Positions 1-64,000 of a DNA stretch of 64,000 nt are shown here, piece after piece; within the stretch, counting starts at the first letter, position 1, and each line of letters begins with the position of its first letter. The stretch comes from a virus. The notes beneath the pieces are model-generated. The model was not told where the DNA came from. It did no database searches and saw only the letters and a program-made list of their open reading frames with translations. The stretch lies in IMG/VR virus record IMGVR_UViG_3300009509_000001, positions 62,001 to 126,000 of that record; one strand, given 5' to 3'. The position numbers were made by a program, and so were the translations under genes.

Positions 1-1075
1 TGCTCCCATCGATATAACTCGCATGACGTGACTCGTTGAATATTGCATCGACGTGTTTATTCATGGGAGCAGTCGGTATATCATCGAAATTACCGCGACG
101 CGATATGCGCCACAGCAGATTCCGCGCTATGCCCCCACCGTCACGCACGATGCGCTCGGCGAAATAATCGGCGGGTCCGTCCACCTTCTGAAATTCAAGG
201 CTGTCTCGATAATCCTCCCCGGCTTCTCCCCGGCTAAGCTTCAGGACCTTGCCGGCCGATTCCAGAAGAGTCTCGGGCGTGAGCCTCGGGTGTGGGCGTC
301 CAAGCGTAATCTCGGTGGATACCGGGTCCAGCTCTGTACGCTGGAGCTTCTCGATGAGCTCGTCGTATTGGGCGGACTTGTCCTGCGCCGTTTTCGGTAT
401 TCCACCCGTAAACCGCTGCGTCGGCTGCTGGATGTCGCTGGCACGTCGGTTGACGTCCAGGAGCTCGGCGCCCCACTGTTGTTTGATCTGATCGTCGGTC
501 ATCCCCTGCCGTTTCAGGATCGTGTAAAGTTTGTAACCCCTTGTTCCCTGCTTGAGCCGGAATATGCCGGTCTTCGGGTCGAGCTCGATCTTGAACTGGC
601 CGCCGGTACCCTGCTTCGGGTTTACGTGGGCCTCGAAAAAGCCGTTCTCCTTCTTGCGCGTGTATACGCCCGGCGTCAGTCTGAACATGTAGTTGATCGA
701 CTGTTCGCTGCCGTTGCGGATGAAGGTTCCCCGTTCCGTCATCCACGGCACGTTCATGAGCACGCGCGGATTGCTCGTGGTGGTTTCCCCGGTCTCCTTG
801 TTCGTTAGCTTCCAGCGACCGCGCAGCTTGGCGGTCACGCTGCCGTTCTGAAGCACGGCCTGCTTCTCGTCCCGGAGCCTGGGTTTGTATTCGTCGTAAT
901 CGACACCGTCGACATCGAGCACGAAGCGTTCGTTCTCCAGCGGGAAACGCTGTCTGAACGCGCTTTTCGTGTTGTCGAGGATCCGTTGGCGCACCTGGGC
1001 GTAGTCCGTCGGGCTGTATGGCTTCGACTTTGCACCGACAACCGGATCCAGTAGACGGGTCTGGAAGTCCTGCAT
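1..1075 (-). CDS. rpoB: RNA polymerase beta subunit, N-terminal part (runs off the left edge)
   Basis: The 358 visible residues align by eye with bacterial RpoB. Residues 112-125 (MTERGTFIRNGSEQ) match the conserved segment MTDNGTFVINGTER. LTPGVY at 133-138 matches RSPGVF. Residues 160-200 match the strand-rich stretch [28 protein letters not shown]. Residues 300-358 match the region from the lobe into the fork (beta EFFGSSQLSQFMDQ; here HVDAIFNESRHASYIDGS). The lobe insertions are much shorter than in E. coli. The catalytic half lies outside the window. The ATG sits one base after the stop of the preceding virion-type gene, so the two are co-transcribed. IPKTA occurs at residues 226-230. The family assignment is firm. 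Whether the enzyme is packaged in the virion or used late in infection is open. Confidence 0.88.
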   Translation of the reverse strand, partial: MQDFQTRLLDPVVGAKSKPYSPTDYAQVRQRILDNTKSAFRQRFPLENERFVLDVDGVDYDEYKPRLRDEKQAVLQNGSVTAKLRGRWKLTNKETGETTTSNPRVLMNVPWMTERGTFIRNGSEQSINYMFRLTPGVYTRKKENGFFEAHVNPKQGTGGQFKIELDPKTGIFRLKQGTRGYKLYTILKRQGMTDDQIKQQWGAELLDVNRRASDIQQPTQRFTGGIPKTAQDKSAQYDELIEKLQRTELDPVSTEITLGRPHPRLTPETLLESAGKVLKLSRGEAGEDYRDSLEFQKVDGPADYFAERIVRDGGGIARNLLWRISRRGNFDDIPTAPMNKHVDAIFNESRHASYIDGS

Positions 1076-1076
1076 A

Positions 1077-2057
1077 CTACACCACCGCTACGTTGCGAGC
1101 CAACGTGTCCGTCGGGTCGATGATCTGGTCCTCGAGAGCTCCGGCACTCGCACCCTGGTCGATGAGATTGACGCTGCGTGGCCGGACCTTCTTTTTCTTG
1201 TTTATATGCGCGTCGAGCTTGGCCTTTATGCGCGGGTCGATAGCGCCGATGAGTACCGGCGGACGCTCCTGCAAGGCCATGCGCTCGGCCGCCTTTTCAG
1301 CCGCCTTTATGCGCTGCCGGTTGGGATCGCGCTCGTCGGCCCACTGCTTGGTAAGCACGGCGCCGCCGGCGAAAGCCGTCACGCCCAGCAACGCCAATGC
1401 GGCCTGGAGCGATCCCATGGTAGATGACTGTCCCGGGTCCTTGATGCCGAGGATGAGGCGCTGGGCAAACGTCGGGCGCTGGCGATCTTCGGCTTCCTTC
1501 TCGATCAGGTCCCGGGTGATCCCGGCGGCCTGCTCGGCCCGTTCCTTACCGTAGTCGCGGAGCGACGGGTCCGGGCTGATGACCGGCATTCCGGCCTGTA
1601 CGGACGCTTCGAGCCTGCGGTTGCCCTTCTGGGCCTCCTGCTTGCGCTCGAGCGCGCTGAGAAGATACTTGATCCCGAAGGCGCCGCCGCCGTAGAGCCC
1701 TGCCATGAGCATGGCTTTCGTCAGCATCTTCTGATCGAAGGTCGCATCTTTTCCGGCGGCCCGCATGAAGCCTGGCACCGGAGTGTCTTCGACGCCGAAC
1801 GGAAGAGCGGCCGCCTTCACGTAATCGCCAATTCCGGCCGTTTTGCGAACTGTACTCATAAGCTCGAGATTGACCTTGCCGAGCTTGTTCATATTCTCTT
1901 CAATGCGTTTCTGCCGCTCACGCTTCGCACGTATATCGGCGAGCTTGTTGGCCAGGGTAAAGCCACCGTAGCTGCTGATTGCCATGGCCGCGATCGGAAG
2001 GACGAACTGCATCGACTCAAGGTCTGCCTGCTTTTTGATCATATCTTCATTCGGCAC
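1077..2057 (-). CDS. Putative virion-associated membrane protein with VRKTA motif
   Basis: A 326-residue protein of no family I recognise. Hydrophobic, small-residue-rich segments lie near residues 18-36, 112-132 and 218-238. Charged, probably helical stretches lie between them, and the C-terminus is lysine-rich. VRKTA at residues 70-74 fits the motif shared by the virion-type proteins of this window. The start overlaps the end of the next upstream gene by 11 bases. The stop is one base before the RNA polymerase beta start. A role as an internal head or tail-tube protein is inferred only from neighbours and composition. Confidence 0.7.
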   Translation of the reverse strand: MPNEDMIKKQADLESMQFVLPIAAMAISSYGGFTLANKLADIRAKRERQKRIEENMNKLGKVNLELMSTVRKTAGIGDYVKAAALPFGVEDTPVPGFMRAAGKDATFDQKMLTKAMLMAGLYGGGAFGIKYLLSALERKQEAQKGNRRLEASVQAGMPVISPDPSLRDYGKERAEQAAGITRDLIEKEAEDRQRPTFAQRLILGIKDPGQSSTMGSLQAALALLGVTAFAGGAVLTKQWADERDPNRQRIKAAEKAAERMALQERPPVLIGAIDPRIKAKLDAHINKKKKVRPRSVNLIDQGASAGALEDQIIDPTDTLARNVAVV

Positions 2058-2373
2058 GGGTCGTGTCCTCCGGTTGAATATATTTGAAACTTATGGTTCT
2101 TAAAAGTATCTTCCAGGTCTCGAGCCTGGGGACCCACTGCTTTTCTTCGAACGAGATGTGGGTCCAGCCCTTGGCTACCTCGTCGATTATCCGGTTATAA
2201 GCCTTTATGTCTTCGGCATCGCTCATGACGAACACCTGCAGTTTCGTCGTGTGCACCCGACGCGGCCGCATACGTGGCGGATCGTCGTTCTTCAGATTAA
2301 GTGCCGGCCCTTCGTAGGGCAGCCCTTCGTACATCCCGCGAATGTACGTCATTCCTGGTTCTGGTGTACTCAT
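2047..2373 (-). CDS. Small hypothetical protein in virion cluster
   Basis: 108 residues, soluble, with mixed strand and helix character. It has a basic proline/arginine patch (RMRPRRVHTTKLQVFV) followed by a tryptophan-containing amphipathic C-terminal half. There is no hydrophobic segment and no KTA motif. Its ATGA overlaps the stop of the upstream gene, which supports the start. Function is unknown; position suggests a minor virion or assembly protein. Confidence 0.65.
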   Translation of the reverse strand: MSTPEPGMTYIRGMYEGLPYEGPALNLKNDDPPRMRPRRVHTTKLQVFVMSDAEDIKAYNRIIDEVAKGWTHISFEEKQWVPRLETWKILLRTISFKYIQPEDTTRAE

Positions 2374-2696
2374 ACAAACATATCGCGCCGGCGCGATTCA
2401 TCCTGCTGTTGTCTCTTTCGTTCGATCAGCTTGCGTTTCAACGCCTGCATCTGACGCTGGCGCAGTGCGAGCTGTTCCCGCACGGTCGCGTCGACGACGC
2501 GTTCCTGCAAAGCTTCCTTGTCGCTGTCGGTCGGAGAACTCATCTTCGACGCCAGATAGCCGAACGCCGCACCGCCGACGAGCGGGACGCCGACCAGGTA
2601 AGGTCCGATACTGCCGAGGCCCTCGCCGATGCCTTCGATGGCGTCGCCCCAGCCGAACTTGGCTTTCTTATGCATGAAAGTGGTGAACTTGTCCAT
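2370..2696 (-). CDS. Small membrane/coiled-coil protein
   Basis: 108 residues. Residues 18-50 form a glycine-rich hydrophobic segment (GIGEGLGSIGPYLVGVPLVG). Residues 57-105 are a highly charged, probable coiled coil rich in Q, R and E. The N-terminus (MDKFTTFMHKKAKFG) loosely resembles the lysine/alanine N-terminal tags of neighbouring proteins but lacks KTA. A single-span membrane protein with a cytoplasmic or lumenal coil is the simplest reading. No known family was recognised. Confidence 0.65.
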   Translation of the reverse strand: MDKFTTFMHKKAKFGWGDAIEGIGEGLGSIGPYLVGVPLVGGAAFGYLASKMSSPTDSDKEALQERVVDATVREQLALRQRQMQALKRKLIERKRQQQDESRRRDMFV

Positions 2697-2705
2697 GTGC
2701 TTCTC

Positions 2706-3560
2706 CTATGAAATTAAACCGGTCGTACGCAATGCTCCGGCCAGTCCGCCGGTTACGCTGGCAATGCGCGTAACGTCCTTCGGCAATGCGAAAATGTTTC
2801 CAAGCGCGTAGGCCGTCACGGCGGCACCTGCAAATCCGAGGCCCGCCCGGATCGCGCCGTTGGTCAGGTCAGCCATGCTGGTGTTCCCGCTGCGTCTGTC
2901 CGAGCTCGTATTGTCGAATATGGTGCCGATAGCGGCCTTCTGACCACTGGTCAGGAATCTGTCGTTGGCCACGATCTCTTTGGCGTGATCCAGCGGTATG
3001 ACATCCATGGACATCACCGCCTGATTGCTCGCATCGCCCATACCACCTAACATAGCCGTTTTTTGAATAGGTTTCAACGCTGCAGTCTTCTGCCGATCCC
3101 GATCCATGTAGTTCCAACGGGTCATACTCTTCCACGGATGCTTAGTGTCCAGATTGCTGGCCACGCTCAGCCCGCCGGCTCCAAGAGCTGCGATGAGCGC
3201 CAACCGCCTGCGGAACTTCGAGATCTCCTCGTCGGTGACCGGCTGTGCGCCCATCCCGGGGACCATCTGTGCTCCACGGCCCATGAGCCGCGCTATGATC
3301 GGCGCAGCCAGATAAGCACCGCCACCAGCAACCGTAGCTGCGGCCAAGGCGCTTCCCGCCGGGTTTACCGTGTACTTTTTCCACTTCTTGTACGGAACCG
3401 TCCAGTCGGCATTGCTGAGAATGTTGCCGCCACTGGAGGCGCCGGCGCTTGCGTCGTATTCCTTACTGGGGCCGGCGTCGCGACTCTTCAGGTCGGTCGT
3501 CGGTCCTTTGGGCTTCTGTGCCAGCGGGACTTTCTTATCTTTTTTAACGGTTACTGCCAT
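2706..3560 (-). CDS. Putative virion membrane protein with double KTA motif
   Basis: 284 residues from the ATG at 3560; the longer reading would overlap the upstream gene. The N-terminus is lysine-rich and low-complexity. Hydrophobic small-residue segments lie at about 69-92, 119-136 and 237-262. RQKTA at 156-160 and IQKTA at 165-169 lie in the soluble linker between membrane segments. This follows the pattern of the virion-type cluster: glycine/alanine-rich spans joined by charged linkers with KTA. Function is unknown; a lumenal or ejected membrane protein is inferred. Confidence 0.68.
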   Translation of the reverse strand: MAVTVKKDKKVPLAQKPKGPTTDLKSRDAGPSKEYDASAGASSGGNILSNADWTVPYKKWKKYTVNPAGSALAAATVAGGGAYLAAPIIARLMGRGAQMVPGMGAQPVTDEEISKFRRRLALIAALGAGGLSVASNLDTKHPWKSMTRWNYMDRDRQKTAALKPIQKTAMLGGMGDASNQAVMSMDVIPLDHAKEIVANDRFLTSGQKAAIGTIFDNTSSDRRSGNTSMADLTNGAIRAGLGFAGAAVTAYALGNIFALPKDVTRIASVTGGLAGALRTTGLIS

Positions 3561-3562
3561 GG

Positions 3563-4363
3563 TCACACCCGCATATTGTTCATGAAGTTGGTGAATGCAC
3601 TGCCGCGCTGTGGCTGCGGCCGTCTGAAATTCCTGTTCGCCGCCCACCAGTTGGGGTTCTGCGGGTTCTGCTGTGCCTGGGCCTGCTGCTGCGGTTTGTC
3701 TCCGCCGAACAGACCTCCGGCCAGGAGCAGACCGCCGGCGCCGATCGCCAGCTTGCCCCAGTTGCCCTTCATCCAGTCGCCGATCTTTTTGTTGCGCTCG
3801 GTCTTATACTTGTCGTAGGCTCCCTTGGTGCCTGACATGAAGCCCTGGTTGAACTGCTTGGACACTTCCAGATCCGGATCAATGGCTTTACTGGGCTGCG
3901 CCGGCTGCGCCCCATCGTTCATGCCGAACATGCCCTTGACCATCTGTTTGCCTCTTTCGGCGGCGTCCACCACAGTGTTCACCGCAGGGGCTGCCGTAGT
4001 CGCCATCCGGTATTTCGGATCGCTCTCGGACATGATGCGCCGGTCTTCCGGGCTGAACTGTATCCGACGTTGCTCGGGCGTTAGCGTGCGCAGATAGTTT
4101 CCGTAGGATTCGATCTCCTGAGCGCGTCCACCGCCGGTAAGCCCTTCCCACACGCCCTTGCCCTGGACGTATCCGGTTACAAGTTTGCGTCCGGCCGCTG
4201 CACCTATCTGGTTCGCTTCTGCCGGGGTCTTGCCGGCCTTCAGCGCCGCCGCTCTGGCTCGCACGGTAGCGCTCGCCGCCTGCTGCCGCAGGGCGTTCAT
4301 GCGCTTGATCTGCTCGGGCGACATGCCCTGGGCCGTTTTCAGCAATGCTTCTTTAAGATGCAC
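3563..4363 (-). CDS. Putative internal virion protein with N-terminal KTA tag
   Basis: 266 residues. The N-terminus MHLKEALLKTA is the short form of the tag shared with four other products here. It is followed by a long helical region, a short glycine-rich hydrophobic span at about 207-223 (LAIGAGGLLLAGGLFGG) and a Q/N-rich tail. The gene ends two bases before the next start. By analogy with T4 internal proteins the tag could direct packaging and be removed, but that is inference. No enzymatic motif is visible. Confidence 0.7.
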   Translation of the reverse strand: MHLKEALLKTAQGMSPEQIKRMNALRQQAASATVRARAAALKAGKTPAEANQIGAAAGRKLVTGYVQGKGVWEGLTGGGRAQEIESYGNYLRTLTPEQRRIQFSPEDRRIMSESDPKYRMATTAAPAVNTVVDAAERGKQMVKGMFGMNDGAQPAQPSKAIDPDLEVSKQFNQGFMSGTKGAYDKYKTERNKKIGDWMKGNWGKLAIGAGGLLLAGGLFGGDKPQQQAQAQQNPQNPNWWAANRNFRRPQPQRGSAFTNFMNNMRV

Positions 4364-4375
4364 GGGACGCTCTAG

Positions 4376-5830
4376 TTAAAGGGTTGGTTTTTTCTTGACC
4401 AGCGGCGGTTGCCCGGCGACCACCTGTTTGGGTTCTTCCGGCTTCTTGGTCTTCGACAAAATCTGTTCAGCGCCGCTTAGGAGTTGCGGGTTCGTCTCAC
4501 CGCTGGCCGCCCGCTTGGCGTCCTGCCGCGCCTTGAACCGCTGCCCGGGCGTCAGCTCGGTATCCGTCGAAGCCACCGCAGGTGTCGCGGGTGTCACCGG
4601 CTTCTCGGCAGTCGGGGCATTCCTGCGCGCCTGAACGAGCTGCTGGTGCTGCTGCATGGTAAGTGGTGACAGTCCGGCGCCTTGGCGCTGCTTGTTGGCT
4701 TCCGCCAACGTGCTTTCAGTCGGATAAACCACTCTTCCACCGACGTTCATGCTGCCGGCAATGGCTTCTTGATTTATCTTTGACGCTTTGTCCCATGTCG
4801 ATGCGTCAGCAGGCCCGAAAATCTTCGCCCCGCCGGCATTCACATGCTCCTGGAACTGTGCGTCGGTCATATTGCTGTCGGCGAGCTCCTTCGGCATCAT
4901 GTAAATGTTGCCCTGAAATTCGACCGGCCGATCGTTGGCGCTCGGCTGATATGCGTCGGTGGTAGCGGCTGCGGCCTGCTCGGGCTTCTGCACGGTCTCG
5001 GGCTGCTTCGTCATGGCGGCCTCCACCTCGGGGTTCAGCATGGACGTGCGCTTAGCTTCTTCAGCCACTGCTTCGCCCTTTTTAAGCTCCTCGGCTTGCT
5101 GCCTGGCTGCGCGCTCGGCCCGTGCACGCTCTACGTCGGCGCGGGAAATGGGTGGGGTGGACGCGATGGTTTCCGCTGCCACGGGCGGTTTCGCGGTCTG
5201 CCCCGTAGTCTGAACGGCATCGGTACCCTTCGTGACGTCGTCGGCCTGCGGCTCGTTCTGGACGCGTTCCTGCGTAGTTCCCGGGTTTTTGATGGTGGTG
5301 TTGATATGGTCCTGCATGACGGCCCGGTCTTCTTCGCTGGCACCGGGGACAGCCGTATCAATGGCACTGTCCATCGCGGTCTCCATGTCCTTCGGCAACC
5401 AGCCGAACTCACGAGCGGCGTACATGCCGAGCCCCGCGATAAGTCCACCGATAGCAGCACCCTTGGCTCCGCCGAAGGCTCCACCGACCAGTGCGCCGAT
5501 AATGGCGCCGCCGACGCCGGCACCGACAGTGTATCGATTGATCTTGGCACCACCAAGAGCCTCGCGCATACCGCCTTCCAGCGCGGTCTTCGCCCACTCG
5601 GCCTTTATGGCCGCCTGCTCCTCGGGAGTCTTGTCCTTCAGCTTTTCGCCGATCTCCCGGTCGTGCTTGGCCTTCCAGTATTCGCCGGTCTTCAGCGGGT
5701 TCAGGGCGTCCTCCGGATTCTGCAGGGGCTTCTCCAGCCACTGGTTGAACTGCTGCCCGATGTCCCCTGGTTCGGCCGTCTTACGAAGCCCTTCACGGGC
5801 CGCTCTCAAATCTGCTTTGGTGACGCTCAT
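4376..5830 (-). CDS. Glycine-zipper virion-type protein with LRKTA near N-terminus
   Basis: 484 residues. LRKTA lies at 15-19. A strong glycine-zipper membrane segment (GAGVGGAIIGALVGGAFGG and following residues) lies at about 102-138. Then comes a long polar region rich in A, Q, E and T, and a proline/lysine tail. Glycine zippers are typical of proteins that insert into or pore membranes. The context is the virion cluster, between the KTA-tagged 266-residue protein and the Q-rich 158-residue protein. No known family was recognised; an ejection or membrane-channel role is inferred. Confidence 0.7.
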   Translation of the reverse strand: MSVTKADLRAAREGLRKTAEPGDIGQQFNQWLEKPLQNPEDALNPLKTGEYWKAKHDREIGEKLKDKTPEEQAAIKAEWAKTALEGGMREALGGAKINRYTVGAGVGGAIIGALVGGAFGGAKGAAIGGLIAGLGMYAAREFGWLPKDMETAMDSAIDTAVPGASEEDRAVMQDHINTTIKNPGTTQERVQNEPQADDVTKGTDAVQTTGQTAKPPVAAETIASTPPISRADVERARAERAARQQAEELKKGEAVAEEAKRTSMLNPEVEAAMTKQPETVQKPEQAAAATTDAYQPSANDRPVEFQGNIYMMPKELADSNMTDAQFQEHVNAGGAKIFGPADASTWDKASKINQEAIAGSMNVGGRVVYPTESTLAEANKQRQGAGLSPLTMQQHQQLVQARRNAPTAEKPVTPATPAVASTDTELTPGQRFKARQDAKRAASGETNPQLLSGAEQILSKTKKPEEPKQVVAGQPPLVKKKPTL

Positions 5831-5839
5831 GATCGACTC

Positions 5840-6316
5840 CTAGTTTGAACCCGGAGCGCTTAGCATCCAGTTGGTGTCCATAGCCTGCTGCTTGGCTTCG
5901 GCCACGCGTTGATCGTTCATATCGCGAACCTCGTTCTGAAGCTGGTTCGCCTTGATGAATTCCTTCTGGGCCTTGGCCACGTTCTGGGCCGCCTTGCCCT
6001 TCTGCTGGAGCCGTGCGGCCGCTTCGTTGGTCTGCTCGGTCTGCTGCTCGAACGCCTGCTTTTCCTTTTCCTGCTGCGCCATCTGCGCCTGCTGAGCCTG
6101 CATCTGGTTCGAGCGCTGGGACATGTTCATGGGAGTGGCCGACGGCATCGGTGCGGCCTGGGCCGGCATGGTACTCGCTGCAGCGCCCATCGACGGGTTC
6201 TGCGGCATGGTTGCCGGGGCGGAAGGCGCCTGTGCGGCGGATTGTGGTTGCTGCACGGCAGCTAGTTTACGCAACGCCGCTACACCTACGGCGGCTTCCA
6301 ATTTAGGGTCGAGCAT
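5840..6316 (-). CDS. Q/A/M-rich coiled-coil protein, possible scaffold or assembly factor
   Basis: 158 residues from the ATG at 6316, which has an AGGAGG seven bases upstream; a TTG two codons earlier is less well placed. The N-terminus carries VAALRKLAAV, a KTA-like variant. Residues 25-70 are a low-complexity A/P/Q/M stretch. Residues 75-140 are a strongly helical Q/E/K-rich coil. Composition and position next to the portal gene fit a scaffold-like protein, but there is no sequence proof. Confidence 0.62.
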   Translation of the reverse strand: MLDPKLEAAVGVAALRKLAAVQQPQSAAQAPSAPATMPQNPSMGAAASTMPAQAAPMPSATPMNMSQRSNQMQAQQAQMAQQEKEKQAFEQQTEQTNEAAARLQQKGKAAQNVAKAQKEFIKANQLQNEVRDMNDQRVAEAKQQAMDTNWMLSAPGSN

Positions 6317-6348
6317 GGTCAAGCCTCCTGAATTTTTTCATAAATATT

Positions 6349-6357
6349 ACTATATCA
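6349..6357 (-). promoter_or_regulatory. Candidate extended -10 promoter
   Basis: On the minus strand TGA-TATAGT forms an extended -10 element (TGn plus a 5/6 hexamer). It sits in the 48-base gap between the portal stop and the Q-rich gene. The expected start is near 6342, about 25 bases before that ATG. No good -35 is visible, as is usual for extended -10 promoters. Confidence 0.35.
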
Positions 6358-6364
6358 CCGGGAG

Positions 6365-8224
6365 CTACATCATGCCACCCTGGGCCTTTGCCTGGGTGAG
6401 TGCTTGCGACTGCACTCCCTGCTCCATTTTCTGCAATTCCTCTTTGACGAGTGCGCTCATGGTCGGGTCCGTCTTGTTCAGGTTCGCGAGCTGACTCTGA
6501 CGGTCAGGTGCAGAGAATACCTGCTGCGCGAATGCGGCCGCATCGGCCTGCATCTGATCCAGTGTCGGTGGTCCGCCACCGCCAACCGGCATTCCGGGTG
6601 CGGGCGCTCCGCCGGCCGCAGGCATTACGCCGCCGGCCGCTGGTGGTGCCGCTTCGCCCTGCGGAAGCCCCATGTTGGCCTGCGCCGCGTTCGGCGGGAT
6701 CTGCCCGGGTGGCGCCATCTGGACGTATTCGTCCAGCATCTGGGCCTTGGACTCCTTGGCGTTCTCTTCGCGTGCGTCGTCGGCCATTTGGCGACGTTCC
6801 TCCTTGAGGCGCTCGCGCTCGATCTCCGGATCGATGTGGAAAGCTTTGAGGGCCGTGGTCTGCGAGACGACGCCGGCGCTGGCCAGATTCAATTTGACCT
6901 GCTTGGTGACGTCGTCTTCCGCGATCGACACATAGACCAGGCGGCCGTGAATCTCTTTCCAGCCGATCTGTTCGCTGCAGGCTTCGAGATACCAGTTTAT
7001 CCAGGTCGAGATCGGATCGGTGAAATGGCTCCAGCTGCGTTCGAAGGCTCTGAGGCCGATCGGTGGTCCGTTGACGGAAGCGAAGCTGCTGCGGTAGAAT
7101 TCGGTGGCCACGCCCATCGTGGTCAAAAGCTGGTCGTATCGGCGCTCGATCTGCTCGGCCGGGGTGATGCTCTGGCCTTCACCGCCGGCGATGTTGTAAT
7201 CGACGGGGGCCGGCAGCGTGTGCCAGCCGGTCGGATCGCTCTTGTGACGGCTGATCATGGCCTTCACGTTGCCCATGAAGTTCTGCATGCCGAAAGTCTG
7301 CAGCGGGTCGACGCCACCCTTGGTGGTGGCTGGCGTCAGATAACGGAGCGGGACGATCCAGTCGCTGGCGATGGCTTCGTCGAAACGCTCGAGCATCTGA
7401 AGCTGCACGACCTGACTGAAACAGCTCATGAACAGGGGTATTCCCCACCCGTCGTTAAGCCTGAATCCGCCTGCGGCCGGTTCGATCGAAAGGTGCTTGA
7501 AGGTCTCCGGGTCGAACCGAAGTCGTGTGCGGTCCTTGACAGCCTCGATGAACTCCCATGGAATGGAGCATAGCGACAAGTGGTCGCCCTTCTGGATCTT
7601 GCCGGCGCTTCGGCCGTCGATCCGCAGATAGAACTCGCGGCGGCCGCTCAGGCGGCAGAAATCGATCTCGACGTCGCGTGGGTCCCAGCGGATGACGACG
7701 AGCCCGCTCTTGTGGCTCTTGTCCTGTGAATCCTTGCGCTTATGTGCGCCGTGAAAGCCGCACGCTGGACAGGTGGACAGAAATTCATAGCCGGCCGACC
7801 ATTTGTAGTCGATGTCGGGCTTGAGTTTTTCGAGCACGCGGGTCATTCCGCACTCCGGACACTGGATGGACCGGTTGATGGGAAGCGTCAGACTGGTAAA
7901 GCTGTTGCCGAACCCGATAAGGTCGTCACCGACCAGACCGGCGTTCTCCAGGATGTTGAAGTCGCGATGGAGCTGGAGCGTGTAGTCCTTCCGCTCCGCG
8001 ACGCTCAGGTCCTCCCCATAGATCTCGAGTTCGTTCAGGAAATATCGAATGGACCGTTTGATGGCCATCGTATAGACGCCGTGACGATTCCACAGCCATT
8101 CCGCCCACTGAAGGACCTCGTCCATCGTGCGCGGGTATATGAGATTGGCGTAGGTTCTAAACGGATTCGCTACGCCCGTTGAGTCCAGGTCCCTTTTGTC
8201 GTATGGATTCAGCTCTATTGGCAT
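6365..8224 (-). CDS. Portal protein with zinc-ribbon insertion
   Basis: 619 residues. The central and C-terminal parts have the portal signature region, where a segment like IERRYDQLLTTMGVATEFYRSS precedes the helical stem and a C-terminal disordered P/G/A-rich tail. The portal is the dodecameric channel at one capsid vertex. It binds terminase during packaging and the neck afterwards. An unusual insertion carries CPEC at 122-125 and CPAC at 152-155, a likely zinc ribbon in the clip/wing side. The start overlaps a small zinc-finger gene. The assignment rests on pattern and neighbours. The length fits large-phage portals. Confidence 0.72.
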   Translation of the reverse strand: MPIELNPYDKRDLDSTGVANPFRTYANLIYPRTMDEVLQWAEWLWNRHGVYTMAIKRSIRYFLNELEIYGEDLSVAERKDYTLQLHRDFNILENAGLVGDDLIGFGNSFTSLTLPINRSIQCPECGMTRVLEKLKPDIDYKWSAGYEFLSTCPACGFHGAHKRKDSQDKSHKSGLVVIRWDPRDVEIDFCRLSGRREFYLRIDGRSAGKIQKGDHLSLCSIPWEFIEAVKDRTRLRFDPETFKHLSIEPAAGGFRLNDGWGIPLFMSCFSQVVQLQMLERFDEAIASDWIVPLRYLTPATTKGGVDPLQTFGMQNFMGNVKAMISRHKSDPTGWHTLPAPVDYNIAGGEGQSITPAEQIERRYDQLLTTMGVATEFYRSSFASVNGPPIGLRAFERSWSHFTDPISTWINWYLEACSEQIGWKEIHGRLVYVSIAEDDVTKQVKLNLASAGVVSQTTALKAFHIDPEIERERLKEERRQMADDAREENAKESKAQMLDEYVQMAPPGQIPPNAAQANMGLPQGEAAPPAAGGVMPAAGGAPAPGMPVGGGGPPTLDQMQADAAAFAQQVFSAPDRQSQLANLNKTDPTMSALVKEELQKMEQGVQSQALTQAKAQGGMM

Positions 8225-8375
8225 GGATGTCTCCTGTAGCCGCTATGGATGTCAGATTGTCGTCACCGGAATCACGGCACGCCCCGCAGACCGGCACCGA
8301 TTCAAAGCCGGAGACGGCCGGGTTCTTGCGACATCTGCAGCAAACGATCCGCTCACTGCTGTTTTTCTTAATCAT
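8157..8375 (-). CDS. Small zinc-finger protein overlapping portal start
   Basis: 72 residues. Residues 12-34 contain a CxxC...CxxC pair (CCRCRKNP and CGACR), likely binding one zinc. The remainder overlaps the first 68 bases of the portal gene in another frame. The start is an ATGA overlap with the upstream stop and has GGAGA seven bases upstream, which argues that it is translated. Function is unknown. Confidence 0.55.
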   Translation of the reverse strand: MIKKNSSERIVCCRCRKNPAVSGFESVPVCGACRDSGDDNLTSIAATGDIHANRAESIRQKGPGLNGRSESV

Positions 8376-9169
8376 GAGATGTCTCCGATGGGTTCTGCAC
8401 AGAAAGGCATTATTAGTAATATATCGCCCTTGTAGGTGAAACTCAAACCGAGGTTGAGTACACTGTGCGCGTTGCCGTCGAACTCGACGGACAGCGGCAT
8501 TTCATGGCTGATCGGCGGTTCGTACATGGAATCCTGGTTCTTCGAACTCGCGAGCACGATGAACCGCTCCTGGGCAAAGGCCGATGCATACGTCGTGGTC
8601 ATACGCCCGAAGGCGCCGCTGAACGTCACGCGGACGCCGTTCTTGGTGACGGGTGCCGTCTCCGGGGCAGGCTGCACTGCCGCTGCTTGCGGCTGCGCCT
8701 GTGGCTGCGCGTTCTGCATGAACATGTTCATCATCTGCATCATCATCTGCATCGGATCGACCGATCCGGGCATCTGTTGAGCCGTCTTCGGCATCGTGCC
8801 TGGCGCCGGCGTGTTGAACATGACGTCGCCGAGGTCTTCCGGAATGCCGGAAGCGGCGGCCTCTTTCGCGTCATTCCCGAACAGGTCGGGCTTAAAGTTG
8901 TCTTCTTCGTGCATAACCATGAATGCTCCGTTTGCGTCGGCCCCTACCTGGCGGCGTTTGAACCCGTCGCCGTACCGCCTTTCCTCGGCAGTCGCCTTAC
9001 CGCTGATGCCACCATCCTTGGTGCTGCGCGGTACGATGGTGTTCTTGCCCATACTTCCATACGTGCCTTCGTCGAGGCCGTTCTCGTCATCAATGCAGAC
9101 GAGCGTCACGTTTCCTGACTTGTGGAACTTCTGAGCGTTCCTGAATACTTCAGATAATGGTTCGCCCAT
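8372..9169 (-). CDS. Hypothetical virion-cluster protein with MPKTA
   Basis: 265 residues. An N-terminal soluble domain of about 100 residues is joined by a methionine/glutamine-rich linker (runs of M and Q at about 139-170) to a C-terminal strand-rich domain of about 85 residues. MPKTA at 126-130 falls in the linker. The C-terminal half (VRVTFSGAFGRMTTTYAS, then repeated beta-strand patterns) looks like a beta-sandwich. Possible roles are decoration or neck-associated protein; none is proven. Confidence 0.65.
   Translation of the reverse strand: MGEPLSEVFRNAQKFHKSGNVTLVCIDDENGLDEGTYGSMGKNTIVPRSTKDGGISGKATAEERRYGDGFKRRQVGADANGAFMVMHEEDNFKPDLFGNDAKEAAASGIPEDLGDVMFNTPAPGTMPKTAQQMPGSVDPMQMMMQMMNMFMQNAQPQAQPQAAAVQPAPETAPVTKNGVRVTFSGAFGRMTTTYASAFAQERFIVLASSKNQDSMYEPPISHEMPLSVEFDGNAHSVLNLGLSFTYKGDILLIMPFCAEPIGDIS
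8418..8446 (-). promoter_or_regulatory. Sigma70-like promoter TTGAGT-17-TATATT
   Basis: On the minus strand TTGAGT (8446-8441) and TATATT (8423-8418) are separated by exactly 17 bases. It lies inside the 3' end of the preceding gene and would drive the small zinc-finger gene and the portal. The same -10 with the same spacing occurs at 42560 and 45655. Confidence 0.5.
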
Positions 9170-9194
9170 GAGGGGGTCCTCCGTGTTAATGGTA

Positions 9195-9216
9195 ATTTCC
9201 AGGAGATCCTGGAAAT
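9195..9216. repeat. 22-bp palindromic element, intergenic copy
   Basis: Arms ATTTCCAGGA and TCCTGGAAAT surround a two-base centre. The element directly follows the stop codon of the 66-residue gene and precedes the next start by about 25 bases. Close relatives are at 40242-40263, 55110-55131 and 16551-16562. It could be a protein-binding site or form a hairpin in mRNA. Confidence 0.6.
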
Positions 9217-9417
9217 CTACGCGTCGGCCTGCTGCAGCTCGTCGCGGGAAACGCCCTCACGCTGACTCAGGTAACCCGACATGTATCCATCGACGCTCGG
9301 GTCGTTGTTCGGGTTGTCCCGAAGATACCCGGCCATGAAGCCGGCCTGGAATGCGTTGGTCTGTTCGACTGGAATCTGTTGTTCCTGTTCTTGTTGGATG
9401 GTTTCTTCGTCAGGCAT
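9217..9417 (-). CDS. Small acidic protein with internal repeat
   Basis: 66 residues, strongly acidic and glutamine-rich at the N-terminus. The middle holds a duplicated unit, GFMAGYL then GYMSGYL, about 22 residues apart. AAAGGAGGT precedes the ATG at good spacing, and a sigma70-like promoter lies just upstream, so it is the first gene of the 1-9.4 kb unit. No family was recognised. Confidence 0.68.
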   Translation of the reverse strand: MPDEETIQQEQEQQIPVEQTNAFQAGFMAGYLRDNPNNDPSVDGYMSGYLSQREGVSRDELQQADA

Positions 9418-9443
9418 GGTAACCTCCTTTGGTTGTTACTCTT

Positions 9444-9471
9444 AATGTACATATTTACGCCCGTACGTCAA
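9444..9471 (-). promoter_or_regulatory. Sigma70-like promoter TTGACG-16-TACATT
   Basis: TTGACG (9471-9466) and TACATT (9449-9444) are 16 bases apart on the minus strand. The expected start is near 9437, about 20 bases before the ATG at 9417. It follows immediately after a terminator, so it probably starts the virion transcription unit of 1-9.4 kb. Confidence 0.55.
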
Positions 9472-9472
9472 G

Positions 9473-9506
9473 ACAAAACAGCCCCGGGCGTTTTTGCCAC
9501 GGGGCC
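9473..9506 (-). terminator. Rho-independent terminator
   Basis: On the minus strand a GC-rich stem (GCCCCG paired with CGGGGC, with an inner GGC/GCC) encloses an AAAAAC loop and is followed by a TGTTTTGT tract. It lies 50 bases after the stop of the 201-residue gene and would end transcription of the 9.5-24 kb block. Confidence 0.7.
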
Positions 9507-9552
9507 ATCGAATAAGAATGAACTATTACTCTAGCCCCGCGGCGGCTTATTG

Positions 9553-10158
9553 TCAAACTTCGTGCAGGTTGTACTCGCCGCATTTGCAGCAGCATTTGTT
9601 TCCGGGGTCCTGCCACTCGTCACACACGGCACAGGCCACGATGATCGTCATCGTATACTCGTCCTCCGGCTCCTCGCCGAGCACGTCGACGGCCGTGTTC
9701 CACAGGATCTCGGCCGTCTGCTTGAATATCCTGAAGCGCATCCGATTGTAATTGATGGACTTGAATATGTTGTGCTCTTCTGGGTCTTCGTGCCGCTGAA
9801 CGGCCGCGCTCCAGTCCACCAGCATTTCGACCATATCGACCAGGTTCATCCCGTTGATACCGTTCTCGAAATGCTCCGGATGATGGCGGTTGTTCGCGTA
9901 ATGGTGCTTGAGCGCCGGCTGGAGCGAGCCCTTGAGCAGGGCATTGTACTCCTTCGACCCGTACTTCAGTTCGCGGAGTTCGGCCGCGGCCGCGAAGTAC
10001 GGCAGTTCCTCCTTGCGGAGCTTGCTTCGGTCGTGCCGGCGCCCACGCAGGCGCATCAGGTTGCTGACGGCATCCAGCTGTCCTCGTACATTGTGCTGGT
10101 GAATGAGGATGCCGTCGCGTTCTGCCAGTAACTGGTCACGTGTTGGTTCGGGTGTCAT
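9553..10158 (-). CDS. DUF5662-like phage protein with C-terminal zinc ribbon
   Basis: 201 residues. The segment HDRSKL...ELPYF, followed by ALKHHYANNRHHPEHF and INGMNLVDMVEMLVDW, matches the pattern of the DUF5662 phage family. That family has conserved histidines and aspartates suggestive of a metal-dependent helical bundle. The last 30 residues contain CAVC and CCCKCG, a probable zinc ribbon, which I regard as an addition. The biochemical role is unknown. It is the last gene before the terminator at 9473. Confidence 0.65.
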   Translation of the reverse strand: MTPEPTRDQLLAERDGILIHQHNVRGQLDAVSNLMRLRGRRHDRSKLRKEELPYFAAAAELRELKYGSKEYNALLKGSLQPALKHHYANNRHHPEHFENGINGMNLVDMVEMLVDWSAAVQRHEDPEEHNIFKSINYNRMRFRIFKQTAEILWNTAVDVLGEEPEDEYTMTIIVACAVCDEWQDPGNKCCCKCGEYNLHEV

Positions 10159-10652
10159 TGGTTGCCGTCCTCCGCCATGGTCGACGGTTCGTCCGTCGAT
10201 TCGGGGAACGCGGCCTCTTCCAGGGACCTCAGTCGCTGCGCCTGCAGCATGGCCAGATCCGGCCCCATGTACTGCAGGAACGCTTCCTTATGGTGCGGAG
10301 CGGTGATCACGAACGCCTGGCCGTTGATGACCAGCGTGTGCCCTGGAAGCCACTTGAGCCTCTTGGCTCGTTTACCCATCAGGGCCACGCGAATACCGGC
10401 CTTCGACGTGCCGATCACCCGCATCTTGATGCCTTCATGTCCGTTGATGCGCTCGCCGACCGAGAAGTGCTTCGAGCAGTCGTACTCGGGCTTCTTGGGT
10501 TCCTCCTTCGGCGGATCGAGCGTCGCCATGATAGCGGCGACATCCGCCCGCTGCTCCGGCGTCCAGTCCTTCGTCGGATCTTCACCAAGCAGCACGTCGG
10601 CCGCCTCGTCAAGGCCGAGCTGTGGTTGATCTTTCGTTTCTTCTTCCGTCAT
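10155..10652 (-). CDS. Hypothetical protein downstream of ssb
   Basis: 165 residues from the ATG at 10652, chosen because GAGGAGG sits five bases upstream; nine more in-frame codons precede it. The N-terminus is acidic. The middle (about 60-130) is strand-rich and ends in a helix. No motif was recognised. It overlaps the next gene by ATGA and follows ssb by 10 bases, so a role in DNA metabolism is possible but unproven. Confidence 0.6.
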   Translation of the reverse strand: MTEEETKDQPQLGLDEAADVLLGEDPTKDWTPEQRADVAAIMATLDPPKEEPKKPEYDCSKHFSVGERINGHEGIKMRVIGTSKAGIRVALMGKRAKRLKWLPGHTLVINGQAFVITAPHHKEAFLQYMGPDLAMLQAQRLRSLEEAAFPESTDEPSTMAEDGNQ

Positions 10653-10662
10653 ACTTACCTCC

Positions 10663-11154
10663 TCAGAATGGTATGTCATCGATTGATTCGTCGCTTACGT
10701 CGAACGGGTCGTCGTCGCTCCCGGCGGGGAACGGCGGCGGTTTGGGCCGACTGGGCTGATACGCCGGCGGCTGATAGGCAGGGGACTGCACGGGAGCCGG
10801 GCCGTCGCCGCTGTCCGTCATTTCATTCTGCGTGATCACGGCCTCTGCAGTGATCCGCACGGCACTGCGCTTTCCACCGCCGTTGGGGTCGTCCCAGGAC
10901 TCGTAGGTCAAACGACCCTGTACGATCACGAACATGGCCGCCTTGAGTTTGTCCCGGAACTGAAGGGCCTGGTCGCCCCAGGCTTTGACTTCGAAGAAGC
11001 CGTGCTCCTGCCGGGCCTGGCCCGCCCACACGTATTCGCGGGCACACCGGATTGAGAACGTGAGCAGCGCCGTTCCGTTGTTGCCCACGTTGCGCATCTC
11101 GGGTTCGCGCGTGACGATCCCGGATATAGTGATTGAATTAAGGTCTTTCATCAT
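10663..11154 (-). CDS. ssb: Single-stranded DNA-binding protein
   Basis: 163 residues. Residues 1-105 form a bacterial-type OB fold: ITISGIVTREPEMR start, ALLTFSIRCAREY, the FFEVKAWGDQA strand and VQGRLTYESW. Residues 115-145 are a proline-rich linker. The chain ends with the acidic tip DESIDDIPF, the partner-docking tail of SSB proteins. It coats single-stranded DNA during replication and recombination and recruits partners through the tip. The upstream gene overlaps by ATGA. Confidence 0.93.
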   Translation of the reverse strand: MMKDLNSITISGIVTREPEMRNVGNNGTALLTFSIRCAREYVWAGQARQEHGFFEVKAWGDQALQFRDKLKAAMFVIVQGRLTYESWDDPNGGGKRSAVRITAEAVITQNEMTDSGDGPAPVQSPAYQPPAYQPSRPKPPPFPAGSDDDPFDVSDESIDDIPF

Positions 11155-11585
11155 CGATCCTTCAGCTGCATCTGTTCCGTACGCTGATCGAACTTGTCGC
11201 GCAATATACGCTGGTAGTCGTCGGTGCGCTGCTCCGGCGGGAAGAACTTATCGAAGGTCTTCTTCGGGTTCTTCTCGGGCTGCGGCTGCAGCGGCATCGG
11301 GAACTCCGGCTTGGCGGATTCCGCAGCCATGTGGGCGCAGGTGGCCTCCACGGCCTCCTTCAGCTTCTTGATCTCCTCGGCCATCATGGTGATCAGCTCC
11401 TTGTCGGCCGCGCGTGCGATGGCCAACTCGTGTTCCATGATCTCCATCCGGGCATCCTTTGTCGCAAGCTCCCGCTCATGCATCATCGTCGTGCGGAGAT
11501 TCCAGCCGACGGCCGCACCGATGGCGGCCAGGGTCATGGCTATCAGCACCTTCATAGAGTCCTCTGCTATCTTCTGCCAGTTCAT
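11151..11585 (-). CDS. Membrane-anchored coiled-coil protein
   Basis: 144 residues. One N-terminal hydrophobic segment at about 13-30 (VLIAMTLAAIGAAVGW) is followed by a long charged coiled coil (about 35-85) and a proline-rich tail. This resembles inner-membrane spanins in layout, but no outer-membrane partner or lysin lies nearby, so I do not call it one. Confidence 0.6.
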   Translation of the reverse strand: MNWQKIAEDSMKVLIAMTLAAIGAAVGWNLRTTMMHERELATKDARMEIMEHELAIARAADKELITMMAEEIKKLKEAVEATCAHMAAESAKPEFPMPLQPQPEKNPKKTFDKFFPPEQRTDDYQRILRDKFDQRTEQMQLKDR

Positions 11586-11929
11586 TCCTCACCCTCCGGG
11601 TACTCGGCCGAGAGCATGTCCAGCGTCACGTCAGGCGGCGGCAGCAGGCCGGTGCCGCACGTGCATTCCGGGATTATGCGGTCGCATGTGCCGCACCTTC
11701 CGTTGAACGCACGGCTCAGCGTCTCTTCCGCCGTGCCGTCTTCCATATCCTCCTTATCGGGGGCTATTCCCATGATCGCGGCTGCGGCATGCAGCGCCTT
11801 CCGCCGAATGATCGGAATGGGGCCGAAGGAGTCGGCCATCGGGTCGATGCTCCGGGTGGTGCAGGCGTTGGCTATGGCGACCAGGCGGTCGACGGTTTCC
11901 AGCTCTGCAGGCGTCTTTATCTCGCTCAT
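11582..11929 (-). CDS. Hypothetical protein with CxxC...CxC motif
   Basis: 115 residues, mostly helical. The C-terminal part contains CGTCDRIIPECTCG, which could hold a single metal. ATGA overlaps link it to both neighbours, so it is translated as part of the block. No family was recognised. Confidence 0.6.
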   Translation of the reverse strand: MSEIKTPAELETVDRLVAIANACTTRSIDPMADSFGPIPIIRRKALHAAAAIMGIAPDKEDMEDGTAEETLSRAFNGRCGTCDRIIPECTCGTGLLPPPDVTLDMLSAEYPEGEE

Positions 11930-12213
11930 TGCGTGGTCTCCACTTTGTGTATGTTGTTGTCCGGATAAAACTTGTCGGCCTTCTCCGTCACGTTGTAGCT
12001 GTTGAAATGGCCGTGCATGGCCCGCTTGTTCAGGTACCCGAGCTCCACGAGCTTCTCGAGCCGCCTGTACACCCAGTTGCCCTTCACATGCATACCGTGG
12101 CGATCGGCGGCGCCGGTAACGTCCGGGACGCGGGCGCGCAGCCCGTCGCGATACCGGACGGCGTCACGAACCATGTCGATCCAGAACTTGCGCAGCTCTT
12201 TAGTTGCCAGCAT
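11926..12213 (-). CDS. Small winged-helix-like protein
   Basis: 95 residues. After an N-terminal helix, residues 35-80 read as a helix-turn-helix with wing: NWVYRRLEKLVELGYLNKRAMHGHFNSYNVTEKA. This layout is typical of MarR/DeoR-like DNA-binding folds. It probably regulates transcription, but no close family is evident. It overlaps the next gene by ATGA. Confidence 0.6.
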   Translation of the reverse strand: MLATKELRKFWIDMVRDAVRYRDGLRARVPDVTGAADRHGMHVKGNWVYRRLEKLVELGYLNKRAMHGHFNSYNVTEKADKFYPDNNIHKVETTQ

Positions 12214-12412
12214 CGGACCTCCTTCTCAACCGCCGCTTCCGCATGTTGATGGCGTTGATCTCGGCCTTGGTCTCGCGTTTGAGTTTCTCGGAGTCCTCGT
12301 CGGTCATGTGCTCGTAGCACTCGAGAAACCGGCGCCGGTCGCTTATGGCGCATTCCAGTATGAACATACTGAACTCAGTCGAGGATTCGAAATGTTTGGG
12401 CGTGCTCACCAC
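12200..12412 (-). CDS. Short basic hypothetical protein, GTG start
   Basis: 70 residues. Tandem GTG codons at 12412 and 12409 overlap the stop of the upstream gene, and AAGGAGG lies about 10 bases before the first. Only this part of the longer frame makes a plausible product. The C-terminus is a very basic helix (INMRKRRLRRRSDAGN), possibly nucleic-acid binding. The gene overlaps the next one by 14 bases. Confidence 0.5.
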   Translation of the reverse strand: MVSTPKHFESSTEFSMFILECAISDRRRFLECYEHMTDEDSEKLKRETKAEINAINMRKRRLRRRSDAGN

Positions 12413-12981
12413 TTGATCTGCACCTCCTTGGGGCTTCCGCCGATCGCGGCGTGCAGACTGTCGCTCGTGGAGTCCATGGTCTTCTCGGCCTCGTCCCGCC
12501 AATGCTCGAGGTCGGCCTGCTGCGCCCGGCAAAGCTCCTCCATCTCCTTCAGCTGTTCGTTGCGGGTCTCGATCGCCTGGTCCTGCTCCAGCCGCTTCTC
12601 CTGCAGGCGCTGAACCTCGTCCTTGGCTTTGTCCAGCTGCGCCGCGGCCTTCTTCAGATCCCTGATTTCATCAAGGTACGATTCGATGAGTTCTCTGGAA
12701 AGGGTGTTGTTGCTCATGCCGTCCTCAAAGAAGTAGACGGGATTTTCCACCCACTCGGCGTCCTTGGGCGCCTGCTTGACCACGACCTTTCCACGGTACC
12801 GTTCGGTATACTTGCTGCTGTTGCCGTCGTTCAGATCCGCTTCCATGTTCCAGTCGATGAATTCATCACCTTCAAGCCACAGGATCGGCTTGCCGAAAAG
12901 CTCGGTGGCCGTGTCGGGGATGTACGGATGTTCCCGCACGATCTGCGGCTCGTTGTCGGTGGTTTTCTTTTTAGGCGACAT
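12406..12981 (-). CDS. Coiled-coil hypothetical protein
   Basis: 191 residues. The first 95 form a soluble domain with several tryptophans. Residues 100-170 are a long coiled coil rich in K, E, Q, L and A. No catalytic motif is visible. The start overlaps the HNH gene by 11 bases. Confidence 0.6.
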   Translation of the reverse strand: MSPKKKTTDNEPQIVREHPYIPDTATELFGKPILWLEGDEFIDWNMEADLNDGNSSKYTERYRGKVVVKQAPKDAEWVENPVYFFEDGMSNNTLSRELIESYLDEIRDLKKAAAQLDKAKDEVQRLQEKRLEQDQAIETRNEQLKEMEELCRAQQADLEHWRDEAEKTMDSTSDSLHAAIGGSPKEVQIKW

Positions 12982-13441
12982 CAGGGTACCTCAATGTTGC
13001 TAATTCAGTTACATATCCCACGACGCTGTCGGGGGAACGGTCGAAGGCGGAGCATTGATGCGCATAGAATGTGGACAGTGCGCCCGATCTCGGCATGACT
13101 GGAACGGGTCCGGCCGGATCGCGGTATTCAATATCCTCCCAGCAGGCGGTGCTCCACAAGCCGTGGAAGTGCGTGCTGAGCTTAACAAAGTTCATGAAGT
13201 TGTACTCGTCGCACAGCGTACGGTAGCTACGGTTCATCTGGCAGTGGTAGTTCATGTGGCAATCGCCGCACAGCGTCACGCCGTTATCCGGGTCGAACCG
13301 GAGTTCCGGGAAGTACGTGGCGTGGTTCACGTGGTGGGCATGCCGGTTCTGCAGGCTGTTGCAAATCACGCAGCGTTTGTCGCGCATGATCACGGTTGCC
13401 CGCCAGACGCGGTACTCGTAGGTGTCTCTCCAGTCACTCAT
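12971..13441 (-). CDS. HNH endonuclease
   Basis: 156 residues. CVIC at 24-27, then HAHHVNH, a conserved N in DNGVTLCGDCH and the final H form the zinc-stabilised HNH fold (beta-beta-alpha-metal). Such enzymes nick or cut DNA. In phages they act in homing, packaging or host DNA breakdown. The free-standing position among metabolism genes fits a homing-type or auxiliary nuclease. Residues after 80 are specific to this protein. Confidence 0.8.
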   Translation of the reverse strand: MSDWRDTYEYRVWRATVIMRDKRCVICNSLQNRHAHHVNHATYFPELRFDPDNGVTLCGDCHMNYHCQMNRSYRTLCDEYNFMNFVKLSTHFHGLWSTACWEDIEYRDPAGPVPVMPRSGALSTFYAHQCSAFDRSPDSVVGYVTELATLRYPDVA

Positions 13442-13668
13442 TGTTTACCTCCTTTGAAGTCAAACTTATCACGGGTCAGCCTGTAGTGGGGCGGTAGCAT
13501 TCCATGCGCTTCCCAGTACAGTGTCTTCTCCTTCTCGTTCAGTCTCGGGCCGTTACGGTCCCGGGCGGCGAAACGCTCCAGTATCTTGACGACCCTGAAC
13601 ATCTCATCGTCCGACAGGCGTCGTATCAGCTTATCCAGGTACTCTACGTCCCGCTCGTGCTCAGTCAT
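13438..13668 (-). CDS. Small helical hypothetical protein
   Basis: 76 residues from the ATG at 13668, which overlaps the upstream stop as ATGA. It is helical and charged (DVEYLDKLIRRLSDDEMFRV...), with a basic tail KFDFKGGKQ. No family was recognised. Confidence 0.55.
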   Translation of the reverse strand: MTEHERDVEYLDKLIRRLSDDEMFRVVKILERFAARDRNGPRLNEKEKTLYWEAHGMLPPHYRLTRDKFDFKGGKQ

Positions 13669-13883
13669 CGGTCGGTACCCTTCAGTGTGGGTTTGGTATA
13701 AGCGTGTAGGCACTCGAAGCTGCAGAAGTCCTTATTGGTCACGCGGCGGCAGCCCATGACCTGGAACTGTATAGCTACCCAGCCCGCGAAGGGCGACGGG
13801 CCACCGATGGACATCTCCTTGTCGGACTCTTCGATCTTCTTGCACTGATCGCAGGTCTTTCTGGTTATCTCTCGCGTGCTCAT
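13665..13883 (-). CDS. Small zinc-binding protein
   Basis: 72 residues with CDQC at 11-14 and CSFEC near 54-58, the spacing of a treble-clef or zinc-ribbon fold. A short strand-rich insert (WVAIQFQVMGCRR) lies between them. ATGA overlaps bind it into the operon. The role is unknown. Confidence 0.6.
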   Translation of the reverse strand: MSTREITRKTCDQCKKIEESDKEMSIGGPSPFAGWVAIQFQVMGCRRVTNKDFCSFECLHAYTKPTLKGTDR

Positions 13884-14059
13884 TTCAATCTGCTCCAGCT
13901 TTTTATAAGGTTGACGATCATGAGGAAGCCCGTGGTTATCATGAGCGGCGTGAAAAGCCCGATTTCCCCTACGGCTCGGTGCAAGAAATAGGCGTAGAGC
14001 AGTCCGAGCATCAGCATGCCGACCACGTCACGGGTGATTCCTTTGATCAGCTTGTTCAT
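13880..14059 (-). CDS. Two-span small membrane protein
   Basis: 59 residues from the ATG at 14059 (TGATG overlap with the upstream stop). Two hydrophobic segments, about 13-32 and 36-53, are followed by a basic end KSWSRLK. This is holin-like in topology, but no endolysin lies nearby. It could equally be a membrane-acting host-takeover peptide. Confidence 0.55.
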   Translation of the reverse strand: MNKLIKGITRDVVGMLMLGLLYAYFLHRAVGEIGLFTPLMITTGFLMIVNLIKSWSRLK

Positions 14060-14658
14060 CAGCCGTCCAGCTCCGTCGTCGTCGTTGCCGGCGGCCATTC
14101 GCTGCAGCCTTCGGTCGGCACCCCGTTGATCAGCCGGTTGAGCTCCATGATCTGGTCGGCATTGAAATGGTGGATATAGAACTTGTCACGGCCGCGATCG
14201 AGCGACTTGTGGCTCAGATAGCCCTTGTAGTTCTTGCCGCTGGCCCGCTCGTGCACGGCGCCGTCCCTCAGCAGCTCCAACACCTTCTCGGGCTTCAGGC
14301 TGCCGCAGTACGTGCAGGTGTGATCGTTGCGCCAGTAGTCCTTACCGTCCTTCAGGAAGAACACGCCGGTTCCGGCTCCGACCTCCTGGGCGCGTCGCGG
14401 GCATACGCCGCTTTCCTGTGGCTCCCAGGTCTCGTGGTTCTGCGTGTTGCGGATATACATGGCCTGCATGGCGTATTCGTTGGCGATGGTCTGAAGGCCG
14501 TCGTTGAGCTTCTCCATCTCGGGCAGTCCGATCGTGCCCAGGCCATCCTTGCCGTAGATGAAGGTCGTCGGGTCCTTGTCGGCGTTCACGAGCACGACGA
14601 ACGCGGCCTTTACGTCAGTGTTTTCCAGCAGTTTGATGATCTGATCTTGCGTCGTCAT
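14059..14658 (-). CDS. Hypothetical protein with CTYC zinc motif
   Basis: 199 residues. The first 60 look like an alpha/beta domain (AAFVVLVNADKDPTTFIYG). The centre has CPRR and CTYCGSLKPEKVLELL, suggesting a zinc-ribbon module. The C-terminal part is basic and helical. The start overlaps the 78-residue zinc-ribbon gene by 44 bases. No family was recognised. Confidence 0.6.
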   Translation of the reverse strand: MTTQDQIIKLLENTDVKAAFVVLVNADKDPTTFIYGKDGLGTIGLPEMEKLNDGLQTIANEYAMQAMYIRNTQNHETWEPQESGVCPRRAQEVGAGTGVFFLKDGKDYWRNDHTCTYCGSLKPEKVLELLRDGAVHERASGKNYKGYLSHKSLDRGRDKFYIHHFNADQIMELNRLINGVPTEGCSEWPPATTTTELDG

Positions 14659-14851
14659 CCGATTTCTCCTTATGAATTATGCGTGGGAACGTCACTCGCG
14701 ATCCGATACGCTGTTTGCACTTCGGGCACTCATGCACGTATTTGGGCGGGTTCACCATAAGCGTCTCACCCGTAAACTTCATGATCTCGGTGCATTCGTC
14801 GCACCATAGGTCTTCACGATAGGCGGCAACCTCTGTCGTAACGATCGTCAC
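14615..14851 (-). CDS. Small zinc-ribbon protein
   Basis: 78 residues. CDEC (17-20) and CPKC (42-45) are spaced as in a zinc ribbon, with KYVHECPKCKQR typical of that fold. The tail is basic and histidine-containing. It overlaps both neighbours. It is probably a nucleic-acid-binding or protein-docking module. Confidence 0.6.
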   Translation of the reverse strand: MTIVTTEVAAYREDLWCDECTEIMKFTGETLMVNPPKYVHECPKCKQRIGSRVTFPRIIHKEKSDDDARSDHQTAGKH

Positions 14852-15462
14852 TCAGGGTACTCCGGCGGTGCGGGGTACTCCGACGTGTCTTCGAGTGGGG
14901 TGGGCTCGAGTGGGGTGGGCTCGTCCGACCGGGCCTTGTCGATCGCCTCCAGCTTCCTGGCCGTTTCGTCCTGGATGGCCCGCGACTTCTCGTCGATCTC
15001 GTCAAGCGGAATCTTCGGGATGTCGTCGAGGATCTTGCGGTCCTCTTCGTTCTTGATCTCCTGGGTCATCTTGTCCATGGCCATCTGCTGCGCACGCTCT
15101 TCGCCGTCCGTCATGATCTTCTCGAGCACGTCCTGGGCCTGCGCCGACGCTTTCAGCGGATCGCGTCGTACCACGGGCTCGACGACGGTCGTGGTCGTAC
15201 GGTCCTGTTCAAGGTCGATGGCGCGGTTGAGTGCGGCCATGGCCCCCTTCAGGTCGGCGAGCTTGTCGCCCTTGCCGCGCTGGCCGGGCATGAGCAGCTT
15301 CTTGATGCAGTGCGCGATGGCCGGGCACGTGACGCCGAACGCTTCGAGAACCGCGTATACGTCGACCTGGATGGCCGCGCGCTTTCCGGGCTCGAGGGCC
15401 ACCGGGCTGATGATGCGTTTGAGGTACTTGGACCCTTCGTGTTTGGTGATGTCTTCCGGCAT
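14848..15462 (-). CDS. Conserved phage protein (KYLKR...VDVYAVLEAFGV type)
   Basis: 204 residues. Residues 10-80 match a pattern I know from many phage and plasmid proteins of unknown function: a basic KYLKRI start, VDVYAVLEAFGVTCPAIAHCIKKLL, then GKGDKLADLKGAMAALNRAI. The rest is a charged helical linker ending in a proline/glutamate-rich tail with a perfect 5-residue tandem duplication. No activity is known. Confidence 0.6.
   Translation of the reverse strand: MPEDITKHEGSKYLKRIISPVALEPGKRAAIQVDVYAVLEAFGVTCPAIAHCIKKLLMPGQRGKGDKLADLKGAMAALNRAIDLEQDRTTTTVVEPVVRRDPLKASAQAQDVLEKIMTDGEERAQQMAMDKMTQEIKNEEDRKILDDIPKIPLDEIDEKSRAIQDETARKLEAIDKARSDEPTPLEPTPLEDTSEYPAPPEYPE
14891..14920. repeat. 15-bp perfect tandem duplication
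   Basis: Two adjacent identical copies of TCGAGTGGGGTGGGC (14891-14905 and 14906-14920) inside the preceding coding sequence. They encode a repeated five-residue EPTPL-type unit in frame. This is most likely recent slippage. Confidence 0.85.
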
Positions 15463-15464
15463 TC

Positions 15465-15833
15465 TTATTCCTCCGATGTTTCGAGCAGGCTCTGCCCGTG
15501 TGTGTTAAGTTCGAGTTCCCCCTGGCTGATGCGACGGAGCACGCGTTTGTACGCGCGGTCCAGCACGCCGGTGGTTATGTAGGTGTCGAGCTGCACGTTG
15601 AAGGCGAACCGCTGAAGCAGATCGCCGCGCCTGGCCCTGTCCACGAGCTCGCGCATGGGCAGGCAGGTATCTTCCATGTAAGTGTCGTATGCACGGCGCA
15701 ACACGTAGGCGGCGGTATTTCCGCTCGGGTCGTCAACGAGCTGCAGCAGCACGGCGTCGCACATGTCGTCCCGTTCGCACACGCGGCGAAACAGCGCGAC
15801 GGCCTTGTCCAGTTGCAGCTTCAGTTGAGTCAT
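15465..15833 (-). CDS. Helical hypothetical protein
   Basis: 122 residues from the ATG at 15833 (ATGA overlap with the upstream stop). Nearly all helical with alternating charged faces. Two cysteines lie near residue 20-24. No motif was recognised. Confidence 0.55.
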   Translation of the reverse strand: MTQLKLQLDKAVALFRRVCERDDMCDAVLLQLVDDPSGNTAAYVLRRAYDTYMEDTCLPMRELVDRARRGDLLQRFAFNVQLDTYITTGVLDRAYKRVLRRISQGELELNTHGQSLLETSEE

Positions 15834-16456
15834 AGCAGCGGCCTTATGGAGTTTCGTCCCGTGCGCCGATGCCGGAACTGGATTTCGCCGTTGCAGCCGC
15901 GGACCACCGGGTATCCCATGAACTCGAAGTTGTCGAAGAGCTTCATGTCTTCGTACGGCACGCGGAATTCGTAGCATCGTTTGTCGCCCTCGCTGTTGAC
16001 GGCCTTCATGACCGCGGCCATCATCTCCCTGATGACCGACATGGGAAGGCCGAGCACCGACTCCTCCCCGTCCGGGATCGGCTCCGGCTTGAGCACGACG
16101 TCCTTGAACTCGTCGCCGGGCATGAACCCGTTCACTTCGTCGAGGACCTGGCTGACGAACATGGAACGGCGGCGGAATCCGCCCTTGCCGTACTTGGCCT
16201 CCAGGCCCTCGAGTCCCGGTATGCTCCCGCTCATGTCCGGCCGGGCCTTCTGTACCTTGATCTTGCGGCCGCCCTTGACCTCTTCGACCTCGATGACCGC
16301 CAGTACGCTGGGAACGGTCGTGGTGAAATCGTCATGCAGATAATGTTCGGTCGGTTCGCACTCGGTGGTGACGTCGAGTATCGTGATCCCCTGGGCTGCC
16401 GGGAGCGTACGCACGGGGTCTTTGACGCGCTCCTGTAGGCGGGTCTTTTTCGCCAT
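15830..16456 (-). CDS. Hypothetical protein
   Basis: 208 residues from the ATG at 16456, which has AAAGGAGAG upstream; the longer reading has no such signal. Mixed alpha/beta with strands at about 50-75 (VPSVLAVIEVEEV) and a conserved-looking C-terminus (GYPVVRGCNGEIQFRHR). No known family. It is the first gene after a small gap with an inverted repeat, so it may start a sub-operon. Confidence 0.6.
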   Translation of the reverse strand: MAKKTRLQERVKDPVRTLPAAQGITILDVTTECEPTEHYLHDDFTTTVPSVLAVIEVEEVKGGRKIKVQKARPDMSGSIPGLEGLEAKYGKGGFRRRSMFVSQVLDEVNGFMPGDEFKDVVLKPEPIPDGEESVLGLPMSVIREMMAAVMKAVNSEGDKRCYEFRVPYEDMKLFDNFEFMGYPVVRGCNGEIQFRHRRTGRNSIRPLL

Positions 16457-16488
16457 TCTTATTCTCTCCTTTACGTGTCGACACGATA

Positions 16489-16523
16489 GCGCGGAATCAC
16501 CGAAGTTGCAAGCGATTCCGCGC
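16489..16523. promoter_or_regulatory. 10-bp inverted repeat in gap
   Basis: GCGCGGAATC (16489-16498) and GATTCCGCGC (16514-16523) form a perfect inverted repeat with a 15-base spacer. It lies between the GNAT stop and the next gene start. There is no U-tract, so an operator or mRNA hairpin is more likely than a terminator. Confidence 0.5.
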
Positions 16524-16536
16524 AATATGCCGCACT

Positions 16537-17007
16537 TTACCCTGAACTTTCAGGAGTTCCTGACTTTTCATCCAGCCTTGCTGTCATGAACATGCTCACC
16601 GGTTTGAAGCCGCAGGACTCGTAGCACCTGATGGCGCCGACGTTGTCCGCATGAACATTGAGGTTGACGTGCTTCAGGCCGGCGGCCTTCATCGAACTCA
16701 TGACCAGCTTTATGGCCAGTTTGCCATAGCCGTGTCCCCAGTACTTCTCGTAAAGCACGATGTCGCCGATGGCGCCCGCTTCGTCGAAGTTGTGGGACTC
16801 CTGGCTGAGGATGACGCCGGCGACCTCATCGTCGACCATGATCATGTCGACCTTGTAGTCGTCGAGATCGAAGTGCGGGTTGCGCAGCTTCATGTCGCGG
16901 GCGTCGAACAGCTTCAGCTGAACCATATGAAGCCGCCCGAGCAGATCGAACACGTGGCTCGTGTGCTCGAGCGGATCATAATCAAGCAATGACACCGTCA
17001 CGCTCAT
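16537..17007 (-). CDS. GNAT-family N-acetyltransferase
   Basis: 156 residues. The acetyl-CoA pyrophosphate loop is visible as YWGHGYGKLAIKLVM (motif A, R/Q-x-x-G-x-G/A variant). Motif B follows as NVGAIRCYESCGFKP. VDDEVAGVILSQ is the beta-4 strand. It transfers acetyl from acetyl-CoA to an amine; the substrate (protein, sugar or antibiotic-like) cannot be told. The last codons contain a copy of the CAGGAACTCCTG palindrome core. It overlaps the next gene upstream by ATGA. Confidence 0.85.
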   Translation of the reverse strand: MSVTVSLLDYDPLEHTSHVFDLLGRLHMVQLKLFDARDMKLRNPHFDLDDYKVDMIMVDDEVAGVILSQESHNFDEAGAIGDIVLYEKYWGHGYGKLAIKLVMSSMKAAGLKHVNLNVHADNVGAIRCYESCGFKPVSMFMTARLDEKSGTPESSG

Positions 17008-17519
17008 TCAGCCGACTCCGTGATGGTCTCGTCGCTGTTAGCGCGGTAGCCCGTGTTCGACGGGCCGATGTTGCAGCCGTACTGGTCCGTATAACCGGGG
17101 TTCACGATGTCTTCGTTCTTGAAGACGTGGCGCCGGAAGTCGACGTTGCGGGTCAGGCTGCGCATGACCTCCATGGTATTGTTGGCGACGGTTGTCTGGG
17201 CACTCAGCTTCTGCTCAAGCTCGAAGACCTTCCTGTCGCGCTCGAACATTCCACGTTCATGCGTCAACTGCGCCTCCTGGGCGCTGAGGTCGTCGGCCAG
17301 CTTCTCGAGCTTGTCGGCCTTCAGCTTCAGATCGCGGAGAGCGCAGAGCTCCTTGGCGTTCTCGGTTATGGTCACGTCCTGCTCCGCGATCCGCTTCTCC
17401 ATCTGGTCGGCCTCGGACAACCGGTCCTTGACGAAGCCGCAGACGTGCTCCGGCATTTCGGCTTTGAGCAGCTTGACCATGTCGTCATGCAGCTTCTTGC
17501 TCAGCTTCTGTTCACTCAT
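17004..17519 (-). CDS. Coiled-coil hypothetical protein
   Basis: 171 residues from the ATG at 17519, preceded by the leader ATTAACACAAAGGAG. Residues 30-120 form a long coiled coil with heptad-like leucines. The C-terminal 45 residues are polar. No known family; a structural or scaffold role is possible. Confidence 0.6.
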   Translation of the reverse strand: MSEQKLSKKLHDDMVKLLKAEMPEHVCGFVKDRLSEADQMEKRIAEQDVTITENAKELCALRDLKLKADKLEKLADDLSAQEAQLTHERGMFERDRKVFELEQKLSAQTTVANNTMEVMRSLTRNVDFRRHVFKNEDIVNPGYTDQYGCNIGPSNTGYRANSDETITESAE

Positions 17520-17548
17520 GGGTATCTCCTTTGTGTTAATGGTAATGG

Positions 17549-18421
17549 TTATACGGCGATCGGGGCGATGATGGCCGGATGCGGATCGTACCCGATCCAC
17601 TCGACGTCTTCGTGCGTCCAGCCGAAGATGCCGCCGGGGTTCGTCACCTTGACGCATGGCAGATCCCGCATCTTGCGCCGCAGCTGCTCCTCGATCTGCT
17701 CGATGTGGTTGACGTACACGTGGCAGTCGCAGAGCGTGCCGGTAAGTCGTCCGGGCGTCGCGCCGATCTCACGGCACAGCAGCACGAGCAGCATGGCGTA
17801 GCTCGCGATGTTGAAGGGCACGCCCAGGAACATGTCGCAGCTCCGCTGATGCCAGTGCAGGTTGATCACGCCGTTGACGTACGTGATGTTCCACAGGACG
17901 TGGCAGGGCGGAAGCGCCATCTCGCCGTGCTGTACCGGGTTCCAGGCGCTGCATACCATGCGCCGGTCGTTCGGCATGTTGTGCAGCTTCCAGACGATGT
18001 TGGCCAGCTGGTCGGTCGAGCTCATGTACTCGGGCTCCTTCTTCAGGCCGGCGCTCACCAGCTTGTAGGGCTGCCCGTGGCGGCGCCACTGGTAGCCGTA
18101 GATCGGCCCCAGGTCGTTCCAGTCCTCCTGGCTCATGCCGTAAGGACGGGTCAGCGAGTTGCTCCACTCGTTCCAGATGTTGCACTTGCGGTCCTTGTAC
18201 CACTGCTTGTCCGTGATGCCGCCGATGAAGCCCTCGAGCTCCACGAGCATGGTGCGCTTGGCCATCTTCTTGGTGGTCAGCAGGGGGAAGCCCTCCTTCA
18301 TGTCGTGTTCGAAGTGCTGGGGCGGCAAAACGAGCGTGTCGACGCCCGTGCGGTTCTCCTTCACGTCACTGTCCTGAAGACAGCGCTGAAGCATGTCAAG
18401 ATAACAGAGTTCACCGTTCAT
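17549..18421 (-). CDS. thyA: Thymidylate synthase
   Basis: 290 residues, with start 18421 chosen by AAGGAAT upstream and by alignment. The catalytic cysteine is in LPPCHVLWNI. The dUMP phosphate arginines are in RTGVDTL and RRMVCSAWNP. QRSCDMFLGVPFNIASYA contains the asparagine that distinguishes dUMP methylation from dCMP hydroxymethylation. HVYVNHIEQ is the folate/uracil-side segment. It makes dTMP from dUMP and methylene-tetrahydrofolate in the cytoplasm, supplying phage DNA synthesis. The C-terminal end IAPIAV matches the family tail. This is among the surest calls in the window. Confidence 0.97.
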   Translation of the reverse strand: MNGELCYLDMLQRCLQDSDVKENRTGVDTLVLPPQHFEHDMKEGFPLLTTKKMAKRTMLVELEGFIGGITDKQWYKDRKCNIWNEWSNSLTRPYGMSQEDWNDLGPIYGYQWRRHGQPYKLVSAGLKKEPEYMSSTDQLANIVWKLHNMPNDRRMVCSAWNPVQHGEMALPPCHVLWNITYVNGVINLHWHQRSCDMFLGVPFNIASYAMLLVLLCREIGATPGRLTGTLCDCHVYVNHIEQIEEQLRRKMRDLPCVKVTNPGGIFGWTHEDVEWIGYDPHPAIIAPIAV

Positions 18422-18438
18422 CCGTAATTCCTTTAGGG

Positions 18439-18954
18439 TTAGAGTTGCGCTTGGATCGGGTGCGCATGGGGCGCAAGCGGCATGGCCAACGGGCTTTGCT
18501 CCGTCAGCGACGGCTGGTTCCAGTTGGTGTGATCCCCGTCGTAGTAGGCTACGGTGGACATCAGGACCCCGAAGTCGAAGCCCTCGAGATGCGCATAAAG
18601 CTCCGGCAGCATAATCCGGACGTGCTCGCGTTGTTCTTGCGGGAACATGGCGTTGAACTGACCGGCGATCAACGACGGCGCCTCGTGGCAGAAGTCGACG
18701 AGCGCCTTGGCCTTCTCGGGCATGGCCAGTTCCCACAGGTCGCACATCATGCGGACGGTGCTGACGCGCACCATCCTGATGCACGGCCGTTCCAGGAAGT
18801 CCGAGAGACTGCTGGGCCGAAGCGCGAACGAGCCGCCGGGCCATGTGGGCGCCAGCAGGTCGAACAGTTCGGGCGGCCGGGCTTCACGCATCAGCCGCTT
18901 GGCGATGTCGGTCGTGTTCTCGGCACACTCGATGAGTTGCATAATGTCGCTCAT
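18439..18954 (-). CDS. Hypothetical protein upstream of thyA
   Basis: 171 residues, helical, with tryptophan and proline scattered through it. No catalytic motif is visible. It starts in an ATGA overlap with a 52-residue gene and ends 17 bases before thyA. Function is unknown. Confidence 0.6.
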   Translation of the reverse strand: MSDIMQLIECAENTTDIAKRLMREARPPELFDLLAPTWPGGSFALRPSSLSDFLERPCIRMVRVSTVRMMCDLWELAMPEKAKALVDFCHEAPSLIAGQFNAMFPQEQREHVRIMLPELYAHLEGFDFGVLMSTVAYYDGDHTNWNQPSLTEQSPLAMPLAPHAHPIQAQL

Positions 18955-19109
18955 TCTGCTTTGTCGCCCATTGGCTTGGCAATGACCTTGGCGCCCTCGC
19001 CGACCACGGATTCGGCCGCGGCCTGCACTTCGTCGATCAGGCGTTCTTCCTGCTCATCGTCGATGAGCACCGGCAGTTGTACCACGAGGTACTTGTTTCG
19101 CTTCTCCAT
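18951..19109 (-). CDS. 52-residue hypothetical protein
   Basis: A short gene: the ATG at 19109 follows the leader TTAACACAAAGGAG, and the stop overlaps the next ATG as ATGA. The product begins MEKRNKYLVVQLPVLIDDEQ, with a strand then an acidic helix, and ends KPMGDKAE. The strong ribosome site and coupling support it despite its size. Confidence 0.65.
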   Translation of the reverse strand: MEKRNKYLVVQLPVLIDDEQEERLIDEVQAAAESVVGEGAKVIAKPMGDKAE

Positions 19110-19125
19110 GAGTAGCTCCTTTGTG

Positions 19126-20013
19126 TTAATAGGTATAATGGGAAAGTTCTGTCTCGTCGTCGTCTTCCGGGAACAGGTCGCGCGCCTTTTCGGTCCGGTT
19201 GTTGGCCTGCGCCCGCGCCGTCTCCAGCGTGCTCATCGCCCGGGTGAGGCTGTTCTGCGTCTGCTTCATCGTATTGATCAGCCGGTCCATTTCAGGATCC
19301 TGCACGATCTGGTCCTTGCGCTGCTTGAGCGAGTCCAGGGCCGTGCGGTGCGTCCACGACTGTCGACCGCTCACGTCGACGATCACGCCCTCGCTTCGCA
19401 GGAAGTCCCGGACGTCCTCCAGCTCCTTGATCTTCTTTTCGATGCGCTCCTGCCGCTCCCGTGTGGCCGAGAGCTCGTGGGCCAGACTGCTCCGCAGCAT
19501 TCTGCCGATGGTCAGCGCGTCCTGCTCCAGCTCCATCGACCGCTTGACCCTGGCGATCCGTTCCTCGCGCGTGAACTCCGACTTGTCCATGAGCCCCAGC
19601 TTGTTGAGGATCATACCTAAAAAATAGACGGGGCGATAGGTTACCGTGCGGTACGGCGCCTTTTTGACGGTGCGCATGCCCGTCCCGTTCTTGTGAACGT
19701 ATATGAGTCCGGCGTCTGCCGGCACTTCATCCTTCTTGATGACGCCGTGCGGGCACACGAAATACAGGTTGTTGCACATCTCGAGGTACTGGTGCCACTT
19801 CTCGTCCTGCACGAAGTCCTGGCGGCTCACCTTGATCTCGTAGCCCCATATCTGGATCTTGCTGTAGGCGGGCTTGATCGCGATCGCGTCGATGCGGCTC
19901 TGGTGCCCCAGGACGCTGCGGCCGTAGTCCGTCACCTCGTCGAAGAAGATGTGGCGCTGCGATTCCGCGCGCTTCATAAGCAGATGCCTGATGTCCCTTG
20001 CCGTGATGTTCAT
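19126..20013 (-). CDS. MmcB-like PD-(D/E)XK nuclease with coiled-coil tail
   Basis: 295 residues. Residues 35-105 match the MmcB-type repair nuclease pattern: RIDAIAI, then WGYEIKVSRQDFVQDEKWHQYLEMCNNLYFVCP, giving the acidic residue and E-x-K of the PD-(D/E)XK core. Residues 150-270 are a long coiled coil absent from the short bacterial forms. It likely cuts or processes DNA in repair or recombination. ATGA overlap with the HD gene suggests coupled expression. Confidence 0.72.
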   Translation of the reverse strand: MNITARDIRHLLMKRAESQRHIFFDEVTDYGRSVLGHQSRIDAIAIKPAYSKIQIWGYEIKVSRQDFVQDEKWHQYLEMCNNLYFVCPHGVIKKDEVPADAGLIYVHKNGTGMRTVKKAPYRTVTYRPVYFLGMILNKLGLMDKSEFTREERIARVKRSMELEQDALTIGRMLRSSLAHELSATRERQERIEKKIKELEDVRDFLRSEGVIVDVSGRQSWTHRTALDSLKQRKDQIVQDPEMDRLINTMKQTQNSLTRAMSTLETARAQANNRTEKARDLFPEDDDETELSHYTY

Positions 20014-20774
20014 GCCAGTTCAAGCGCCTCCTCATAGACTTCGAGCAGGTCTTTGCCGGGCGGCGTCCGAAGCAGCAGATCGAGTTCCATCTCGACACAC
20101 CGCATGTCGTTGAGTTTGCGCCACGGCCCGGCGAATATGATCGAGGCGTTGGCGAGCAGCGTGTTCAGGAAGGCGATGCGGTTCATGTGGATCTCGGCCC
20201 AGTTCGGTATCTTGATCTCCGTGGCCTCCTGGATGACCCGGAAGCCGTTGCGCAACGTGCCGCCGTAGTTGTAGGTGGTTAGCGGCAGGAAGTCCAGTGC
20301 CCGGATGGCCAGGAACGCTTCGGGGTACGCGGCGTCCGTGTGGAACAGGTCGAGAGTGCCGGTGCATCCGAAGTAGGCCGTCATGTTGATCAGGCACTCT
20401 ACCTGCACGATCGCACCGTGCTTGATTCCCAGCGTCTTCAGCATGTCGTAGGCGTAGTCGGCACTGCGCTTCTCGTTGTCGCGGAAGCGCGGGTCGTACA
20501 CTACGTCGTGCAGGATGATGGCCAGGTGCAGGATCGCACGGTCCACGTTCTCGTGGATAAGTTCGTGGAAGGTTCCGGCGTCGCTCATCATCTGCGCCAC
20601 ATGGCCGACGGCTCCGTCGGCCTGGAACATGACGTGGTAGCGCCTGCCGGCGTGCTCGTCGTAGCAGTGGAGCACGGCGTAGAACGCCTGGGTGATCTTC
20701 TCGTCGTTCGTCGCGCCGAGTTTCTTGCAGGCGGCGAACCATACCTGCCGCATCATTTCTGGTCTGCTTATCAT
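20010..20774 (-). CDS. HD-domain phosphohydrolase
   Basis: 254 residues from the ATG at 20774. FHELIHENVDRAILHLAIILHDVVYDPRFRDNEKRSADYA contains the HD dyad and the RDNE..SA segment of the predicted metal-dependent HD phosphohydrolases of the COG4339 type. Members hydrolyse phosphoesters, possibly nucleotides. It sits with thyA, the nuclease and SSB, so nucleotide turnover is plausible. The exact substrate is unknown. Confidence 0.75.
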   Translation of the reverse strand: MISRPEMMRQVWFAACKKLGATNDEKITQAFYAVLHCYDEHAGRRYHVMFQADGAVGHVAQMMSDAGTFHELIHENVDRAILHLAIILHDVVYDPRFRDNEKRSADYAYDMLKTLGIKHGAIVQVECLINMTAYFGCTGTLDLFHTDAAYPEAFLAIRALDFLPLTTYNYGGTLRNGFRVIQEATEIKIPNWAEIHMNRIAFLNTLLANASIIFAGPWRKLNDMRCVEMELDLLLRTPPGKDLLEVYEEALELA

Positions 20775-20782
20775 TCTTATCC

Positions 20783-21034
20783 TCAGTTCCGCTGCTGCGG
20801 GTGTTCCTCGTTGTCTTTCCTGATGGCCTCGTACAGGTTCATCAGGGCTTCTCGCGTGTGCGGCGATTGGCCGCCGCCGGCGCCGATCGAACAGAACTCC
20901 ATCGACGGGATCATGCTGGGCCTTGCGGCATCGTCCAGCACGAAGCCGATTATGACGTCGCCATCCTCCTGCAGCATCACCGTGATGCGGCCGCGGGGGC
21001 TCATGTCTTCGAATCTGGTTACCGGTTCTTTCAT
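20783..21034 (-). CDS. Small hypothetical protein after terminator
   Basis: 83 residues from the ATG at 21034; a GTG nine codons earlier lies inside the terminator stem. The product has strands (RITVMLQEDGDVIIGFVLD) and a C-terminal helix (TREALMNLYEAIRKDNEEH). No clear ribosome site. It is expressed only if transcription passes the terminator or starts nearby. Confidence 0.5.
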   Translation of the reverse strand: MKEPVTRFEDMSPRGRITVMLQEDGDVIIGFVLDDAARPSMIPSMEFCSIGAGGGQSPHTREALMNLYEAIRKDNEEHPQQRN

Positions 21035-21040
21035 TGGCGT

Positions 21041-21090
21041 AAAAAGGGCGGGGGATGCCACACGGCCGAGGCCATGATGGTCCCCCGCCC
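21041..21090 (-). terminator. Rho-independent terminator
   Basis: On the minus strand GGGCGGGGGA pairs perfectly with TCCCCCGCCC around a 25-base loop that has its own short pairing. TTTTT follows. It lies 15 bases after the stop of the 228-residue gene and separates it from the HD/nuclease/thyA group. Confidence 0.75.
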
Positions 21091-21105
21091 GACCTTTGTG
21101 AAAAG

Positions 21106-21792
21106 TTAGGGTCTAAGGCGCCCTTCAACGCCGCGCTTCTCGCGGTCGCTCGTGCGCTTGTTCATCCACATGAGCGCCTCTTCCAGACGCATGATGGCCT
21201 GCTCGTTCTCCTTGCAGGCGTACTTGCCGGCCTGGAACGCCTGCATGCGGTCGATGATTATGGCGATCAGCGGCTCGTGCTGCAGACCGTTGACGCCGTT
21301 GTGCTTGACGGGGCCTTCCTGGAAGTGGATGCTCATCAGGCTGCGGCCGTGGTCCGTGTCGTCGTTGCTGAACACCTCGTACTGGTGGCACGCTCCGCCG
21401 GGACCCGGCCGGTCCATGCTGCAGACCTCAAGGGCCTTGTCGCTGTAGATCACCCGCACGTGCTCGGGCACGTCCACGATCTTCGGCGCTTCGGCCTTCG
21501 GCTTGTAGACCGGGGGCGTGAACGTGATCTCGTGGGCCGGATCGCCGTCGACGAATATGGTGAACGTCGTGTGGTCGATGTGCTGGGCCTTCTGCAGCGT
21601 ATGGTTGTCGAACACGTAGCCCAGGATGTGCGCGTAGTGCGGCGAATCCTGCAGCATGTCGTGGAACTCGTCGGGAACCCGGATGAACACCACCCGGTCC
21701 TGCCCGCGGTACTGCCGGAGCGCACGGCGCAGCGGGGTCGTGTCCACGCGCTCCAGGTAAAGCTCGTTCGGTGTCGGTATGTAGTCTGCCAT
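21106..21792 (-). CDS. Possible Acb2/Tad1-type hairpin protein (anti-defence candidate)
   Basis: 228 residues. Residues 145-225 match a phage family pattern I associate with the Acb2/Tad1 hairpin domain: MSIHFQEGPVKHNGVNG, LIAIIIDRMQAFQAG, then ENEQAIMRLEEALMWMNKRTSDREKRGVEG. Acb2 and Tad1 bind and sequester the cyclic nucleotide signals of CBASS and Thoeris defence. The N-terminal 130 residues are strand-rich and not part of that domain. The family link is from memory of sequence pattern and could be wrong. A terminator follows. Confidence 0.5.
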   Translation of the reverse strand: MADYIPTPNELYLERVDTTPLRRALRQYRGQDRVVFIRVPDEFHDMLQDSPHYAHILGYVFDNHTLQKAQHIDHTTFTIFVDGDPAHEITFTPPVYKPKAEAPKIVDVPEHVRVIYSDKALEVCSMDRPGPGGACHQYEVFSNDDTDHGRSLMSIHFQEGPVKHNGVNGLQHEPLIAIIIDRMQAFQAGKYACKENEQAIMRLEEALMWMNKRTSDREKRGVEGRLRP

Positions 21793-21802
21793 TGTATCCT
21801 CC

Positions 21803-22564
21803 TTATGTCGATAAACTTATGTTGTCCGTCAGTGCGTTCTTCGCCGCATCCAGCTCGGCCTGAAGCTTCTTCCATTCGGCGCTCATGTCGAGTCCGAACT
21901 CGGCCAGGGCCGTCTGCTTGCTGACCACTCCGGCCTGCATGGCCTTCATGAACACGTTCGGCTGCGTGTTGGGCGTGCCCTGGAACTGTACCGGCTGTTT
22001 GAACTGATGCCACTTGCCGACGCCCTGTTTCTTCGGCGCCATGCGGCCCTGCGCATAGGCTTCGCGGATGACCATGTTGGCCAGGCGCACGTCTATCTTG
22101 CAGACGCGGACGACGTCCTGGCGCTGGAACCACGGACTCTTCTTGGACTTGCACCACTCGCGAATCTTCTCGATGTGAACGTCCAGCGACTGCTTGGACA
22201 CCACGGGCCATCTGGTCCACCGCCGAAACCGCGGTTTTTTATGCTCGCGAGTAATCCTGATGCCGCCGATCGCCTGCATGTCCATGCGGTCGACGTGGTT
22301 GCCCGGAAAGACCTGCATGCCCCAAAGGGTCGGCTCGGCCATGCCGTGACTTGTCTGATACTTCTGACTGCGCCGAAGCCCGTCGTAGGCCGCCGGCGGG
22401 ATCATCAGCGCCACGTTGTCGGCGTCGATGCTCGCCCGGTTCAACCCTGCCCAGGCGCCTGCGGCCGCCAGCTCCGAGAGCGTGATGCCCATGGCCTGGG
22501 CGGTCGCTTCGCGCTCCGACAGCTTCTTGGGGTCCTGCAGCATGTTCTGATTCTGGTACATCAT
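21803..22564 (-). CDS. Winged-helix-like paralogue 1
   Basis: 253 residues from the ATG at 22564 (ATGA overlap). Residues about 147-185 (WFQRQDVVRVCKIDVRLANMVIREAYAQGRM ... GKWHQF) fit the shared module of four consecutive proteins: R-x-x-hydrophobic pair, a turn, A-x-x-hydrophobic helix, G-x-W wing. The N-terminal half (VALMIPPAAYDGL, GMQVFPGNHV) is unique. The C-terminus is helical. It is likely DNA-binding; the target is unknown. Confidence 0.6.
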   Translation of the reverse strand: MMYQNQNMLQDPKKLSEREATAQAMGITLSELAAAGAWAGLNRASIDADNVALMIPPAAYDGLRRSQKYQTSHGMAEPTLWGMQVFPGNHVDRMDMQAIGGIRITREHKKPRFRRWTRWPVVSKQSLDVHIEKIREWCKSKKSPWFQRQDVVRVCKIDVRLANMVIREAYAQGRMAPKKQGVGKWHQFKQPVQFQGTPNTQPNVFMKAMQAGVVSKQTALAEFGLDMSAEWKKLQAELDAAKNALTDNISLST

Positions 22565-23217
22565 GGTCTGAACGCCTCGCCGAACATGGTGTTCTTGTAG
22601 AATTCGTTCATCATCTGCTCGCCGAACTCCTTCGGTATGGTCGCGCTTCCGCTGCGGGCCATGTTCTTGAGCGTGGCGACGCGGCGCTTCCACCAGCGGC
22701 CCGACCGCTCGATCAGCTTGTAGCTCTCGGCGTCCTTGAGCATGCGATGGGCCTTGCTCTTCGTGACGTCGAACTCCTTCATGACCATGCCACGGTTGAT
22801 GTAGCTGCTGCCGGTCTGTTCCTCGCGCCGCTTCAGCATGTCCTCGATCTGCTCGTAGTGGAGCCAACGGGCGCCGACGTTGAAATTCACGGCCTTGACG
22901 GCGCTGGCGTTGGCTACGCTGGCGCCGACCTGCTCGCGCACCCGGAACTGCATCATGTATGCCTTGTCCTTGCCGACGGCCGGATCGACGTGGACGTCGA
23001 ACGGCTGGTTCTGGTACTCGCTCATGAAGCGCTTCCGGACATCGTCCTGCCGATGCGGTATGAGCGCTGCGTGCGGGTTATTACGCGGGATGGTTATCAC
23101 CACTTCCTGCGGCGGCACGGCCTTGAGCCGGCCGTTCTTGTCGATGGTCACGAAGCCGTCGCCGTACAGCAGGGCGTCGCGCGTCGCCTTCTCCATTTCG
23201 TGTTCGAACTCTGTCAT
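22561..23217 (-). CDS. Winged-helix-like paralogue 2
   Basis: 218 residues. Residues about 138-180 (SYINRGMVMKEFDVTKSKAHRMLKDAESYKLIERSGRWWKR) carry the same module as its neighbours. The first 110 residues form an alpha/beta domain (EVVITIPRNNPHAALI, AYMMQFRVREQV). The stop directly abuts the next start. Likely a DNA-binding regulator or replication accessory; this is inference. Confidence 0.6.
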   Translation of the reverse strand: MTEFEHEMEKATRDALLYGDGFVTIDKNGRLKAVPPQEVVITIPRNNPHAALIPHRQDDVRKRFMSEYQNQPFDVHVDPAVGKDKAYMMQFRVREQVGASVANASAVKAVNFNVGARWLHYEQIEDMLKRREEQTGSSYINRGMVMKEFDVTKSKAHRMLKDAESYKLIERSGRWWKRRVATLKNMARSGSATIPKEFGEQMMNEFYKNTMFGEAFRP

Positions 23218-23697
23218 TTATCGTACCTCGAATTTAACGTCTATTACATGGGCCGGCTGTTGAACCGTCACGTCGACCAGCAGCCTGTTCGGATCGTTCG
23301 GGTCCACGCGCACCTCGTCCACGTCGAAGATCTTGCGGGCGAACCCGTCTTCGCGCTGGCGCATGCGCAGGTAGTCGTTGGACGCCTTGGCCAGTGCCTT
23401 GGGCTCGGTCGTCAGCTCGTACCATTTACCGACGCGCTTGGCCTTGAGCATGGTCACCGCCCATTTCAGGATCTTGGCCGCCTCCGCCTCCGTCAGATTC
23501 GCGTGACGAAGCAGGTCGCTGCGCCGCACGTAGAACTTTCCGTTCTCGTCCGGGTTCTTGCCGGCCGTGGCCTTGGCCACCACGGAGTCCCATACGGGTC
23601 CGTAGGCCAGGCCGTCCTCGAGATCGTCGAGCAATCCCTTGATGATCGCCTGGTTCACTCTGGTCAGCTTCGAAACCGTTTCGTCGAATGCTTTCAT
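23218..23697 (-). CDS. Winged-helix-like paralogue 3
   Basis: 159 residues. The module FYVRRSDLLRHANLTEAEAAKILKWAVTMLKAKRVGKWYELT is at about 55-97. The C-terminus is strand-rich (VDEVRVDPNDPNRLLVDVTVQQPAHVIDVKFEV), similar in style to paralogue 2's N-terminal strands. ATGA overlap with paralogue 4. Confidence 0.6.
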   Translation of the reverse strand: MKAFDETVSKLTRVNQAIIKGLLDDLEDGLAYGPVWDSVVAKATAGKNPDENGKFYVRRSDLLRHANLTEAEAAKILKWAVTMLKAKRVGKWYELTTEPKALAKASNDYLRMRQREDGFARKIFDVDEVRVDPNDPNRLLVDVTVQQPAHVIDVKFEVR

Positions 23698-24155
23698 GTC
23701 GTCTCCGGCGCCTTGTGTTTGTACGGATGTCTGTCCGGTAGTTGGTCGTACAGCCCATGTCGATGGGCCATGTAGCCTTCCACCTTCTCGCGGATGGCGG
23801 TCTGCCGGTCCTTGAACCGGTACCAGCAGCCGTTGGCGTGCCGGAGCATGCCGCCCCTGATCAGGGTCTCGAGCGCCTCTTCGGCTTTCGGCCCGAACAG
23901 ACGGAAGAGCTCCGACCGGCAGGTGTAGACGCAGCCCGACTCGTCCGGCGTCTTCCGCTCCAGGAACTCGGCGAGCTTAGTGCGGTAGTGCGTGAACGTC
24001 TGCGGCCTCGGGATGTCCTCGTGCACGACGGCAAACCCGTTCGTGATGGCCTTCACGCTTATGACTCCGTCCTCCGGGTCCTTGAAGCTGACGAACTCGC
24101 TGTCCATCACTTGCGGAACGACGGGCGACGGGAAGCTCATGCCGTAGGTGTTCAC
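23694..24155 (-). CDS. Winged-helix-like paralogue 4
   Basis: 153 residues. CVYTCRSELFRLFGPKAEEALETLIRGGMLRHANGCWYRF at about 75-115 is the shared module. The N-terminal strands (FVSFKDPEDGVISVKAI) are also present, and the tail is basic. First of the four to be translated. No match to a named regulator. Confidence 0.6.
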   Translation of the reverse strand: MNTYGMSFPSPVVPQVMDSEFVSFKDPEDGVISVKAITNGFAVVHEDIPRPQTFTHYRTKLAEFLERKTPDESGCVYTCRSELFRLFGPKAEEALETLIRGGMLRHANGCWYRFKDRQTAIREKVEGYMAHRHGLYDQLPDRHPYKHKAPETT

Positions 24156-24418
24156 AGAATGTCCTCGTTGGTCAGGGCCTTACGCACTTCGGCCAACAGC
24201 CCTTCCTGGTTCACGTAATGTCGTTTGCTGTGCTTGCCGCTGGCCCACCGGCCGTTGACGCGCAGTCTGTATTTGTAATCGTCGGCGGGATCGTTGGTCC
24301 ACTGGGATTTGCGGAACACTTCGATCCTGCATGAGCCTTCCCGCCCACGCAACAAAGTCAGGTTGCCCACGGGTAGTCGTTTCTCAGCCATTTGTCGGTA
24401 CCTTTGCTTCTTGGCCAT
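24152..24418 (-). CDS. Small basic hypothetical protein
   Basis: 88 residues, very basic. Strand-rich centre (LTLLRGREGSCRIEVFRKSQW, YKYRLRVNGRW) and a C-terminal helix. ATGA overlap with paralogue 4. It opens the operon that follows the terminator at 24521. The 100-base gap ahead of it holds only a weak TTGAAG-17-CATATT promoter candidate. Confidence 0.58.
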   Translation of the reverse strand: MAKKQRYRQMAEKRLPVGNLTLLRGREGSCRIEVFRKSQWTNDPADDYKYRLRVNGRWASGKHSKRHYVNQEGLLAEVRKALTNEDIL

Positions 24419-24520
24419 GGCATTTCACGGGCGGTTCGCCTGAGCGCCATTGCAGCTTCGTTTACGGCTAATATGCGGCGTTACAGCGGCAACTTCAAGC
24501 GCTGCCGGAAAAAAGGCATG

Positions 24521-24547
24521 AAAAAAGCCGCCGGTCGACCCGGCGGC
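24521..24547 (-). terminator. Rho-independent terminator
   Basis: On the minus strand GCCGCCGG pairs with CCGGCGGC around a five-base loop, followed by TTTTTT. It lies 26 bases after the stop of the gene at 24573-24809. A textbook terminator that separates the DUF2589 block from the winged-helix block. Confidence 0.85.
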
Positions 24548-24572
24548 CAGGGAGAGAAGAGTCCGAAAGGGT

Positions 24573-24809
24573 TCAACGGACTCCGATGGCGTTCAATTTC
24601 TCTATGATCAGGTCATGGATCTCCGGGGCGGCCTCCTTCCCGGTAAAGTCCACGAATTTGTCGTCCAGGCTTCGGTATGCCGTGGACGTAACTGGTACCT
24701 TGGTCCCGAACAGGACCGTCAGGTCGAAGATGCTGCGTCTGATGGTCACCAACACCAGAACGCGCCCCTCCACGTTGTCTTTGCCGAGGTATCTTACCTC
24801 CTTCGTCAT
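24573..24809 (-). CDS. Small hypothetical protein
   Basis: 78 residues from the second ATG (24809), better spaced from AGGAGG than the ATG three codons earlier. Strand-rich (RVLVLVTIRRSIFDLTVLFG) with a C-terminal amphipathic helix. Last gene before the terminator. No family was recognised. Confidence 0.58.
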   Translation of the reverse strand: MTKEVRYLGKDNVEGRVLVLVTIRRSIFDLTVLFGTKVPVTSTAYRSLDDKFVDFTGKEAAPEIHDLIIEKLNAIGVR

Positions 24810-24836
24810 TGCCTCCATGCCTCCTAGCGTTTGGCG

Positions 24837-25283
24837 TTACAGAAACTTCTCCAGCTCGTCGTTGAGCTTCAGATAGCCTTCAGGGGCTTTGTCGCCCTTG
24901 AAAATCAATTCGACCTTTGCCTTCGTGTTGCGGCTGAACATGCCGCGGCGCATTTCGATGCTCATCTCGTGCTTGCACTCGTCGTCGTCGCACTCGTGTT
25001 CGTCCAGGCCACCGATCTCCACGTCGAACTCCATGCGCATCTTGTCGAGGCGAATGCCGCTGGCTGGCATGAGCGCAAGCATCGGCACTTCGATCTCTCG
25101 CATGGCTCCATCGCCGCCCGGCACCGGAACCTGCAGCTTGAGGGTCTTGACCTTTCCGTCCTCGTCGATGTGCTGCTTGATCGTATCAAGATGCTGGTTG
25201 CGCACCAGTTCCTGGGCCTTGATCACCGCGTTCTGCAGCGCCCGTATAAGTTTGCTCAGTCCCGTTACTCGTTTGTGTGCCAT
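24837..25283 (-). CDS. DUF2589-related protein, short form
   Basis: 148 residues. The centre (VPVPGGDGAMREIEVPMLALMPASGIRLDKMRMEFDVEIGG) matches the core of the DUF2589 protein encoded at 26201-26836 (IDVPLLAIIPMPSLKVDKVDIAFTMSV). An N-terminal helix (LIRALQNAVIKAQELVR) is also shared in kind. A CDDDEC segment may bind metal. DUF2589 has no established function. Two diverged copies with zinc proteins between them suggest one functional unit. Confidence 0.65.
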   Translation of the reverse strand: MAHKRVTGLSKLIRALQNAVIKAQELVRNQHLDTIKQHIDEDGKVKTLKLQVPVPGGDGAMREIEVPMLALMPASGIRLDKMRMEFDVEIGGLDEHECDDDECKHEMSIEMRRGMFSRNTKAKVELIFKGDKAPEGYLKLNDELEKFL

Positions 25284-25540
25284 TACATCTTAACCCTGTG
25301 TGTTACGATTCCGACCTTCTTGACGACGGTGATGCCGCGCGCCGACTTCATCTCGCAGTAAGAGGAGTCCAGCGCCTGGCTGCTGCAGCCGCGGCCCACG
25401 ATGTAGCCGCAGGCCGTGCAGACTTCGACCATGGCGGTGCCGTCGCACCCACTGCACTTGCGCGTCCGCTTCTTCGGGTCGCGGCCCGTGCCGTTGCAGT
25501 CCGGGCAAATGCCCTTCTTCGTATCGAGCCGACCGATCAT
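25283..25540 (-). CDS. DnaJ-type zinc-finger protein
   Basis: 85 residues from the ATG at 25540 (ATGA overlap). CPDCNGTG, CSGCDGT and CTACGY give a CxxCxGxG-like set as in the DnaJ/HSP40 cysteine-rich domain, without a J domain. It may bind unfolded proteins or a partner. TAATG overlap couples it to the short DUF2589 gene. Confidence 0.68.
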   Translation of the reverse strand: MIGRLDTKKGICPDCNGTGRDPKKRTRKCSGCDGTAMVEVCTACGYIVGRGCSSQALDSSYCEMKSARGITVVKKVGIVTHRVKM

Positions 25541-25914
25541 GGCTGCTCCTTGTACCATTTATCGTAGTATTTGTCGTCGCTTCCCAGAACCCGTCCGGCA
25601 TACTTCCGCATGTTGACCTTGCAGTTCTTGCACGTCACGTCGTCGATTACTTTGGTCTTGTCGTACCCTGTATGCTCTCGGGCGAAACCGCATTGGTGTA
25701 CGCCGTCGTAATGAACTTTCAGCGCTTTCAGCGCTTTCACGGCAACCGGCTTCTTACGGGATGCCTTCTCGCGCTCCGCCCGCTTCTTCTCTTTGTACTC
25801 ACGCGTCTTCACCATCTGCCTGAGTGTGCTGCAGAAGGAGCTGCATGTCTTCTGGTTGGCCCTATGTGCGTAATACGGTTTACCGCACATGCGGCATATA
25901 CGGCGTTTCTTCAT
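25537..25914 (-). CDS. Basic zinc-finger protein
   Basis: 125 residues. CRMCGKPYYAHRANQKTCSSFC at 7-28 is a treble-clef-like zinc finger. A strongly basic helical middle (REYKEKKRAEREKASRKK) follows. A second CKNC motif near 95-98 is paired with a histidine-rich stretch. Likely nucleic-acid binding. No HNH catalytic pattern is complete. Confidence 0.6.
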   Translation of the reverse strand: MKKRRICRMCGKPYYAHRANQKTCSSFCSTLRQMVKTREYKEKKRAEREKASRKKPVAVKALKALKVHYDGVHQCGFAREHTGYDKTKVIDDVTCKNCKVNMRKYAGRVLGSDDKYYDKWYKEQP

Positions 25915-26201
25915 AATACCGGCTGCTCCTCCGTGATACGCGGCTGTCTGGTAAATCCGATGTGGTAGACTATGTGCTGGAGCACTACCTGGTGCTCGCC
26001 CATCTGGTACACGGCGAAGCCTTTCTCCTGCCCGATCAGCTTGCCCCTTGGGGACGACCGGTTGATGAGGAAGTTCACCTTGTCCATCGCCTTTCGGATC
26101 TCCTCTTCCGTCTTGATCCTGCTTGGATCGGTGTTACCCACGACGACCCGCTCTACGTGTCGGATCGCCGTGAGATCGAATGGTTTGTCGTCGTGCGACA
26201 T
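25911..26201 (-). CDS. Hypothetical protein between the DUF2589 genes
   Basis: 96 residues, alpha/beta (FAVYQMGEHQVVLQHIVYHIGF at the C-terminus). TGATG overlap with the DUF2589 gene upstream and ATGA with the zinc gene downstream. No motif was recognised; co-expression with DUF2589 is the main clue. Confidence 0.58.
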   Translation of the reverse strand: MSHDDKPFDLTAIRHVERVVVGNTDPSRIKTEEEIRKAMDKVNFLINRSSPRGKLIGQEKGFAVYQMGEHQVVLQHIVYHIGFTRQPRITEEQPVL

Positions 26202-26836
26202 CAGGGCGTTGTTGCCGGGGTTGGGCTGATGGCGTCGTTCATCATGTCGAGAACGCGGGCCAATCCTTCAGGCATGCCGCTGTCCGACGCACTGACCGTG
26301 ACGTCGTACTTGGCGCTGTTGTCGCTCTTGCGCGTGTGCGCCGAGTGCGACGAGGTCTTGCCATGCACCTTGACCGTGGCCTTGAACGGACCCCAGCCGA
26401 CACTGGCGCTGCCTTCGAAGCCGGCTTCGCTGTCGCTGGCCTCGGTGTCCTCGGTACTGGAGTTGACGCTCATGGTGAAGGCGATGTCCACCTTGTCGAC
26501 CTTGAGGGACGGCATGGGGATGATGGCCAGCAGCGGTACGTCGATCTCCACGTTCTTCGGGGTGATCTTGGAAACCGTCTTGGTCTTGTCGGCCGGGTCC
26601 TCCACCTGTTCAAGGATGTTCTGCATGTAGCCGAACTTCACCATGTTGGCGACCTTGATCGTCTTGGTCTTGTCGGCCGGGTCCTCCACTTCCTGGAATC
26701 CGGTCTTCAGAATGAAATCCGCGTTCGCACTGATCATCTGCGCGTTCGCCTTGGCTGCGGCCTGCAAAGGGCCGCCGATCAGGGAATCCATCGGCAGGTT
26801 GCCGAATTGTTTACCCATGTCTACGAGTCCAGGCAT
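26201..26836 (-). CDS. DUF2589 protein, full form
   Basis: 211 residues. The family pattern is clear: LIGGPLQAAAKANAQMISANADFI at 19-42, VEIDVPLLAIIPMPSLKVDKVDIAFTMSV in the middle, a serine/glycine-rich region, then RKSDNSAKYDVTVSASDSGMPEGLARVLDMMNDAI at the end. An insertion repeats VEDPADKTKT twice (about 50-59 and 77-86). Function is unknown. GGAGG precedes the ATG. A leader resembling TTAACACAAAGG lies about 40 bases upstream. Confidence 0.78.
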   Translation of the reverse strand: MPGLVDMGKQFGNLPMDSLIGGPLQAAAKANAQMISANADFILKTGFQEVEDPADKTKTIKVANMVKFGYMQNILEQVEDPADKTKTVSKITPKNVEIDVPLLAIIPMPSLKVDKVDIAFTMSVNSSTEDTEASDSEAGFEGSASVGWGPFKATVKVHGKTSSHSAHTRKSDNSAKYDVTVSASDSGMPEGLARVLDMMNDAISPTPATTP

Positions 26837-26997
26837 CTGGTACCTCCGTTTGTTTGTTCTTGTTGCCCTTTGTGTTAATGAAAATGGTAGCCCCGGTTTC
26901 CTGATCGCGCTGTCAACGAGCCCCTTCCGGCTGAGGCTTTAACGGCTCCCACGCGATCAGTGCCGGCTGCCCGGCAAGGCACAAGGGCACTACCTGA
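26837..26997 (-). other. Non-coding gap with leader and hairpin
   Basis: Holds the 5' leader of the DUF2589 gene and, further upstream, a TGCCGG/CCGGCA hairpin that is one of two near-identical 22-bp copies (26960-26981 and 27747-27768). No convincing gene or promoter: the TTGACA at 26916-26911 has no -10 at usable spacing. Confidence 0.5.
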
Positions 26998-27149
26998 TGG
27001 CCAGGAAGGCGGGACTTGAACCCGCATAAGGATGCATCCACACCGACGGTCGGAACGCGAACGCGCTGACTACGCGCTCCAACCAAGCTACCCGGCCGAG
27101 CCGGGTCACTGCCAGTTGTGTCGGTGGCCTACCGTTCGGCCACTCCCTG
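26998..27149 (-). tRNA. tRNA-like gene with oversized middle; anticodon not assigned
   Basis: A perfect T arm (GCGGG, TTCAAGT, CCCGC at 27025-27009) is followed by CTTCCTG, G and an encoded CCA. A matching 5' acceptor strand CAGGGAG (27149-27143) is followed by TG and a class-II-like D arm (GCCGAACGGTAGGC). The whole is 152 bases, about 60 longer than a class II tRNA. The excess lies between the D and T arms and contains CACCGAC/GTCGGTG closing pairs and a seven-base GC hairpin. Intron, degenerate tRNA or two overlapping tRNAs are all possible. Confidence 0.4.
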
Positions 27150-27238
27150 GAATGCCTCTGACCCATACGCCGGTCTAAGGCGGTAGCGACGTCCGTAGAG
27201 CCCGTGCGCTCCTTGGCTACTTCTGTAAGGCACGGTGT

Positions 27239-27336
27239 TGGTGAAGAGTGACGGATTTGAACCGCCTTCAAGTGCGTCCTGCCCAACGGCCGAAGCCGTG
27301 CTCCGCTCTTGCTTTACCGACATAAGATAACCCTTC
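27239..27336 (-). tRNA. Probable class II-length tRNA; anticodon not assigned
   Basis: 5' acceptor GAAGGGT pairs with 3' ACTCTTC (one G-T), followed by A and an encoded CCA. The T arm is GGCGG, TTCAAAT, CCGTC. A TCTT/AAGA D stem encloses a long loop. At 98 bases it is the size of a Leu, Ser or Tyr tRNA. The expected anticodon stem-loop is not clean because a very stable ACGGC/GCCGT hairpin occupies that place. Confidence 0.45.
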
Positions 27337-27411
27337 AATAAATGCCGACCCCTTACCACCATCATGTGTCAGGTAGTGCGCGGGTCGGCGCAATCAATGG
27401 AGGCAAGGTAC

Positions 27412-27663
27412 TCAAGTGAACCCGGAAGGGTACTGCTGCCATTTTATCGGCGGCCCCGAAAACAGGGCCATACCCTCCTCCAAACAGCCCGCTATGTCCA
27501 CCTCCAGGACGGGGGCCTGAGTTCCACAGGCGATGAGCAGACATGGCACGTCGGCGCTACCGAAGTCGCAGTGCGCCGGGTGGTTGTGGCCGCCCCTGCA
27601 TAGGACGTGATGCTTCACTGGCTGTACGGTGATCAAACCCGCCGCGAGCAAAGTCATCAACAT
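27412..27663 (-). CDS. Small cysteine/histidine-rich protein
   Basis: 83 residues from the ATG at 27663, with CAGGAGG eight bases upstream. A hydrophobic N-terminus (LMTLLAAGLITV) precedes HHVLCRGGHNHPAHCDFG, a likely metal site. It is the first gene after the promoter at 27826, with a structured leader of about 155 bases, and precedes the tRNA-like genes. No family was recognised. Confidence 0.6.
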   Translation of the reverse strand: MLMTLLAAGLITVQPVKHHVLCRGGHNHPAHCDFGSADVPCLLIACGTQAPVLEVDIAGCLEEGMALFSGPPIKWQQYPSGFT

Positions 27664-27746
27664 GGCTGCACCTCCTGTGTTGAAATCTAAAGGGCACTTC
27701 CCTCCCTCCCCTTCGTGAGCCACGTTCGCTCCGTCCAGTTCGGGAG

Positions 27747-27768
27747 GTGCCGGCGACCCGGCAAGGCA
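27747..27768. repeat. 22-bp repeat, second copy of 26960-26981
   Basis: The two copies differ at only two central bases. Each contains TGCCGG and CCGGCA arms on the minus strand, so each forms a six-base-pair hairpin with a four-base loop. Both lie in untranslated sequence flanking the tRNA region. Confidence 0.65.
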
Positions 27769-27825
27769 AGAACCCGCCTGCGGGAGCGCGGCGGCGATGC
27801 GCCGTCAATCACGCTCCATGCTTTA

Positions 27826-27854
27826 TCTATAACGGGAGTTTGCCGCTAAGTCAA
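27826..27854 (-). promoter_or_regulatory. Sigma70-like promoter TTGACT-17-TATAGA
   Basis: TTGACT (27854-27849) and TATAGA (27831-27826) are 17 bases apart on the minus strand. This is one of the best promoters in the window. The expected start near 27819 gives a leader of about 155 bases before the gene at 27663, then the tRNA-like genes. Confidence 0.65.
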
Positions 27855-27871
27855 GGCAACTTGGAAATTAC

Positions 27872-27904
27872 TCAGTGGATAATCAGTGGATAATCAGTGG
27901 CTAA
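27872..27904. repeat. Three 11-bp direct repeats upstream of promoter
   Basis: TCAGTGGATAA occurs at 27872 and 27883, and a partial third copy TCAGTGG-CTAA at 27894. The 11-base period is one helical turn. The array ends about 18 bases upstream of the -35 box, a typical place for an activator or operator. Confidence 0.7.
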
Positions 27905-27910
27905 CTTAAA

Positions 27911-28219
27911 TTACCAGGAAGTATTCTGCGGATGGTGCACGGCCTCGGGCGGCGTGTCGTCGAAGAGTATGCGGTGCGGCTGCACGTCGAAGATGATGCG
28001 GTACTGGATGCCGGCCCGCTCCATGTCGGCCAGGATCGTGCGCTTCGTGTTCTCGATGCTCCAGGGCTTGCCGTGGTCGTGCAGGCCGCGCATGGTGATG
28101 AGTATGATGTCATGGCCCTCGTCGTGAACGCGCTGCAGCCGCTCGAAGGCGCCGGGCAGCCACTCGCCCGTGTGGTAGTTCACGAGCGTTCCGTCAATGT
28201 CGTAGATGTGCGTGCTCAT
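27911..28219 (-). CDS. HAD-family phosphatase
   Basis: 102 residues from the ATG at 28219 (ATGA overlap). Motif I is IYDIDGTLV near the N-terminus. Motif II is ILITMRG. FDDTPPEA near the C-terminus fits the acidic motif IV. It is short, like the capless HAD phosphatases of phages. The substrate is unknown; a nucleotide or polynucleotide 5' phosphate is possible. Confidence 0.72.
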   Translation of the reverse strand: MSTHIYDIDGTLVNYHTGEWLPGAFERLQRVHDEGHDIILITMRGLHDHGKPWSIENTKRTILADMERAGIQYRIIFDVQPHRILFDDTPPEAVHHPQNTSW

Positions 28220-28497
28220 CGTATGAACCCATAGGCTATGAGTCCGGCGCTCAGGCCGACGATGATCCAGAAGCACCAGGCCATGACCTTGGCCCTGCGG
28301 GCGGACACCTTATGCTGCGGCGTCCAGTTGTTGGCGTCGGCGATTCGCCGCGCTTCGGCCTTGGCTTCCTTGTACGCTTCCTTCTTCTGGCGCTTGTGCC
28401 GCTCGGCCAGCTTGCGCTTGTTGGTCGTACGGTGGCTGTTGTGCTTGCGGTTCCAGTTGAGGGTCCTGCTGCGCTCCTGGTTGTTCACATAGCTCAT
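28216..28497 (-). CDS. Basic single-span membrane protein
   Basis: 93 residues. A highly basic, helical N-terminal 65 residues (RTTNKRKLAERHKRQKKEAYKEAKAE) is followed by one membrane span at about 72-90 (VMAWCFWIIVGLSAGLIAYG). ATGA overlaps on both sides. It could tether nucleic acid or a partner at the membrane. Confidence 0.6.
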   Translation of the reverse strand: MSYVNNQERSRTLNWNRKHNSHRTTNKRKLAERHKRQKKEAYKEAKAEARRIADANNWTPQHKVSARRAKVMAWCFWIIVGLSAGLIAYGFIR

Positions 28498-28736
28498 GGG
28501 ATCGTGTACTCCATCACTTCGTTGAAATCCTTGATGGCGGCCTGGGCGTTCGGATGCGGATCGGTGCCGGCGCCACGCTGGTTGCCGTTGATGAAGAACT
28601 GCCAGCGCCAGAAACTGTCATGTCCCTTGGTGGCGGCCCCGCCCGTGTAGGGCTCGGTCGGTTTTCCGCAATGCTCCTTCATGCCGGGGCCGCGGCCGCC
28701 GCACTCGGTGCATACCATCATCAGTCGTTGCGTCAT
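28494..28736 (-). CDS. Small zinc-ribbon-like protein
   Basis: 80 residues. CTECGGRGPGMKEHCG at 9-24 is a compact metal site. The rest is a small alpha/beta domain ending in a helix. AAGGAGGA precedes the start. No family was recognised. Confidence 0.6.
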   Translation of the reverse strand: MTQRLMMVCTECGGRGPGMKEHCGKPTEPYTGGAATKGHDSFWRWQFFINGNQRGAGTDPHPNAQAAIKDFNEVMEYTIP

Positions 28737-28746
28737 GTCATCCTCC

Positions 28747-30267
28747 TTATAGTCTTACCCACCAGACGTAGTCGTCTTCCAGGTGAAGTTCCAATTTGGC
28801 CGTGGCCACGAACTCGTCGACGGCCTGCTTCACCTGTGGTCCGAAGGTCGTGCCGTTGCGCGTCGGGTGGTTGTAGTCGTGGCCCGCCAGTATCCCGCCG
28901 GACTTCACGCGGTTTCGCCACATTGAAATGTCCTTGGACACCGCCTTGTAGCTGTGGTCCGCATCCAGGAACACCAGGTCGAACAGGCTGCCCGGCGTGT
29001 TCCTGTACGCCTGTTCGCTCGTGGCCTTTCGCACACGGATGCGCTTACCATACGGGTACAGCGCCCACATGGCGTCCAGCATGTTTAGTCGATGCCGCTT
29101 GTCGTCCTGGTTGGCGATGTAGTCGCCGGTCGCCGCATACTCGCTGCCCGTCGGCGGCGGCGCCCAGACGTCGACCGCCAGTATGTTGGCGGATGGAATG
29201 GCTGCGGCCAGGTAGGCCGTCGTCTCGCCGCGGTAGACGCCGATCTCGGCGATGCGTGGATTGGCGATCCCATCAAGAAGCCGGTGGAGTACACGGGCAC
29301 GCCCATACGGCGCACGCGGCTCCGGCCGCTCATCATAGCGGGCCAGCTTTATCGGCATCTTCTCGAAGTGCTCCCACTGGCCACTGAAGCCGCTAGTGTC
29401 CTTACGTAGCCACGTAGTGGTGAGTTCGCTTCGATCACTGATCGTCGTGTAGCCACGGATGGCTATGTGCGGAACACCGTCACGAAAAGCCACGACCCAC
29501 CACCATTCCATGCGGCTGCAGCCCTGACCAATGGTTCCGTCTGCCCGAAGCTCGATGTCCCTGGAGTCGTGGCCCACGCGTTCATACTTGTAGAATCCGG
29601 CGAACTCCTGATAAAGCTCGTAATCCTCGAACGGCATGTCCAGGTGATGGCTCTCGGCAAGCTGGTCGCCGGCACTCTGCAATGACCGCCACTTGTGGGC
29701 GCCGATCACGGGGATGCCGGCCTCGATGGATTCCCGCGCCGTCACCAGCCAGTTGAACACCCGTGGCAAATATGATACCTCGACGTCCATAATCCCGACG
29801 GCCATGTTCAATGCCGTCTGCTCCATGAACGGACTTGCGTCCAGTATGACGTCCTCGGTGAGCCGCCGGGCCACCCGCAGATAGTCGGCGTGCCCTCTGT
29901 TCATGATCATGAGACCTGCGTTGAAGTAGTTGGCCGACGTGGCGCCAAACTTCTCCATGCATTCGTCGATGACATGGGCGGCGTAGTTGACGTCCCTTAC
30001 CACCTGGAGCTTGCCGTCAATAACCTCCGCCGGGTTCCATTGTCGGCAGAACAGGATGTCAGCGTCGAAGTAGATCACTGTGTCGGCGTCCACGTAGTCG
30101 AACGCATACGTGCGCATGAGCGACGGGTTCAAGCATCCGCTGTCCTCGTACTCACGGTCACCGAGGATCGTCACGGGCAGGCCCGTACAAAGCTCGAAGC
30201 GCCGTGCCGCTTCCTGCGCCAGCGGCAAGTGTCCGCCGGTTCCTACAGTCAGTCCGATCATATTCAT
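28747..30267 (-). CDS. Glycosyltransferase-methyltransferase fusion
   Basis: 506 residues. Residues 1-235 form a GT-A glycosyltransferase: TVITGR-type start and a DAD at 68-70 in ADTVIYFDADILF binds the nucleotide-sugar metal. YFNAGLMIMN is typical of GT8-like enzymes. Residues about 320-506 form a class I SAM methyltransferase of the Methyltransf_24 type (AEIGVYRGETTAYLA, ILAVDVW, LVFLDADHSYKAVSKDI, GGILAGHDY). It transfers a sugar and may methylate it. Last gene of the sugar operon, overlapping the previous gene by ATGA. Confidence 0.8.
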   Translation of the reverse strand: MNMIGLTVGTGGHLPLAQEAARRFELCTGLPVTILGDREYEDSGCLNPSLMRTYAFDYVDADTVIYFDADILFCRQWNPAEVIDGKLQVVRDVNYAAHVIDECMEKFGATSANYFNAGLMIMNRGHADYLRVARRLTEDVILDASPFMEQTALNMAVGIMDVEVSYLPRVFNWLVTARESIEAGIPVIGAHKWRSLQSAGDQLAESHHLDMPFEDYELYQEFAGFYKYERVGHDSRDIELRADGTIGQGCSRMEWWWVVAFRDGVPHIAIRGYTTISDRSELTTTWLRKDTSGFSGQWEHFEKMPIKLARYDERPEPRAPYGRARVLHRLLDGIANPRIAEIGVYRGETTAYLAAAIPSANILAVDVWAPPPTGSEYAATGDYIANQDDKRHRLNMLDAMWALYPYGKRIRVRKATSEQAYRNTPGSLFDLVFLDADHSYKAVSKDISMWRNRVKSGGILAGHDYNHPTRNGTTFGPQVKQAVDEFVATAKLELHLEDDYVWWVRL

Positions 30268-32474
30268 CGCAAGCGCTCCCTGCCTTCGTCCCAGTCACGT
30301 ATCTTCAGCGACCAGCCTGGGTCGGGCCACCAACGGTGATCACGGCCGCTCGGATTGAACTCATGGCCGCCGCCGTAGGGTATGGTGAACTTCTCGCCTC
30401 CCGGTGCTCCGCCCCATTTCATGCGGTAATGCGTAGCGTTCCAGTTGCCGAAGGTGTTACGGTTATGCTTGGCATATACCGGGTCGCTGCCGACGGTCCG
30501 GCTTCCGCCGCCACTCTCGATGTCCACCGCGCCTATCTCCATGGGCGCGTCCATGGTCGTCTCCGTACCCGCATTGCATCTGGGCAGGTGGTAGTATTTG
30601 GCCCCAGCCAGTTCGCAACGCCTGACGAAGTCGTTGTCCTCGAAATAGGCCGGGTAAAAGTTCTCGTCGAACCAGCCGACCTTGTGTATGAACGACGTAT
30701 GAAGTCTGAAGGCGTTGAAGCCGCCGAGCATCCACAATACATCGTCGGGGCCGCACGGAACCTGCTCCTCCATATACGCGAGTGTCCCGGGCAGCAGCCG
30801 GGTATCGTTCGAGCTTATGGTTATGCGGTCGTACCCAAGTGACATTCCATGCATGACGATCCTATTCCAGGAAGCGGCCACACCGAGATTGTACCTGGGT
30901 GAATACAGATCGAACTTCAGTTCCCTGGACATGGCCTTCAGCCTGTCGTTGAATTCCTGATCGTAAGTGTTGTTGTTGACTACGAATATATCGGCCGGGT
31001 AGTCGATGGATCGTACGCACTGTTCAAGAAGGTCGATCCGGTTGAGTACCGGTATTCCCACGAACACGCGGCCACTTCCCCCGCCATGGGCCGCCGGGGC
31101 ACTGATCATACGCTCCTCCACTCTACGGCATACGCACAGGAAGGACCAATCTTCCTGCACAGGTTCACATTTGATTACCTCGAATCCACCTATAAGCCTT
31201 ATAACACGGCAAAAGCTGTCCATAGTGAATGAATGCTCATGCGTAGGATCGAGGTTAATGGTTCGGTTGCCTCCACGGCGCAAGCCGTCTTCATCGGGAA
31301 CCACTACGGCCATATGCCCGCCTGTCTTCAGCACACGCTTCCATTCCTGGAGCGTCTTCACGTAGTCTACGTAATGCTCGATGTTGTGTCTGGCTACAAC
31401 GAAGTCCAGTTCCCCGTCCGCAAACATATGTAGATCATCTCCGCTGGCCTGTATATCGGCCTGGCTGGGCTGTCCCGCAGTACAGCCGACGGAACCCCGC
31501 TGGCCGGCAGCTACAAGGTCAACGCCTATACAGTTTGCCGATGACTTTCGATGCCCACACCCGACATCAACTCCTTTACCTTTCAGGCAGTATGGGAGTA
31601 CAGCGAGCCGCTCCGGGTGCATGGCCTCGCCGCCATTCGGCGGAGGGTACAGCATCTGCGCGTATTTACCCTGATCCTCCTGAACTGTGCGGGGCAACGC
31701 CTCGTCCACAGGAACGGCTGTATACCGGTGACGGCGTCCAAACAGATCATCGCCGGTTTCCAGGCACCTTATTATGTGTTCCGGGTTGAGTGCTATCCCA
31801 GCGTGCTCGGTATGCGCGTAGGCCATAAGCTTAGCACATATGGCATCAATGCCTCCCTGGAAGCTATAATGCCACCCGGCCGGGCAATCCAATAAATATG
31901 TGTGCACTCCGCGTTTACGCATGACATCACCGTTAAGGTCCGTTCCACGCATGCCCTCCTCATGTGTGAATATAGTCCCTGCACACCACAAACCTTCCTC
32001 AGCCTGCAGGTAGTTCAGGAAATAGTAATAAGTTCGCGTCGGTACGCGACACTGGTTCTTGGCAGGGTCGAATACCTCGTAAGCCGACGAATGCGGGATC
32101 TCGTCAAGATCGAATACGCCGATGACGTCACGTGGCTCAGAGTGAGGCTGCTCGTGTAGGCATGTGACGTGACAGTCATAGTAGCCCGAAGCCCCCTGGC
32201 TCGTCGTGCTTCGCTGGAAGTTCTCGCGGAACCAGACGCCACCAATCTCCGTAAGGTCGACCATTATGTACTTGATCTTATGATGCCATGGCTTGAAGCG
32301 GTCCCAATTATCCTTCAGGTACAAAGGCTTGTCGGGTCCTGCATGCGCTTGGTTGGCCTCAGCTATGACGAACACGTCGACGATCTCATCCAGTTCTCGT
32401 AGGCGCAGCTCCAATAGATCCAACTCGTTGAAAAAGGTTACACAATCATATACACGGCGTCCGTCTTTTCGCAT
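30264..32474 (-). CDS. GT17 - methyltransferase - GT2 three-domain enzyme
   Basis: 736 residues. Residues 8-260 match family GT17 (VYDCVTFFNELDLLELRLREL, FVIAEANQAHAG, VFDLDEIPH), which adds beta-1,4-linked N-acetylglucosamine to mannose in known members. Residues 298-450 are a class I SAM methyltransferase (GKGVDVGCGHRKS, CIGVDL, DFVVARHNIEHYVD, GGHMAVVVPDEDG). Residues 469-690 are a GT2/GT-A domain (VFVGIPVLNRIDLLEQCVRSI, FVVNNNT, AYFEDNDFVRRCELAGAK). One chain could extend and cap a glycan. The acceptor is unknown. The joining of GT17 with these domains is unusual. Confidence 0.8.
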   Translation of the reverse strand: MRKDGRRVYDCVTFFNELDLLELRLRELDEIVDVFVIAEANQAHAGPDKPLYLKDNWDRFKPWHHKIKYIMVDLTEIGGVWFRENFQRSTTSQGASGYYDCHVTCLHEQPHSEPRDVIGVFDLDEIPHSSAYEVFDPAKNQCRVPTRTYYYFLNYLQAEEGLWCAGTIFTHEEGMRGTDLNGDVMRKRGVHTYLLDCPAGWHYSFQGGIDAICAKLMAYAHTEHAGIALNPEHIIRCLETGDDLFGRRHRYTAVPVDEALPRTVQEDQGKYAQMLYPPPNGGEAMHPERLAVLPYCLKGKGVDVGCGHRKSSANCIGVDLVAAGQRGSVGCTAGQPSQADIQASGDDLHMFADGELDFVVARHNIEHYVDYVKTLQEWKRVLKTGGHMAVVVPDEDGLRRGGNRTINLDPTHEHSFTMDSFCRVIRLIGGFEVIKCEPVQEDWSFLCVCRRVEERMISAPAAHGGGSGRVFVGIPVLNRIDLLEQCVRSIDYPADIFVVNNNTYDQEFNDRLKAMSRELKFDLYSPRYNLGVAASWNRIVMHGMSLGYDRITISSNDTRLLPGTLAYMEEQVPCGPDDVLWMLGGFNAFRLHTSFIHKVGWFDENFYPAYFEDNDFVRRCELAGAKYYHLPRCNAGTETTMDAPMEIGAVDIESGGGSRTVGSDPVYAKHNRNTFGNWNATHYRMKWGGAPGGEKFTIPYGGGHEFNPSGRDHRWWPDPGWSLKIRDWDEGRERLR

Positions 32475-32476
32475 AA

Positions 32477-33763
32477 TTACTTATTGTCCTCGAGAATGCC
32501 AAGGCACTCCGAAAGAAGCTCGTCGCGTACCTCCTGGCTGTTTACTTTTATCGGCCCGGCTCCCCTTGTACCGATCCGCTGCCATTCGAGCATGGCTTCC
32601 TTTTCAGGGTACTCCACCAGCCTGTATCCGAGCCGGTGTATCATGTTGGTGAACGGCACTTCACTCATTCCCTCGTGTGCGCTTACACCACGTCGGTCCG
32701 TGATTCGCCAATGCGGCAATATCGGGTATTGCAGGTCCTCGGCAATGGTCTGCTCCCGAACCTTGTACAGTATCTCTCTGGTGGTCACTCCGACGCCGCC
32801 GGAGCAGTGGGGCGCTCCCGGATGCCCTATGCCACCGCACATGCCGACGAATCCGATCTGCTGGCCACCTATTCGTATCATGGTCTCGAGTGCGATCTTG
32901 AACACATTGTCGGCAAGCTGTATGCAGTCGTCCTCCACGAAGAACCAGGAGTCGTACGCATGGTGTAACGTGCGGAAGGCATGATCATAGGCCCCGAACG
33001 ATATGCCGATATTCGGCCGCTCCAGCACGTATATCCGACCGTTCGGCGTCTCCTGACCATGCATACTGTAAAGGAAGTCCATGTTTGCCTTGAACGCGGC
33101 ATCGTCCAATATCGGATCATTGGCAAGCGGATAGTTATGAACGAGCAACGTATCCACCGGCATTCCCTGGTCAAGCGTCAGCTCCTTGGCACAGGTGCAC
33201 TTCAGCACGTTCAGGTAGTCCGCTATGGTCTTCGGCGGCTCCCGCCTGGTGCCTGCCCAGCACGCAATGACCTTGGCACTCCTGCCCGTGTGTCGCGGTA
33301 TCGGATCGGACACGTCCAGCCGCACACCAACGTCGATGTCGGTGGTGTCGGTCTCGTAGAATCCTACGTGCTTGTCCACTTTAAGCGCCCGCACATTCTC
33401 GTGCAGCACCCTTCCCGTGAACGCCTGCAGTCCCATGTCGCGGCCGATCTCGCGCAGGGCTTTGTATGCCTTCCACACGTGTCCTTTGCCACGGGCGCTG
33501 GGGGCTATGTCCATCCCTATGCTCATGGTGCGGTTGACGACGTCCTTATGGCCCGTACGCACATAGCCGACGAACTCGCCGGAATCGCCGTCCTCGATGG
33601 CCAGCCATTCAGGTCGATCCGTCCTGAACCACTCGACGGCCTGCTCGATGGTGTAGGCTTCCTGTGTATGCAGCCACTTCAAAGTGTCCTCATGGTTACG
33701 AATCTCGAGCACGGCCGGAAGATCCTGCTCAGTAAGTTCACGAAATCGTACACTGACGCCCAT
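32477..33763 (-). CDS. GNAT acetyltransferase - glycosyltransferase-like fusion
   Basis: 428 residues from the ATG at 33763 (TGATG overlap). Residues 3-150 are a RimJ/RimL-like GNAT domain (FRELTEQDLPAVLEIRNHE, IGMDIAPSARGKGHVWKAYKAL, NVRALKVDKHVGFYETD). Residues 165-428 look like a GT-A-type domain with SWFFVEDDC as the acidic metal site and aromatic-rich segments. Following an aminotransferase, the GNAT half probably acetylates an amino sugar and the other half transfers it. That order is inference. Confidence 0.7.
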   Translation of the reverse strand: MGVSVRFRELTEQDLPAVLEIRNHEDTLKWLHTQEAYTIEQAVEWFRTDRPEWLAIEDGDSGEFVGYVRTGHKDVVNRTMSIGMDIAPSARGKGHVWKAYKALREIGRDMGLQAFTGRVLHENVRALKVDKHVGFYETDTTDIDVGVRLDVSDPIPRHTGRSAKVIACWAGTRREPPKTIADYLNVLKCTCAKELTLDQGMPVDTLLVHNYPLANDPILDDAAFKANMDFLYSMHGQETPNGRIYVLERPNIGISFGAYDHAFRTLHHAYDSWFFVEDDCIQLADNVFKIALETMIRIGGQQIGFVGMCGGIGHPGAPHCSGGVGVTTREILYKVREQTIAEDLQYPILPHWRITDRRGVSAHEGMSEVPFTNMIHRLGYRLVEYPEKEAMLEWQRIGTRGAGPIKVNSQEVRDELLSECLGILEDNK

Positions 33764-34839
33764 CACAGTCCCCACTCGTTTATGGTTTTCACAACATGGT
33801 CACGATCGCTGACGGTGAGCCACCATCCGACGGGTATGGAAATCTGACGGTCGTAAAACATGGAGACGCCTGGAAGATCTCGCGAGTACTGACTGAACGC
33901 CGTGAACTCGTCGTTGCGTCGATGCACGGGGCTCGTCGCTATGCCGGCATCCTCCATATGGGTCTGGAACGCCTGTTTATCGTCTACAAGTATGGTGTAA
34001 ACCCAGTATGATGCACGGTCGTCGTACGGGATGAGCGTCACATGCGGGTTCTTTATGGAGTCTGCGTAGTGCCTGGCATTGGCTCTGTGGGATCCGACGA
34101 CGTATTCAAGGCACTCGAGATTACTGAGTCCGATCGAAGCGTTTATGTCGTTCATGTGGAACTTGAATCCGGCCTCCGCTATATCCTGCGCGCACCTGAA
34201 AGACTTTGAAGACTTCCTGGAAAGCCCGTACCAGCGCAACAGCTCGGCACGCTCGTGCTGATCCGGGGGAACGACCAATATGCCGCCATCGCCGCTGGTA
34301 AGATGTTTGATGGCCTGCAGGCTGAAGCATACATAATCACCGCCGGAGTCGGCGACGTGTCTCCCGTCGTACATGGTGCCGATGGCATGAGCCGCATCCT
34401 CTATGATCGGAATGCCGAATTTACGCAATGCCTCGTAGTCGCATGGAACCCCGGCCCAGTCCACGCATACGATTGCTTTGGTCTTGTCGGTGATAAGCCG
34501 CTCGACGGATTCAGGGTCTATGAGCCCTGTAGTCGCGTCGACGTCCGCCCACACGATGTCGGCACCGGAGTTTCGTATGGGTGTGTTCGTCGCCGAGCAT
34601 GTCATCGGTGTCGTTATAACCTCATCCCCGGGGCCGGCGTCCACCATATGAAGGGCGAGAGTTATCGCCGACGTCGCCGAATTCACCGTAAGCGGTCGGC
34701 GCTCACTGTTGAAATAAGCCCGTAGCTTCTCCTCGAACAGGTCCACCACCGGACCCTGGCCTATATATCCGCTATTCAGAACTTCGGTGACGGCGCGTGG
34801 TGCCTCGTCGGACATAAACACCTTGAACAATGGAATCAT
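33763..34839 (-). CDS. DegT/DnrJ/EryC1/StrS-family sugar aminotransferase
   Basis: 358 residues from the ATG at 34839, with AAAGGAG upstream. Family features in order: MIPLFKVFM start, SGYIGQGPVVDLFEEKLRAYF, NSATSAITLALHM, TTPMTCSATNTPI, IIEDAAHAIGT and the PLP lysine in CFSLQAIKHLTSGDGGI. It converts a nucleotide-linked keto-sugar to an amino sugar using PLP and an amino donor. First gene of the sugar operon, right behind its own promoter. The exact sugar cannot be told. Confidence 0.88.
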   Translation of the reverse strand: MIPLFKVFMSDEAPRAVTEVLNSGYIGQGPVVDLFEEKLRAYFNSERRPLTVNSATSAITLALHMVDAGPGDEVITTPMTCSATNTPIRNSGADIVWADVDATTGLIDPESVERLITDKTKAIVCVDWAGVPCDYEALRKFGIPIIEDAAHAIGTMYDGRHVADSGGDYVCFSLQAIKHLTSGDGGILVVPPDQHERAELLRWYGLSRKSSKSFRCAQDIAEAGFKFHMNDINASIGLSNLECLEYVVGSHRANARHYADSIKNPHVTLIPYDDRASYWVYTILVDDKQAFQTHMEDAGIATSPVHRRNDEFTAFSQYSRDLPGVSMFYDRQISIPVGWWLTVSDRDHVVKTINEWGL

Positions 34840-34864
34840 GTGCGTCTCCTTTGCGTTACGATCT

Positions 34865-34893
34865 AAAGTAGCGGAACTTGCCGCCGGTGTCAA
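34865..34893 (-). promoter_or_regulatory. Sigma70-like promoter TTGACA-17-TACTTT
   Basis: A consensus -35 (TTGACA, 34893-34888) and TACTTT (34870-34865) are 17 bases apart. The expected start near 34858 gives a leader of about 20 bases with AAAGGAG before the aminotransferase ATG. It drives the sugar operon. Confidence 0.6.
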
Positions 34894-34901
34894 GCAAAAC
34901 C

Positions 34902-34929
34902 AAAAAGGCCCCGGCTAAATACCGAGGCC
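34902..34929 (-). terminator. Rho-independent terminator
   Basis: On the minus strand GGCCTCGG pairs with CCGGGGCC around a seven-base loop, followed by TTTTT. It sits between two promoters, so it would end an RNA of about 44 bases started at 34945. Confidence 0.8.
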
Positions 34930-34951
34930 CGGATGGGATAGGGATACCGTT

Positions 34952-34980
34952 ACAGTACGTCGGTTTGCCGGGAAAGTCAA
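34952..34980 (-). promoter_or_regulatory. Sigma70-like promoter TTGACT-17-TACTGT
   Basis: TTGACT (34980-34975) and TACTGT (34957-34952) are 17 bases apart on the minus strand. The expected start is near 34945. No gene lies between it and the terminator at 34902. Confidence 0.5.
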
Positions 34981-35039
34981 GCGAAATCGTTTGGTGAGTG
35001 ATTTTCATGTTGCCTGTGAATTGTAGGAGCCCGGGCACG

Positions 35040-35074
35040 AAAAAGCCCCCATGAACTAAATGATCAGGGGGGCT
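35040..35074 (-). terminator. Rho-independent terminator
   Basis: On the minus strand AGCCCCC pairs with GGGGGCT around a 17-base loop, followed by TTTTT. It would end an RNA of about 59 bases started at 35098. Confidence 0.78.
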
Positions 35075-35104
35075 CGGTGTTTTACCGGGGTGAGAACTTG
35101 GCAT

Positions 35105-35133
35105 AGTATACGAAGGAACTCCGCCGCTTTCAA
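35105..35133 (-). promoter_or_regulatory. Strong sigma70-like promoter TTGAAA-17-TATACT
   Basis: TTGAAA (35133-35128, 5/6) and TATACT (35110-35105, 5/6) are 17 bases apart. This is the best-scoring promoter by eye in the window. No reading frame of note follows before the terminator at 35040. Confidence 0.65.
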
Positions 35134-35144
35134 GCCCCTATACG

Positions 35145-35170
35145 AAAAAAGGCCCCGGATTACCGGGACC
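35145..35170 (-). terminator. Rho-independent terminator of virion cluster
   Basis: On the minus strand GGTCCCGG pairs with CCGGGGCC around a four-base loop, followed by TTTTTT. It lies about 30 bases after the stop of the 638-residue gene and ends the 35.2-45.6 kb unit. Confidence 0.85.
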
Positions 35171-35202
35171 TTCTGCACACCAATCGCTACTAGGAGGGAA
35201 AT

Positions 35203-37119
35203 CTATTCGTACGTCGTGACGTCGGGGGCGGCCGGCGGCAGGCCCTGCTGCTTGCGGCGCTCGTTGAGTTTACGCTGCATGGCCTGCATCTTCTGGATGC
35301 TCAGCTGCTCTTCCCGTCGGTTCTCTTCGATGGCGCCGCTTACGTCCGTGTACAGGCCGGGTATGTCACTCGGCCCGAACTTCGGGTTGCTAATGGCGCC
35401 GACGAACGCCGGGTTGTTCACGAAGTCGCCCTGGAACCGCTCGCCGAGCATGCCGCCCACGCCCTTGCGGATACGCTCCGGGTCGCCGGCCGCATCGCGC
35501 TTGATCTTGGCGATGTCCCACAAAGCCTTGTTGATCTGTTCGCGGGAGAGCTGCTCGCGGAACTCCGGCTTTATCGGCAACAGGTCCAGGTTGCGCATGG
35601 TCTTCTCGAGACTCGGGTGATCGCCGTACGAGCCGGCCTTGCCCTTGCTGAGATCCAGGGACGGTGCCGGTGTCTTGTGCTTGGCATAGGCCAGGGCCGC
35701 GGCCGCTCCGCCCAGGCCGAGGCTTGCAAGCCCCCAGCCCAACCGGTTCTCGGGACTGTTCATGGCCTTGATCGCCGAGTAGGCGCTGCCGGCACCGGCC
35801 AGACCCGCGCCGATCTCGTACTTGTAATCCTTGGCGTTCTCCCACATGGCCTTGCCGGCCTTCTTCCAGTCGAAGGCGCTGGTCTTGCGCAGGTCCTTCA
35901 CGTTCTGGTCGGCCATGGCCTTGCGCTTCTTCAGGCTCTTGAGCAGCATGCGGTCGGACTCAGCCGTGTCGGGCTTGCCGGCGAACCGCTTGTTCATGGC
36001 ATGAAGCAGGTACGGCAGTGCCGCGCCGCCCAGGCCGCCAAGCGTGCTCCACAGCAGCTTGTTCTTGTCGGCCGTCAGCCAGCCGAGGCTCGATCCCAGC
36101 GTGCCGCCCACCAGGCCGGCAACCACCGGGTTGAAATTGTATTTGTCGCTCTTGGCCTGCTCGTCGCGCACCAGCTTGGCGTCCTCGAAAGCGGCCAGCT
36201 TGTCGTTGATGTCCATCTGTGCGGCAAGGGCCGCATCGGTCTGGGCACTCCTGCCGCTCTTGTCGGCTTTGCCCACCATCATCTTGTCGGCGACGTACGC
36301 CGATCCCATCGGTACGGCGCCGGCCACTGCGGTCTTGGCCGCCCGTGCCATCGGACGCTGCCGGCCCGCATAGGCCCTGGGCGCCGATCCGAGCGGTCCC
36401 TCGACGCGTTTGCCGACGGCGCTCATGGCGCTTCGTGGCGTAAGCGGGATCTCACGGCCGAGCGTCGGATGGTCCTTGATGTATTTCTTGGCCTTCTTGC
36501 CGCCGAGCAGGTACATGAGGGCGGCGCTGCTGACGCCTGCGGTGGCGCCCATCTGTGCCGTCTCCTTCTGCATGTTGATGCCGAACAGTGGATCGTCCGG
36601 GTAGTCGACCTTGCCGACCGTGGCCTTCTTGTCGCCGTAATGGGCCTGCGCCCCGACGTGCGGCTCTTTGCCGCCGAGTATCAGCTCGACGTTCCCGCCG
36701 ACGGTCTCGCCGCTCGGTTCGATCTTAACCGGGTTGTACTCTCCGACGGTGCGGGCCACGTCGCCGACCTTGCGCTTGACGCTCTCGGGTAGAACGGTGC
36801 TCAACCCTTCCTTGACGCCCTTGATGCCCCTGAGCGTGTCGACCAGTGGCGGCAACGCCGTGTCGATCACCTTGCCGGTGAAATCCTTGTCGCGTCCCGC
36901 CGCTTCGTCGATCTTCGCCTGCTCTTCCGGCGTGCGCTGGCTGCGGCCGTACATCGACAGCATGACCGCCGGTGTGCCCAGCCGCAGGGCTGTGCTGCCC
37001 ATGGCCTTGGGCGCCGCCTTCATGCGGAGAACCGCCGCCTTGCGCTTCCAGGGGTTGGTGAAGAGGGTGCCTTTGCCGGCCGCCGTCTTCTGTATCGGTT
37101 TGTCGAGCAGACGTCCCAT
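35203..37119 (-). CDS. Large glycine-zipper virion-type protein with N-terminal KTA tag
   Basis: 638 residues. The N-terminus MGRLLDKPIQKTA is the 13-residue tag shared by this set. Several glycine/alanine-rich hydrophobic segments follow, notably about 340-385 (VAGLVGGTLGSSLGWL, STLGGLGGAALPYLL) and 435-490 (IGAGLAGAGSAYSAI, GLGGAAAALAY). Basic linkers contain AKTAVAG and LRKTS. The C-terminus is polar and coiled. No enzyme motif is visible. Multiple zippers suggest membrane insertion or pore formation after ejection. Last gene of its unit, before a terminator. Confidence 0.7.
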   Translation of the reverse strand: MGRLLDKPIQKTAAGKGTLFTNPWKRKAAVLRMKAAPKAMGSTALRLGTPAVMLSMYGRSQRTPEEQAKIDEAAGRDKDFTGKVIDTALPPLVDTLRGIKGVKEGLSTVLPESVKRKVGDVARTVGEYNPVKIEPSGETVGGNVELILGGKEPHVGAQAHYGDKKATVGKVDYPDDPLFGINMQKETAQMGATAGVSSAALMYLLGGKKAKKYIKDHPTLGREIPLTPRSAMSAVGKRVEGPLGSAPRAYAGRQRPMARAAKTAVAGAVPMGSAYVADKMMVGKADKSGRSAQTDAALAAQMDINDKLAAFEDAKLVRDEQAKSDKYNFNPVVAGLVGGTLGSSLGWLTADKNKLLWSTLGGLGGAALPYLLHAMNKRFAGKPDTAESDRMLLKSLKKRKAMADQNVKDLRKTSAFDWKKAGKAMWENAKDYKYEIGAGLAGAGSAYSAIKAMNSPENRLGWGLASLGLGGAAAALAYAKHKTPAPSLDLSKGKAGSYGDHPSLEKTMRNLDLLPIKPEFREQLSREQINKALWDIAKIKRDAAGDPERIRKGVGGMLGERFQGDFVNNPAFVGAISNPKFGPSDIPGLYTDVSGAIEENRREEQLSIQKMQAMQRKLNERRKQQGLPPAAPDVTTYE

Positions 37120-37122
37120 GGG

Positions 37123-37875
37123 TTATGCCTTCTTCTTCTCGCGTTCCTTGATGTACTTGGCGAGCAATGCCGCCAGTCCGGCACCGGTCAATGCACCGCC
37201 GGCCGCGCCGATGAGGCCGCTGCCCATGCGGTTGCCCAGCGCGTATCCGCCGATGCCGCCGGCCAGGGCGCCGGCCGCTCCTGCCTGGAGCTCCTGATTG
37301 TTCTTGATCTCTTCGAGCAGTTCCTGCCATACGCTGGTGCGCGGGGCCGCCGTGCTGTGGGTCGTGTCCTTGGGCGGGTTGTAGTCGCTTACCATCCCGG
37401 TGGGACTCAGCTTCTCGCCGACCTTCTTGCCGACCGCTGCGGTGCCCAGCGTGCTTCCGGCCAGAATGGCCTTTCCTTTCTTGGTCTTGGCCAGTTCGCT
37501 TACTTCCGGACTCTTGGTGGCTTTGCCGTAGACACTGCCGGCCTTGGTGGCCTTGGGGACCGTGCCGCCGCTCGGAGCCGTAATAGTGGAACCGGCCTGC
37601 CCCGCCTGGCGGCCATAGTTGAAGTCGCTGACGATCTCGCCGGGACGGCGGGCCGCACCCTTCAGTGCGTCGACCGGCTTCTTCGTCTTGTCGAGGAGGC
37701 CGCCGACCAGATTCCTGATCGGGGTCCGCTTCGGCGGCATGGTCGCATCCATCAATTCGCCGAGCGAAGGCTTCTTCGCCTGCTTGTGTAGCTGTGCGGT
37801 CTTGGCCATCGGTTCATTGAAGCCGAAGGCCGTACGGAGTTCGCTCATCCGCTGGGGTGATACTGCATGTGTCAT
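37123..37875 (-). CDS. Glycine-zipper virion-type protein with MAKTA
   Basis: 250 residues. MAKTA at 23-27 is followed by a basic linker and a strong double glycine-zipper hairpin at about 199-240 (AGALAGGIGGYALG, GAAGGALTGAGLAALLA). The end is a lysine-rich KEREKKKA. The architecture is like the other cluster members: soluble basic front, membrane hairpin at the end. Unknown family. Confidence 0.68.
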   Translation of the reverse strand: MTHAVSPQRMSELRTAFGFNEPMAKTAQLHKQAKKPSLGELMDATMPPKRTPIRNLVGGLLDKTKKPVDALKGAARRPGEIVSDFNYGRQAGQAGSTITAPSGGTVPKATKAGSVYGKATKSPEVSELAKTKKGKAILAGSTLGTAAVGKKVGEKLSPTGMVSDYNPPKDTTHSTAAPRTSVWQELLEEIKNNQELQAGAAGALAGGIGGYALGNRMGSGLIGAAGGALTGAGLAALLAKYIKEREKKKA

Positions 37876-37891
37876 AGTGTGCTCCTGTATA

Positions 37892-39868
37892 CTATTTAGG
37901 TGTCATGGCGTTCATCTCGTCGTACCAGCTCTGGTTGGAAGCCGCCTGTCGGGCCTTCTCGGCCTGGTTGCGCAGCCTTGCGGCCCGCACGATCTCCTGG
38001 ATGCGTTCACCGAGGCTGGTGTCGGCACTCATGCTCTCGGCCCACTTGTTGCCGGCGGTCAGCTCGCCAAGCGTGTTGACGCTCTCGACGCCGCCGCGGA
38101 GTACGTTGCCGAACACCGGCACGCCCTCGCTGAAGTTTCGAACGAACCCGGTCGCACCGCCCCTCTTGCTGGTCTGCCGAAGGATGTCGCCGATCTCCGA
38201 CGGTTTGAGGGCCTCGGCCTCGAGCTTCGCACGGGCCATAAGGTCCTTGTACTCGGCATACACAGCGTCTCGTTCGTACCCGCTCATTTCATCAAAGTTC
38301 TTGCCTTCCGCGCCCACCATGCGCTTGGCGTGATGGGTGAGCAGATGGTGCGCCCTCCCGACGTCGCGCTTGGACTTCAGGGCTGCCACCGCCTTGTAGA
38401 AATCGTTCAGCTGCACCCGCTGCTCGAGCGGGCTTCCCTTGGTCGCCAGCGCATGGCCATAGGACAGTCCGATGCGCGCCGGGTTGTAGACCTGCATGGT
38501 CGTGCCAAGCGTGCCGAGTCCCATGACCTTCAATGCGTCGTTGCGCTTCTGGTTCCACTCGTCGTCCGTCATCTCGCCGGCCTGGTACTTCTTGAAATCG
38601 TCTTCCAGCATCGCTGCGGCTTCGGGTATGGCCTCCGCCATCTGCCGGGCGTTCTGCAGCTCGACCGGCGCCTTCTGCTCCAGATTGGATACGGCGGCAT
38701 TGAGCATCTTGTCGCCCTGACGGCCACGGTCGCCCTGCGTGACAAGGTTGGCAAAGTCCTCGAGCTCGATGGTCTTCTCGCCGGTCTTGGGATCGGTGGC
38801 CAGCATCTGGTAGGATTCCACGATGTTGTCGGCGATCTCAATGGGTATAAGGAGCTTGCCGGCCAGTTTCTCGGCACCGGGGCGCATCGCCGTGGGGCCG
38901 AAGCGTGCGGCCAGGTTGACGGGCAGCCCCAGCTGTCCGGCGATGATACCGGCCCGGTTCTCGGGATCGCTGGTCATCTGCGACCATAGATTGCTGACCT
39001 TCTCCACCGGCCCGCCGGCGCTTCCGCTTATGGGAATGCCCTCGGGAGTCGTCGTATAGGTTCCGTAGTCCTTCCAGCCGTGAGTGCCTTCCTTGCCCTC
39101 GACGATGTCGGCCATGGCATTGGTGATCCGGTTCGGGTGCATCGGGCTTATCTCGCCACTGCCGACCATACTGAAAATGGATCGCTCCGCCCGCTGGATG
39201 TCCTGGGGCGTCGGGATCTTGCCGGTCTTGTACTTGTGGACCACGGCGTAGTCGGTGAGCAGCTGGCGGCGCAGTTCGGGCGGCAGGCTGACGGTGGCAC
39301 CGCTGCCGACCGTGCCCTTGGCTTCGTAGGGCGCCACCTTCATGATGTCGCGCAAGGCCCCGCTCACTTCCTGAACGTCCTCGGGCTTCATCGTTTCGAA
39401 CTTGAGGTTCTCGTAGAGCGGCGCGTCCTCCTGCTGGAGCTGCTTGACGTCGGCCTGGTACTGGGCCTCGTCCTGCTTCTGAATGATGTCGCCCCGCTTG
39501 ACCCGCCGCTGCGGCTTGCCGGTACGGGGATCGATCGGAGTCGGCGGGGCCGCAACCTGTGGCTGCTGTGGCGTCGGCGGCTGTCCTGGCGTCGGCGGCG
39601 GCTGCGGCGTCGGCGGCGGTTTCGGGGAAGCCGCGCTTGTCGGCGGCTGTTTGCCGAAGCCCTGGCTCAGCGTGTTCTTGAACCGGTCGACCATCTTCGG
39701 GTCGTCCCATGCCTGGTAGCCCAGACCGGCTGCGGCGCCGAGCAGTGTGCCAGCACCGCTTACGCGGCCACGCAACGCCCATTCACCGAGGGTACCGGCT
39801 CCTGCGCCGATGCCGCCGGCGATCAACGCCTTTACCAGGTCGTCGCCTTTAAGTCGTGGTTTCGCCAA
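37892..39868 (-). CDS. Large virion-type protein with proline-repeat linker, TTG start
   Basis: 658 residues from the TTG at 39868, which has GGGAGG five bases upstream; the longer frame reads into the upstream gene. A short glycine-zipper (ALIAGGIGAGAGTLGEWAL) is at about 11-35. A PPTP-repeat linker lies near 80-110. The remaining 530 residues are a large, mostly helical soluble region with no recognised motif. No exact KTA. Candidate ejected or tail-tube-lumen protein. Confidence 0.65.
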   Translation of the reverse strand: MAKPRLKGDDLVKALIAGGIGAGAGTLGEWALRGRVSGAGTLLGAAAGLGYQAWDDPKMVDRFKNTLSQGFGKQPPTSAASPKPPPTPQPPPTPGQPPTPQQPQVAAPPTPIDPRTGKPQRRVKRGDIIQKQDEAQYQADVKQLQQEDAPLYENLKFETMKPEDVQEVSGALRDIMKVAPYEAKGTVGSGATVSLPPELRRQLLTDYAVVHKYKTGKIPTPQDIQRAERSIFSMVGSGEISPMHPNRITNAMADIVEGKEGTHGWKDYGTYTTTPEGIPISGSAGGPVEKVSNLWSQMTSDPENRAGIIAGQLGLPVNLAARFGPTAMRPGAEKLAGKLLIPIEIADNIVESYQMLATDPKTGEKTIELEDFANLVTQGDRGRQGDKMLNAAVSNLEQKAPVELQNARQMAEAIPEAAAMLEDDFKKYQAGEMTDDEWNQKRNDALKVMGLGTLGTTMQVYNPARIGLSYGHALATKGSPLEQRVQLNDFYKAVAALKSKRDVGRAHHLLTHHAKRMVGAEGKNFDEMSGYERDAVYAEYKDLMARAKLEAEALKPSEIGDILRQTSKRGGATGFVRNFSEGVPVFGNVLRGGVESVNTLGELTAGNKWAESMSADTSLGERIQEIVRAARLRNQAEKARQAASNQSWYDEMNAMTPK

Positions 39869-40898
39869 CTGTTCCTCCCTTGCCGATGTTCCATTCACGG
39901 CCGTAGGTGCTGCCGAGGCCCGCACCGGCCAATGCACCGCCGCCACCGCCGAGCAGTATGCCCAGCATGTAATCGGCCGCATCGGGGTTGGTTTTCATAA
40001 GTTTGGTGATGAGCATGCCCAAGCCGGCTCCGAGGGGTACGCCGGCCGCAGCGCCGACAAGGCCCTTGCTGCCGCGGTCAACCTTCTCGTTCAAAGCCTT
40101 CAGATGTTCGCCGACTTCGCCAACGCTCTTCTTGGTGGAACCCAGGTCCTCGCGGATCTGCTGGGTGCCTTCCTGGATGTCGCCCTTGACCCACGCCTCC
40201 TTGCGCATCATCTCGATCGTGTGGTCGATCAGCTCGAACATATTTCCAGGAACTCCTGGATTTGCGGTCTTCTCGATGCTGGCGTTCGGGGTCTTGCCAC
40301 GCTTGGCGAACGGCGTGGTGCCGACGCCCTGGTCGGCGTCCATGACCTGGAAGCTGTGGGGGTTCGATCCCTCGGTCTTCGAGTTACGGATCTTCTCGGC
40401 GAGCTGGCCGCGTGCATGCTTGCGGCAGGCGGCGGCCTTGATGACCCCGGCGACCTTGTGCATGACCCGCTGCTTGACGCCGGGCTCGTACTCGGCGTTC
40501 TTGATCAGATGCTCGGCGAGTAAACCGGTGCCGGCGGTCTTCTTCAGACTCGGGTACTTGGCGTGGACCTTGGCCCGGACCTGTGCCTTCTCTTCGTCGG
40601 TGCCGTGCATGCCCACCAGGCGAAGGGCGGAGCGTGCATGCTCGATGTCGTGTATCGGGTAGTTGCCGCTCTTCTTCTTTTCCTTGGCGTTCTCAGCCTT
40701 TCCGGGGATGGCGAAATTCTTCGTGGCGATGTGGCTGCGCTGCTTGGCCTTGAGGGTCGCTGACTTCTTGTGGCCCTTCTTCTTCTGCTTGTTGGCGGTG
40801 GCGTAGAAGATCTGTTCGCCCTTCTTGTCGCCGTACTGCTTCTTCATCTGGGCCATGACCTCTTCGCCCTTGCCGTCGTAGTATTTGGATAGTGGCAT
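39849..40898 (-). CDS. DUF6582-containing virion-type protein with two KTA sites
   Basis: 349 residues. The N-terminal 40 residues (KYYDGKGEEVMAQMKKQYGDKKGEQIFYATANK) and the segment at 61-116 (FAIPGKAEN, YPIHDIEHARSALRLV, EEKAQVRAKVHAKYP) match patterns common in phage structural-region proteins; the second is like DUF6582. LKKTA (118-122) lies directly after that domain and IEKTA (208-212) before the helical part. A double glycine zipper lies at about 277-335. The palindrome at 40242-40263 is within this frame. Confidence 0.7.
   Translation of the reverse strand: MPLSKYYDGKGEEVMAQMKKQYGDKKGEQIFYATANKQKKKGHKKSATLKAKQRSHIATKNFAIPGKAENAKEKKKSGNYPIHDIEHARSALRLVGMHGTDEEKAQVRAKVHAKYPSLKKTAGTGLLAEHLIKNAEYEPGVKQRVMHKVAGVIKAAACRKHARGQLAEKIRNSKTEGSNPHSFQVMDADQGVGTTPFAKRGKTPNASIEKTANPGVPGNMFELIDHTIEMMRKEAWVKGDIQEGTQQIREDLGSTKKSVGEVGEHLKALNEKVDRGSKGLVGAAAGVPLGAGLGMLITKLMKTNPDAADYMLGILLGGGGGALAGAGLGSTYGREWNIGKGGTVGETTT
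40242..40263. repeat. 22-bp palindromic element, coding copy 1
   Basis: Exact reverse complement of 55110-55131 over all 22 bases, and close to 9195-9216. Here it encodes NPGVPGN in the DUF6582-type protein, so it is not conserved because of shared protein sequence. Confidence 0.7.
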
Positions 40899-40909
40899 GT
40901 GTGCCCTCC

Positions 40910-41233
40910 TTAACGGGGTATGCGCCGTTGCACCAGCTCCTGCCGGGGCTTGAAGTCACGGTCCACGTAACCGCCCCGATTGTAGCTGGCTTTGCTGACG
41001 TTCATCGGCTGCTTGCTGGCCACGTTGGCTGGGTCGATCGGTGCACCCTTGATCTCGCGGCTTCCGGTCGGGCTCTGGCCACGCTTCATCCGTGCCAGGT
41101 TCTGTTGACGGAGCTTCTCGGCTGCCGCCTTCTTCGCTTGGGCCGCCCGCTGCATCTCCATCATCTGTTGCCGGGCGGCGGCGTTGCGATCGAAAGCCGT
41201 CTTGCGGATCAACGCGTCTTTGAGATGTCCCAT
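40910..41233 (-). CDS. Small basic protein with N-terminal KTA tag
   Basis: 107 residues. MGHLKDALIRKTA is the tag. The rest is a strongly basic helix (MMEMQRAAQAKKAAAEKLRQQNLARMKRG) and a basic disordered tail. Size, charge and tag are like T4 internal proteins packaged with DNA. Function after injection is unknown. Confidence 0.7.
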   Translation of the reverse strand: MGHLKDALIRKTAFDRNAAARQQMMEMQRAAQAKKAAAEKLRQQNLARMKRGQSPTGSREIKGAPIDPANVASKQPMNVSKASYNRGGYVDRDFKPRQELVQRRIPR

Positions 41234-41242
41234 GGTCGCCTC

Positions 41243-41845
41243 CTACTTCTTAGTGGCGTCGTACTTGTGCTGGGCCACGATGGCCTTGCGGGCACCAGGG
41301 CTCACGCGGCCTTTGAAGTTGACGTTCGGGTACTTCTTCTTGGCGGCCTTCAGGCCCATGTTCTCGGCCTTGGTCTCAGCCTGCTCGACCTTCAGGTTCT
41401 TGCGGCCGGCCGCGGCGTCCGTCTGTTCACCGACGGCGACTGCGGCCTGCTTCGTGAGCAGGGCTGCCACCAGGTCGTTGACGACTTCATGCTTGACGCT
41501 TGCGGCCTTGCTGAGGTCTGCCCGCTCGTTGGCACGGGGCCTGGCCGGCGGGAACGTGCTCGGTGTCAATGACGGGGCGCCCAGTCCCGGCTTGGGCGGA
41601 TACTTCTTGCGGATCATCTCGTAAATCTTGCGCTTTTTGCTCTCCGGGCTTTCCTGCACGGCGCTTGGCTGAGTGGCGCCCGGCATTCCCAGCGGGGCGA
41701 TGGGCTTGGGCATCGTCTGTACGCCGGCGGCGACTCCGCCTGCGTTGCCGCCCTGCCGCACGGATTCTAAAATGCCTTTGCCGATTCTGCTGAGATTTCC
41801 GGATCTGGCAGTTTTACGGATAAGTGCTTCAGTTAACAGTCCCAT
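41243..41845 (-). CDS. Internal in-frame start: 200-residue C-terminal product
   Basis: The ATG at 41845 has AAGGAG eight bases upstream and starts with MGLLTEALIRKTA, the same 13-residue tag that opens other separate genes. Both features together argue for independent translation of the C-terminal half of the 424-residue gene. Nested in-frame starts are known for phage scaffold/protease pairs. Confidence 0.55.
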   Translation of the reverse strand: MGLLTEALIRKTARSGNLSRIGKGILESVRQGGNAGGVAAGVQTMPKPIAPLGMPGATQPSAVQESPESKKRKIYEMIRKKYPPKPGLGAPSLTPSTFPPARPRANERADLSKAASVKHEVVNDLVAALLTKQAAVAVGEQTDAAAGRKNLKVEQAETKAENMGLKAAKKKYPNVNFKGRVSPGARKAIVAQHKYDATKK

Positions 41846-42517
41846 TGGTGTGTCTCCTTGTTGTTCTGCGGTCTTCGGCAGCTGGCGGCCTTCGCTCATC
41901 TGCTGTGCAAGTATCTTCCAGTCTTCGGGCGTCATGGTTTCGCGCCGTGCCATCCAGCGGCCGAGGGCGCTGCCCATACCGGTACCGAGTGCGGCACCGC
42001 CCAGTCCACCGGCCACTCCGCCGATTGCGGCGGCGGTACCCTTGGCGTCGTCACTGGCCTTGTTGAACAGGGCGAGCATGATCGCCGCACCCATGCCGGC
42101 GCCGGTGGCTCCGCCGACCAGACCGCCGCTTGCGCCGCCCAGTCCCTGGAGTGCAGCGGACTCGAGCCGGCTGCTGCCACGGGCGGGTCGGGCCAAACCA
42201 TGAGCGGCACCACCCACGAACGGGATGGTCTGGATCAAATCTGTCTTGTCGTCGAAGGCGGCGGCTTTCATGATCACCGGGCCACCCTTCTCGTTGGCGG
42301 CGTCAAGCGCTGCCTGAGCCTGGGACTTCAGCTTCTCGGCCTCAAGTTCCTTGGAATGCGTGTCGACGTACCACTGGGCAGTGCGCCGCACATGCTCCGG
42401 CGTATTCGGATCGTCGAGTACGGCCTGGGCCTTTTCGATCTCGGCGGCCTTGTCGACCTTGAACATATCCATGAGTCCGGCAGTCTTGCGGACGAGGGCA
42501 TTTGCGAGTAGCGGCAT
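41243..42517 (-). CDS. Virion-type protein with two tag-like segments
   Basis: 424 residues from the ATG at 42517; upstream codons have no ribosome site. The N-terminus MPLLANALVRKTA is the tag. A glycine-zipper region lies at about 98-180. LPKTA lies near residue 215. At residue 225 a second tag MGLLTEALIRKTA begins, preceded in the DNA by AAGGAG at eight bases. The C-terminal 200 residues are basic and helical, with LTKQA as a further variant. It looks like two tagged proteins fused in frame, or one gene making two products. Confidence 0.7.
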   Translation of the reverse strand: MPLLANALVRKTAGLMDMFKVDKAAEIEKAQAVLDDPNTPEHVRRTAQWYVDTHSKELEAEKLKSQAQAALDAANEKGGPVIMKAAAFDDKTDLIQTIPFVGGAAHGLARPARGSSRLESAALQGLGGASGGLVGGATGAGMGAAIMLALFNKASDDAKGTAAAIGGVAGGLGGAALGTGMGSALGRWMARRETMTPEDWKILAQQMSEGRQLPKTAEQQGDTPMGLLTEALIRKTARSGNLSRIGKGILESVRQGGNAGGVAAGVQTMPKPIAPLGMPGATQPSAVQESPESKKRKIYEMIRKKYPPKPGLGAPSLTPSTFPPARPRANERADLSKAASVKHEVVNDLVAALLTKQAAVAVGEQTDAAAGRKNLKVEQAETKAENMGLKAAKKKYPNVNFKGRVSPGARKAIVAQHKYDATKK

Positions 42518-42740
42518 ATCTGGATCTCCTGTATGATTCGGTGTTAGTCGCTTCCTGTTAATATACTCCACCGGTTTCGCGCACGCAAGCAACGACCCCG
42601 GTCTGCGGATGGCACGGCACACGCCTCGTCGGGCAGGCCCCCTTACGGGGCCTCGATGGTTTGCATGCGCTTACACGTTGTCCGTGTGCAATCCGTTGCC
42701 CCGGAGGGGCACCTGTTCGTTCCGGAAAATGTCCTGGATT
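42518..42740 (-). other. Non-coding gap with promoter and two GC hairpins
   Basis: Between the polyvalent gene stop and the next start. It contains TGCCCC/GGGGCA and GGCCCC/GGGGCC hairpins near 42640-42720 without U-tracts, and the promoter at 42560. No reading frame looks real. Confidence 0.5.
42560..42588 (-). promoter_or_regulatory. Promoter TTGCGT-17-TATATT
   Basis: TATATT (42565-42560) has TTGCGT (42588-42583) exactly 17 bases upstream. The expected start near 42553 gives a 36-base leader to the ATG at 42517. The -35 is weak but the arrangement repeats at 8418 and 45655. Confidence 0.45.
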
Positions 42741-45566
42741 TCATTTGCCGACCGCCCGCTTCACCATGGTCTTGATCTTGCCGGTGTTTTTCGTGACGCC
42801 CTTGGCCTTGTCGTCGTATATGGCGGTGCAATACATGTCCTTGACGCAGGTGATGGGCAGTACCTGGCCAATGTGGGCCATGCACCACTTGTCGATGTGG
42901 TAGCGGGCCTTCCCGTCGTCGCCGCTTGCCCGGGCAGTCAGGATCTTTACCTTCTTGCCGTCGGCGAGCCATGCCTTTACCCGGTCGACCATGGGCTTGA
43001 TCGGTGCGCCGATGTGGCCACGGCCCTTCCATTCGGTATATCGGGCCAGCGTGCCGTCAAGGTCCACGCCGATCCATTCCTTTGCCGGGTCGTATTTGAG
43101 GGCTTTCTTGTGCAGGTCGTATCGTTGTGCGGCCGCCCGCAGCTCTTCCTGCGGTATGCCGACGTTGTGTTCATTGAGCTTGGGCCGTACGGCGTCGGCC
43201 GGTACCCGGAACATACCGCACAGCTCGCGCAGCTTGGCCTCCAGCTGGTCGGCGTCCATCGCCGCGGTCTTCCGCAGCCGTCGACTCAATGCCAGTAAAG
43301 CGGGTGCCGCCAGTGCACCGGTCGCTCCGCCGGCCAAGGCGCCGATAAGCTTGTCGTCGGCGAGCCATGCGCCGGCCGCTCCGCCCAGGCCCAGCCCGGC
43401 CAATGCCGCAGTGCCGTAGCCGCCCGGTGCCTTGGCCTTCGGCTGTTGCGGCTGCGGTTGTGGCCGTGGCGTCTGTGTGACCTGCGGTTCGACGCCTGTT
43501 TCGGGTTCGCCGTTATCGCGCATGAGCAATGCCGTGCCGCCGGCGGTGGCCGCAGTCGCCGCAGTGGCGATCGCCGCCTTCTTGCCGGTCGACATCTTGC
43601 CGGTCGCCGGCGGGTCGGTGATTCTTGCCGTGGGCTTGGCCGGCGGTGGATCGGTGATGCGTGCCGTGGACTTGGCGAAAGGCTCCGGTGCCGGCAGGGG
43701 CTCGAACCACGACCTGTTGTGCGTCGGGTCCGCGTTCCAGTCGTCGCCGTAGCCCATGACCGTTCTTGAATTTACGTTGCGCCCCTTTCCGGTCGCTTCC
43801 TGAAACTTCAGCGCCGTATCCATGTATTCGCCGGCGGCCCGCGAAAGCTTGTCGGAGTCTACGTTGCCCCTGAGCGACGGGTCTTTGCGCAGGCGATCCT
43901 TTATCGCCATGCTGACGTCGTACGGCCCGCGGCCGGACGTGTACGTGTGTCCCGGGTGGACGCGATCGATCAGCTTTTGATGGAGCCGCTGGGCGCGCGG
44001 ACCCTCCAAGTACCGCATCGCGTCCATGTACGGCATTTCGCCGGCCTTCTCGTACATGCGCTTCAGCACGCCGAAAGCGCGGGTCGCGTCCGACTCGAAC
44101 TTGAACGCCGGCGTCTTGGCCGCAGCGGTCTTCGGCAGCAGGTTGCCGACCACCACGAGCCGGTCGCGAAGGCTCGGATTCGCCATGAGCCTGAAATGGG
44201 CGTCCGCCTGCTTCTTCAGCTGCTTGGCCTTGGCGCTGGTGGTCGCCGCCACCGGACCGCCGGCCGGCAACAGCTTCTTGATGCGCAGCGCCAGGAGCTT
44301 GCGGCCGTTGATGGTGGGCTGGCCGTTCTCGTCGGTTCCTATACTTTCAACCTTCACAGGCTTGTTCTTGAATCTGCCTACGAGAACGGTGTCGCCCATC
44401 TCTATGTCGAGCACGATCTTCGCGATCTTGCGCAGCCGCGGGTCGGCCAACCGCTGCTTCAGCCGGATCTCCCGGTCGATCGCCCTGATGTCCATGTGGT
44501 AAGTTTTTATCTCAGCCTGCTTCGCCAGGGGCTTGAGCTCTCCCTTGGTCGGGCCGTCGCTCATGGCCCATTCCTTGAATTCGGCCCACGGCAGTTCGAC
44601 CACGGCGCCGTCGCGGTCCCAGCCGTCCTCGTAGTTCTGCCGGTAGGCTTGCACCGCCTGCTGCTTCGTGACGTAGCCGATCATGCACTTGTGCTCGTCG
44701 AACTTGCCGTCGGCGTCCAGCTGGTTGATCACGTACACGCTCTCGGCGTCCCATATGGTCTCGTCGTGGGGTATGCCCGGATTGATGAAGACGTCGAGAT
44801 GATCCTTGTCGTAGCCCCTGCTGCCGCGGATGTAGCCGTAGTCGTCCCACATGGTCTGGCTCCATTCGTTACCGTCGTCGTCCACTCCGCTCCTGACGGA
44901 CTTGAACGGGTTCTCGATGCTGATGTCCAGGCCGTCGATGGTTACGTGCGCCTTCTTGTAGTTCTCGGCCTTGATCTGGGCCTCGGTCGGCTGTAGCTCC
45001 ATGTCCTGGCCCTTGGCCACCCCATGCTCGACCTCCGCGGCGGTCTTGGCCAGGCGCGGTATGAGCAGCGTACTGTAGCGGTCGGCCGGGTTGCTCCACC
45101 GGATGGCGCTGATCGGAAACTTCTGGCCGCTCACGAAATTGGCGAGCCGTGCGTACTTGGCGGGGTCCACGTCCTTCTTCAGGTAGGCGACGGTGACGTG
45201 CGGCCGGTAGGTCTTGTGCGTTTCGCCCGGCATCCTGACGCCGGCGCGCACCGCCTTGTTCAATGCATGCAGGTCCGGACTGTCGACGTCGAACTTCAGC
45301 ACCTTGTAGTCGCCCTGGTCGAAGTGACTGAGCCCGCCGACGGTACCCTGCCCCTGCAGGATTTCCTTGATCGCCTCCTTCGTGGAGCGCGGGTCGTCTT
45401 CTTCATGCCCGTAGGCAAGCGTGACGTGTGGATGCTTCTCGAGGCCGAACCCGTCCTCGTCGTACAAATCCTCCTTGGCGATGGCGCGCTGGATCATAGC
45501 GATCCGAAGCGCCACGCTCCTGGGCATGTCGATGCCCATCCAACCGTATGATTTTTCTTTAGCCAT
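42741..45566 (-). CDS. Polyvalent protein: 2H phosphoesterase, InPase-like and HAD domains
   Basis: 941 residues. Residues 1-170 are a 2H phosphoesterase with two HxT motifs, HVTLAYG (47-53) and HVTVAYL (123-129). Residues 205-335 match the InPase-type domain of phage polyvalent proteins (GLDISIENPFKSVRSG, DYGYIRGSRGYDKDHLDVFINP, KFDEHKCMIGYVT). About 660-760 holds membrane-like glycine/alanine segments. Residues 828-935 are HAD-like (WIGVDLDGTLARY, KVKILTAR). LAKTA (172-176), LAKQA (347-351), LPKTA (477-481) and LRKTA (764-768) fall at or near domain borders. Polyvalent proteins are thought to enter the host with phage DNA and counter host functions. First gene of its unit. Confidence 0.78.
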   Translation of the reverse strand: MAKEKSYGWMGIDMPRSVALRIAMIQRAIAKEDLYDEDGFGLEKHPHVTLAYGHEEDDPRSTKEAIKEILQGQGTVGGLSHFDQGDYKVLKFDVDSPDLHALNKAVRAGVRMPGETHKTYRPHVTVAYLKKDVDPAKYARLANFVSGQKFPISAIRWSNPADRYSTLLIPRLAKTAAEVEHGVAKGQDMELQPTEAQIKAENYKKAHVTIDGLDISIENPFKSVRSGVDDDGNEWSQTMWDDYGYIRGSRGYDKDHLDVFINPGIPHDETIWDAESVYVINQLDADGKFDEHKCMIGYVTKQQAVQAYRQNYEDGWDRDGAVVELPWAEFKEWAMSDGPTKGELKPLAKQAEIKTYHMDIRAIDREIRLKQRLADPRLRKIAKIVLDIEMGDTVLVGRFKNKPVKVESIGTDENGQPTINGRKLLALRIKKLLPAGGPVAATTSAKAKQLKKQADAHFRLMANPSLRDRLVVVGNLLPKTAAAKTPAFKFESDATRAFGVLKRMYEKAGEMPYMDAMRYLEGPRAQRLHQKLIDRVHPGHTYTSGRGPYDVSMAIKDRLRKDPSLRGNVDSDKLSRAAGEYMDTALKFQEATGKGRNVNSRTVMGYGDDWNADPTHNRSWFEPLPAPEPFAKSTARITDPPPAKPTARITDPPATGKMSTGKKAAIATAATAATAGGTALLMRDNGEPETGVEPQVTQTPRPQPQPQQPKAKAPGGYGTAALAGLGLGGAAGAWLADDKLIGALAGGATGALAAPALLALSRRLRKTAAMDADQLEAKLRELCGMFRVPADAVRPKLNEHNVGIPQEELRAAAQRYDLHKKALKYDPAKEWIGVDLDGTLARYTEWKGRGHIGAPIKPMVDRVKAWLADGKKVKILTARASGDDGKARYHIDKWCMAHIGQVLPITCVKDMYCTAIYDDKAKGVTKNTGKIKTMVKRAVGK

Positions 45567-45572
45567 GGGTAT

Positions 45573-45578
45573 AATATA
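45573..45578 (-). promoter_or_regulatory. Possible leaderless -10 (TATATT) before the polyvalent gene
   Basis: TATATT ends exactly seven bases before the A of the ATG, the usual distance to a transcription start, and no Shine-Dalgarno sequence precedes this ATG. The -35 region is poor (TTTTCT). A leaderless mRNA is possible. Confidence 0.35.
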
Positions 45579-45592
45579 GCCCGGTCATAGCT

Positions 45593-45626
45593 AAAAGAAA
45601 AGGCAGGGTCCTTAAAGGAACCTGCC
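45593..45626 (-). terminator. Rho-independent terminator
   Basis: On the minus strand GGCAGG pairs with CCTGCC, with an inner TCCT/AGGA pairing, followed by TTTTCTTTT. It lies between the promoter at 45655 and the polyvalent gene and separates the 45.7-64 kb block from the virion cluster. Confidence 0.75.
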
Positions 45627-45654
45627 TGGATAATCGGATGATGATGTTACCGGT

Positions 45655-45683
45655 AATATACACCGGCCATCATCACCCTGCAA
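45655..45683 (-). promoter_or_regulatory. Promoter TTGCAG-17-TATATT upstream of a terminator
   Basis: TTGCAG (45683-45678) and TATATT (45660-45655) are 17 bases apart. The expected start near 45648 gives an RNA of about 54 bases ending at the terminator at 45593. Nested inverted repeats (GATGATG/CATCATC and CCGGT/ACCGG) overlap the -10 and could be an operator. A 12-bp direct repeat ATCTTGTGGTTT is at 45689 and 45720. Confidence 0.45.
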
Positions 45684-45729
45684 CCCACATCTTGTGGTTT
45701 GCGTGCGTTTTTTCTCAATATCTTGTGGT

Positions 45730-46113
45730 TTATCCGGCGAACAGATGCCGCAGACGGCTCACGAGGCCCGTGAAGTCGAAGTGCGGCCAGTTCTGATGGT
45801 TGACGATCCGCTGCATGAATTCGCCGCGCTGCTCGTCCATGAGCCTGCAGGCGATCTCGTACTTCTTGCGGCGCAATACGAACGTGCATCCGTAGATGTC
45901 CGAGTCGAAATGCTCCTCGTCGGTCTCCTCGCACAGGGCCACGCGGACCCGGTAGTGGCAGTTGACGATGTCGGTGCTCAGCCGCAGGGTGGCGACGAGT
46001 TCGCAGAACTGGTAGTCCTCGTCCTCTTCGTCCCGTTCGCACGGCGGGTTGAACTCGATGACTCCGAGCGCTCCGAACATCTGCGCCCTGGGCGCGTCGA
46101 TCAATACGTTCAT
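45730..46113 (-). CDS. Hypothetical protein
   Basis: 127 residues. Mixed alpha/beta with cysteines in CHYRVRVALCEE and YGCTFVL. ATGA overlap with the Xre-type regulator. Last gene of the 45.7-64 kb block before the terminator. No family was recognised. Confidence 0.58.
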   Translation of the reverse strand: MNVLIDAPRAQMFGALGVIEFNPPCERDEEDEDYQFCELVATLRLSTDIVNCHYRVRVALCEETDEEHFDSDIYGCTFVLRRKKYEIACRLMDEQRGEFMQRIVNHQNWPHFDFTGLVSRLRHLFAG

Positions 46114-46679
46114 GATATTTCCTTGATTAGCTTTTCATACATCTTGACCACCGCCTTCGAGTGTTCGACGTTGGCCTTCCATTGGTCGCACAGGCGCTGC
46201 ATGCGTCGCCTGTGCAGGTCCAGTATCAGCTCGGGCACGAGGCTCGACACGTAAAGCGTCGGCTTCTCGACCATCCACTCGGGTGCCGGCTCGGTGAGCC
46301 AGTACTCCTGCAGGATGGGGCAGCGCCACGAACTGACGTTGCCCGCCTGCACGTAGCCCGGTTCCATGTCGATGAGCCGGTACTGGATGCGCACGCTTGG
46401 CCGGTCGTGCCGGTTGCTGTAGCCGCTGCAGAAGACCTTGACCGCCACGCCGAGCGCGCGGTCGGGCTTCTTCACATGCTCGAACATGCCGTGGTCGTCG
46501 GCCACCTGGTCGTCCAGGGACTCGACCTCGAGCGCACGGCACAGGAGCCTTGCGGTCTTGGCGCTCGGCTCCATGTGCCCGTTCTCGATGCGGCTGATGT
46601 GCTGGTACGACACGTCGGCACGCTTGGCCAGTGCGGCCTGGGTGAGGCCACGGGCCTTCCGCAGTTCGCGCAGGTTCAT
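46110..46679 (-). CDS. Xre-family transcriptional regulator
   Basis: 189 residues from the ATG at 46679 (TGATG overlap). Residues 1-55 are a classic Xre helix-turn-helix: LRELRKARGLTQAALAKRADVSYQHISRIENGHMEPS. The remaining 130 residues form an unrecognised domain that may sense a ligand or make a dimer. It likely represses or activates a phage promoter. The palindromic elements in this window are possible targets, by inference only. Confidence 0.82.
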   Translation of the reverse strand: MNLRELRKARGLTQAALAKRADVSYQHISRIENGHMEPSAKTARLLCRALEVESLDDQVADDHGMFEHVKKPDRALGVAVKVFCSGYSNRHDRPSVRIQYRLIDMEPGYVQAGNVSSWRCPILQEYWLTEPAPEWMVEKPTLYVSSLVPELILDLHRRRMQRLCDQWKANVEHSKAVVKMYEKLIKEIS

Positions 46680-47350
46680 CAGTACGCCTTCCCGCCGTGG
46701 CGGTGCGACCGCGTGGCGTTGTAGCGTACCTTGGCGATCATGGCGCCGACCACGTCCATCTTGTTGCCGGCACTGAAGTCCAGGATGCGGATCATGGTGT
46801 CGGCCAGCTCCTCCTCGATGCCGCTGAACTCCTGAATGTGGTCGCTCGGCTTGTTGCCCTTGCGATCCCACTCCATGGCCTCGGCGAGCTCGCTCACCAT
46901 AAGCATGAAGTTCGTGGCATTGTTGTTCGGGTTCTCCCACCAGCCGTTCGCGCGGTTGACGGCGTGCAGCTGCTGCTGGAACTTACGGAGATCCGGCAGG
47001 TCCAGGAAGTCGCTTTCGTCCTTGACGTCCCAGGGGAACGGATAGGTCTCCATGACTTCCCAGTGAAGGGCCGCAAGCCCCGTGCCGAACGACCTTACCG
47101 AATTCATCAGAAGGCAGAAGGTGCCGGTGTTCGCGTACTTGTCGTGCACGTTGATGCCGTTGATGGTCGTCTTCTCGGGATCGATGCCACGGGACTTCTG
47201 GTACTCGAACAGGTTCTGCGGCAACGCGATGAACGGCTGCTTGCCGCGCTCGCGCTTGTACAGCTCGGCGAGCGCCGAGTCGAGCGCGTGCAGAAAGCTC
47301 CTGGTGTCGTCCAGGCTCATGCCCGGAATGGCATTAAGCAGAGTGCTCAT
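46679..47350 (-). CDS. MazG-like nucleotide pyrophosphohydrolase
   Basis: 223 residues from the ATG at 47350 (ATGA overlap). The C-terminal 85 residues match MazG-like helices: NFMLMVSELAEAMEWDRKG, GIEEELADTMIRILDFSAGN, then KVRYNATRSHRHGGKAY. The E-x-x-E and E-E-x-x-D residues bind magnesium. It hydrolyses nucleoside triphosphates or ppGpp-like signals. The N-terminal 130 residues are specific and may be regulatory. Confidence 0.78.
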   Translation of the reverse strand: MSTLLNAIPGMSLDDTRSFLHALDSALAELYKRERGKQPFIALPQNLFEYQKSRGIDPEKTTINGINVHDKYANTGTFCLLMNSVRSFGTGLAALHWEVMETYPFPWDVKDESDFLDLPDLRKFQQQLHAVNRANGWWENPNNNATNFMLMVSELAEAMEWDRKGNKPSDHIQEFSGIEEELADTMIRILDFSAGNKMDVVGAMIAKVRYNATRSHRHGGKAY

Positions 47351-47961
47351 GATTGGTTCTCCAGTTGATGCATGGCCAGCCGCAGGCCGACCCAATGCTG
47401 TTTCAATGTGTGTGGCATGACCTCGCCCCAGAGCCAGGGGTCGTAGTCCGTCCAGTTGGCGCCCAGGAACTGCTCGCCGTTGGTGGCGAGCCAGTGGCTG
47501 AACTCGTCCTTGTTGGCCGAGGCGGCTTTGGCCTCGCGCACCAGGTCGAGATCCACGTGCTCGTCGTACTCCAGCAGATCCTTGACGTTCTCGTCGATGC
47601 GGCGCTCGCACTCGTTCGTGTCCCAGTCCATCCAGCGACGGCCGCTGCCGTCGGGACTTGCCTGACACTTCTCGTGCAGATAGCTGATGCCGCACTTGGC
47701 CCAGCCGTCGAGCCGCATGTTGTCATACACGCCGTAGATGGCTTCGCCGCAGTCGCCGCGCACGATCAGGCTGTTGCCGACCGCCATGAAGATCATGAGG
47801 TAGCTGCTGCTCGTGGGCCGGCCCCAGATCAGGTAGTCGATCTGGTTGCCGTTGTCGACCTGGCCGGCGTGGCGCTTGGCCAGGTGGTCCTTGAAGTCGT
47901 TGGCGATCATCTGAACGCCGCGGTCTTCGTGGTGATGGGGGAACAACGCTTTAAGATCCAC
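47347..47961 (-). CDS. Conserved phage hypothetical protein
   Basis: 204 residues. IDYLIWGRPTSSSYLMIFMAVGNSLIVRGDCGEAIYGVY resembles a phage protein family I have seen without a known role: small strands, a GD-C/D-AIY motif, then YLHEKC and WD..C. It overlaps the next gene by 11 bases. Confidence 0.6.
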   Translation of the reverse strand: MDLKALFPHHHEDRGVQMIANDFKDHLAKRHAGQVDNGNQIDYLIWGRPTSSSYLMIFMAVGNSLIVRGDCGEAIYGVYDNMRLDGWAKCGISYLHEKCQASPDGSGRRWMDWDTNECERRIDENVKDLLEYDEHVDLDLVREAKAASANKDEFSHWLATNGEQFLGANWTDYDPWLWGEVMPHTLKQHWVGLRLAMHQLENQS

Positions 47962-48676
47962 GTTCGGCCTCCTTCGACGGGAAGGTCAGTGCGTGCGACT
48001 CCATGGCGTCCTTCACCTCGTACTTCTTGCCGATGAAGGTGCTTCCGTGGTCGTCGTCGAACCAGCCCTCGAACTCGCGACTGCTCACGCGTTCGATCGT
48101 GGCCTTGCGGCCGTTGAACACGTACTCGGTCTTCGGACCCTTCTTCGGCTGTGCCGGGAAGATGTGGGCCAGACAGTGTTCGTCGATCTTGGTCACGGGC
48201 TCCGGGTTGTACATGGTCGGATGCTCTTCAGTGAACTTCCGGGCCTTGGCGCGCTGCCGGATGAGGCTGCGGCCCGTGGCGTAGAAGTTGGCGTTGAGTA
48301 TGGCCTCCATCCGGTCGATCTCGATCGCCATCTGGTTGAAGAGGTGCTTGTCCTTCTCGGTCTCGCACTTGGCCGCCAGGTCGTCGATCTCAAGCTGCAC
48401 GAGGGCGCCGATCTCGTGCATGAGCGTCGCCAGATACATGATGGCGTCGGTCTTGGATTCGTTCTCGATCGAGTCCGATGCCCAGTCGAAGGCGTTGCAC
48501 GGGCACTCGGCCGTGCAGTCGGCGGGGCAGTCCAATGCCTCCTGGTCGTCGCGCAGCTTGAGAATGCGGGTCTTGAACTCCGCGGCTTCCTTGCCGCCCT
48601 CGTCTTCGTCCGGGAACCAGGTCCCGATGTCTTCGAGTATGTTGTACAGGGTCTCGATGGTCTCTGCTCTATTCAT
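47951..48676 (-). CDS. Hypothetical protein with cysteine cluster
   Basis: 241 residues from the ATG at 48676, with GGAGG eight bases upstream. An acidic helical N-terminus precedes CPADCTAECPC at about 50-60, a tight cysteine cluster. Long helices and an alpha/beta C-terminus follow. No family was recognised. Confidence 0.6.
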   Translation of the reverse strand: MNRAETIETLYNILEDIGTWFPDEDEGGKEAAEFKTRILKLRDDQEALDCPADCTAECPCNAFDWASDSIENESKTDAIMYLATLMHEIGALVQLEIDDLAAKCETEKDKHLFNQMAIEIDRMEAILNANFYATGRSLIRQRAKARKFTEEHPTMYNPEPVTKIDEHCLAHIFPAQPKKGPKTEYVFNGRKATIERVSSREFEGWFDDDHGSTFIGKKYEVKDAMESHALTFPSKEAERGS

Positions 48677-48980
48677 CGATGGTTCCTCCATTTCGTTTGA
48701 TTACGTCAATGAGACCTTCCTCGGTTTCGACCGACAGGCGGCCGTGATTCTCGGAGATCTCCTTGAATATGTTCTGAAGCGCGGTCAACATGTCGGCCTC
48801 GGCGTCGGGCCGATCGACCGGGCGGTGGCCCGCGCGCCGCATCATTCTGACCCAGCGCTCGCGCAGCTCCTCGCAGTATTGGGCGGTGTCCACGCGTTCG
48901 CAGCAGCCGCCGTTCAGCATCAGGTAGGTGTTGCCGTCGCAACGCTCCTCGATGCGGTATCCTTTTTCTTCGTCAGCCAT
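48669..48980 (-). CDS. Small helical hypothetical protein
   Basis: 103 residues. Strand-rich start with CD, CC and YC cysteines, then two charged helices. It overlaps the downstream start by eight bases. No family was recognised. Confidence 0.57.
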   Translation of the reverse strand: MADEEKGYRIEERCDGNTYLMLNGGCCERVDTAQYCEELRERWVRMMRRAGHRPVDRPDAEADMLTALQNIFKEISENHGRLSVETEEGLIDVIKRNGGTIDE

Positions 48981-48992
48981 TGGTGTTCTCCA

Positions 48993-49217
48993 TTAGTTCA
49001 TTATTGCTTCGAACAGGCTCTTGGCCCAGTCCGCTACTTGGGATGCGGCTGCCACCAGGACGAGCAGCACCCCCACGCAGCAGCAACAGCCTGCTCCGCC
49101 GTCATCGCTGCCGCTGTCGTTGACATGTGAGCCTTTGACGTTGACGCGTCCAGGCTTTCTGTAGCCGTCAAGCTGCCGTGGGAATCGCCGGGTGTGTGGT
49201 TTACGGTCGTGTCCCAT
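48993..49217 (-). CDS. Single-span protein with CCCC before the membrane segment
   Basis: 74 residues. A basic N-terminal 35, then GAGCCCCVGVLLVLVAAASQVADWAKSLF, in which four consecutive cysteines precede a membrane span. The cysteines could be acylated. Unknown family. It begins one base after the upstream stop. Confidence 0.55.
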   Translation of the reverse strand: MGHDRKPHTRRFPRQLDGYRKPGRVNVKGSHVNDSGSDDGGAGCCCCVGVLLVLVAAASQVADWAKSLFEAIMN

Positions 49218-49218
49218 G

Positions 49219-49518
49219 TCACTGCGGCTCCAGTTCGGACGCGGCGATCACGTCCTCGACGGTTATGAGTTGATCGTCTTCAACCGGGTCCCGCTCCGGG
49301 AATCTCCAGTAGGAGATGGGTCCCGGGAACCACGGATCCGTGCCATAGTAGAATCGAAAGCCCTTGACCGGGTCGACGCCGTTGATGTAGACGCCTGCCC
49401 AACGGTCTTTCGAATCCTTCGCCACCATGGCCTCGCAATGCCCCTTCGGGCCTGCGCGGAGCATCCGCACCAGATGGCTCATGGCCTTGTCATAGCGCTC
49501 CTGTTGTTCCTTGTTCAT
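49219..49518 (-). CDS. Small hypothetical protein
   Basis: 99 residues from the ATG at 49518 (ATGA overlap). A helical start, then aromatic-rich strands (GFRFYYGTDPWFPGPISYWRFPE). No motif was recognised. Confidence 0.57.
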   Translation of the reverse strand: MNKEQQERYDKAMSHLVRMLRAGPKGHCEAMVAKDSKDRWAGVYINGVDPVKGFRFYYGTDPWFPGPISYWRFPERDPVEDDQLITVEDVIAASELEPQ

Positions 49519-49844
49519 TGTTCGAGCTCCAGGAACGCGTTTACGGTTTCGATCCAGCACTGCCTGCAGTCGGCGTCCATGTCGCACGCGCGCTTCAGGC
49601 CGAACTTGGTGTGGGACCACGGCTTCAGGTCCTCCGGCGGGCAGTCGCCGATCGGCGCGTGTGCGTCGGCCAGGCGGTCGACCACCTCGGGAAGTTCGTG
49701 CACGATCACCCGGAATCTGTCCATGTTCATTTTGCTCAGCTCTTTAACGTGGGTCTGCGCCCACAGCTGGCCGTCCTGATCCATGAACACCGGGAAGTCG
49801 TCGTACAGCCGATCCTCTTCGATGTGCCATATGCTGAATTTCAT
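49515..49844 (-). CDS. Small hypothetical protein
   Basis: 109 residues. Begins MKFSIWHIEEDRLYDDFPVF. Four cysteines lie in the C-terminal half (GDCPPED, RACDMDADCRQCW), possibly metal-binding. ATGA overlaps on both sides. Confidence 0.57.
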   Translation of the reverse strand: MKFSIWHIEEDRLYDDFPVFMDQDGQLWAQTHVKELSKMNMDRFRVIVHELPEVVDRLADAHAPIGDCPPEDLKPWSHTKFGLKRACDMDADCRQCWIETVNAFLELEQ

Positions 49845-50095
49845 AACGTGAAGATTATCTCCTCGATGTCTTTGCGCAGGGCCATGGTGTAGCCACGGTC
49901 GATGGCTTCCTTGGCCTTTGCGCTCTTGAACGGTTTCTTCTTGTCGGCCAGCCGCTCCGCGAGCATGTGCACGTCCGCGGTTGTCTGGGTGCTCTCGACT
50001 ACGATGTCGTATCCGTCGAGCTCCCGGTTTATCAGGAACAGGATGTTCCTGGGGAGCCCCTGGACTTCGACGTGACTTACGATTACGGTCTGCAT
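49841..50095 (-). CDS. Small alpha/beta hypothetical protein
   Basis: 84 residues from the ATG at 50095. MQTVIVSHVEVQGLPRNILFLI then a lysine-rich helix. The longer frame overlaps the upstream gene and lacks support. Unknown. Confidence 0.55.
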   Translation of the reverse strand: MQTVIVSHVEVQGLPRNILFLINRELDGYDIVVESTQTTADVHMLAERLADKKKPFKSAKAKEAIDRGYTMALRKDIEEIIFTL

Positions 50096-50097
50096 AC

Positions 50098-50322
50098 TCA
50101 GTCTCCGAACGCTTCGGGGTTCTTGCGGCGCCACCAGCCCTCGACCTTGATCAGGCAGGGCAGGCCCGGCAGTTGTCCGACGGGTGGATCGGGCATGGCC
50201 CCCTTCATGATGTAGGGGGTCACGCTCTTCGGAATCCATATCTGGACCTTGGTGGACTCGATCTCCATCAGCCGCGCCTTTTCGCTTTCGCGGATAAGGA
50301 AACAGTCGATGTGATCATCCAT
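50098..50322 (-). CDS. Small hypothetical protein
   Basis: 74 residues. Strand-rich with a C-terminal KVEGWWRRKNP. It overlaps the next start by eight bases. No family was recognised. Confidence 0.55.
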   Translation of the reverse strand: MDDHIDCFLIRESEKARLMEIESTKVQIWIPKSVTPYIMKGAMPDPPVGQLPGLPCLIKVEGWWRRKNPEAFGD

Positions 50323-50875
50323 TGGACGGCCTCGGCACTATGACGGGCTCGCCGTCCTCGATGGGCGGGATGTCCGCGAACGGATCGGGCTCGTCCTTGC
50401 GGGAAGCCTTACGCGCGGCATCGACGAGACCCGCCAGGAAGTCCCCGCCCATCTGGCGCGGGTAGATCATGGAGAAGCACTCGTGCACCAGCTGCTCGTC
50501 GATGAGCAGGTCCATGGCCATGAACTGGTGAACCAGTATGAGCCGGAGTGCCTGCTCGGGCAACGTGTTCGTGGCACTGTCCCGGTCGACGGCGTACGGC
50601 TGGTCACCGTGCTTCAACGCAATCTCGGTGTGGATCACGAACGTCTGCTCGGCCCATTCGAGGAGCTGCGGGTTTTCGTGGGTCACGTCGTGGGTCACGG
50701 CCACCTGCCGCTCACTACGCACCTCCACCCGGAGGTTAGCCTTTATGAGCTCCGTGTGGGCGTTCAGCCGCCCGAGCATCGCCGTCGACATTTCCATGTT
50801 CTTCTCCATGGCTTCGACGGCAGCGTCTTTCGCCACTTTCGTGATGTCGGGCTTCGTTTCTTTGTGCTTGGTCAC
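50315..50875 (-). CDS. Hypothetical protein
   Basis: 186 residues, mostly helical; ends in an acidic/proline-rich tail (DEPDPFADIPPIEDGEPV). ATGA overlap with the upstream gene. No family was recognised. Confidence 0.58.
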   Translation of the reverse strand: MTKHKETKPDITKVAKDAAVEAMEKNMEMSTAMLGRLNAHTELIKANLRVEVRSERQVAVTHDVTHENPQLLEWAEQTFVIHTEIALKHGDQPYAVDRDSATNTLPEQALRLILVHQFMAMDLLIDEQLVHECFSMIYPRQMGGDFLAGLVDAARKASRKDEPDPFADIPPIEDGEPVIVPRPSNG

Positions 50876-51195
50876 TTTACGTTCTCCTTCACGCGATTGC
50901 GCCAGCCGGAGCAGCGCATGGTTTTGAATTCATCGCCCATGGCGATGTCGTGTACGGCCACGACGTCGGCGGCGACGTTCAGTCGCTTCGAGTCCTGGTC
51001 GTGATCAGTGTTCTCCAGATAGGCGATGATGTCTTCCAGCTGCTCGGCCTTGGCGTCATACACCAGGAACGGCACGAGCATGTTCACGTCGACCCCGGTA
51101 TCCTTGAACAGAGCCAGAACCAGGTTGATGCATTTCATCAAAACCTGCTGGTGTTCAAGGCCCGCGGCGACTTTTCCTGCCAGTTCAATATCCAT
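50872..51195 (-). CDS. Helical hypothetical protein
   Basis: 107 residues from the ATG at 51195, since upstream codons overlap the neighbour. Helical with a hydrophobic centre (LMKCINLVLALFKDTGVDVNMLVPFLV), and ends with a basic segment. Unknown. Confidence 0.57.
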   Translation of the reverse strand: MDIELAGKVAAGLEHQQVLMKCINLVLALFKDTGVDVNMLVPFLVYDAKAEQLEDIIAYLENTDHDQDSKRLNVAADVVAVHDIAMGDEFKTMRCSGWRNRVKENVK

Positions 51196-51196
51196 G

Positions 51197-51625
51197 TTAC
51201 TTGTCCACTGTTGCGCCGACGACCCGACAGACGTCACTCCACCTGAAGCCGCACTCGGTGCAGCGCATGTGGACGTGAAGCCGGTAATCCGTGTCGTCGT
51301 CGTAGGTTACTATTCCGATCGTGCTGTTCTTGCCGATCTTGGCGACCGCCGAGCAGCACGGGCAGTGTTTGGGGTCCTCGCTGCGGCGGTTGGCCACGAG
51401 CGTTTCCAGGTCTTCGCCCAGGTTCTCGTACATGTGTACGTAGCCCAGGTGTTCCATGATCGGCTCGCCGTCCTCGAACAGGGTAACCTGCTCGCCGGCG
51501 GCGCGCGTCGCCCAGTCCGTGACTGATTGGCGCTTGTACTCCCGGTAGATCGAACGGGCGGTTTCGCCATCAGTGTCGTCGAAGACGGTACCGATGTTAC
51601 CAACGATGACTTGATATTTACTCAT
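51197..51625 (-). CDS. Zinc-ribbon hypothetical protein
   Basis: 142 residues. CPCC at about 88-91 and CTEC near 121-124, inside HMRCTECGFRW, form a zinc ribbon with a strand insert. The N-terminal part is alpha/beta. It overlaps the upstream gene by eight bases. Perhaps nucleic-acid binding. Confidence 0.6.
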   Translation of the reverse strand: MSKYQVIVGNIGTVFDDTDGETARSIYREYKRQSVTDWATRAAGEQVTLFEDGEPIMEHLGYVHMYENLGEDLETLVANRRSEDPKHCPCCSAVAKIGKNSTIGIVTYDDDTDYRLHVHMRCTECGFRWSDVCRVVGATVDK

Positions 51626-52001
51626 TGGCCACCTCCACGGGATCTATGGGCAGAAGCATGCGCAGCGGCAGCCGGCGCTTACCGAACGGCGGGATCGCGA
51701 TCTCGGCGCCGCTCACCTGTTCTTCGCCGTCGACGACGGTCCAGAAGCTTTCGACCTTTCGGGGTTTGAGATCCTTGACGTCGAATTTCTTCGGGTCGAT
51801 CTCCTCACCGGGTTTCAGGTCGTTGGCCACGTAGACCAGCGTGCCGGGACGGAACTCGCGGGATTCCACGATCTTGCCGTCGGCGTCCTTCACGTTGTGT
51901 GCCAAAGCCCCGCCGATCTCGGCGACCGGAATGGGTTGCGAGGTTTTGTTCACCTTCGACTCGAATCCCGAGCCGAATGCCGATGGGTCACATCCGCTCA
52001 T
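51618..52001 (-). CDS. Hypothetical protein
   Basis: 127 residues from the ATG at 52001 (ATGA overlap). Strand-rich soluble protein (GTLVYVANDLKPGEEI, VESFWTVVDGEEQ) with no recognised motif. Confidence 0.57.
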   Translation of the reverse strand: MSGCDPSAFGSGFESKVNKTSQPIPVAEIGGALAHNVKDADGKIVESREFRPGTLVYVANDLKPGEEIDPKKFDVKDLKPRKVESFWTVVDGEEQVSGAEIAIPPFGKRRLPLRMLLPIDPVEVANE

Positions 52002-52387
52002 GGTAACAGCTGCTCCTTCGCCACGCCGGTGAGTGCCGACGCCAGCATGTATGTGTCCTTGAACGCGTTGAAGTCGCCGAGGTCCGTGTTCGGCACCTCG
52101 TTCAACGCACGCTGGATGGTCTCGAACAGCTTGCGCGGCAACACGACCACGTCGTTGTCGAAGCTGACGGTGTCCGGTGCGATCCAGTGCTTGACCTCGA
52201 CGTCGAGCGCCGGCCTGCTGTCCAGGACCTCGACGCCCTCGTCCTCCATCGTGCACATCAGCTGGTCGCCGATGGCCTCGCTGCAGAGTTCGTGCTCGAT
52301 GTCCGCGTCCATCGGTTCATCGTCGTCGTAACGATTCTGTTTGTCGATGTCGATGGCGATCAATGCCTTGTAGTATTTGACGTTCAT
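51998..52387 (-). CDS. Hypothetical protein
   Basis: 129 residues from the ATG at 52387 (ATGA overlap). Starts MNVKYYKALIAIDIDKQ, then an acidic helical region and a C-terminal helix. No motif was recognised. Confidence 0.57.
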   Translation of the reverse strand: MNVKYYKALIAIDIDKQNRYDDDEPMDADIEHELCSEAIGDQLMCTMEDEGVEVLDSRPALDVEVKHWIAPDTVSFDNDVVVLPRKLFETIQRALNEVPNTDLGDFNAFKDTYMLASALTGVAKEQLLP

Positions 52388-52923
52388 GATTGTTCCTTTA
52401 ACGTTGACACTCCGTAAGAGAAGTGGTTGAGTCTGTTTATGACGTAGCCGCGCTTGACCATGGCCTCTTTGAACTTGTTCATCAGGTGGTAGTTCTCGTA
52501 GGCCACGTTCAGCATCGGAGCGAAATCGCCGCCGTCGCACATGATGATCATGACCATGTCGTCGGTCGGCATGCACGTGGCGGGCCAGCCGGCCCATTCA
52601 TCCTTGAACCACTGCACGGTGTGGAACGCCTTGCAGCCGCCGCAGTACGGTTTCTCGCCGTAGGCTTCGATCGCTGCGTCGAGCGCGGCCATCGCCGCCG
52701 TGGTGGCTTCGGGCGTGGCGAGCGCCGTGTTCAGCGACTCGAGCTCGTCGATCTTGAAGTACAGATCGCCGTTGATCTCGGGCTCCGGCACGATGGTCTG
52801 ATTGGAATGGACGGTGAACGGTACGGTGTCGCCGTAGGGTTCCCCGTCGTAGTCCTTCAGCACGATGCGGTCGGAGCGCACGAGCTCCTCGCCCGCGTAG
52901 GTGAGTAGCAGGTAGTTTTCCAT
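52384..52923 (-). CDS. Hypothetical protein with CGGC motif
   Basis: 179 residues. N-terminal strands, a helical middle and CGGCKAFHTVQWFKDEWAGWPATC, a possible metal or redox site. The C-terminus is helical. No family was recognised. Confidence 0.58.
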   Translation of the reverse strand: MENYLLLTYAGEELVRSDRIVLKDYDGEPYGDTVPFTVHSNQTIVPEPEINGDLYFKIDELESLNTALATPEATTAAMAALDAAIEAYGEKPYCGGCKAFHTVQWFKDEWAGWPATCMPTDDMVMIIMCDGGDFAPMLNVAYENYHLMNKFKEAMVKRGYVINRLNHFSYGVSTLKEQS

Positions 52924-52935
52924 GTTGTTCTCCAG

Positions 52936-53478
52936 TTATGGTTTCGGGAAGAATTTGCGGCACTTGGCGTTCATCTCGACCTGACGGCCCTCGGCGTATT
53001 CCCAGAAGCGTCTGGAATCCTCGCTGCCGTTCGGTCGGTAGATGTCGTCGTGCCGCCCTTTGTAGCCTTCCATGCAGTATGCGCGTGCCAGCGGCCCGTT
53101 GCCGCACTGAATCACGCAGTGCCTGCAGTTCTCGCAGCGCTTGGGCAGCGTGTAGCCGCACTCGTGCCGCCAGTCGACGCCGTCGGCCTTAGCGTCGTCC
53201 GAGCGGACGGGCCGCCAGCCGGCCGGCATCGAATCGTCTTTGACCAGCACGACGAAGCCCGGATGCTTCGGCTTTCCGTCGAGGGTGTTCTCCTCGACGT
53301 AGGCGTTCAGCGCATCGCAGTGCTTCTGTGCCGTCGGCAACCGCATCCAGCTGAGCGGGCTGTCGCTGACGAACGAAAGGTTGTAGTCCTTTACGGTGCC
53401 GTCGTTCCACCGCTTTATCAGCGTGAGGAGGTGGTACTCCTTCAGGCCGGGCCTGTTGAGCGCTATTCGGTACCGCAT
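52936..53478 (-). CDS. Cysteine-rich hypothetical protein
   Basis: 180 residues. The C-terminal third has C at ECGYTLPKRCENCRHCVIQCGNG, YCMEG and KCRKFF, seven or more cysteines resembling an iron-sulfur or multi-zinc site. The N-terminal part is alpha/beta. It overlaps the two-span membrane gene by 16 bases. Confidence 0.6.
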   Translation of the reverse strand: MRYRIALNRPGLKEYHLLTLIKRWNDGTVKDYNLSFVSDSPLSWMRLPTAQKHCDALNAYVEENTLDGKPKHPGFVVLVKDDSMPAGWRPVRSDDAKADGVDWRHECGYTLPKRCENCRHCVIQCGNGPLARAYCMEGYKGRHDDIYRPNGSEDSRRFWEYAEGRQVEMNAKCRKFFPKP

Positions 53479-53693
53479 GATTCATACCGGTTGGTGTTGC
53501 TGTTCGCCAGCAGCCACAGGAAGAACAGGCCGATGGGCCAGAGCACGGACATGATTATCAGGGTGACGGTCATGCCGAGCGTCCAGTGCTGGTTGAGGCC
53601 CCGTACTTTGCGGGCCAGGTTGACTTCTTGAATGAACACGGCCATAACGATGATGGCCGCGATCACGTACAGTAGCGTGTATAGATAGTTCAT
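53463..53693 (-). CDS. Two-span small membrane protein
   Basis: 76 residues. Membrane segments at about 3-22 (YLYTLLYVIAAIIVMAVFI) and 40-64 (MTVTLIIMSVLWPIGLFFLWLL) joined by a basic loop. Could act as a holin-like or superinfection-type membrane protein. No lysis neighbours. Confidence 0.6.
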   Translation of the reverse strand: MNYLYTLLYVIAAIIVMAVFIQEVNLARKVRGLNQHWTLGMTVTLIIMSVLWPIGLFFLWLLANSNTNRYESCGTE

Positions 53694-54010
53694 ATTGAAA
53701 TGTGCCTGAATGAGTGTTCAACGGACTTCGTGATCATATCCAGAATCTGCACGGTGAGGTGCACGACCTGATCGTCATTCATTCCGTATAGTTTCTTCAT
53801 CGCCTCGTTCACGGAGTTGTTGGCTCCGAGAATCTTGTCGAACGCCGCTTCCAGCTTGGGAAGCTTCGCACGACTGATGATGATGTAGGTTTTCTTGTCG
53901 ACGCCGCCGAGTTCCGAGAAGAAGCTGTGGATTTCCCCGAACTCAGGGCTCACCCGCGCCAATACGCGCATCTTCTCGCCGATCTCGCGGCGCGTCATTT
54001 TTCGATCCAT
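53690..54010 (-). CDS. Helical hypothetical protein
   Basis: 106 residues, helical and basic at the start. ATGA overlap with the membrane gene. The upstream gene's 3' end overlaps its first 68 bases. No family was recognised. Confidence 0.57.
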   Translation of the reverse strand: MDRKMTRREIGEKMRVLARVSPEFGEIHSFFSELGGVDKKTYIIISRAKLPKLEAAFDKILGANNSVNEAMKKLYGMNDDQVVHLTVQILDMITKSVEHSFRHISI

Positions 54011-54281
54011 CTTGGTTCTCCAGTTTAACTATTATCAGTGGCTGGGCGCTACGCCAGTATACGTCGCACATAAGGCTGCTGAGCGCCTTGTAGTACGGGT
54101 CTTCCAGGACGCGCTGCATGCGTGTGCGCCATTCCCGTTCATAAAGGGGATGCCATTGTGGCGGCATCCCCTTCATAGCCTCGTCGATCATGTATTGCTG
54201 CCAACATTGGAGCTCGGTGACTACCGCCTGTTCCTTCTCCGTGAGGTAGCCGGGAACTACTTCTCCAACTTCACCAAGCAT
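53943..54281 (-). CDS. Hypothetical protein overlapping methyltransferase 3' end
   Basis: 112 residues from an ATG at 54281 inside the last codons of the methyltransferase gene; no good ribosome site, so the start is uncertain. The unique part (YLTEKEQAVVTELQCWQQYMI, WRTRMQRVLEDPYYKALSSL) is a plausible helical protein and fills an otherwise empty 246-base stretch. Confidence 0.45.
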   Translation of the reverse strand: MLGEVGEVVPGYLTEKEQAVVTELQCWQQYMIDEAMKGMPPQWHPLYEREWRTRMQRVLEDPYYKALSSLMCDVYWRSAQPLIIVKLENQDGSKNDAPRDRREDARIGAGEP

Positions 54282-55342
54282 GTCGCAATCGAGGTCCCGC
54301 TGCTGCGGAACGCTCCCTGATCGATCTCTATCACCGTCGCCTCTTTCTCCTGCAGCCAATTTCTGAATTCCTTCTGTAGTTTGTTGTTGCCGGTTTTCCA
54401 GCCGATGCTCATGACGCTGACCAGGACTCCTCCGTCGGCCAGTAAGTCGTACATGTGCTGCACGTGCCGGATGTCCTGGTTGTTCGTGAACGGCGGGTTC
54501 GCCAGTATGACGTCGAACATGTAGCCCGGATCGAACTCCATGAAGTCGTCGCCCACCAGCGTGTAGCCCTCGTTGAGCAGATACTCGCGGTTCTCGGGAT
54601 CGAGCTCGCAGCAGCGCACCTGGCTCTTGGGTATCCCCTCGACCAGAGCGCCGCGGCCGGCACTGGGCTCGAGAACCACGGCGTCCGTGATCGGACCGGC
54701 GAGGTCCCTGACGATCTTGACGACTTCCGGCGGCGTGTAGAACTGCTGGAACTTCTTCTTGTCGTCGATTACTTCGCCGGCCATGAGCCTGGACTTGATG
54801 TCCTGTGCGTCCTTGCCCTTGAAGGCGAACCCGTTCTTCGAGTACTTGCCGCCGGCCCGGATCATAAGATCCTTCAGCTCGTCGTAGCACTTCTTGCTGA
54901 ACCTGACGTCTTGTGGCAGCTCAAGCCGGGCGCCTTTGGACGGCATGCGGCTCAACGCGTGATTGACGTCGGTGATCTCGTGGATCACGGGCTTATCCTT
55001 CTCGGGCTTGAACGTACGGGGGCCGCTGCCTTTTTCAAGGCACTCGTCGTAATCCGTCCAGCCGTTGTTGACGCAGTCTTCGCGGTGATCGCGAGCCCAG
55101 GAGTTCCACAAATCCAGGAGTTCCTGGAAATGACGGATCTTCAAGCTCTCGAAATCAACGCCCTTGCATCGCATGGCCTGTAGGCGTATCTGTGCGAGAC
55201 TCAGGACCTTCGGCGGGTAGAGACTGCTGTCGCTCTGCATGCAGAGCATGGCGTTGTTTACCCGTCCGCTGGTAGCCCCGGTCTCGTACTCACCGGCGTC
55301 CAGATCATCGTCGATGGCTTCGAGGAGATCCGCGCTGTTCAT
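54257..55342 (-). CDS. N6-adenine DNA methyltransferase
   Basis: 361 residues. FQQFYTPPEVVKIVRDLAGP, then VVLEPSAGRGALVEGI (SAM motif I) and VILANPPFTNNQD (motif IV, NPPF) place it with type I/II-like N6-adenine methyltransferases of the Eco57I/TaqI style. The first 180 residues are unrecognised. It probably methylates phage DNA, perhaps against restriction, or tunes expression. A palindrome copy lies in frame at 55110-55131. Confidence 0.83.
   Translation of the reverse strand: MNSADLLEAIDDDLDAGEYETGATSGRVNNAMLCMQSDSSLYPPKVLSLAQIRLQAMRCKGVDFESLKIRHFQELLDLWNSWARDHREDCVNNGWTDYDECLEKGSGPRTFKPEKDKPVIHEITDVNHALSRMPSKGARLELPQDVRFSKKCYDELKDLMIRAGGKYSKNGFAFKGKDAQDIKSRLMAGEVIDDKKKFQQFYTPPEVVKIVRDLAGPITDAVVLEPSAGRGALVEGIPKSQVRCCELDPENREYLLNEGYTLVGDDFMEFDPGYMFDVILANPPFTNNQDIRHVQHMYDLLADGGVLVSVMSIGWKTGNNKLQKEFRNWLQEKEATVIEIDQGAFRSSGTSIATCLVKLEK
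55110..55131. repeat. 22-bp palindromic element, coding copy 2
   Basis: Exact reverse complement of 40242-40263. Here it encodes HFQELLDL in the methyltransferase. An additional half copy, CCAGGAGTTCC, lies 17 bases away at 55097-55107. Confidence 0.7.
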
Positions 55343-55776
55343 TAATCGTCCTCCGTGGGAAAGCGTCCGAGCATGATGACGTTGCTCTTCTTCTCGATCC
55401 CTACCAGGACGTGCCGCTTCAGCATGTCGTCGCCGAACACGTCGTACATCATCAGGGCGATCATGTCGCGCGGCAGTATGTACGTGAGCTCGGCAAGCAG
55501 CATGCAGGCCATCGTCGGAAGGAACTGGCCTCCCTCGTCGTTGTATTCTTCGCGAATGGAGCCATAGGCGCCGATGGCCTCGAGCTCCTCGATGTAGGTG
55601 CTGCCCGCGCCGCTAAAGAACTGCTGGATCTTGTCCTTTCGCTCTTCGGGACTCAGGGCGGGGTCGAGCCCCGTCTGGTAGCGGTTGAAGGCGGCCAGGG
55701 CCTGAAGGGCCACGGCATGCGCTTTCCGCCGGCGTCCGATTTCCTTCTCAGTCGGAGGTTGTAGTTCTTCACTCAT
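55342..55776 (-). CDS. Helical hypothetical protein
   Basis: 144 residues, helical, with a hydrophobic stretch (FLPTMACMLLAELTYILPRDMIALMMYDVF). The last base overlaps the methyltransferase start. Could be its partner; unknown. Confidence 0.57.
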   Translation of the reverse strand: MSEELQPPTEKEIGRRRKAHAVALQALAAFNRYQTGLDPALSPEERKDKIQQFFSGAGSTYIEELEAIGAYGSIREEYNDEGGQFLPTMACMLLAELTYILPRDMIALMMYDVFGDDMLKRHVLVGIEKKSNVIMLGRFPTEDD

Positions 55777-56017
55777 TTTTCCATGTAACCTTGTATTTGT
55801 CTTTCAATTTGTCGAGCGTCTTGTACAGACGGTCGATGTCGGATTTAGGGGCCTCGTCAACGGACACCAGCGTGAGTCCGATGTGCACGTACAGCTTGCA
55901 CCGTCCGTCCTTGAATTCACGCAGCAGCAGTCCGACGACGCCGGGCTGCAGATCGCGCACCGCCACCTTCTCCTTCGAGACCAGGCGCACGTGATCGACG
56001 TATTCAGTCTTTGGCAT
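55769..56017 (-). CDS. Small hypothetical protein
   Basis: 82 residues from the ATG at 56017. Strand-rich front (VGLLLREFKDGRCKLYVHIGLTLVSV) and a basic helical end. It overlaps both neighbours by a few bases. Unknown. Confidence 0.55.
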   Translation of the reverse strand: MPKTEYVDHVRLVSKEKVAVRDLQPGVVGLLLREFKDGRCKLYVHIGLTLVSVDEAPKSDIDRLYKTLDKLKDKYKVTWKNE

Positions 56018-56207
56018 GATTGTTCTCCAGATTGTATGGGAAGCTTTCGGCTTCCATTGCCTCCTTGACGCACGGCTCGCACACCTTGTGCGAGTCGTCG
56101 TCAGGAATGAATACGCCGCCGCAGTGCCCGCAAACGGCACGGCGGCGACGCAGGTCGGCCAGTTCAGCCTTGGTCAGCTTCATGACCACTGTCTTTTCCG
56201 GTTTCAT
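56004..56207 (-). CDS. Small zinc-binding protein
   Basis: 67 residues; the start could be eight codons later. A basic helix, then CGHCGGVF and VCEPCVKE form a zinc ribbon. It overlaps the 3' end of the large gene upstream by 44 bases. The role is unknown. Confidence 0.57.
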   Translation of the reverse strand: MKPEKTVVMKLTKAELADLRRRRAVCGHCGGVFIPDDDSHKVCEPCVKEAMEAESFPYNLENNHAKD

Positions 56208-58173
56208 TACTCAGGTCCATACCCATTTCTTCCGCGTACTTGATGACGGTGCACGCCTGCCTCTCCCAGCAGCTGTGGTCGAGGTCGTGTTTACTCAGTT
56301 CTTCGGCGCGAAGCTTCAGCCGCTCGAGCTCGCGGATCACGTGGTCGTACTCGCGCTTGGCGGTGGTGACCTCGGGATAGTCTTCGATCAGGGATTCGGC
56401 TTCCGCATCAAGCTGGAGGAGGGCGGCCAGTTCGGCCTTGCGTCCCTGCTCGAACAGCGCATGTTCCTTGGCGTCGACCTTCGAGGCGAACACACGCAGC
56501 TTGTCAATCTGCGTGAGTTCGGTAGCCTGCTCCTCCTCCTCCTCCTCGGCGGGAACTTCGAAGCCCAGCTCCTCCTGCACGTCTTCGGCCGGCTTCTTGC
56601 TCTTGTACTGGATCTGGTCGAGTTTGCGGCCGTGATCCTGACTGTAGGCGTCGAGCGCGAACACGTCGGCGAGCGTCGTCTCCTTGGACTTGTCCAGGTC
56701 CTCGCGGATAGCGGGGATAAGCACGTCCTTGGCGAACTCGATGCCGGGAGTCTTCGCAATCACCGAACGGCTGCCCTGGTTCTTGAACGTGTGGATCGCG
56801 TCCAGGAAGAGGCAGGCGAAGGTGCCCGACGACTCGGAGAAGTAGGTCACCCTTCCGATGTCGGCGAGAAGCTTCTCAGCCGCCTCCTTCTGCACGTCGT
56901 TCCCCTCCGAGTAGCACTTGCCGATGGCGGCCAGCACCGTGGAGCCATTGAGCTTGAACCGGCGGTAGCTGACGATCTCGCCCGAGCGATTGTGCTTGGT
57001 GAGATATTCCTTGTACCGGGCGTAGCTCATGTAACACAGGAAGCTGTATAAGCTTACCGGCATGTCCGAGATCAGCTCGGTGGGCTCGAGCTGTTCAGCT
57101 TCCGGCGCGACGGGCGGCTTCGGCATGGCCGATGGCTGGACGGTCTCCGGCGGCACCGGCTGCATGACCGGCATGGCCATGTTCGTGCTGGGCGACCACC
57201 AGTCATTGAATCCGACGAGAGCCTTCTCGTAGGTGAGCGCTCCCACGGCGAACAGCGCGTCGAGCGCCGTCAGATGCGTGGAACGAGCCGTGTCCGGGTA
57301 CCAGGCCAGCGGCGGCTTGGTGACGTTCCTGGTTGTGCCAGGCACCTTGCGGCGGCAGTTGAGCTTGACGTCCCACCATGCATCCGTGTCCTTGGTGGCC
57401 AGGAGATGCGTGTCGTGGACCCGATCGATGCGGACCGTTCCGTCGTCGAGGGTCACGACCTTGATCTTGGTGACCGCGTACCAGTAAAGTATGGCGCGCG
57501 GCGTCTTGCTCGTCACCTTCTTCGGGTTGATGGTGTGCATGAGGCTTACCGCCTTGATCACGCCCTCGTCCCGGTAGTTGGTGTTGGTGTAGGCGCGCAT
57601 GTCCAGCATCACGGCGCCGATGGCCGCACGCCACTCCGGCGTGTCCACCATGTTGTGGATGTACATGTCGTACAGCGTGTGCAGATTGCCGCGAGCGCCG
57701 TAGTTGATCAGGAACGTGGCCGTGAACTGGCCGCGGTCCTCCTTGGCGTAGCCCCTGTCCTTGCGGGTCTTGACGATGTGGTGCGGAAGCGACGGCAGCG
57801 AGCCGGGCACGAACAACGGCGGAAGCTCCAGCGGGGTGACGGAATCCTCGTTGTTCCAATGGGCGTGAACCTGCCGGAGGGCTTCGACGAGGTTCACCAT
57901 TCCGCAAGCCTGCAGGGTGTCGCCGCTGAGCTGGTTGATGAACTGGTTGAAGACGTTCCCGTTCGTGAGCTCCCAGCGCCAGAACAACGCGACGTTCTTG
58001 TGGACGCTGTTCATGGCCAGGCGGCGCGTGAGCGGCGTATCGGCCGTGAGAAAGCTGATGCAGCTGGTGAAGTAGCGATAGACGTTTCGCTCCGTCTTGG
58101 TCTTTGCCGGGCGAGCCTTCATAAGACTCATGAGATCCTGGTACTTTGCGGTTGCGGTTGCGTTCATGTTCAT
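56164..58173 (-). CDS. Large hypothetical protein next to DndB homologue
   Basis: 669 residues. Helical soluble protein; the centre has basic strands (HDTHLLATKDTDAWWDVKLNCRRKVPG), a proline-rich linker (VMQPVPPETVQPSAMPKPP), then a helical domain and an acidic linker (six glutamates) leading to a coiled coil. No catalytic motif that I recognise. It starts two bases after the stop of the DndB-type gene, so the two are a pair. The function of the pair is unknown. Confidence 0.65.
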   Translation of the reverse strand: MNMNATATAKYQDLMSLMKARPAKTKTERNVYRYFTSCISFLTADTPLTRRLAMNSVHKNVALFWRWELTNGNVFNQFINQLSGDTLQACGMVNLVEALRQVHAHWNNEDSVTPLELPPLFVPGSLPSLPHHIVKTRKDRGYAKEDRGQFTATFLINYGARGNLHTLYDMYIHNMVDTPEWRAAIGAVMLDMRAYTNTNYRDEGVIKAVSLMHTINPKKVTSKTPRAILYWYAVTKIKVVTLDDGTVRIDRVHDTHLLATKDTDAWWDVKLNCRRKVPGTTRNVTKPPLAWYPDTARSTHLTALDALFAVGALTYEKALVGFNDWWSPSTNMAMPVMQPVPPETVQPSAMPKPPVAPEAEQLEPTELISDMPVSLYSFLCYMSYARYKEYLTKHNRSGEIVSYRRFKLNGSTVLAAIGKCYSEGNDVQKEAAEKLLADIGRVTYFSESSGTFACLFLDAIHTFKNQGSRSVIAKTPGIEFAKDVLIPAIREDLDKSKETTLADVFALDAYSQDHGRKLDQIQYKSKKPAEDVQEELGFEVPAEEEEEEQATELTQIDKLRVFASKVDAKEHALFEQGRKAELAALLQLDAEAESLIEDYPEVTTAKREYDHVIRELERLKLRAEELSKHDLDHSCWERQACTVIKYAEEMGMDLSNETGKDSGHEADQG

Positions 58174-58175
58174 TC

Positions 58176-59369
58176 TTATTCCTCTGTGGTAGATTGGTTT
58201 ACAGTGTTAAGGTAACGTGCGAACTCCTGCTCGTCCATCATTTCCGCTGGAGAAAGCTGGAGTCCGAATACTTGGCATTTCAGGTAATTGCCGGCCAACA
58301 CGGCGTTGACGCGGCCGGCCAGCATGCGCCCGTCCGGGCTCACGCAACGATAGCGGAAACCCGGCTCGCTGCGAAGATGCGGGATCGTCGCCTGCCAGAG
58401 CCTGGCCCTCCAGTCCTCTGGGTGCTGATCAACGAGACCACGGACCGCCCGCATGATCGCCTTCTGGTACACGATGTGCGCTGCGCAGCTGTTGGCCCGC
58501 AGCTCCTCGGCGCTCTGCGACCAGTTCTGTTCGAGGCCGACCAGCCACAGGTTCTTGAGCCCCTCGAGAACCTCGCCGATCAGGTCGAAGTCTTCCTGGG
58601 TGAACCCGTCCTTGTCGCCCTTCTCCGAAAAGAACTCGCGCATCATGGCGGTGACGCCGGCGACCGTGAATATCATGTCGCTTTTGCCGCTCACGATATT
58701 CTTGTCGATGTCGGTGCGCCCGCGGAACACGAAGTGCGTGCCGATCAGGTGAGCGACCCCTGCGTTGAAGTCGTTCGCCTTGTCGAAGAACAGGTTGATC
58801 GACTTGCTGGGCTTGCTGGCGTTGCCGTTGACGTCGGCGAACACCTGCTGCATCTGCTCGGCGCCGAACACCGGAAGGACCATGGCCGTGACCGTGACGT
58901 AGTCGAGGTCGCGACCGTTGTACTCCTTGCGCTCGTTGCGCTTGAGCTGGCTCAGGAACTGCATGGCGTAGCGGATGCCCTCGACCCGGTGCTGGCCGTC
59001 AATGATGACGACGGTCGTCCCGGCCTCGAGCGTCTCCTCGCTGGCCGTGGAGTAGAAGTCGAAGTACCCGTTGTCCCTGCGCCAACCGTCGGCGCCTCGT
59101 GGCGGCTCGAGCATGATGAGCAGCGGCGGGATGATGAAGTCCTTCTTCTCCCTGATACGGTCGAGCAGGTACTCGCCGAACTTGCGGGCTCTGGCCTTGT
59201 TGAGGCTTCGCTGCACACGCTCGCCTTCGTACTCGGTGCGGGAGTTCCGCGTGGAGCACAGGCGCATGAAGTCCTGGGCGGCCAGGCTGATCACCGCACC
59301 CATCTTGGTGCCGGTGGCGGTGGTCATGAACTTCTTGACTACGACGTCACTCGATGTCGTGTAGATCAT
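58176..59369 (-). CDS. dndB: DndB/DGQHR-family protein
   Basis: 397 residues. VIIDGQHRVEGIRYAM at about 121-136 is the DGQHR motif. FADVNGNASKPSKSINLFFDKAND matches the DndB segment D-x-N-x-x-A-x-K-P-x-K-S. ERVQRSLNKARARKFGEYLLD fits the family N-terminus. In bacteria DndB regulates phosphorothioate DNA modification and resembles ParB-like NTP-binding proteins. No dndACDE genes are in the window. A phage copy could interfere with host DNA sulfur defence or act in phage DNA metabolism; both are inference. Confidence 0.75.
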   Translation of the reverse strand: MIYTTSSDVVVKKFMTTATGTKMGAVISLAAQDFMRLCSTRNSRTEYEGERVQRSLNKARARKFGEYLLDRIREKKDFIIPPLLIMLEPPRGADGWRRDNGYFDFYSTASEETLEAGTTVVIIDGQHRVEGIRYAMQFLSQLKRNERKEYNGRDLDYVTVTAMVLPVFGAEQMQQVFADVNGNASKPSKSINLFFDKANDFNAGVAHLIGTHFVFRGRTDIDKNIVSGKSDMIFTVAGVTAMMREFFSEKGDKDGFTQEDFDLIGEVLEGLKNLWLVGLEQNWSQSAEELRANSCAAHIVYQKAIMRAVRGLVDQHPEDWRARLWQATIPHLRSEPGFRYRCVSPDGRMLAGRVNAVLAGNYLKCQVFGLQLSPAEMMDEQEFARYLNTVNQSTTEE

Positions 59370-59656
59370 ACTGGTACCTTTCTGAATGTTGGTTTGATGT
59401 TGTGCGTACTCTCGATCAGGCTGAAAAGCGCTTTGAAATTGCGGTTCGGTTCTTCAGGATCACCAACTTCATCGCCGTCGGCGTGAGGATGGGGATCCTG
59501 AAGAACCAGAGGAGAATGCCCGTTTGCATGCGGGCTGCAGGCGTGGCGCCTGCGAACTCCCTGATCAGGGGTACTGGATCGCAGCGCCCGAACGGCGCCG
59601 GGTGTGGATGGCGGACTCAGTTTGCCGGCGAAGCGCCGGCTACCGCTACCCCAGGT
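59370..59656 (-). ncRNA. Hairpin-rich non-coding region upstream of the DndB gene
   Basis: 287 bases with no plausible gene. Perfect inverted repeats: 14 bp (59448-59461 with 59494-59507), 5 bp (59518 with 59531), 7 bp (59537 with 59547), the 12-bp palindrome CCCTGATCAGGG (59559), 5 bp (59584 with 59594) and 7 bp (59624 with 59634). It could be a structured leader, a small RNA or an origin-like element. No U-tract or clear promoter. Confidence 0.45.
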
Positions 59657-60559
59657 TTACAGCTCGATTACGCTGATAAACGAGCGGCGGCAGTTGACGC
59701 GTTCACCCTGTTCCTGGGAATTTTCCGGGTTCAGGGCGGCGGTCTTGCCTTCGGTAATCAGAAATTCGGCCCATTCGTCGTACAGCTCGACGAGCTCTCC
59801 TTCGAAGTGACCTTTGCGTTTGTGACTGACGGCGTAACGTTTGCCGACGACCAGGTCGTGACTCTGCACCGTGGTTGGTTCCTTTTTGGGTTGGCGGCCG
59901 CCCGGCAGGTCTTCCGGCCGTTCGAACAGCTCGGACTGCGGCGGCTCCTTGGGGGTTATCGTCATCTCATACGGCCGGCAGAACGCCGAGGCGTACTCGG
60001 GGTGCATCTCGTACCAGCCGGTCGGCGGGAACTCGGCCAGAAACGGGTCCTTGCCCATGCTGACGAGTTGCGCCTGCATCTCGTTGCAGCCGTCGAGCAA
60101 CGCCTGTTCGAATATCATCTTCTTGGCGGGCGACAATACGTCTAGCGCGTGCGTGACTTCCGGGTATTCATGGAAGATCAGGGCACCTGCCTCGATGTAC
60201 TCCTTCATGCTGTGGTTGAGTTCGTACTCGTGCGGGAACACTCTGATCTGCTCGCCCATGAATATGATTGCACGCGCCTCGCTCCAGTCGGGGCACAGCT
60301 GCCCCCAGAAGTCGAGGAACGCGTTGTTCGCCGGACTGTAGCCTGTGTTCACCTGGACCTTGTGCTTGCGCATGAGTTCCCGGTACTCGGCGCCGCCCAG
60401 GCGACCGTCGGGGTCGGTAGACTCGACGTGATTGAGCAGCTTCTTCACCGCCAGGTCGGCGTCACTGTGCCGGCCGTCGAGCCACGGCTCACTCCAGTGG
60501 AAGCTCAGCTTCGGCGGACTCGGCCGCGTCGGCGGCTTTCTTCTCAGCATTATCCACAT
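59657..60559 (-). CDS. Hypothetical protein
   Basis: 300 residues from the ATG at 60559 (TGATG overlap). Helical central part; a charged linker (PEDLPGGRQPKKEPTT) at about 220-240 leads to a small strand-rich C-terminal domain (VVGKRYAVSHKRKGHFEGELVELYDEWAEFLI) that looks SH3-like. No family was recognised. Confidence 0.6.
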   Translation of the reverse strand: MWIMLRRKPPTRPSPPKLSFHWSEPWLDGRHSDADLAVKKLLNHVESTDPDGRLGGAEYRELMRKHKVQVNTGYSPANNAFLDFWGQLCPDWSEARAIIFMGEQIRVFPHEYELNHSMKEYIEAGALIFHEYPEVTHALDVLSPAKKMIFEQALLDGCNEMQAQLVSMGKDPFLAEFPPTGWYEMHPEYASAFCRPYEMTITPKEPPQSELFERPEDLPGGRQPKKEPTTVQSHDLVVGKRYAVSHKRKGHFEGELVELYDEWAEFLITEGKTAALNPENSQEQGERVNCRRSFISVIEL

Positions 60560-60843
60560 CAGCGATACCTCATCGGTTTGAACGTTCCTGGGGCATGGTT
60601 GCTGAAGATCTCGCGAATCCGATGCTCCCCGTTGTTTGTCTCTATGGCCTTGCACATTTCCATGCACTCGCCGTAGTCGTCATAGATCCAGGCGCCGCGG
60701 TTGATCACGGCCACCCGGTGCGGGTTCATGTACTCGAAGAACTCACGCTTGGTCGAGATCTCCCGGAGGTTCTCGATCTGTGCCTCCGTGAGTTCGATTC
60801 CGTCCATGACGGGCGGACCCATGTGGCTTACTACCCAGCTCAC
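60559..60843 (-). CDS. Small hypothetical protein, GTG start
   Basis: 94 residues. GTG at 60843 lies two bases after the upstream stop, with GAGGA about nine bases away; a later ATG is possible. Alpha/beta, no motif recognised. Confidence 0.52.
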   Translation of the reverse strand: MSWVVSHMGPPVMDGIELTEAQIENLREISTKREFFEYMNPHRVAVINRGAWIYDDYGECMEMCKAIETNNGEHRIREIFSNHAPGTFKPMRYR

Positions 60844-60845
60844 CG

Positions 60846-61097
60846 CTAGAGATCCTCAAGCTGTTCGGTCAGCTCGATTCCGTAGATGCCGACCGCACAG
60901 CCGAGGGCCGCCTGCAGCTTCTGGGAACGCTCTTCATCCTCGGGGTTGTCCGACGCGGCCAGGTCCTTTATCTCCTGGATGCGTTTGTCGGTGACGGCGC
61001 TGAGCTCCGCTACGACCTCGTTGCACATGGCCGTGACGTCTTCGCCAGCCTCTGCGAGCATGCCCTTGAGCATGATTTTCTGCATTTTCTGATCCAT
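60846..61097 (-). CDS. Small acidic helical protein
   Basis: 83 residues, helical, acidic. Begins MDQKMQKIMLKGMLAEAGED. No motif. Tightly spaced with both neighbours. Confidence 0.56.
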   Translation of the reverse strand: MDQKMQKIMLKGMLAEAGEDVTAMCNEVVAELSAVTDKRIQEIKDLAASDNPEDEERSQKLQAALGCAVGIYGIELTEQLEDL

Positions 61098-61099
61098 GT

Positions 61100-61786
61100 T
61101 TACTTCTCCAACAGGTGTTGCAGTTCCGGGTGTATCGGAACGCGGGTTTCAATGTGTTTGTGGTTGAACCAGGACAGGATGTGGAATCCCCAGTCCGTAG
61201 TGTGCAGGGGTTTGAACGATTCGCCGAAGTCGTTCTTCTTGTGCACGACGTTCGAGTAGTCATCCACGCGCATGTCGCTCTTGAGCTCATCCTCCAGGTA
61301 GATGTTCATCCACCGTGAAGTCCAGGTCGTCATGAGCATGAACAGCGTGTTGGGGTTCTCCTCGATCAGCTTGCGCACGGGCTCGCAGTAGTCCATGAAC
61401 ACGATCTCGCCGTAGTTCTCGCCGACACCGCCGAAGTCCACCAGCACGAGGTCGTGCTTGAGTCCCTTCATCTCGGCGGGGCGCGTGTACTTCTTGACGT
61501 GGATGGGCGTCGTGATGCCCTCGAGCATACGGGCCATCCCGATGAACTGGCTCTTTCCATCGTCGTCCGCCAGCCAGGCCACGGTGATCTCCCGGGGCAG
61601 CTCGTAGGTGTGTTCCAACGTCGTCTGCTTGGCCAGCTGCTTCTGGGCGGTGAGATAAGCTTTGTCCTTCATCTTGACGAACTGCTCGTCGCTGAGACGC
61701 GCCCGCATGTCCTTGAGATCCGATATGCTCAACGTGTGGGGGTCGAGCTTCATGACCTCTTCGATCGGCATTTCCTTGATATTCAT
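61100..61786 (-). CDS. Hypothetical protein
   Basis: 228 residues. A helical N-terminus, then an alpha/beta core (HDLVLVDFGGVGENYGEIVFMDYC, NTLFMLMTTWTSRWMNIYLEDEL) reminiscent of a HAD- or NTPase-like fold but without complete motifs. ATGA overlap. Unknown. Confidence 0.58.
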   Translation of the reverse strand: MNIKEMPIEEVMKLDPHTLSISDLKDMRARLSDEQFVKMKDKAYLTAQKQLAKQTTLEHTYELPREITVAWLADDDGKSQFIGMARMLEGITTPIHVKKYTRPAEMKGLKHDLVLVDFGGVGENYGEIVFMDYCEPVRKLIEENPNTLFMLMTTWTSRWMNIYLEDELKSDMRVDDYSNVVHKKNDFGESFKPLHTTDWGFHILSWFNHKHIETRVPIHPELQHLLEK

Positions 61787-62208
61787 AGCATTTCCTCGAT
61801 TTCTGCGATCAGTCTGAGCCGCTCATCCTCGTCCTCTTCGGCGAGCATTGCGGCGATTTCGGATTCATGATCCTTGAGCAGCTGCAGGATGATGCGGCCG
61901 AGACCGCACGGCCAGAACTCGCTGCCGAAGTCGGCGTGGACCACGATCCGCCGATAATGCGGCGTGGCCTCTTCGCGCTCCGGGTAAGTCCTAGTTCCGT
62001 CGCATCCATTGCGGTAAGCCCGCAGCAGCGGCGTGACACTCAGCACATCGTCTTCAGGCTCTCCGGCAAGTTCGCCCGGAGTCAGAATCTCAAATCCGGC
62101 GAAGCTCGCCATCGTCAGGTTCTCCTGCCTGGTCTCGATGCGTAGCGGTATCCGCACGTCGACGTGAGTGCGGATGACCTTTGGTTCAATGCGCTTGCGT
62201 TTACTCAT
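61783..62208 (-). CDS. Hypothetical protein
   Basis: 141 residues. Basic N-terminus, strand-rich middle (RRIVVHADFGSEFWPCGLG) and a very acidic C-terminal helix. ATGA overlaps. Unknown. Confidence 0.57.
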   Translation of the reverse strand: MSKRKRIEPKVIRTHVDVRIPLRIETRQENLTMASFAGFEILTPGELAGEPEDDVLSVTPLLRAYRNGCDGTRTYPEREEATPHYRRIVVHADFGSEFWPCGLGRIILQLLKDHESEIAAMLAEEDEDERLRLIAEIEEML

Positions 62209-62396
62209 GGTCGATCCCTCGGGTCTTTCGGAACGAGCCGGTCGAGAAGCTCGGTCTTCTCTTTAAGTTCCTTCTGCAGCTTCTCGTTCTGTCTCTCCAG
62301 GCGCTTGGCCCTGGCCGCCATGTTTCTGGTGCAGGGATTGCACACGGGCCATGCCCGCGAGCCCCGCATCTCCCTGTGGCATTCAGTGCAATTCAT
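62205..62396 (-). CDS. Small zinc-ribbon/coiled-coil protein
   Basis: 63 residues. CTEC (3-6) and CNPC (19-22) form a zinc ribbon; a charged coiled coil (KRLERQNEKLQKELKEKTELLDRL) follows. Perhaps a dimeric nucleic-acid or protein-binding factor. Confidence 0.58.
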   Translation of the reverse strand: MNCTECHREMRGSRAWPVCNPCTRNMAARAKRLERQNEKLQKELKEKTELLDRLVPKDPRDRP

Positions 62397-62646
62397 CGAC
62401 GCACTCCTCCGGGACCGGTATGTCCTCGCTGCTGGGCACGGCGTGGCCGGGATGCCAGGTCTGCTGCGTGAAGTAGCCGTTTCCGTGGTTGACGCGATAA
62501 CGAACCGTCCGGGTTACGCGCTGAGCGATGCGCTTGACCCCAGGCACCTCGACGCCTTCGGCACGGAGCTGCTCGTGGAGTTTGTATGTTTCCGCGAAGT
62601 TGATTACCGGGTTCAGGCCGGCCAGAACTTGTTCGGCATAATTCAT
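62383..62646 (-). CDS. Small hypothetical protein
   Basis: 87 residues from the ATG at 62646 (ATGA overlap). A helical start, then a strand-rich basic segment (RVTRTVRYRVNHGNGYFTQQTWH). No motif. Confidence 0.56.
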   Translation of the reverse strand: MNYAEQVLAGLNPVINFAETYKLHEQLRAEGVEVPGVKRIAQRVTRTVRYRVNHGNGYFTQQTWHPGHAVPSSEDIPVPEECVDELH

Positions 62647-63368
62647 AGTTTTGATCTCCTTGTTATGAGTCGGTAAAGGTTGAATCGATCTTCGCACACT
62701 GGGTTGCCGGGGCCGCCCCACTGCACGAGCGCGCACTCATGCGTGCGCCATCGGTAGTCACTGAACCAGTAGGCGTACCACGACATGTCACGATCACGCA
62801 ACACGGCGGTGGACGGGTCGGCCAGGTACTCCTTGTAGGCTTGAAGGTCGAAGTTCCTGTAGTAGCTTGGGAGCGACGACGGGTAGGGCTCGAACTCGGC
62901 CTTGAATCCCTCCTTCTCATGAAACCTGCGCGTATCCTTCGGCACGCGGCGCATGACCTCGGCGGGAAACCAGTAGGACCCGTTCGGCCATTGCGTCTCA
63001 TTCGGATGGCGCTTGATCAGGTGCCAATACCTGGGGCTGTAGCTCTCCTCCACATGGCCGTTTGCGGCGAACCACGCAAGGCTTGCGTGGATGCCGCCTG
63101 CGATGCTTCCCCTCGGATCGGTGCGCACTCTGCTGAGCACGTAGACGAACGGAGATTTGTAGTCGCGGGCGTGCCTGGCCTTGGCCGCCAGGTAGAGACC
63201 TGGGTAAGGCCCCGCCATCGGCACGAGGTCGGCAAAACCGCGTTTGTAGAGGTTGATCAGCACGAGGTGCATCAACCACCCGCAGTATGTTTTGTGAGCC
63301 TCTATGGCTTCGGCGTCGCCGAAGATCTCATCCATGTCCTCCCGTACATCGTTTACAGTCATCATCAT
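62643..63368 (-). CDS. Hypothetical protein
   Basis: 241 residues. Starts MMMTVNDVRED with GGAGA upstream. Aromatic-rich soluble protein (GLYLAAKARHARDYKSPFVYVL, SYYRNFDLQAYKEYL). No family was recognised. Confidence 0.58.
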   Translation of the reverse strand: MMMTVNDVREDMDEIFGDAEAIEAHKTYCGWLMHLVLINLYKRGFADLVPMAGPYPGLYLAAKARHARDYKSPFVYVLSRVRTDPRGSIAGGIHASLAWFAANGHVEESYSPRYWHLIKRHPNETQWPNGSYWFPAEVMRRVPKDTRRFHEKEGFKAEFEPYPSSLPSYYRNFDLQAYKEYLADPSTAVLRDRDMSWYAYWFSDYRWRTHECALVQWGGPGNPVCEDRFNLYRLITRRSKL

Positions 63369-63630
63369 CTTGTGTCTCCAGACTGGCCATGAGCGCCTCT
63401 ATCTGTTCGGGATTGTCCATCACTCGTTCGATCTTCAACTGCATGTCGGCGTACAACGACGTCAACACAGTCGCACGGGTCGCTGCTTCCAGCAGCCCGG
63501 CGTCACCCAACGCAAGATCGGCAAGCGCATCCGCGCGAGTGGCCAGGGCCTCACAGGTCGTGGCGGTACTCACGCGGTGCGCTTCGATAATGGAGTCAAT
63601 CTCCTGACAAATGTCTTCAGCTCTGCTCAA
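63328..63630 (-). CDS. Helical hypothetical protein, start uncertain
   Basis: About 100 residues from a TTG at 63630 near the upstream stop; a GTG further upstream is the alternative. Almost entirely helical and alanine/leucine-rich. It overlaps the next gene by 41 bases. It fills a stretch otherwise empty. Confidence 0.45.
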   Translation of the reverse strand: MSRAEDICQEIDSIIEAHRVSTATTCEALATRADALADLALGDAGLLEAATRATVLTSLYADMQLKIERVMDNPEQIEALMASLETQDDDDCKRCTGGHG

Positions 63631-63979
63631 GTATGTCTTTCTTGGTTTGTTCGACGAGCTCTTCGAGAGTGATGTCACCCTCTACGATCTCCTCGATGAT
63701 TTCAGGCGGCGAGAACAAGGCGTTCCGGATGCGGATCGCCGTTGGATAAGCATGGCTCGATCCAAACTTTCCCGCCAGGTTGTACAAGGCGACGTCGTCC
63801 ATATCCTCGATGGCGTCGCCGATGGCTTCGGCCGGAGCGTTGGCCGGAAGCCCGACCAGCTCGGCGAGGTTCACGCCCTCGTCGGGCAACAGGTCGCCGC
63901 CCGCTGCCTGTTCGCGGAAGTCCTCCTCCTCGCGATCACCCATCAGGGTGTAGTCTACGAGGTTGCGGACGTCTTCCAT
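63617..63979 (-). CDS. Acidic hypothetical protein
   Basis: 120 residues, very acidic, helical. Ends with EGDITLEELVEQTKKDILEQS. No clear ribosome site; the last 21 bases of the window belong to whatever lies upstream. Unknown. Confidence 0.52.
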   Translation of the reverse strand: MEDVRNLVDYTLMGDREEEDFREQAAGGDLLPDEGVNLAELVGLPANAPAEAIGDAIEDMDDVALYNLAGKFGSSHAYPTAIRIRNALFSPPEIIEEIVEGDITLEELVEQTKKDILEQS

Positions 63980-64000
63980 GGTGGCCAGTATGCCGTGGAG

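Follow-up and report, generated by a model that had tools for sequence, protein, structure and literature searches.

Candidate head-protease sites between the enzyme units of a 941-residue phage protein

The window analyzed here is a 64,000-nucleotide stretch of viral DNA, corresponding to bases 62001-126000 of a 194,576-base IMG/VR virus record. One of its genes (42741..45566; minus strand, as for all window features below) encodes a protein of 941 amino acids (aa) in which several enzyme domains and repeated K-x-A motifs share a single chain. This raises the question of whether the protein acts as one multi-domain effector or is a precursor from which the phage's head protease releases separate virion cargo proteins.

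Domain make-up and motif sites of the 941-residue protein

The 941-aa reading frame begins at ATG 45566. The true start may instead be a second ATG (45539; 932 aa), because the TATATTATA element 5' of the gene (45570..45578) lies 39 nt before it, a spacing that resembles those of two other elements on the strand (43 and 37 nt). The coding strand has three TATANTATA elements in total (window 45570-45578, minus; G000 185985 and 194062), all of them intergenic and 37-43 nt 5' of gene starts; they are a possible promoter class.

The N-terminal unit (45111..45563; residues 2-152) is a 2H phosphoesterase with two HxT motifs (H47 and H123) and a Pfam match to the 2'-5' RNA ligase/2H family PF13563 over residues 43-152 (E 2e-12). 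It is followed by an InPase unit (44565..44984; residues 195-334; PF18823, E 4e-49), a small unit of unassigned function with stand-alone homologues (44229..44417; residues 384-446), a helical domain (43791..44123; residues 482-592; pLDDT mostly 74-90), an Ala/Gly-rich glycine-zipper region (43281..43424; about residues 715-762) and a HAD phosphatase unit (42774..43076; residues 831-931; DLDGT at 835). In the structure model, the HAD unit matches the fold of T4 polynucleotide kinase/phosphatase (2ia5, probability 0.96-1.0), and this part also matches a PHROG of polynucleotide kinases. An earlier reading made from the sequence alone had named the 2H, InPase-like, glycine-zipper and HAD regions, and Pfam, the fold match and the sequence bear this out.

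The presence of distinct enzyme domains (2H, InPase and HAD) in one chain is characteristic of polyvalent proteins, and both InPase PF18823 and 2H are listed as phage-type domains for that class (PMC5512222). Annotations of several InPase relatives name them as phage head or portal proteins. The whole 941-aa protein has no relative in the genome contigs, and no close relative was found; likewise, the helical unit has no relative in the viral contigs. The structure model of the chain, with a mean pLDDT of 47, gives usable information for just two parts, residues 482-592 and the HAD fold. It was built from a five-sequence alignment because in several mixed alignments MAFFT had put fragments in the wrong place. 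No peptidase domain was detected in the chain by Pfam, and self-processing by an in-chain peptidase was rejected on that ground; cutting would therefore have to occur in trans.

Five strong matches to the motif [LIVMP]xK[TQ]A occur in the protein: LAKTA (45039..45053; residues 172-176), LAKQA (44514..44528; residues 347-351), LKKQA (44205..44219; residues 450-454), LPKTA (44124..44138; residues 477-481), directly followed by the helical domain, which is predicted with confidence from residue 482 on, and LRKTA (43263..43277; residues 764-768). The sequence-only reading had placed four of these exactly, overlooking the equally strong LKKQA. Its predicted fragments of about 176, 175, 287 and 173 aa are kept with five sites, and its fragment of about 130 aa becomes two pieces of about 103 and 27 aa. 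Weaker h-x-K-x-A matches are LRKIA at the N-terminal border of the small unit (44421..44435; residues 378-382), LHKKA (43101..43115; residues 818-822), MVKRA near the C-terminus (42753..42767; residues 934-938) and PAKYA, which lies inside the 2H domain (residues 135-139).

The five strong sites compare with a mean of 0.24 and a maximum of 3 in 2000 whole-protein shuffles, and with a mean of 0.34 and a maximum of 4 in 1000 local 15-residue shuffles. The protein therefore carries h-x-K-x-A sites above chance, as expected of a head-protease substrate. All five, LAKTA 172-176 included, fall outside the conserved domain cores, an arrangement with a chance probability of 0.02-0.03, calculated with borders that were set after the sites were known. 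This agrees with the earlier claim that the sites lie between or beside the units, which also occur separately elsewhere (see below). When the weaker matches are added, the InPase, small and HAD units are each flanked by sites on both sides. No N-terminal leader ending in the motif is present, the first site in the chain being at residue 135, unlike in neighboring genes. This weakens, without excluding, the status of the protein as a substrate, since leaders are common among substrates and not universal.

The K-x-A motif in head genes and the candidate head protease

For motif counts, genes were called across the whole virus record. The capsid gene g041 (outside the window), the portal gene g059 and the RNA polymerase subunit genes g049 and g052 were assigned via PHROGs and Salmonella phage Arash. 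The probable portal protein g059 (6365..8224; 619 aa) is 26% identical to Arash gp204, which is annotated as portal, and matches phrog_2739 (E 2e-4).

The motif [LIVMP]xK[TQ]A occurs 33 times in the head genes, against 2.7 expected from shuffled sequences and 2.8 from local shuffles, and 5 times in the remaining genome against 5.5 expected. Reversed, permuted and substituted motifs give 1-6 matches versus 33. Chance or a local Lys/Ala-rich composition as the source of the motif is ruled out by these altered motifs together with the local shuffles. The tripeptide KTA, considered separately, is found 13 times in the first head block (3.2 expected) and 12 times in the block around the 941-aa gene (2.2 expected), and is near background elsewhere; it is the most enriched head-block tripeptide, also with the 941-aa gene left out. 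As a control of the method, the known protease motif [LI]xE in T4 head genes was counted 55 times against 28.6. The KTA-type motif of the sequence-only reading is thus enriched and restricted to head genes, but too narrowly drawn, as T is only one option.

Conservation was assessed in seven phages whose capsid proteins are 26-83% identical to g041. The capsid-protein search yielded IMG/VR relatives with 83, 62, 58 and 50% identity, and Arash and Vibrio phage D69 at about 25%. The capsid protein has a single site, at residues 24-28, which closes its leader, the position expected of a propeptide border. K26 and A28 are invariant in the seven phages and the middle residue varies (IRKQA, LRKQA, IQKEA, LQKEA, LVKEA, LTKEA). 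Invariant K-x-A pairs number one in the capsid protein, three in the g045 family and four in the g046 family, where about 0.04 would be expected each. In the g046 family, 9 of the 11 invariant residues are K or A and little else is kept; K-x-A repeats are dense in the scaffold-like g044 and g046. More distant capsid proteins have LEKIA ending at residue 19 (G006) and LLKSA ending at residue 21 (Tunturiibacter phage Tunturi_5), and the multiple alignment did not bring these two sites into register. For the 941-aa protein, conservation of its own sites was seen where it has unit borders in common with distant stand-alone homologues, and only there.

The gene g045, situated between g046 and the capsid gene, probably encodes the phage's own head protease. 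Tunturi_5 gp331, an annotated head maturation protease located close to a capsid protein match, matches the g045 family profile (E 8e-14), and phrog_18299 (head maturation protease) is matched by five of seven g045-family members (best E 7e-7). In phage G, the g045 homologue gp19 lies between the portal and capsid genes and matches phrog_18299 with an E of 3e-19. H119 and S171 are invariant in A1 and A15, phage G gp19 included, and are candidate catalytic residues. The family also carries K-x-A sites of its own, near the N-terminus and past the conserved domain. An hhalign profile comparison of g045 with T4 gp21, using shallow profiles, gave no match, nor did a PDB sequence search with the protease profile; the g045 structure model (pLDDT 43) gave no useful fold match.

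Two g045 orthologues contain inteins (L028 5165-7786 and L031 5309-7903) at different insertion places, with LAGLIDADG-type endonuclease domains. In Bacillus phage G (L084 8704-10117), gp19 has LVKTA and LEKVA and gp20 starts with MSKKISRLKKTA. Phage G, whose capsid protein lacks a K-x-A site, may also belong to the K-x-A system.

Leaders and stand-alone units in neighboring genes and relatives

The 941-aa gene is the first of a one-strand block, g111 to g105, most members of which have K-x-A leaders or glycine-zipper stretches. The second gene of this cargo block, g110 (41243..42517; 424 aa), has the leader MPLLANALVRKTA and an internal leader-like stretch, MGLLTEALIRKTA, which suggests a further case of two fused cargo proteins. 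It is followed by g109 (40910..41233; 107 aa), with the leader MGHLKDALIRKTA, and g108 (39849..40898; 349 aa), which has LKKTA, IEKTA and other K-x-A sites in addition to a Gly/Ala-rich hairpin. A single weak site, IMKVA, is present in g107 (37892..39868; 658 aa). MAKTA and LHKQA lie near the N-terminus of g106 (37123..37875; 250 aa), which has a glycine-zipper, and g105 (35203..37119; 638 aa), with a homologue in G002, has the leader MGRLLDKPIQKTA. Glycine-zipper runs similar to that of the 941-aa protein are found in g050, g057, g106 and g110. Such hairpins recur in the K-x-A-bearing head genes g050, g057, g106, g108 (in this case as read from the sequence), g110 and g111, and a role in membrane entry on ejection is possible.

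Many head proteins share a 10-30-residue N-terminal leader closing in the motif, for example MGHLKDALIRKTA of g109 or MHLKEALLKTA of g056 in the first head block (3563..4363; 266 aa). Among the 33 head-gene sites, 11 end within residue 30 (p 3e-6). This leader trend is clear in G001, G002 and G005 and weak in G004. Another leader recurs in G002, G004 and G005, for example MNKDAFLDGYLYKQA and MNKRAYIEGYLSKEA, and is a probable capsid-targeting leader. Its pattern, roughly G-Y-x-x-G-Y-L-x-K-x-A or M-N-K-x-A-[YF]-x-x-G-Y-L-x-K-[EQT]-A, stands on otherwise unrelated small proteins (such as L048 8866-9333, minus, and L057 16469-16936, plus).

Units of the 941-aa protein have counterparts elsewhere as separate proteins. 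The 2H unit corresponds to a 178-aa stand-alone protein in L063, the InPase unit to stand-alone proteins of 176 and 167 aa, and the HAD unit to proteins of 114-124 aa. Residues 378-446 have counterparts in proteins of 94-442 aa, for example in L070 (94 aa), L071 (178 aa) and G002 (367 aa). Homologues of the small unit start right past a K-x-A leader (MSTLADKLKKAA in G002, MIKLNAELLEKIA in G006), which lines up with LRKIA 378-382, and the G002 homologue has MNKEA at about the place of LKKQA 450-454. The 367-aa protein of G002 (L057 15364-16467, plus) also contains an internal leader-like stretch, MNIKQKGYLEGYTQKEA, and is itself a possible small polyprotein.

In Tunturi_5, gp272 has the order InPase, LEKTA, GP88, the site lying just past InPase as does LAKQA 347-351. 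The neighboring gp273 starts with MAKSRLLKKA, whose LLKKA aligns with LHKKA 818-822, and continues with HAD, after which FAKVA is found at about the place of MVKRA 934-938. NUDIX (140-254), ART-PolyVal (425-567) and GNAT (597-647) domains follow. The K-x-A sites of gp273 ending at residues 122, 402 and 696 fall between or past domains. Their number is not above chance (5 versus 2.4 expected), so only the site positions support the idea of cutting between units.

Proposed processing and comparison with known systems

These observations suggest that the gene product is a joint precursor of several virion cargo proteins. The precursor chain would enter the prohead, where the head protease of the phage itself, probably g045, would cleave it in trans between the units as the head matures, at [LIVMP]-x-K-x-A sites (mostly K-T/Q-A) and presumably after the Ala. 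This would free the 2H phosphoesterase, the InPase, the small unit, the helical domain together with the glycine-zipper, and the HAD phosphatase as separate pieces, which would enter the host along with the DNA. There, the enzymes could plausibly repair cut RNA ends or remove nucleotide signals. That the K-x-A motif is a head-protease site is very likely given its distribution and conservation, and packaging of the 941-aa protein in the virion also appears likely. Cutting at two or more inter-unit sites is somewhat more doubtful, and we consider it, like the explanation as a whole, moderately probable. The sequence-only reading had proposed such a polyprotein cut in the head. Its central idea holds up in that the motif, restricted to head genes and kept in the capsid protein, the protease and the scaffold-like protein, behaves as a head-protease site and lies between units; its definition of the motif was too narrow.

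A first alternative is a single effector: the protein would be packaged and its enzymes would stay joined, as is usual for polyvalent proteins, with no more than one or two trimming cuts, for instance at the small unit or close to the C-terminus. Precedents exist: P1 DarA is shortened by only one N-terminal piece of about 9 kDa (PMC12810830), and the virion RNA polymerase of N4 is packaged without processing (PMC5512222). In addition, PAKYA lies inside a folded domain, so not every motif match need be cut. However, the five strong sites are 20 times the shuffled number and all lie outside domain cores, and with the weaker matches the InPase, small and HAD units have sites on both sides. We consider limited trimming unlikely.

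The dense repeats in g044 and g046 would also fit a docking or scaffold-binding motif, repeated for multivalent binding within the prohead and never cut. This is harder to reconcile with the single leader-closing site of the capsid protein and with the candidate protease's own sites near its N-terminus and past its conserved domain. Docking and cutting are moreover compatible, as T4 leaders do both, and a motif for binding only seems quite improbable. Least probable, and by our estimate very much so, is that the protein is made late and remains inside the cell that made it, working there as a multifunctional enzyme whose sites are unused relics of fusion. The missing N-terminal leader agrees with such a role, but the gene heads a block whose members mostly carry K-x-A leaders, the protein has a glycine-zipper as several neighbors do, and InPase relatives include annotated virion proteins.

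If the polyprotein explanation is true, a single gene provides the phage with several enzymes for delivery, and the reused capsid protease makes a self-cutting domain unnecessary. The motif would then offer a sequence-only means of listing proteins that are candidates for packaging in a little-studied group of large phages, and exact protein termini follow from it as predictions. Tentatively, and with rather less confidence, we propose that host-directed enzymes are modular in this phage group, each encoded as an exchangeable cassette with head-protease sites at its borders. These would either stand alone, with the site ending a targeting leader, or be joined head-to-tail with junctions that keep the sites; the head protease would then serve both to mature the capsid and to free a set of effectors for injection.

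Polyvalent proteins were defined by Iyer et al. in 2017, who proposed their DNA-linked delivery and their processing into functional units (PMC5512222). The 941-aa protein resembles them in combining several enzyme domains, InPase and 2H among them, in one phage protein. However, that processing was ascribed to an in-chain metallopeptidase (MPTase) or assemblin-like domain. No such domain was found in the 941-aa chain and its sites match head-protein sites, which implies that any cutting occurs in trans.

The P1 Dar system likewise combines packaged antirestriction proteins with head-linked processing: Pro, the prohead protease, cuts DarA (PMC12810830), DdrB is processed before packaging (PMC12810830, PMC5512222) and DarB has an N-terminal capsid-targeting sequence (PMC9024508). 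It differs in that DarA loses a single N-terminal piece, and the portions of the sources covered describe no set of sites between enzyme units. The P1 capsid protein is cut between Glu120 and Ser121; K-x-A is not P1's site. The proteases of T4, phiKZ, 201phi2-1 and SPN3US cut after Glu (PMC5694885). In T4, proteins are steered into the prohead by N-terminal leaders, 10-20 residues long, that have the protease site at their end (PMC5694885), similar to the leaders seen here, but gp21 cuts after Glu whereas the present motif ends in Lys-x-Ala. SPN3US gp245 and phiKZ gp175, together with the ejection proteins, come from large phages with a virion RNA polymerase and several multi-motif propeptides on head proteins; there, multiple cuts break up propeptides, and the portions of the sources covered describe no multi-enzyme cargo precursor.

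Among isolated relatives, Salmonella phage Arash has the capsid protein, portal, RNA polymerase subunits, candidate protease and K-x-A sites in common with this phage, and its virions contain the RNA polymerase subunits (PMC10585845). A tblastn search with the 941-aa protein gave no Arash match among the best 40 records listed. The Arash proteome table (PMC10585845) gives 100% coverage for proteins with two unique peptides and was therefore not used for judging cleavage. Tunturi_5 shares a related head protease and capsid protein, has InPase and HAD in neighboring genes with K-x-A at unit borders, and encodes in gp273 a second polyvalent protein with K-x-A between domains, including ART-PolyVal. 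It differs in that InPase and HAD are in separate genes, joined with GP88, NUDIX, ART and GNAT.

The link between polyvalent proteins and head maturation, also drawn by the sequence-only reading, is compatible with the motif findings but is not a new idea: head-linked processing of packaged proteins is already known in P1, from DarA cutting by the prohead protease and DdrB processing, and processing was proposed by Iyer et al. in 2017. A K-x-A head-protease motif was not found in the literature searched, which covers part of the literature. What is new is the Lys-x-Ala motif, where characterized relatives cut after Glu, together with units bounded by its sites.
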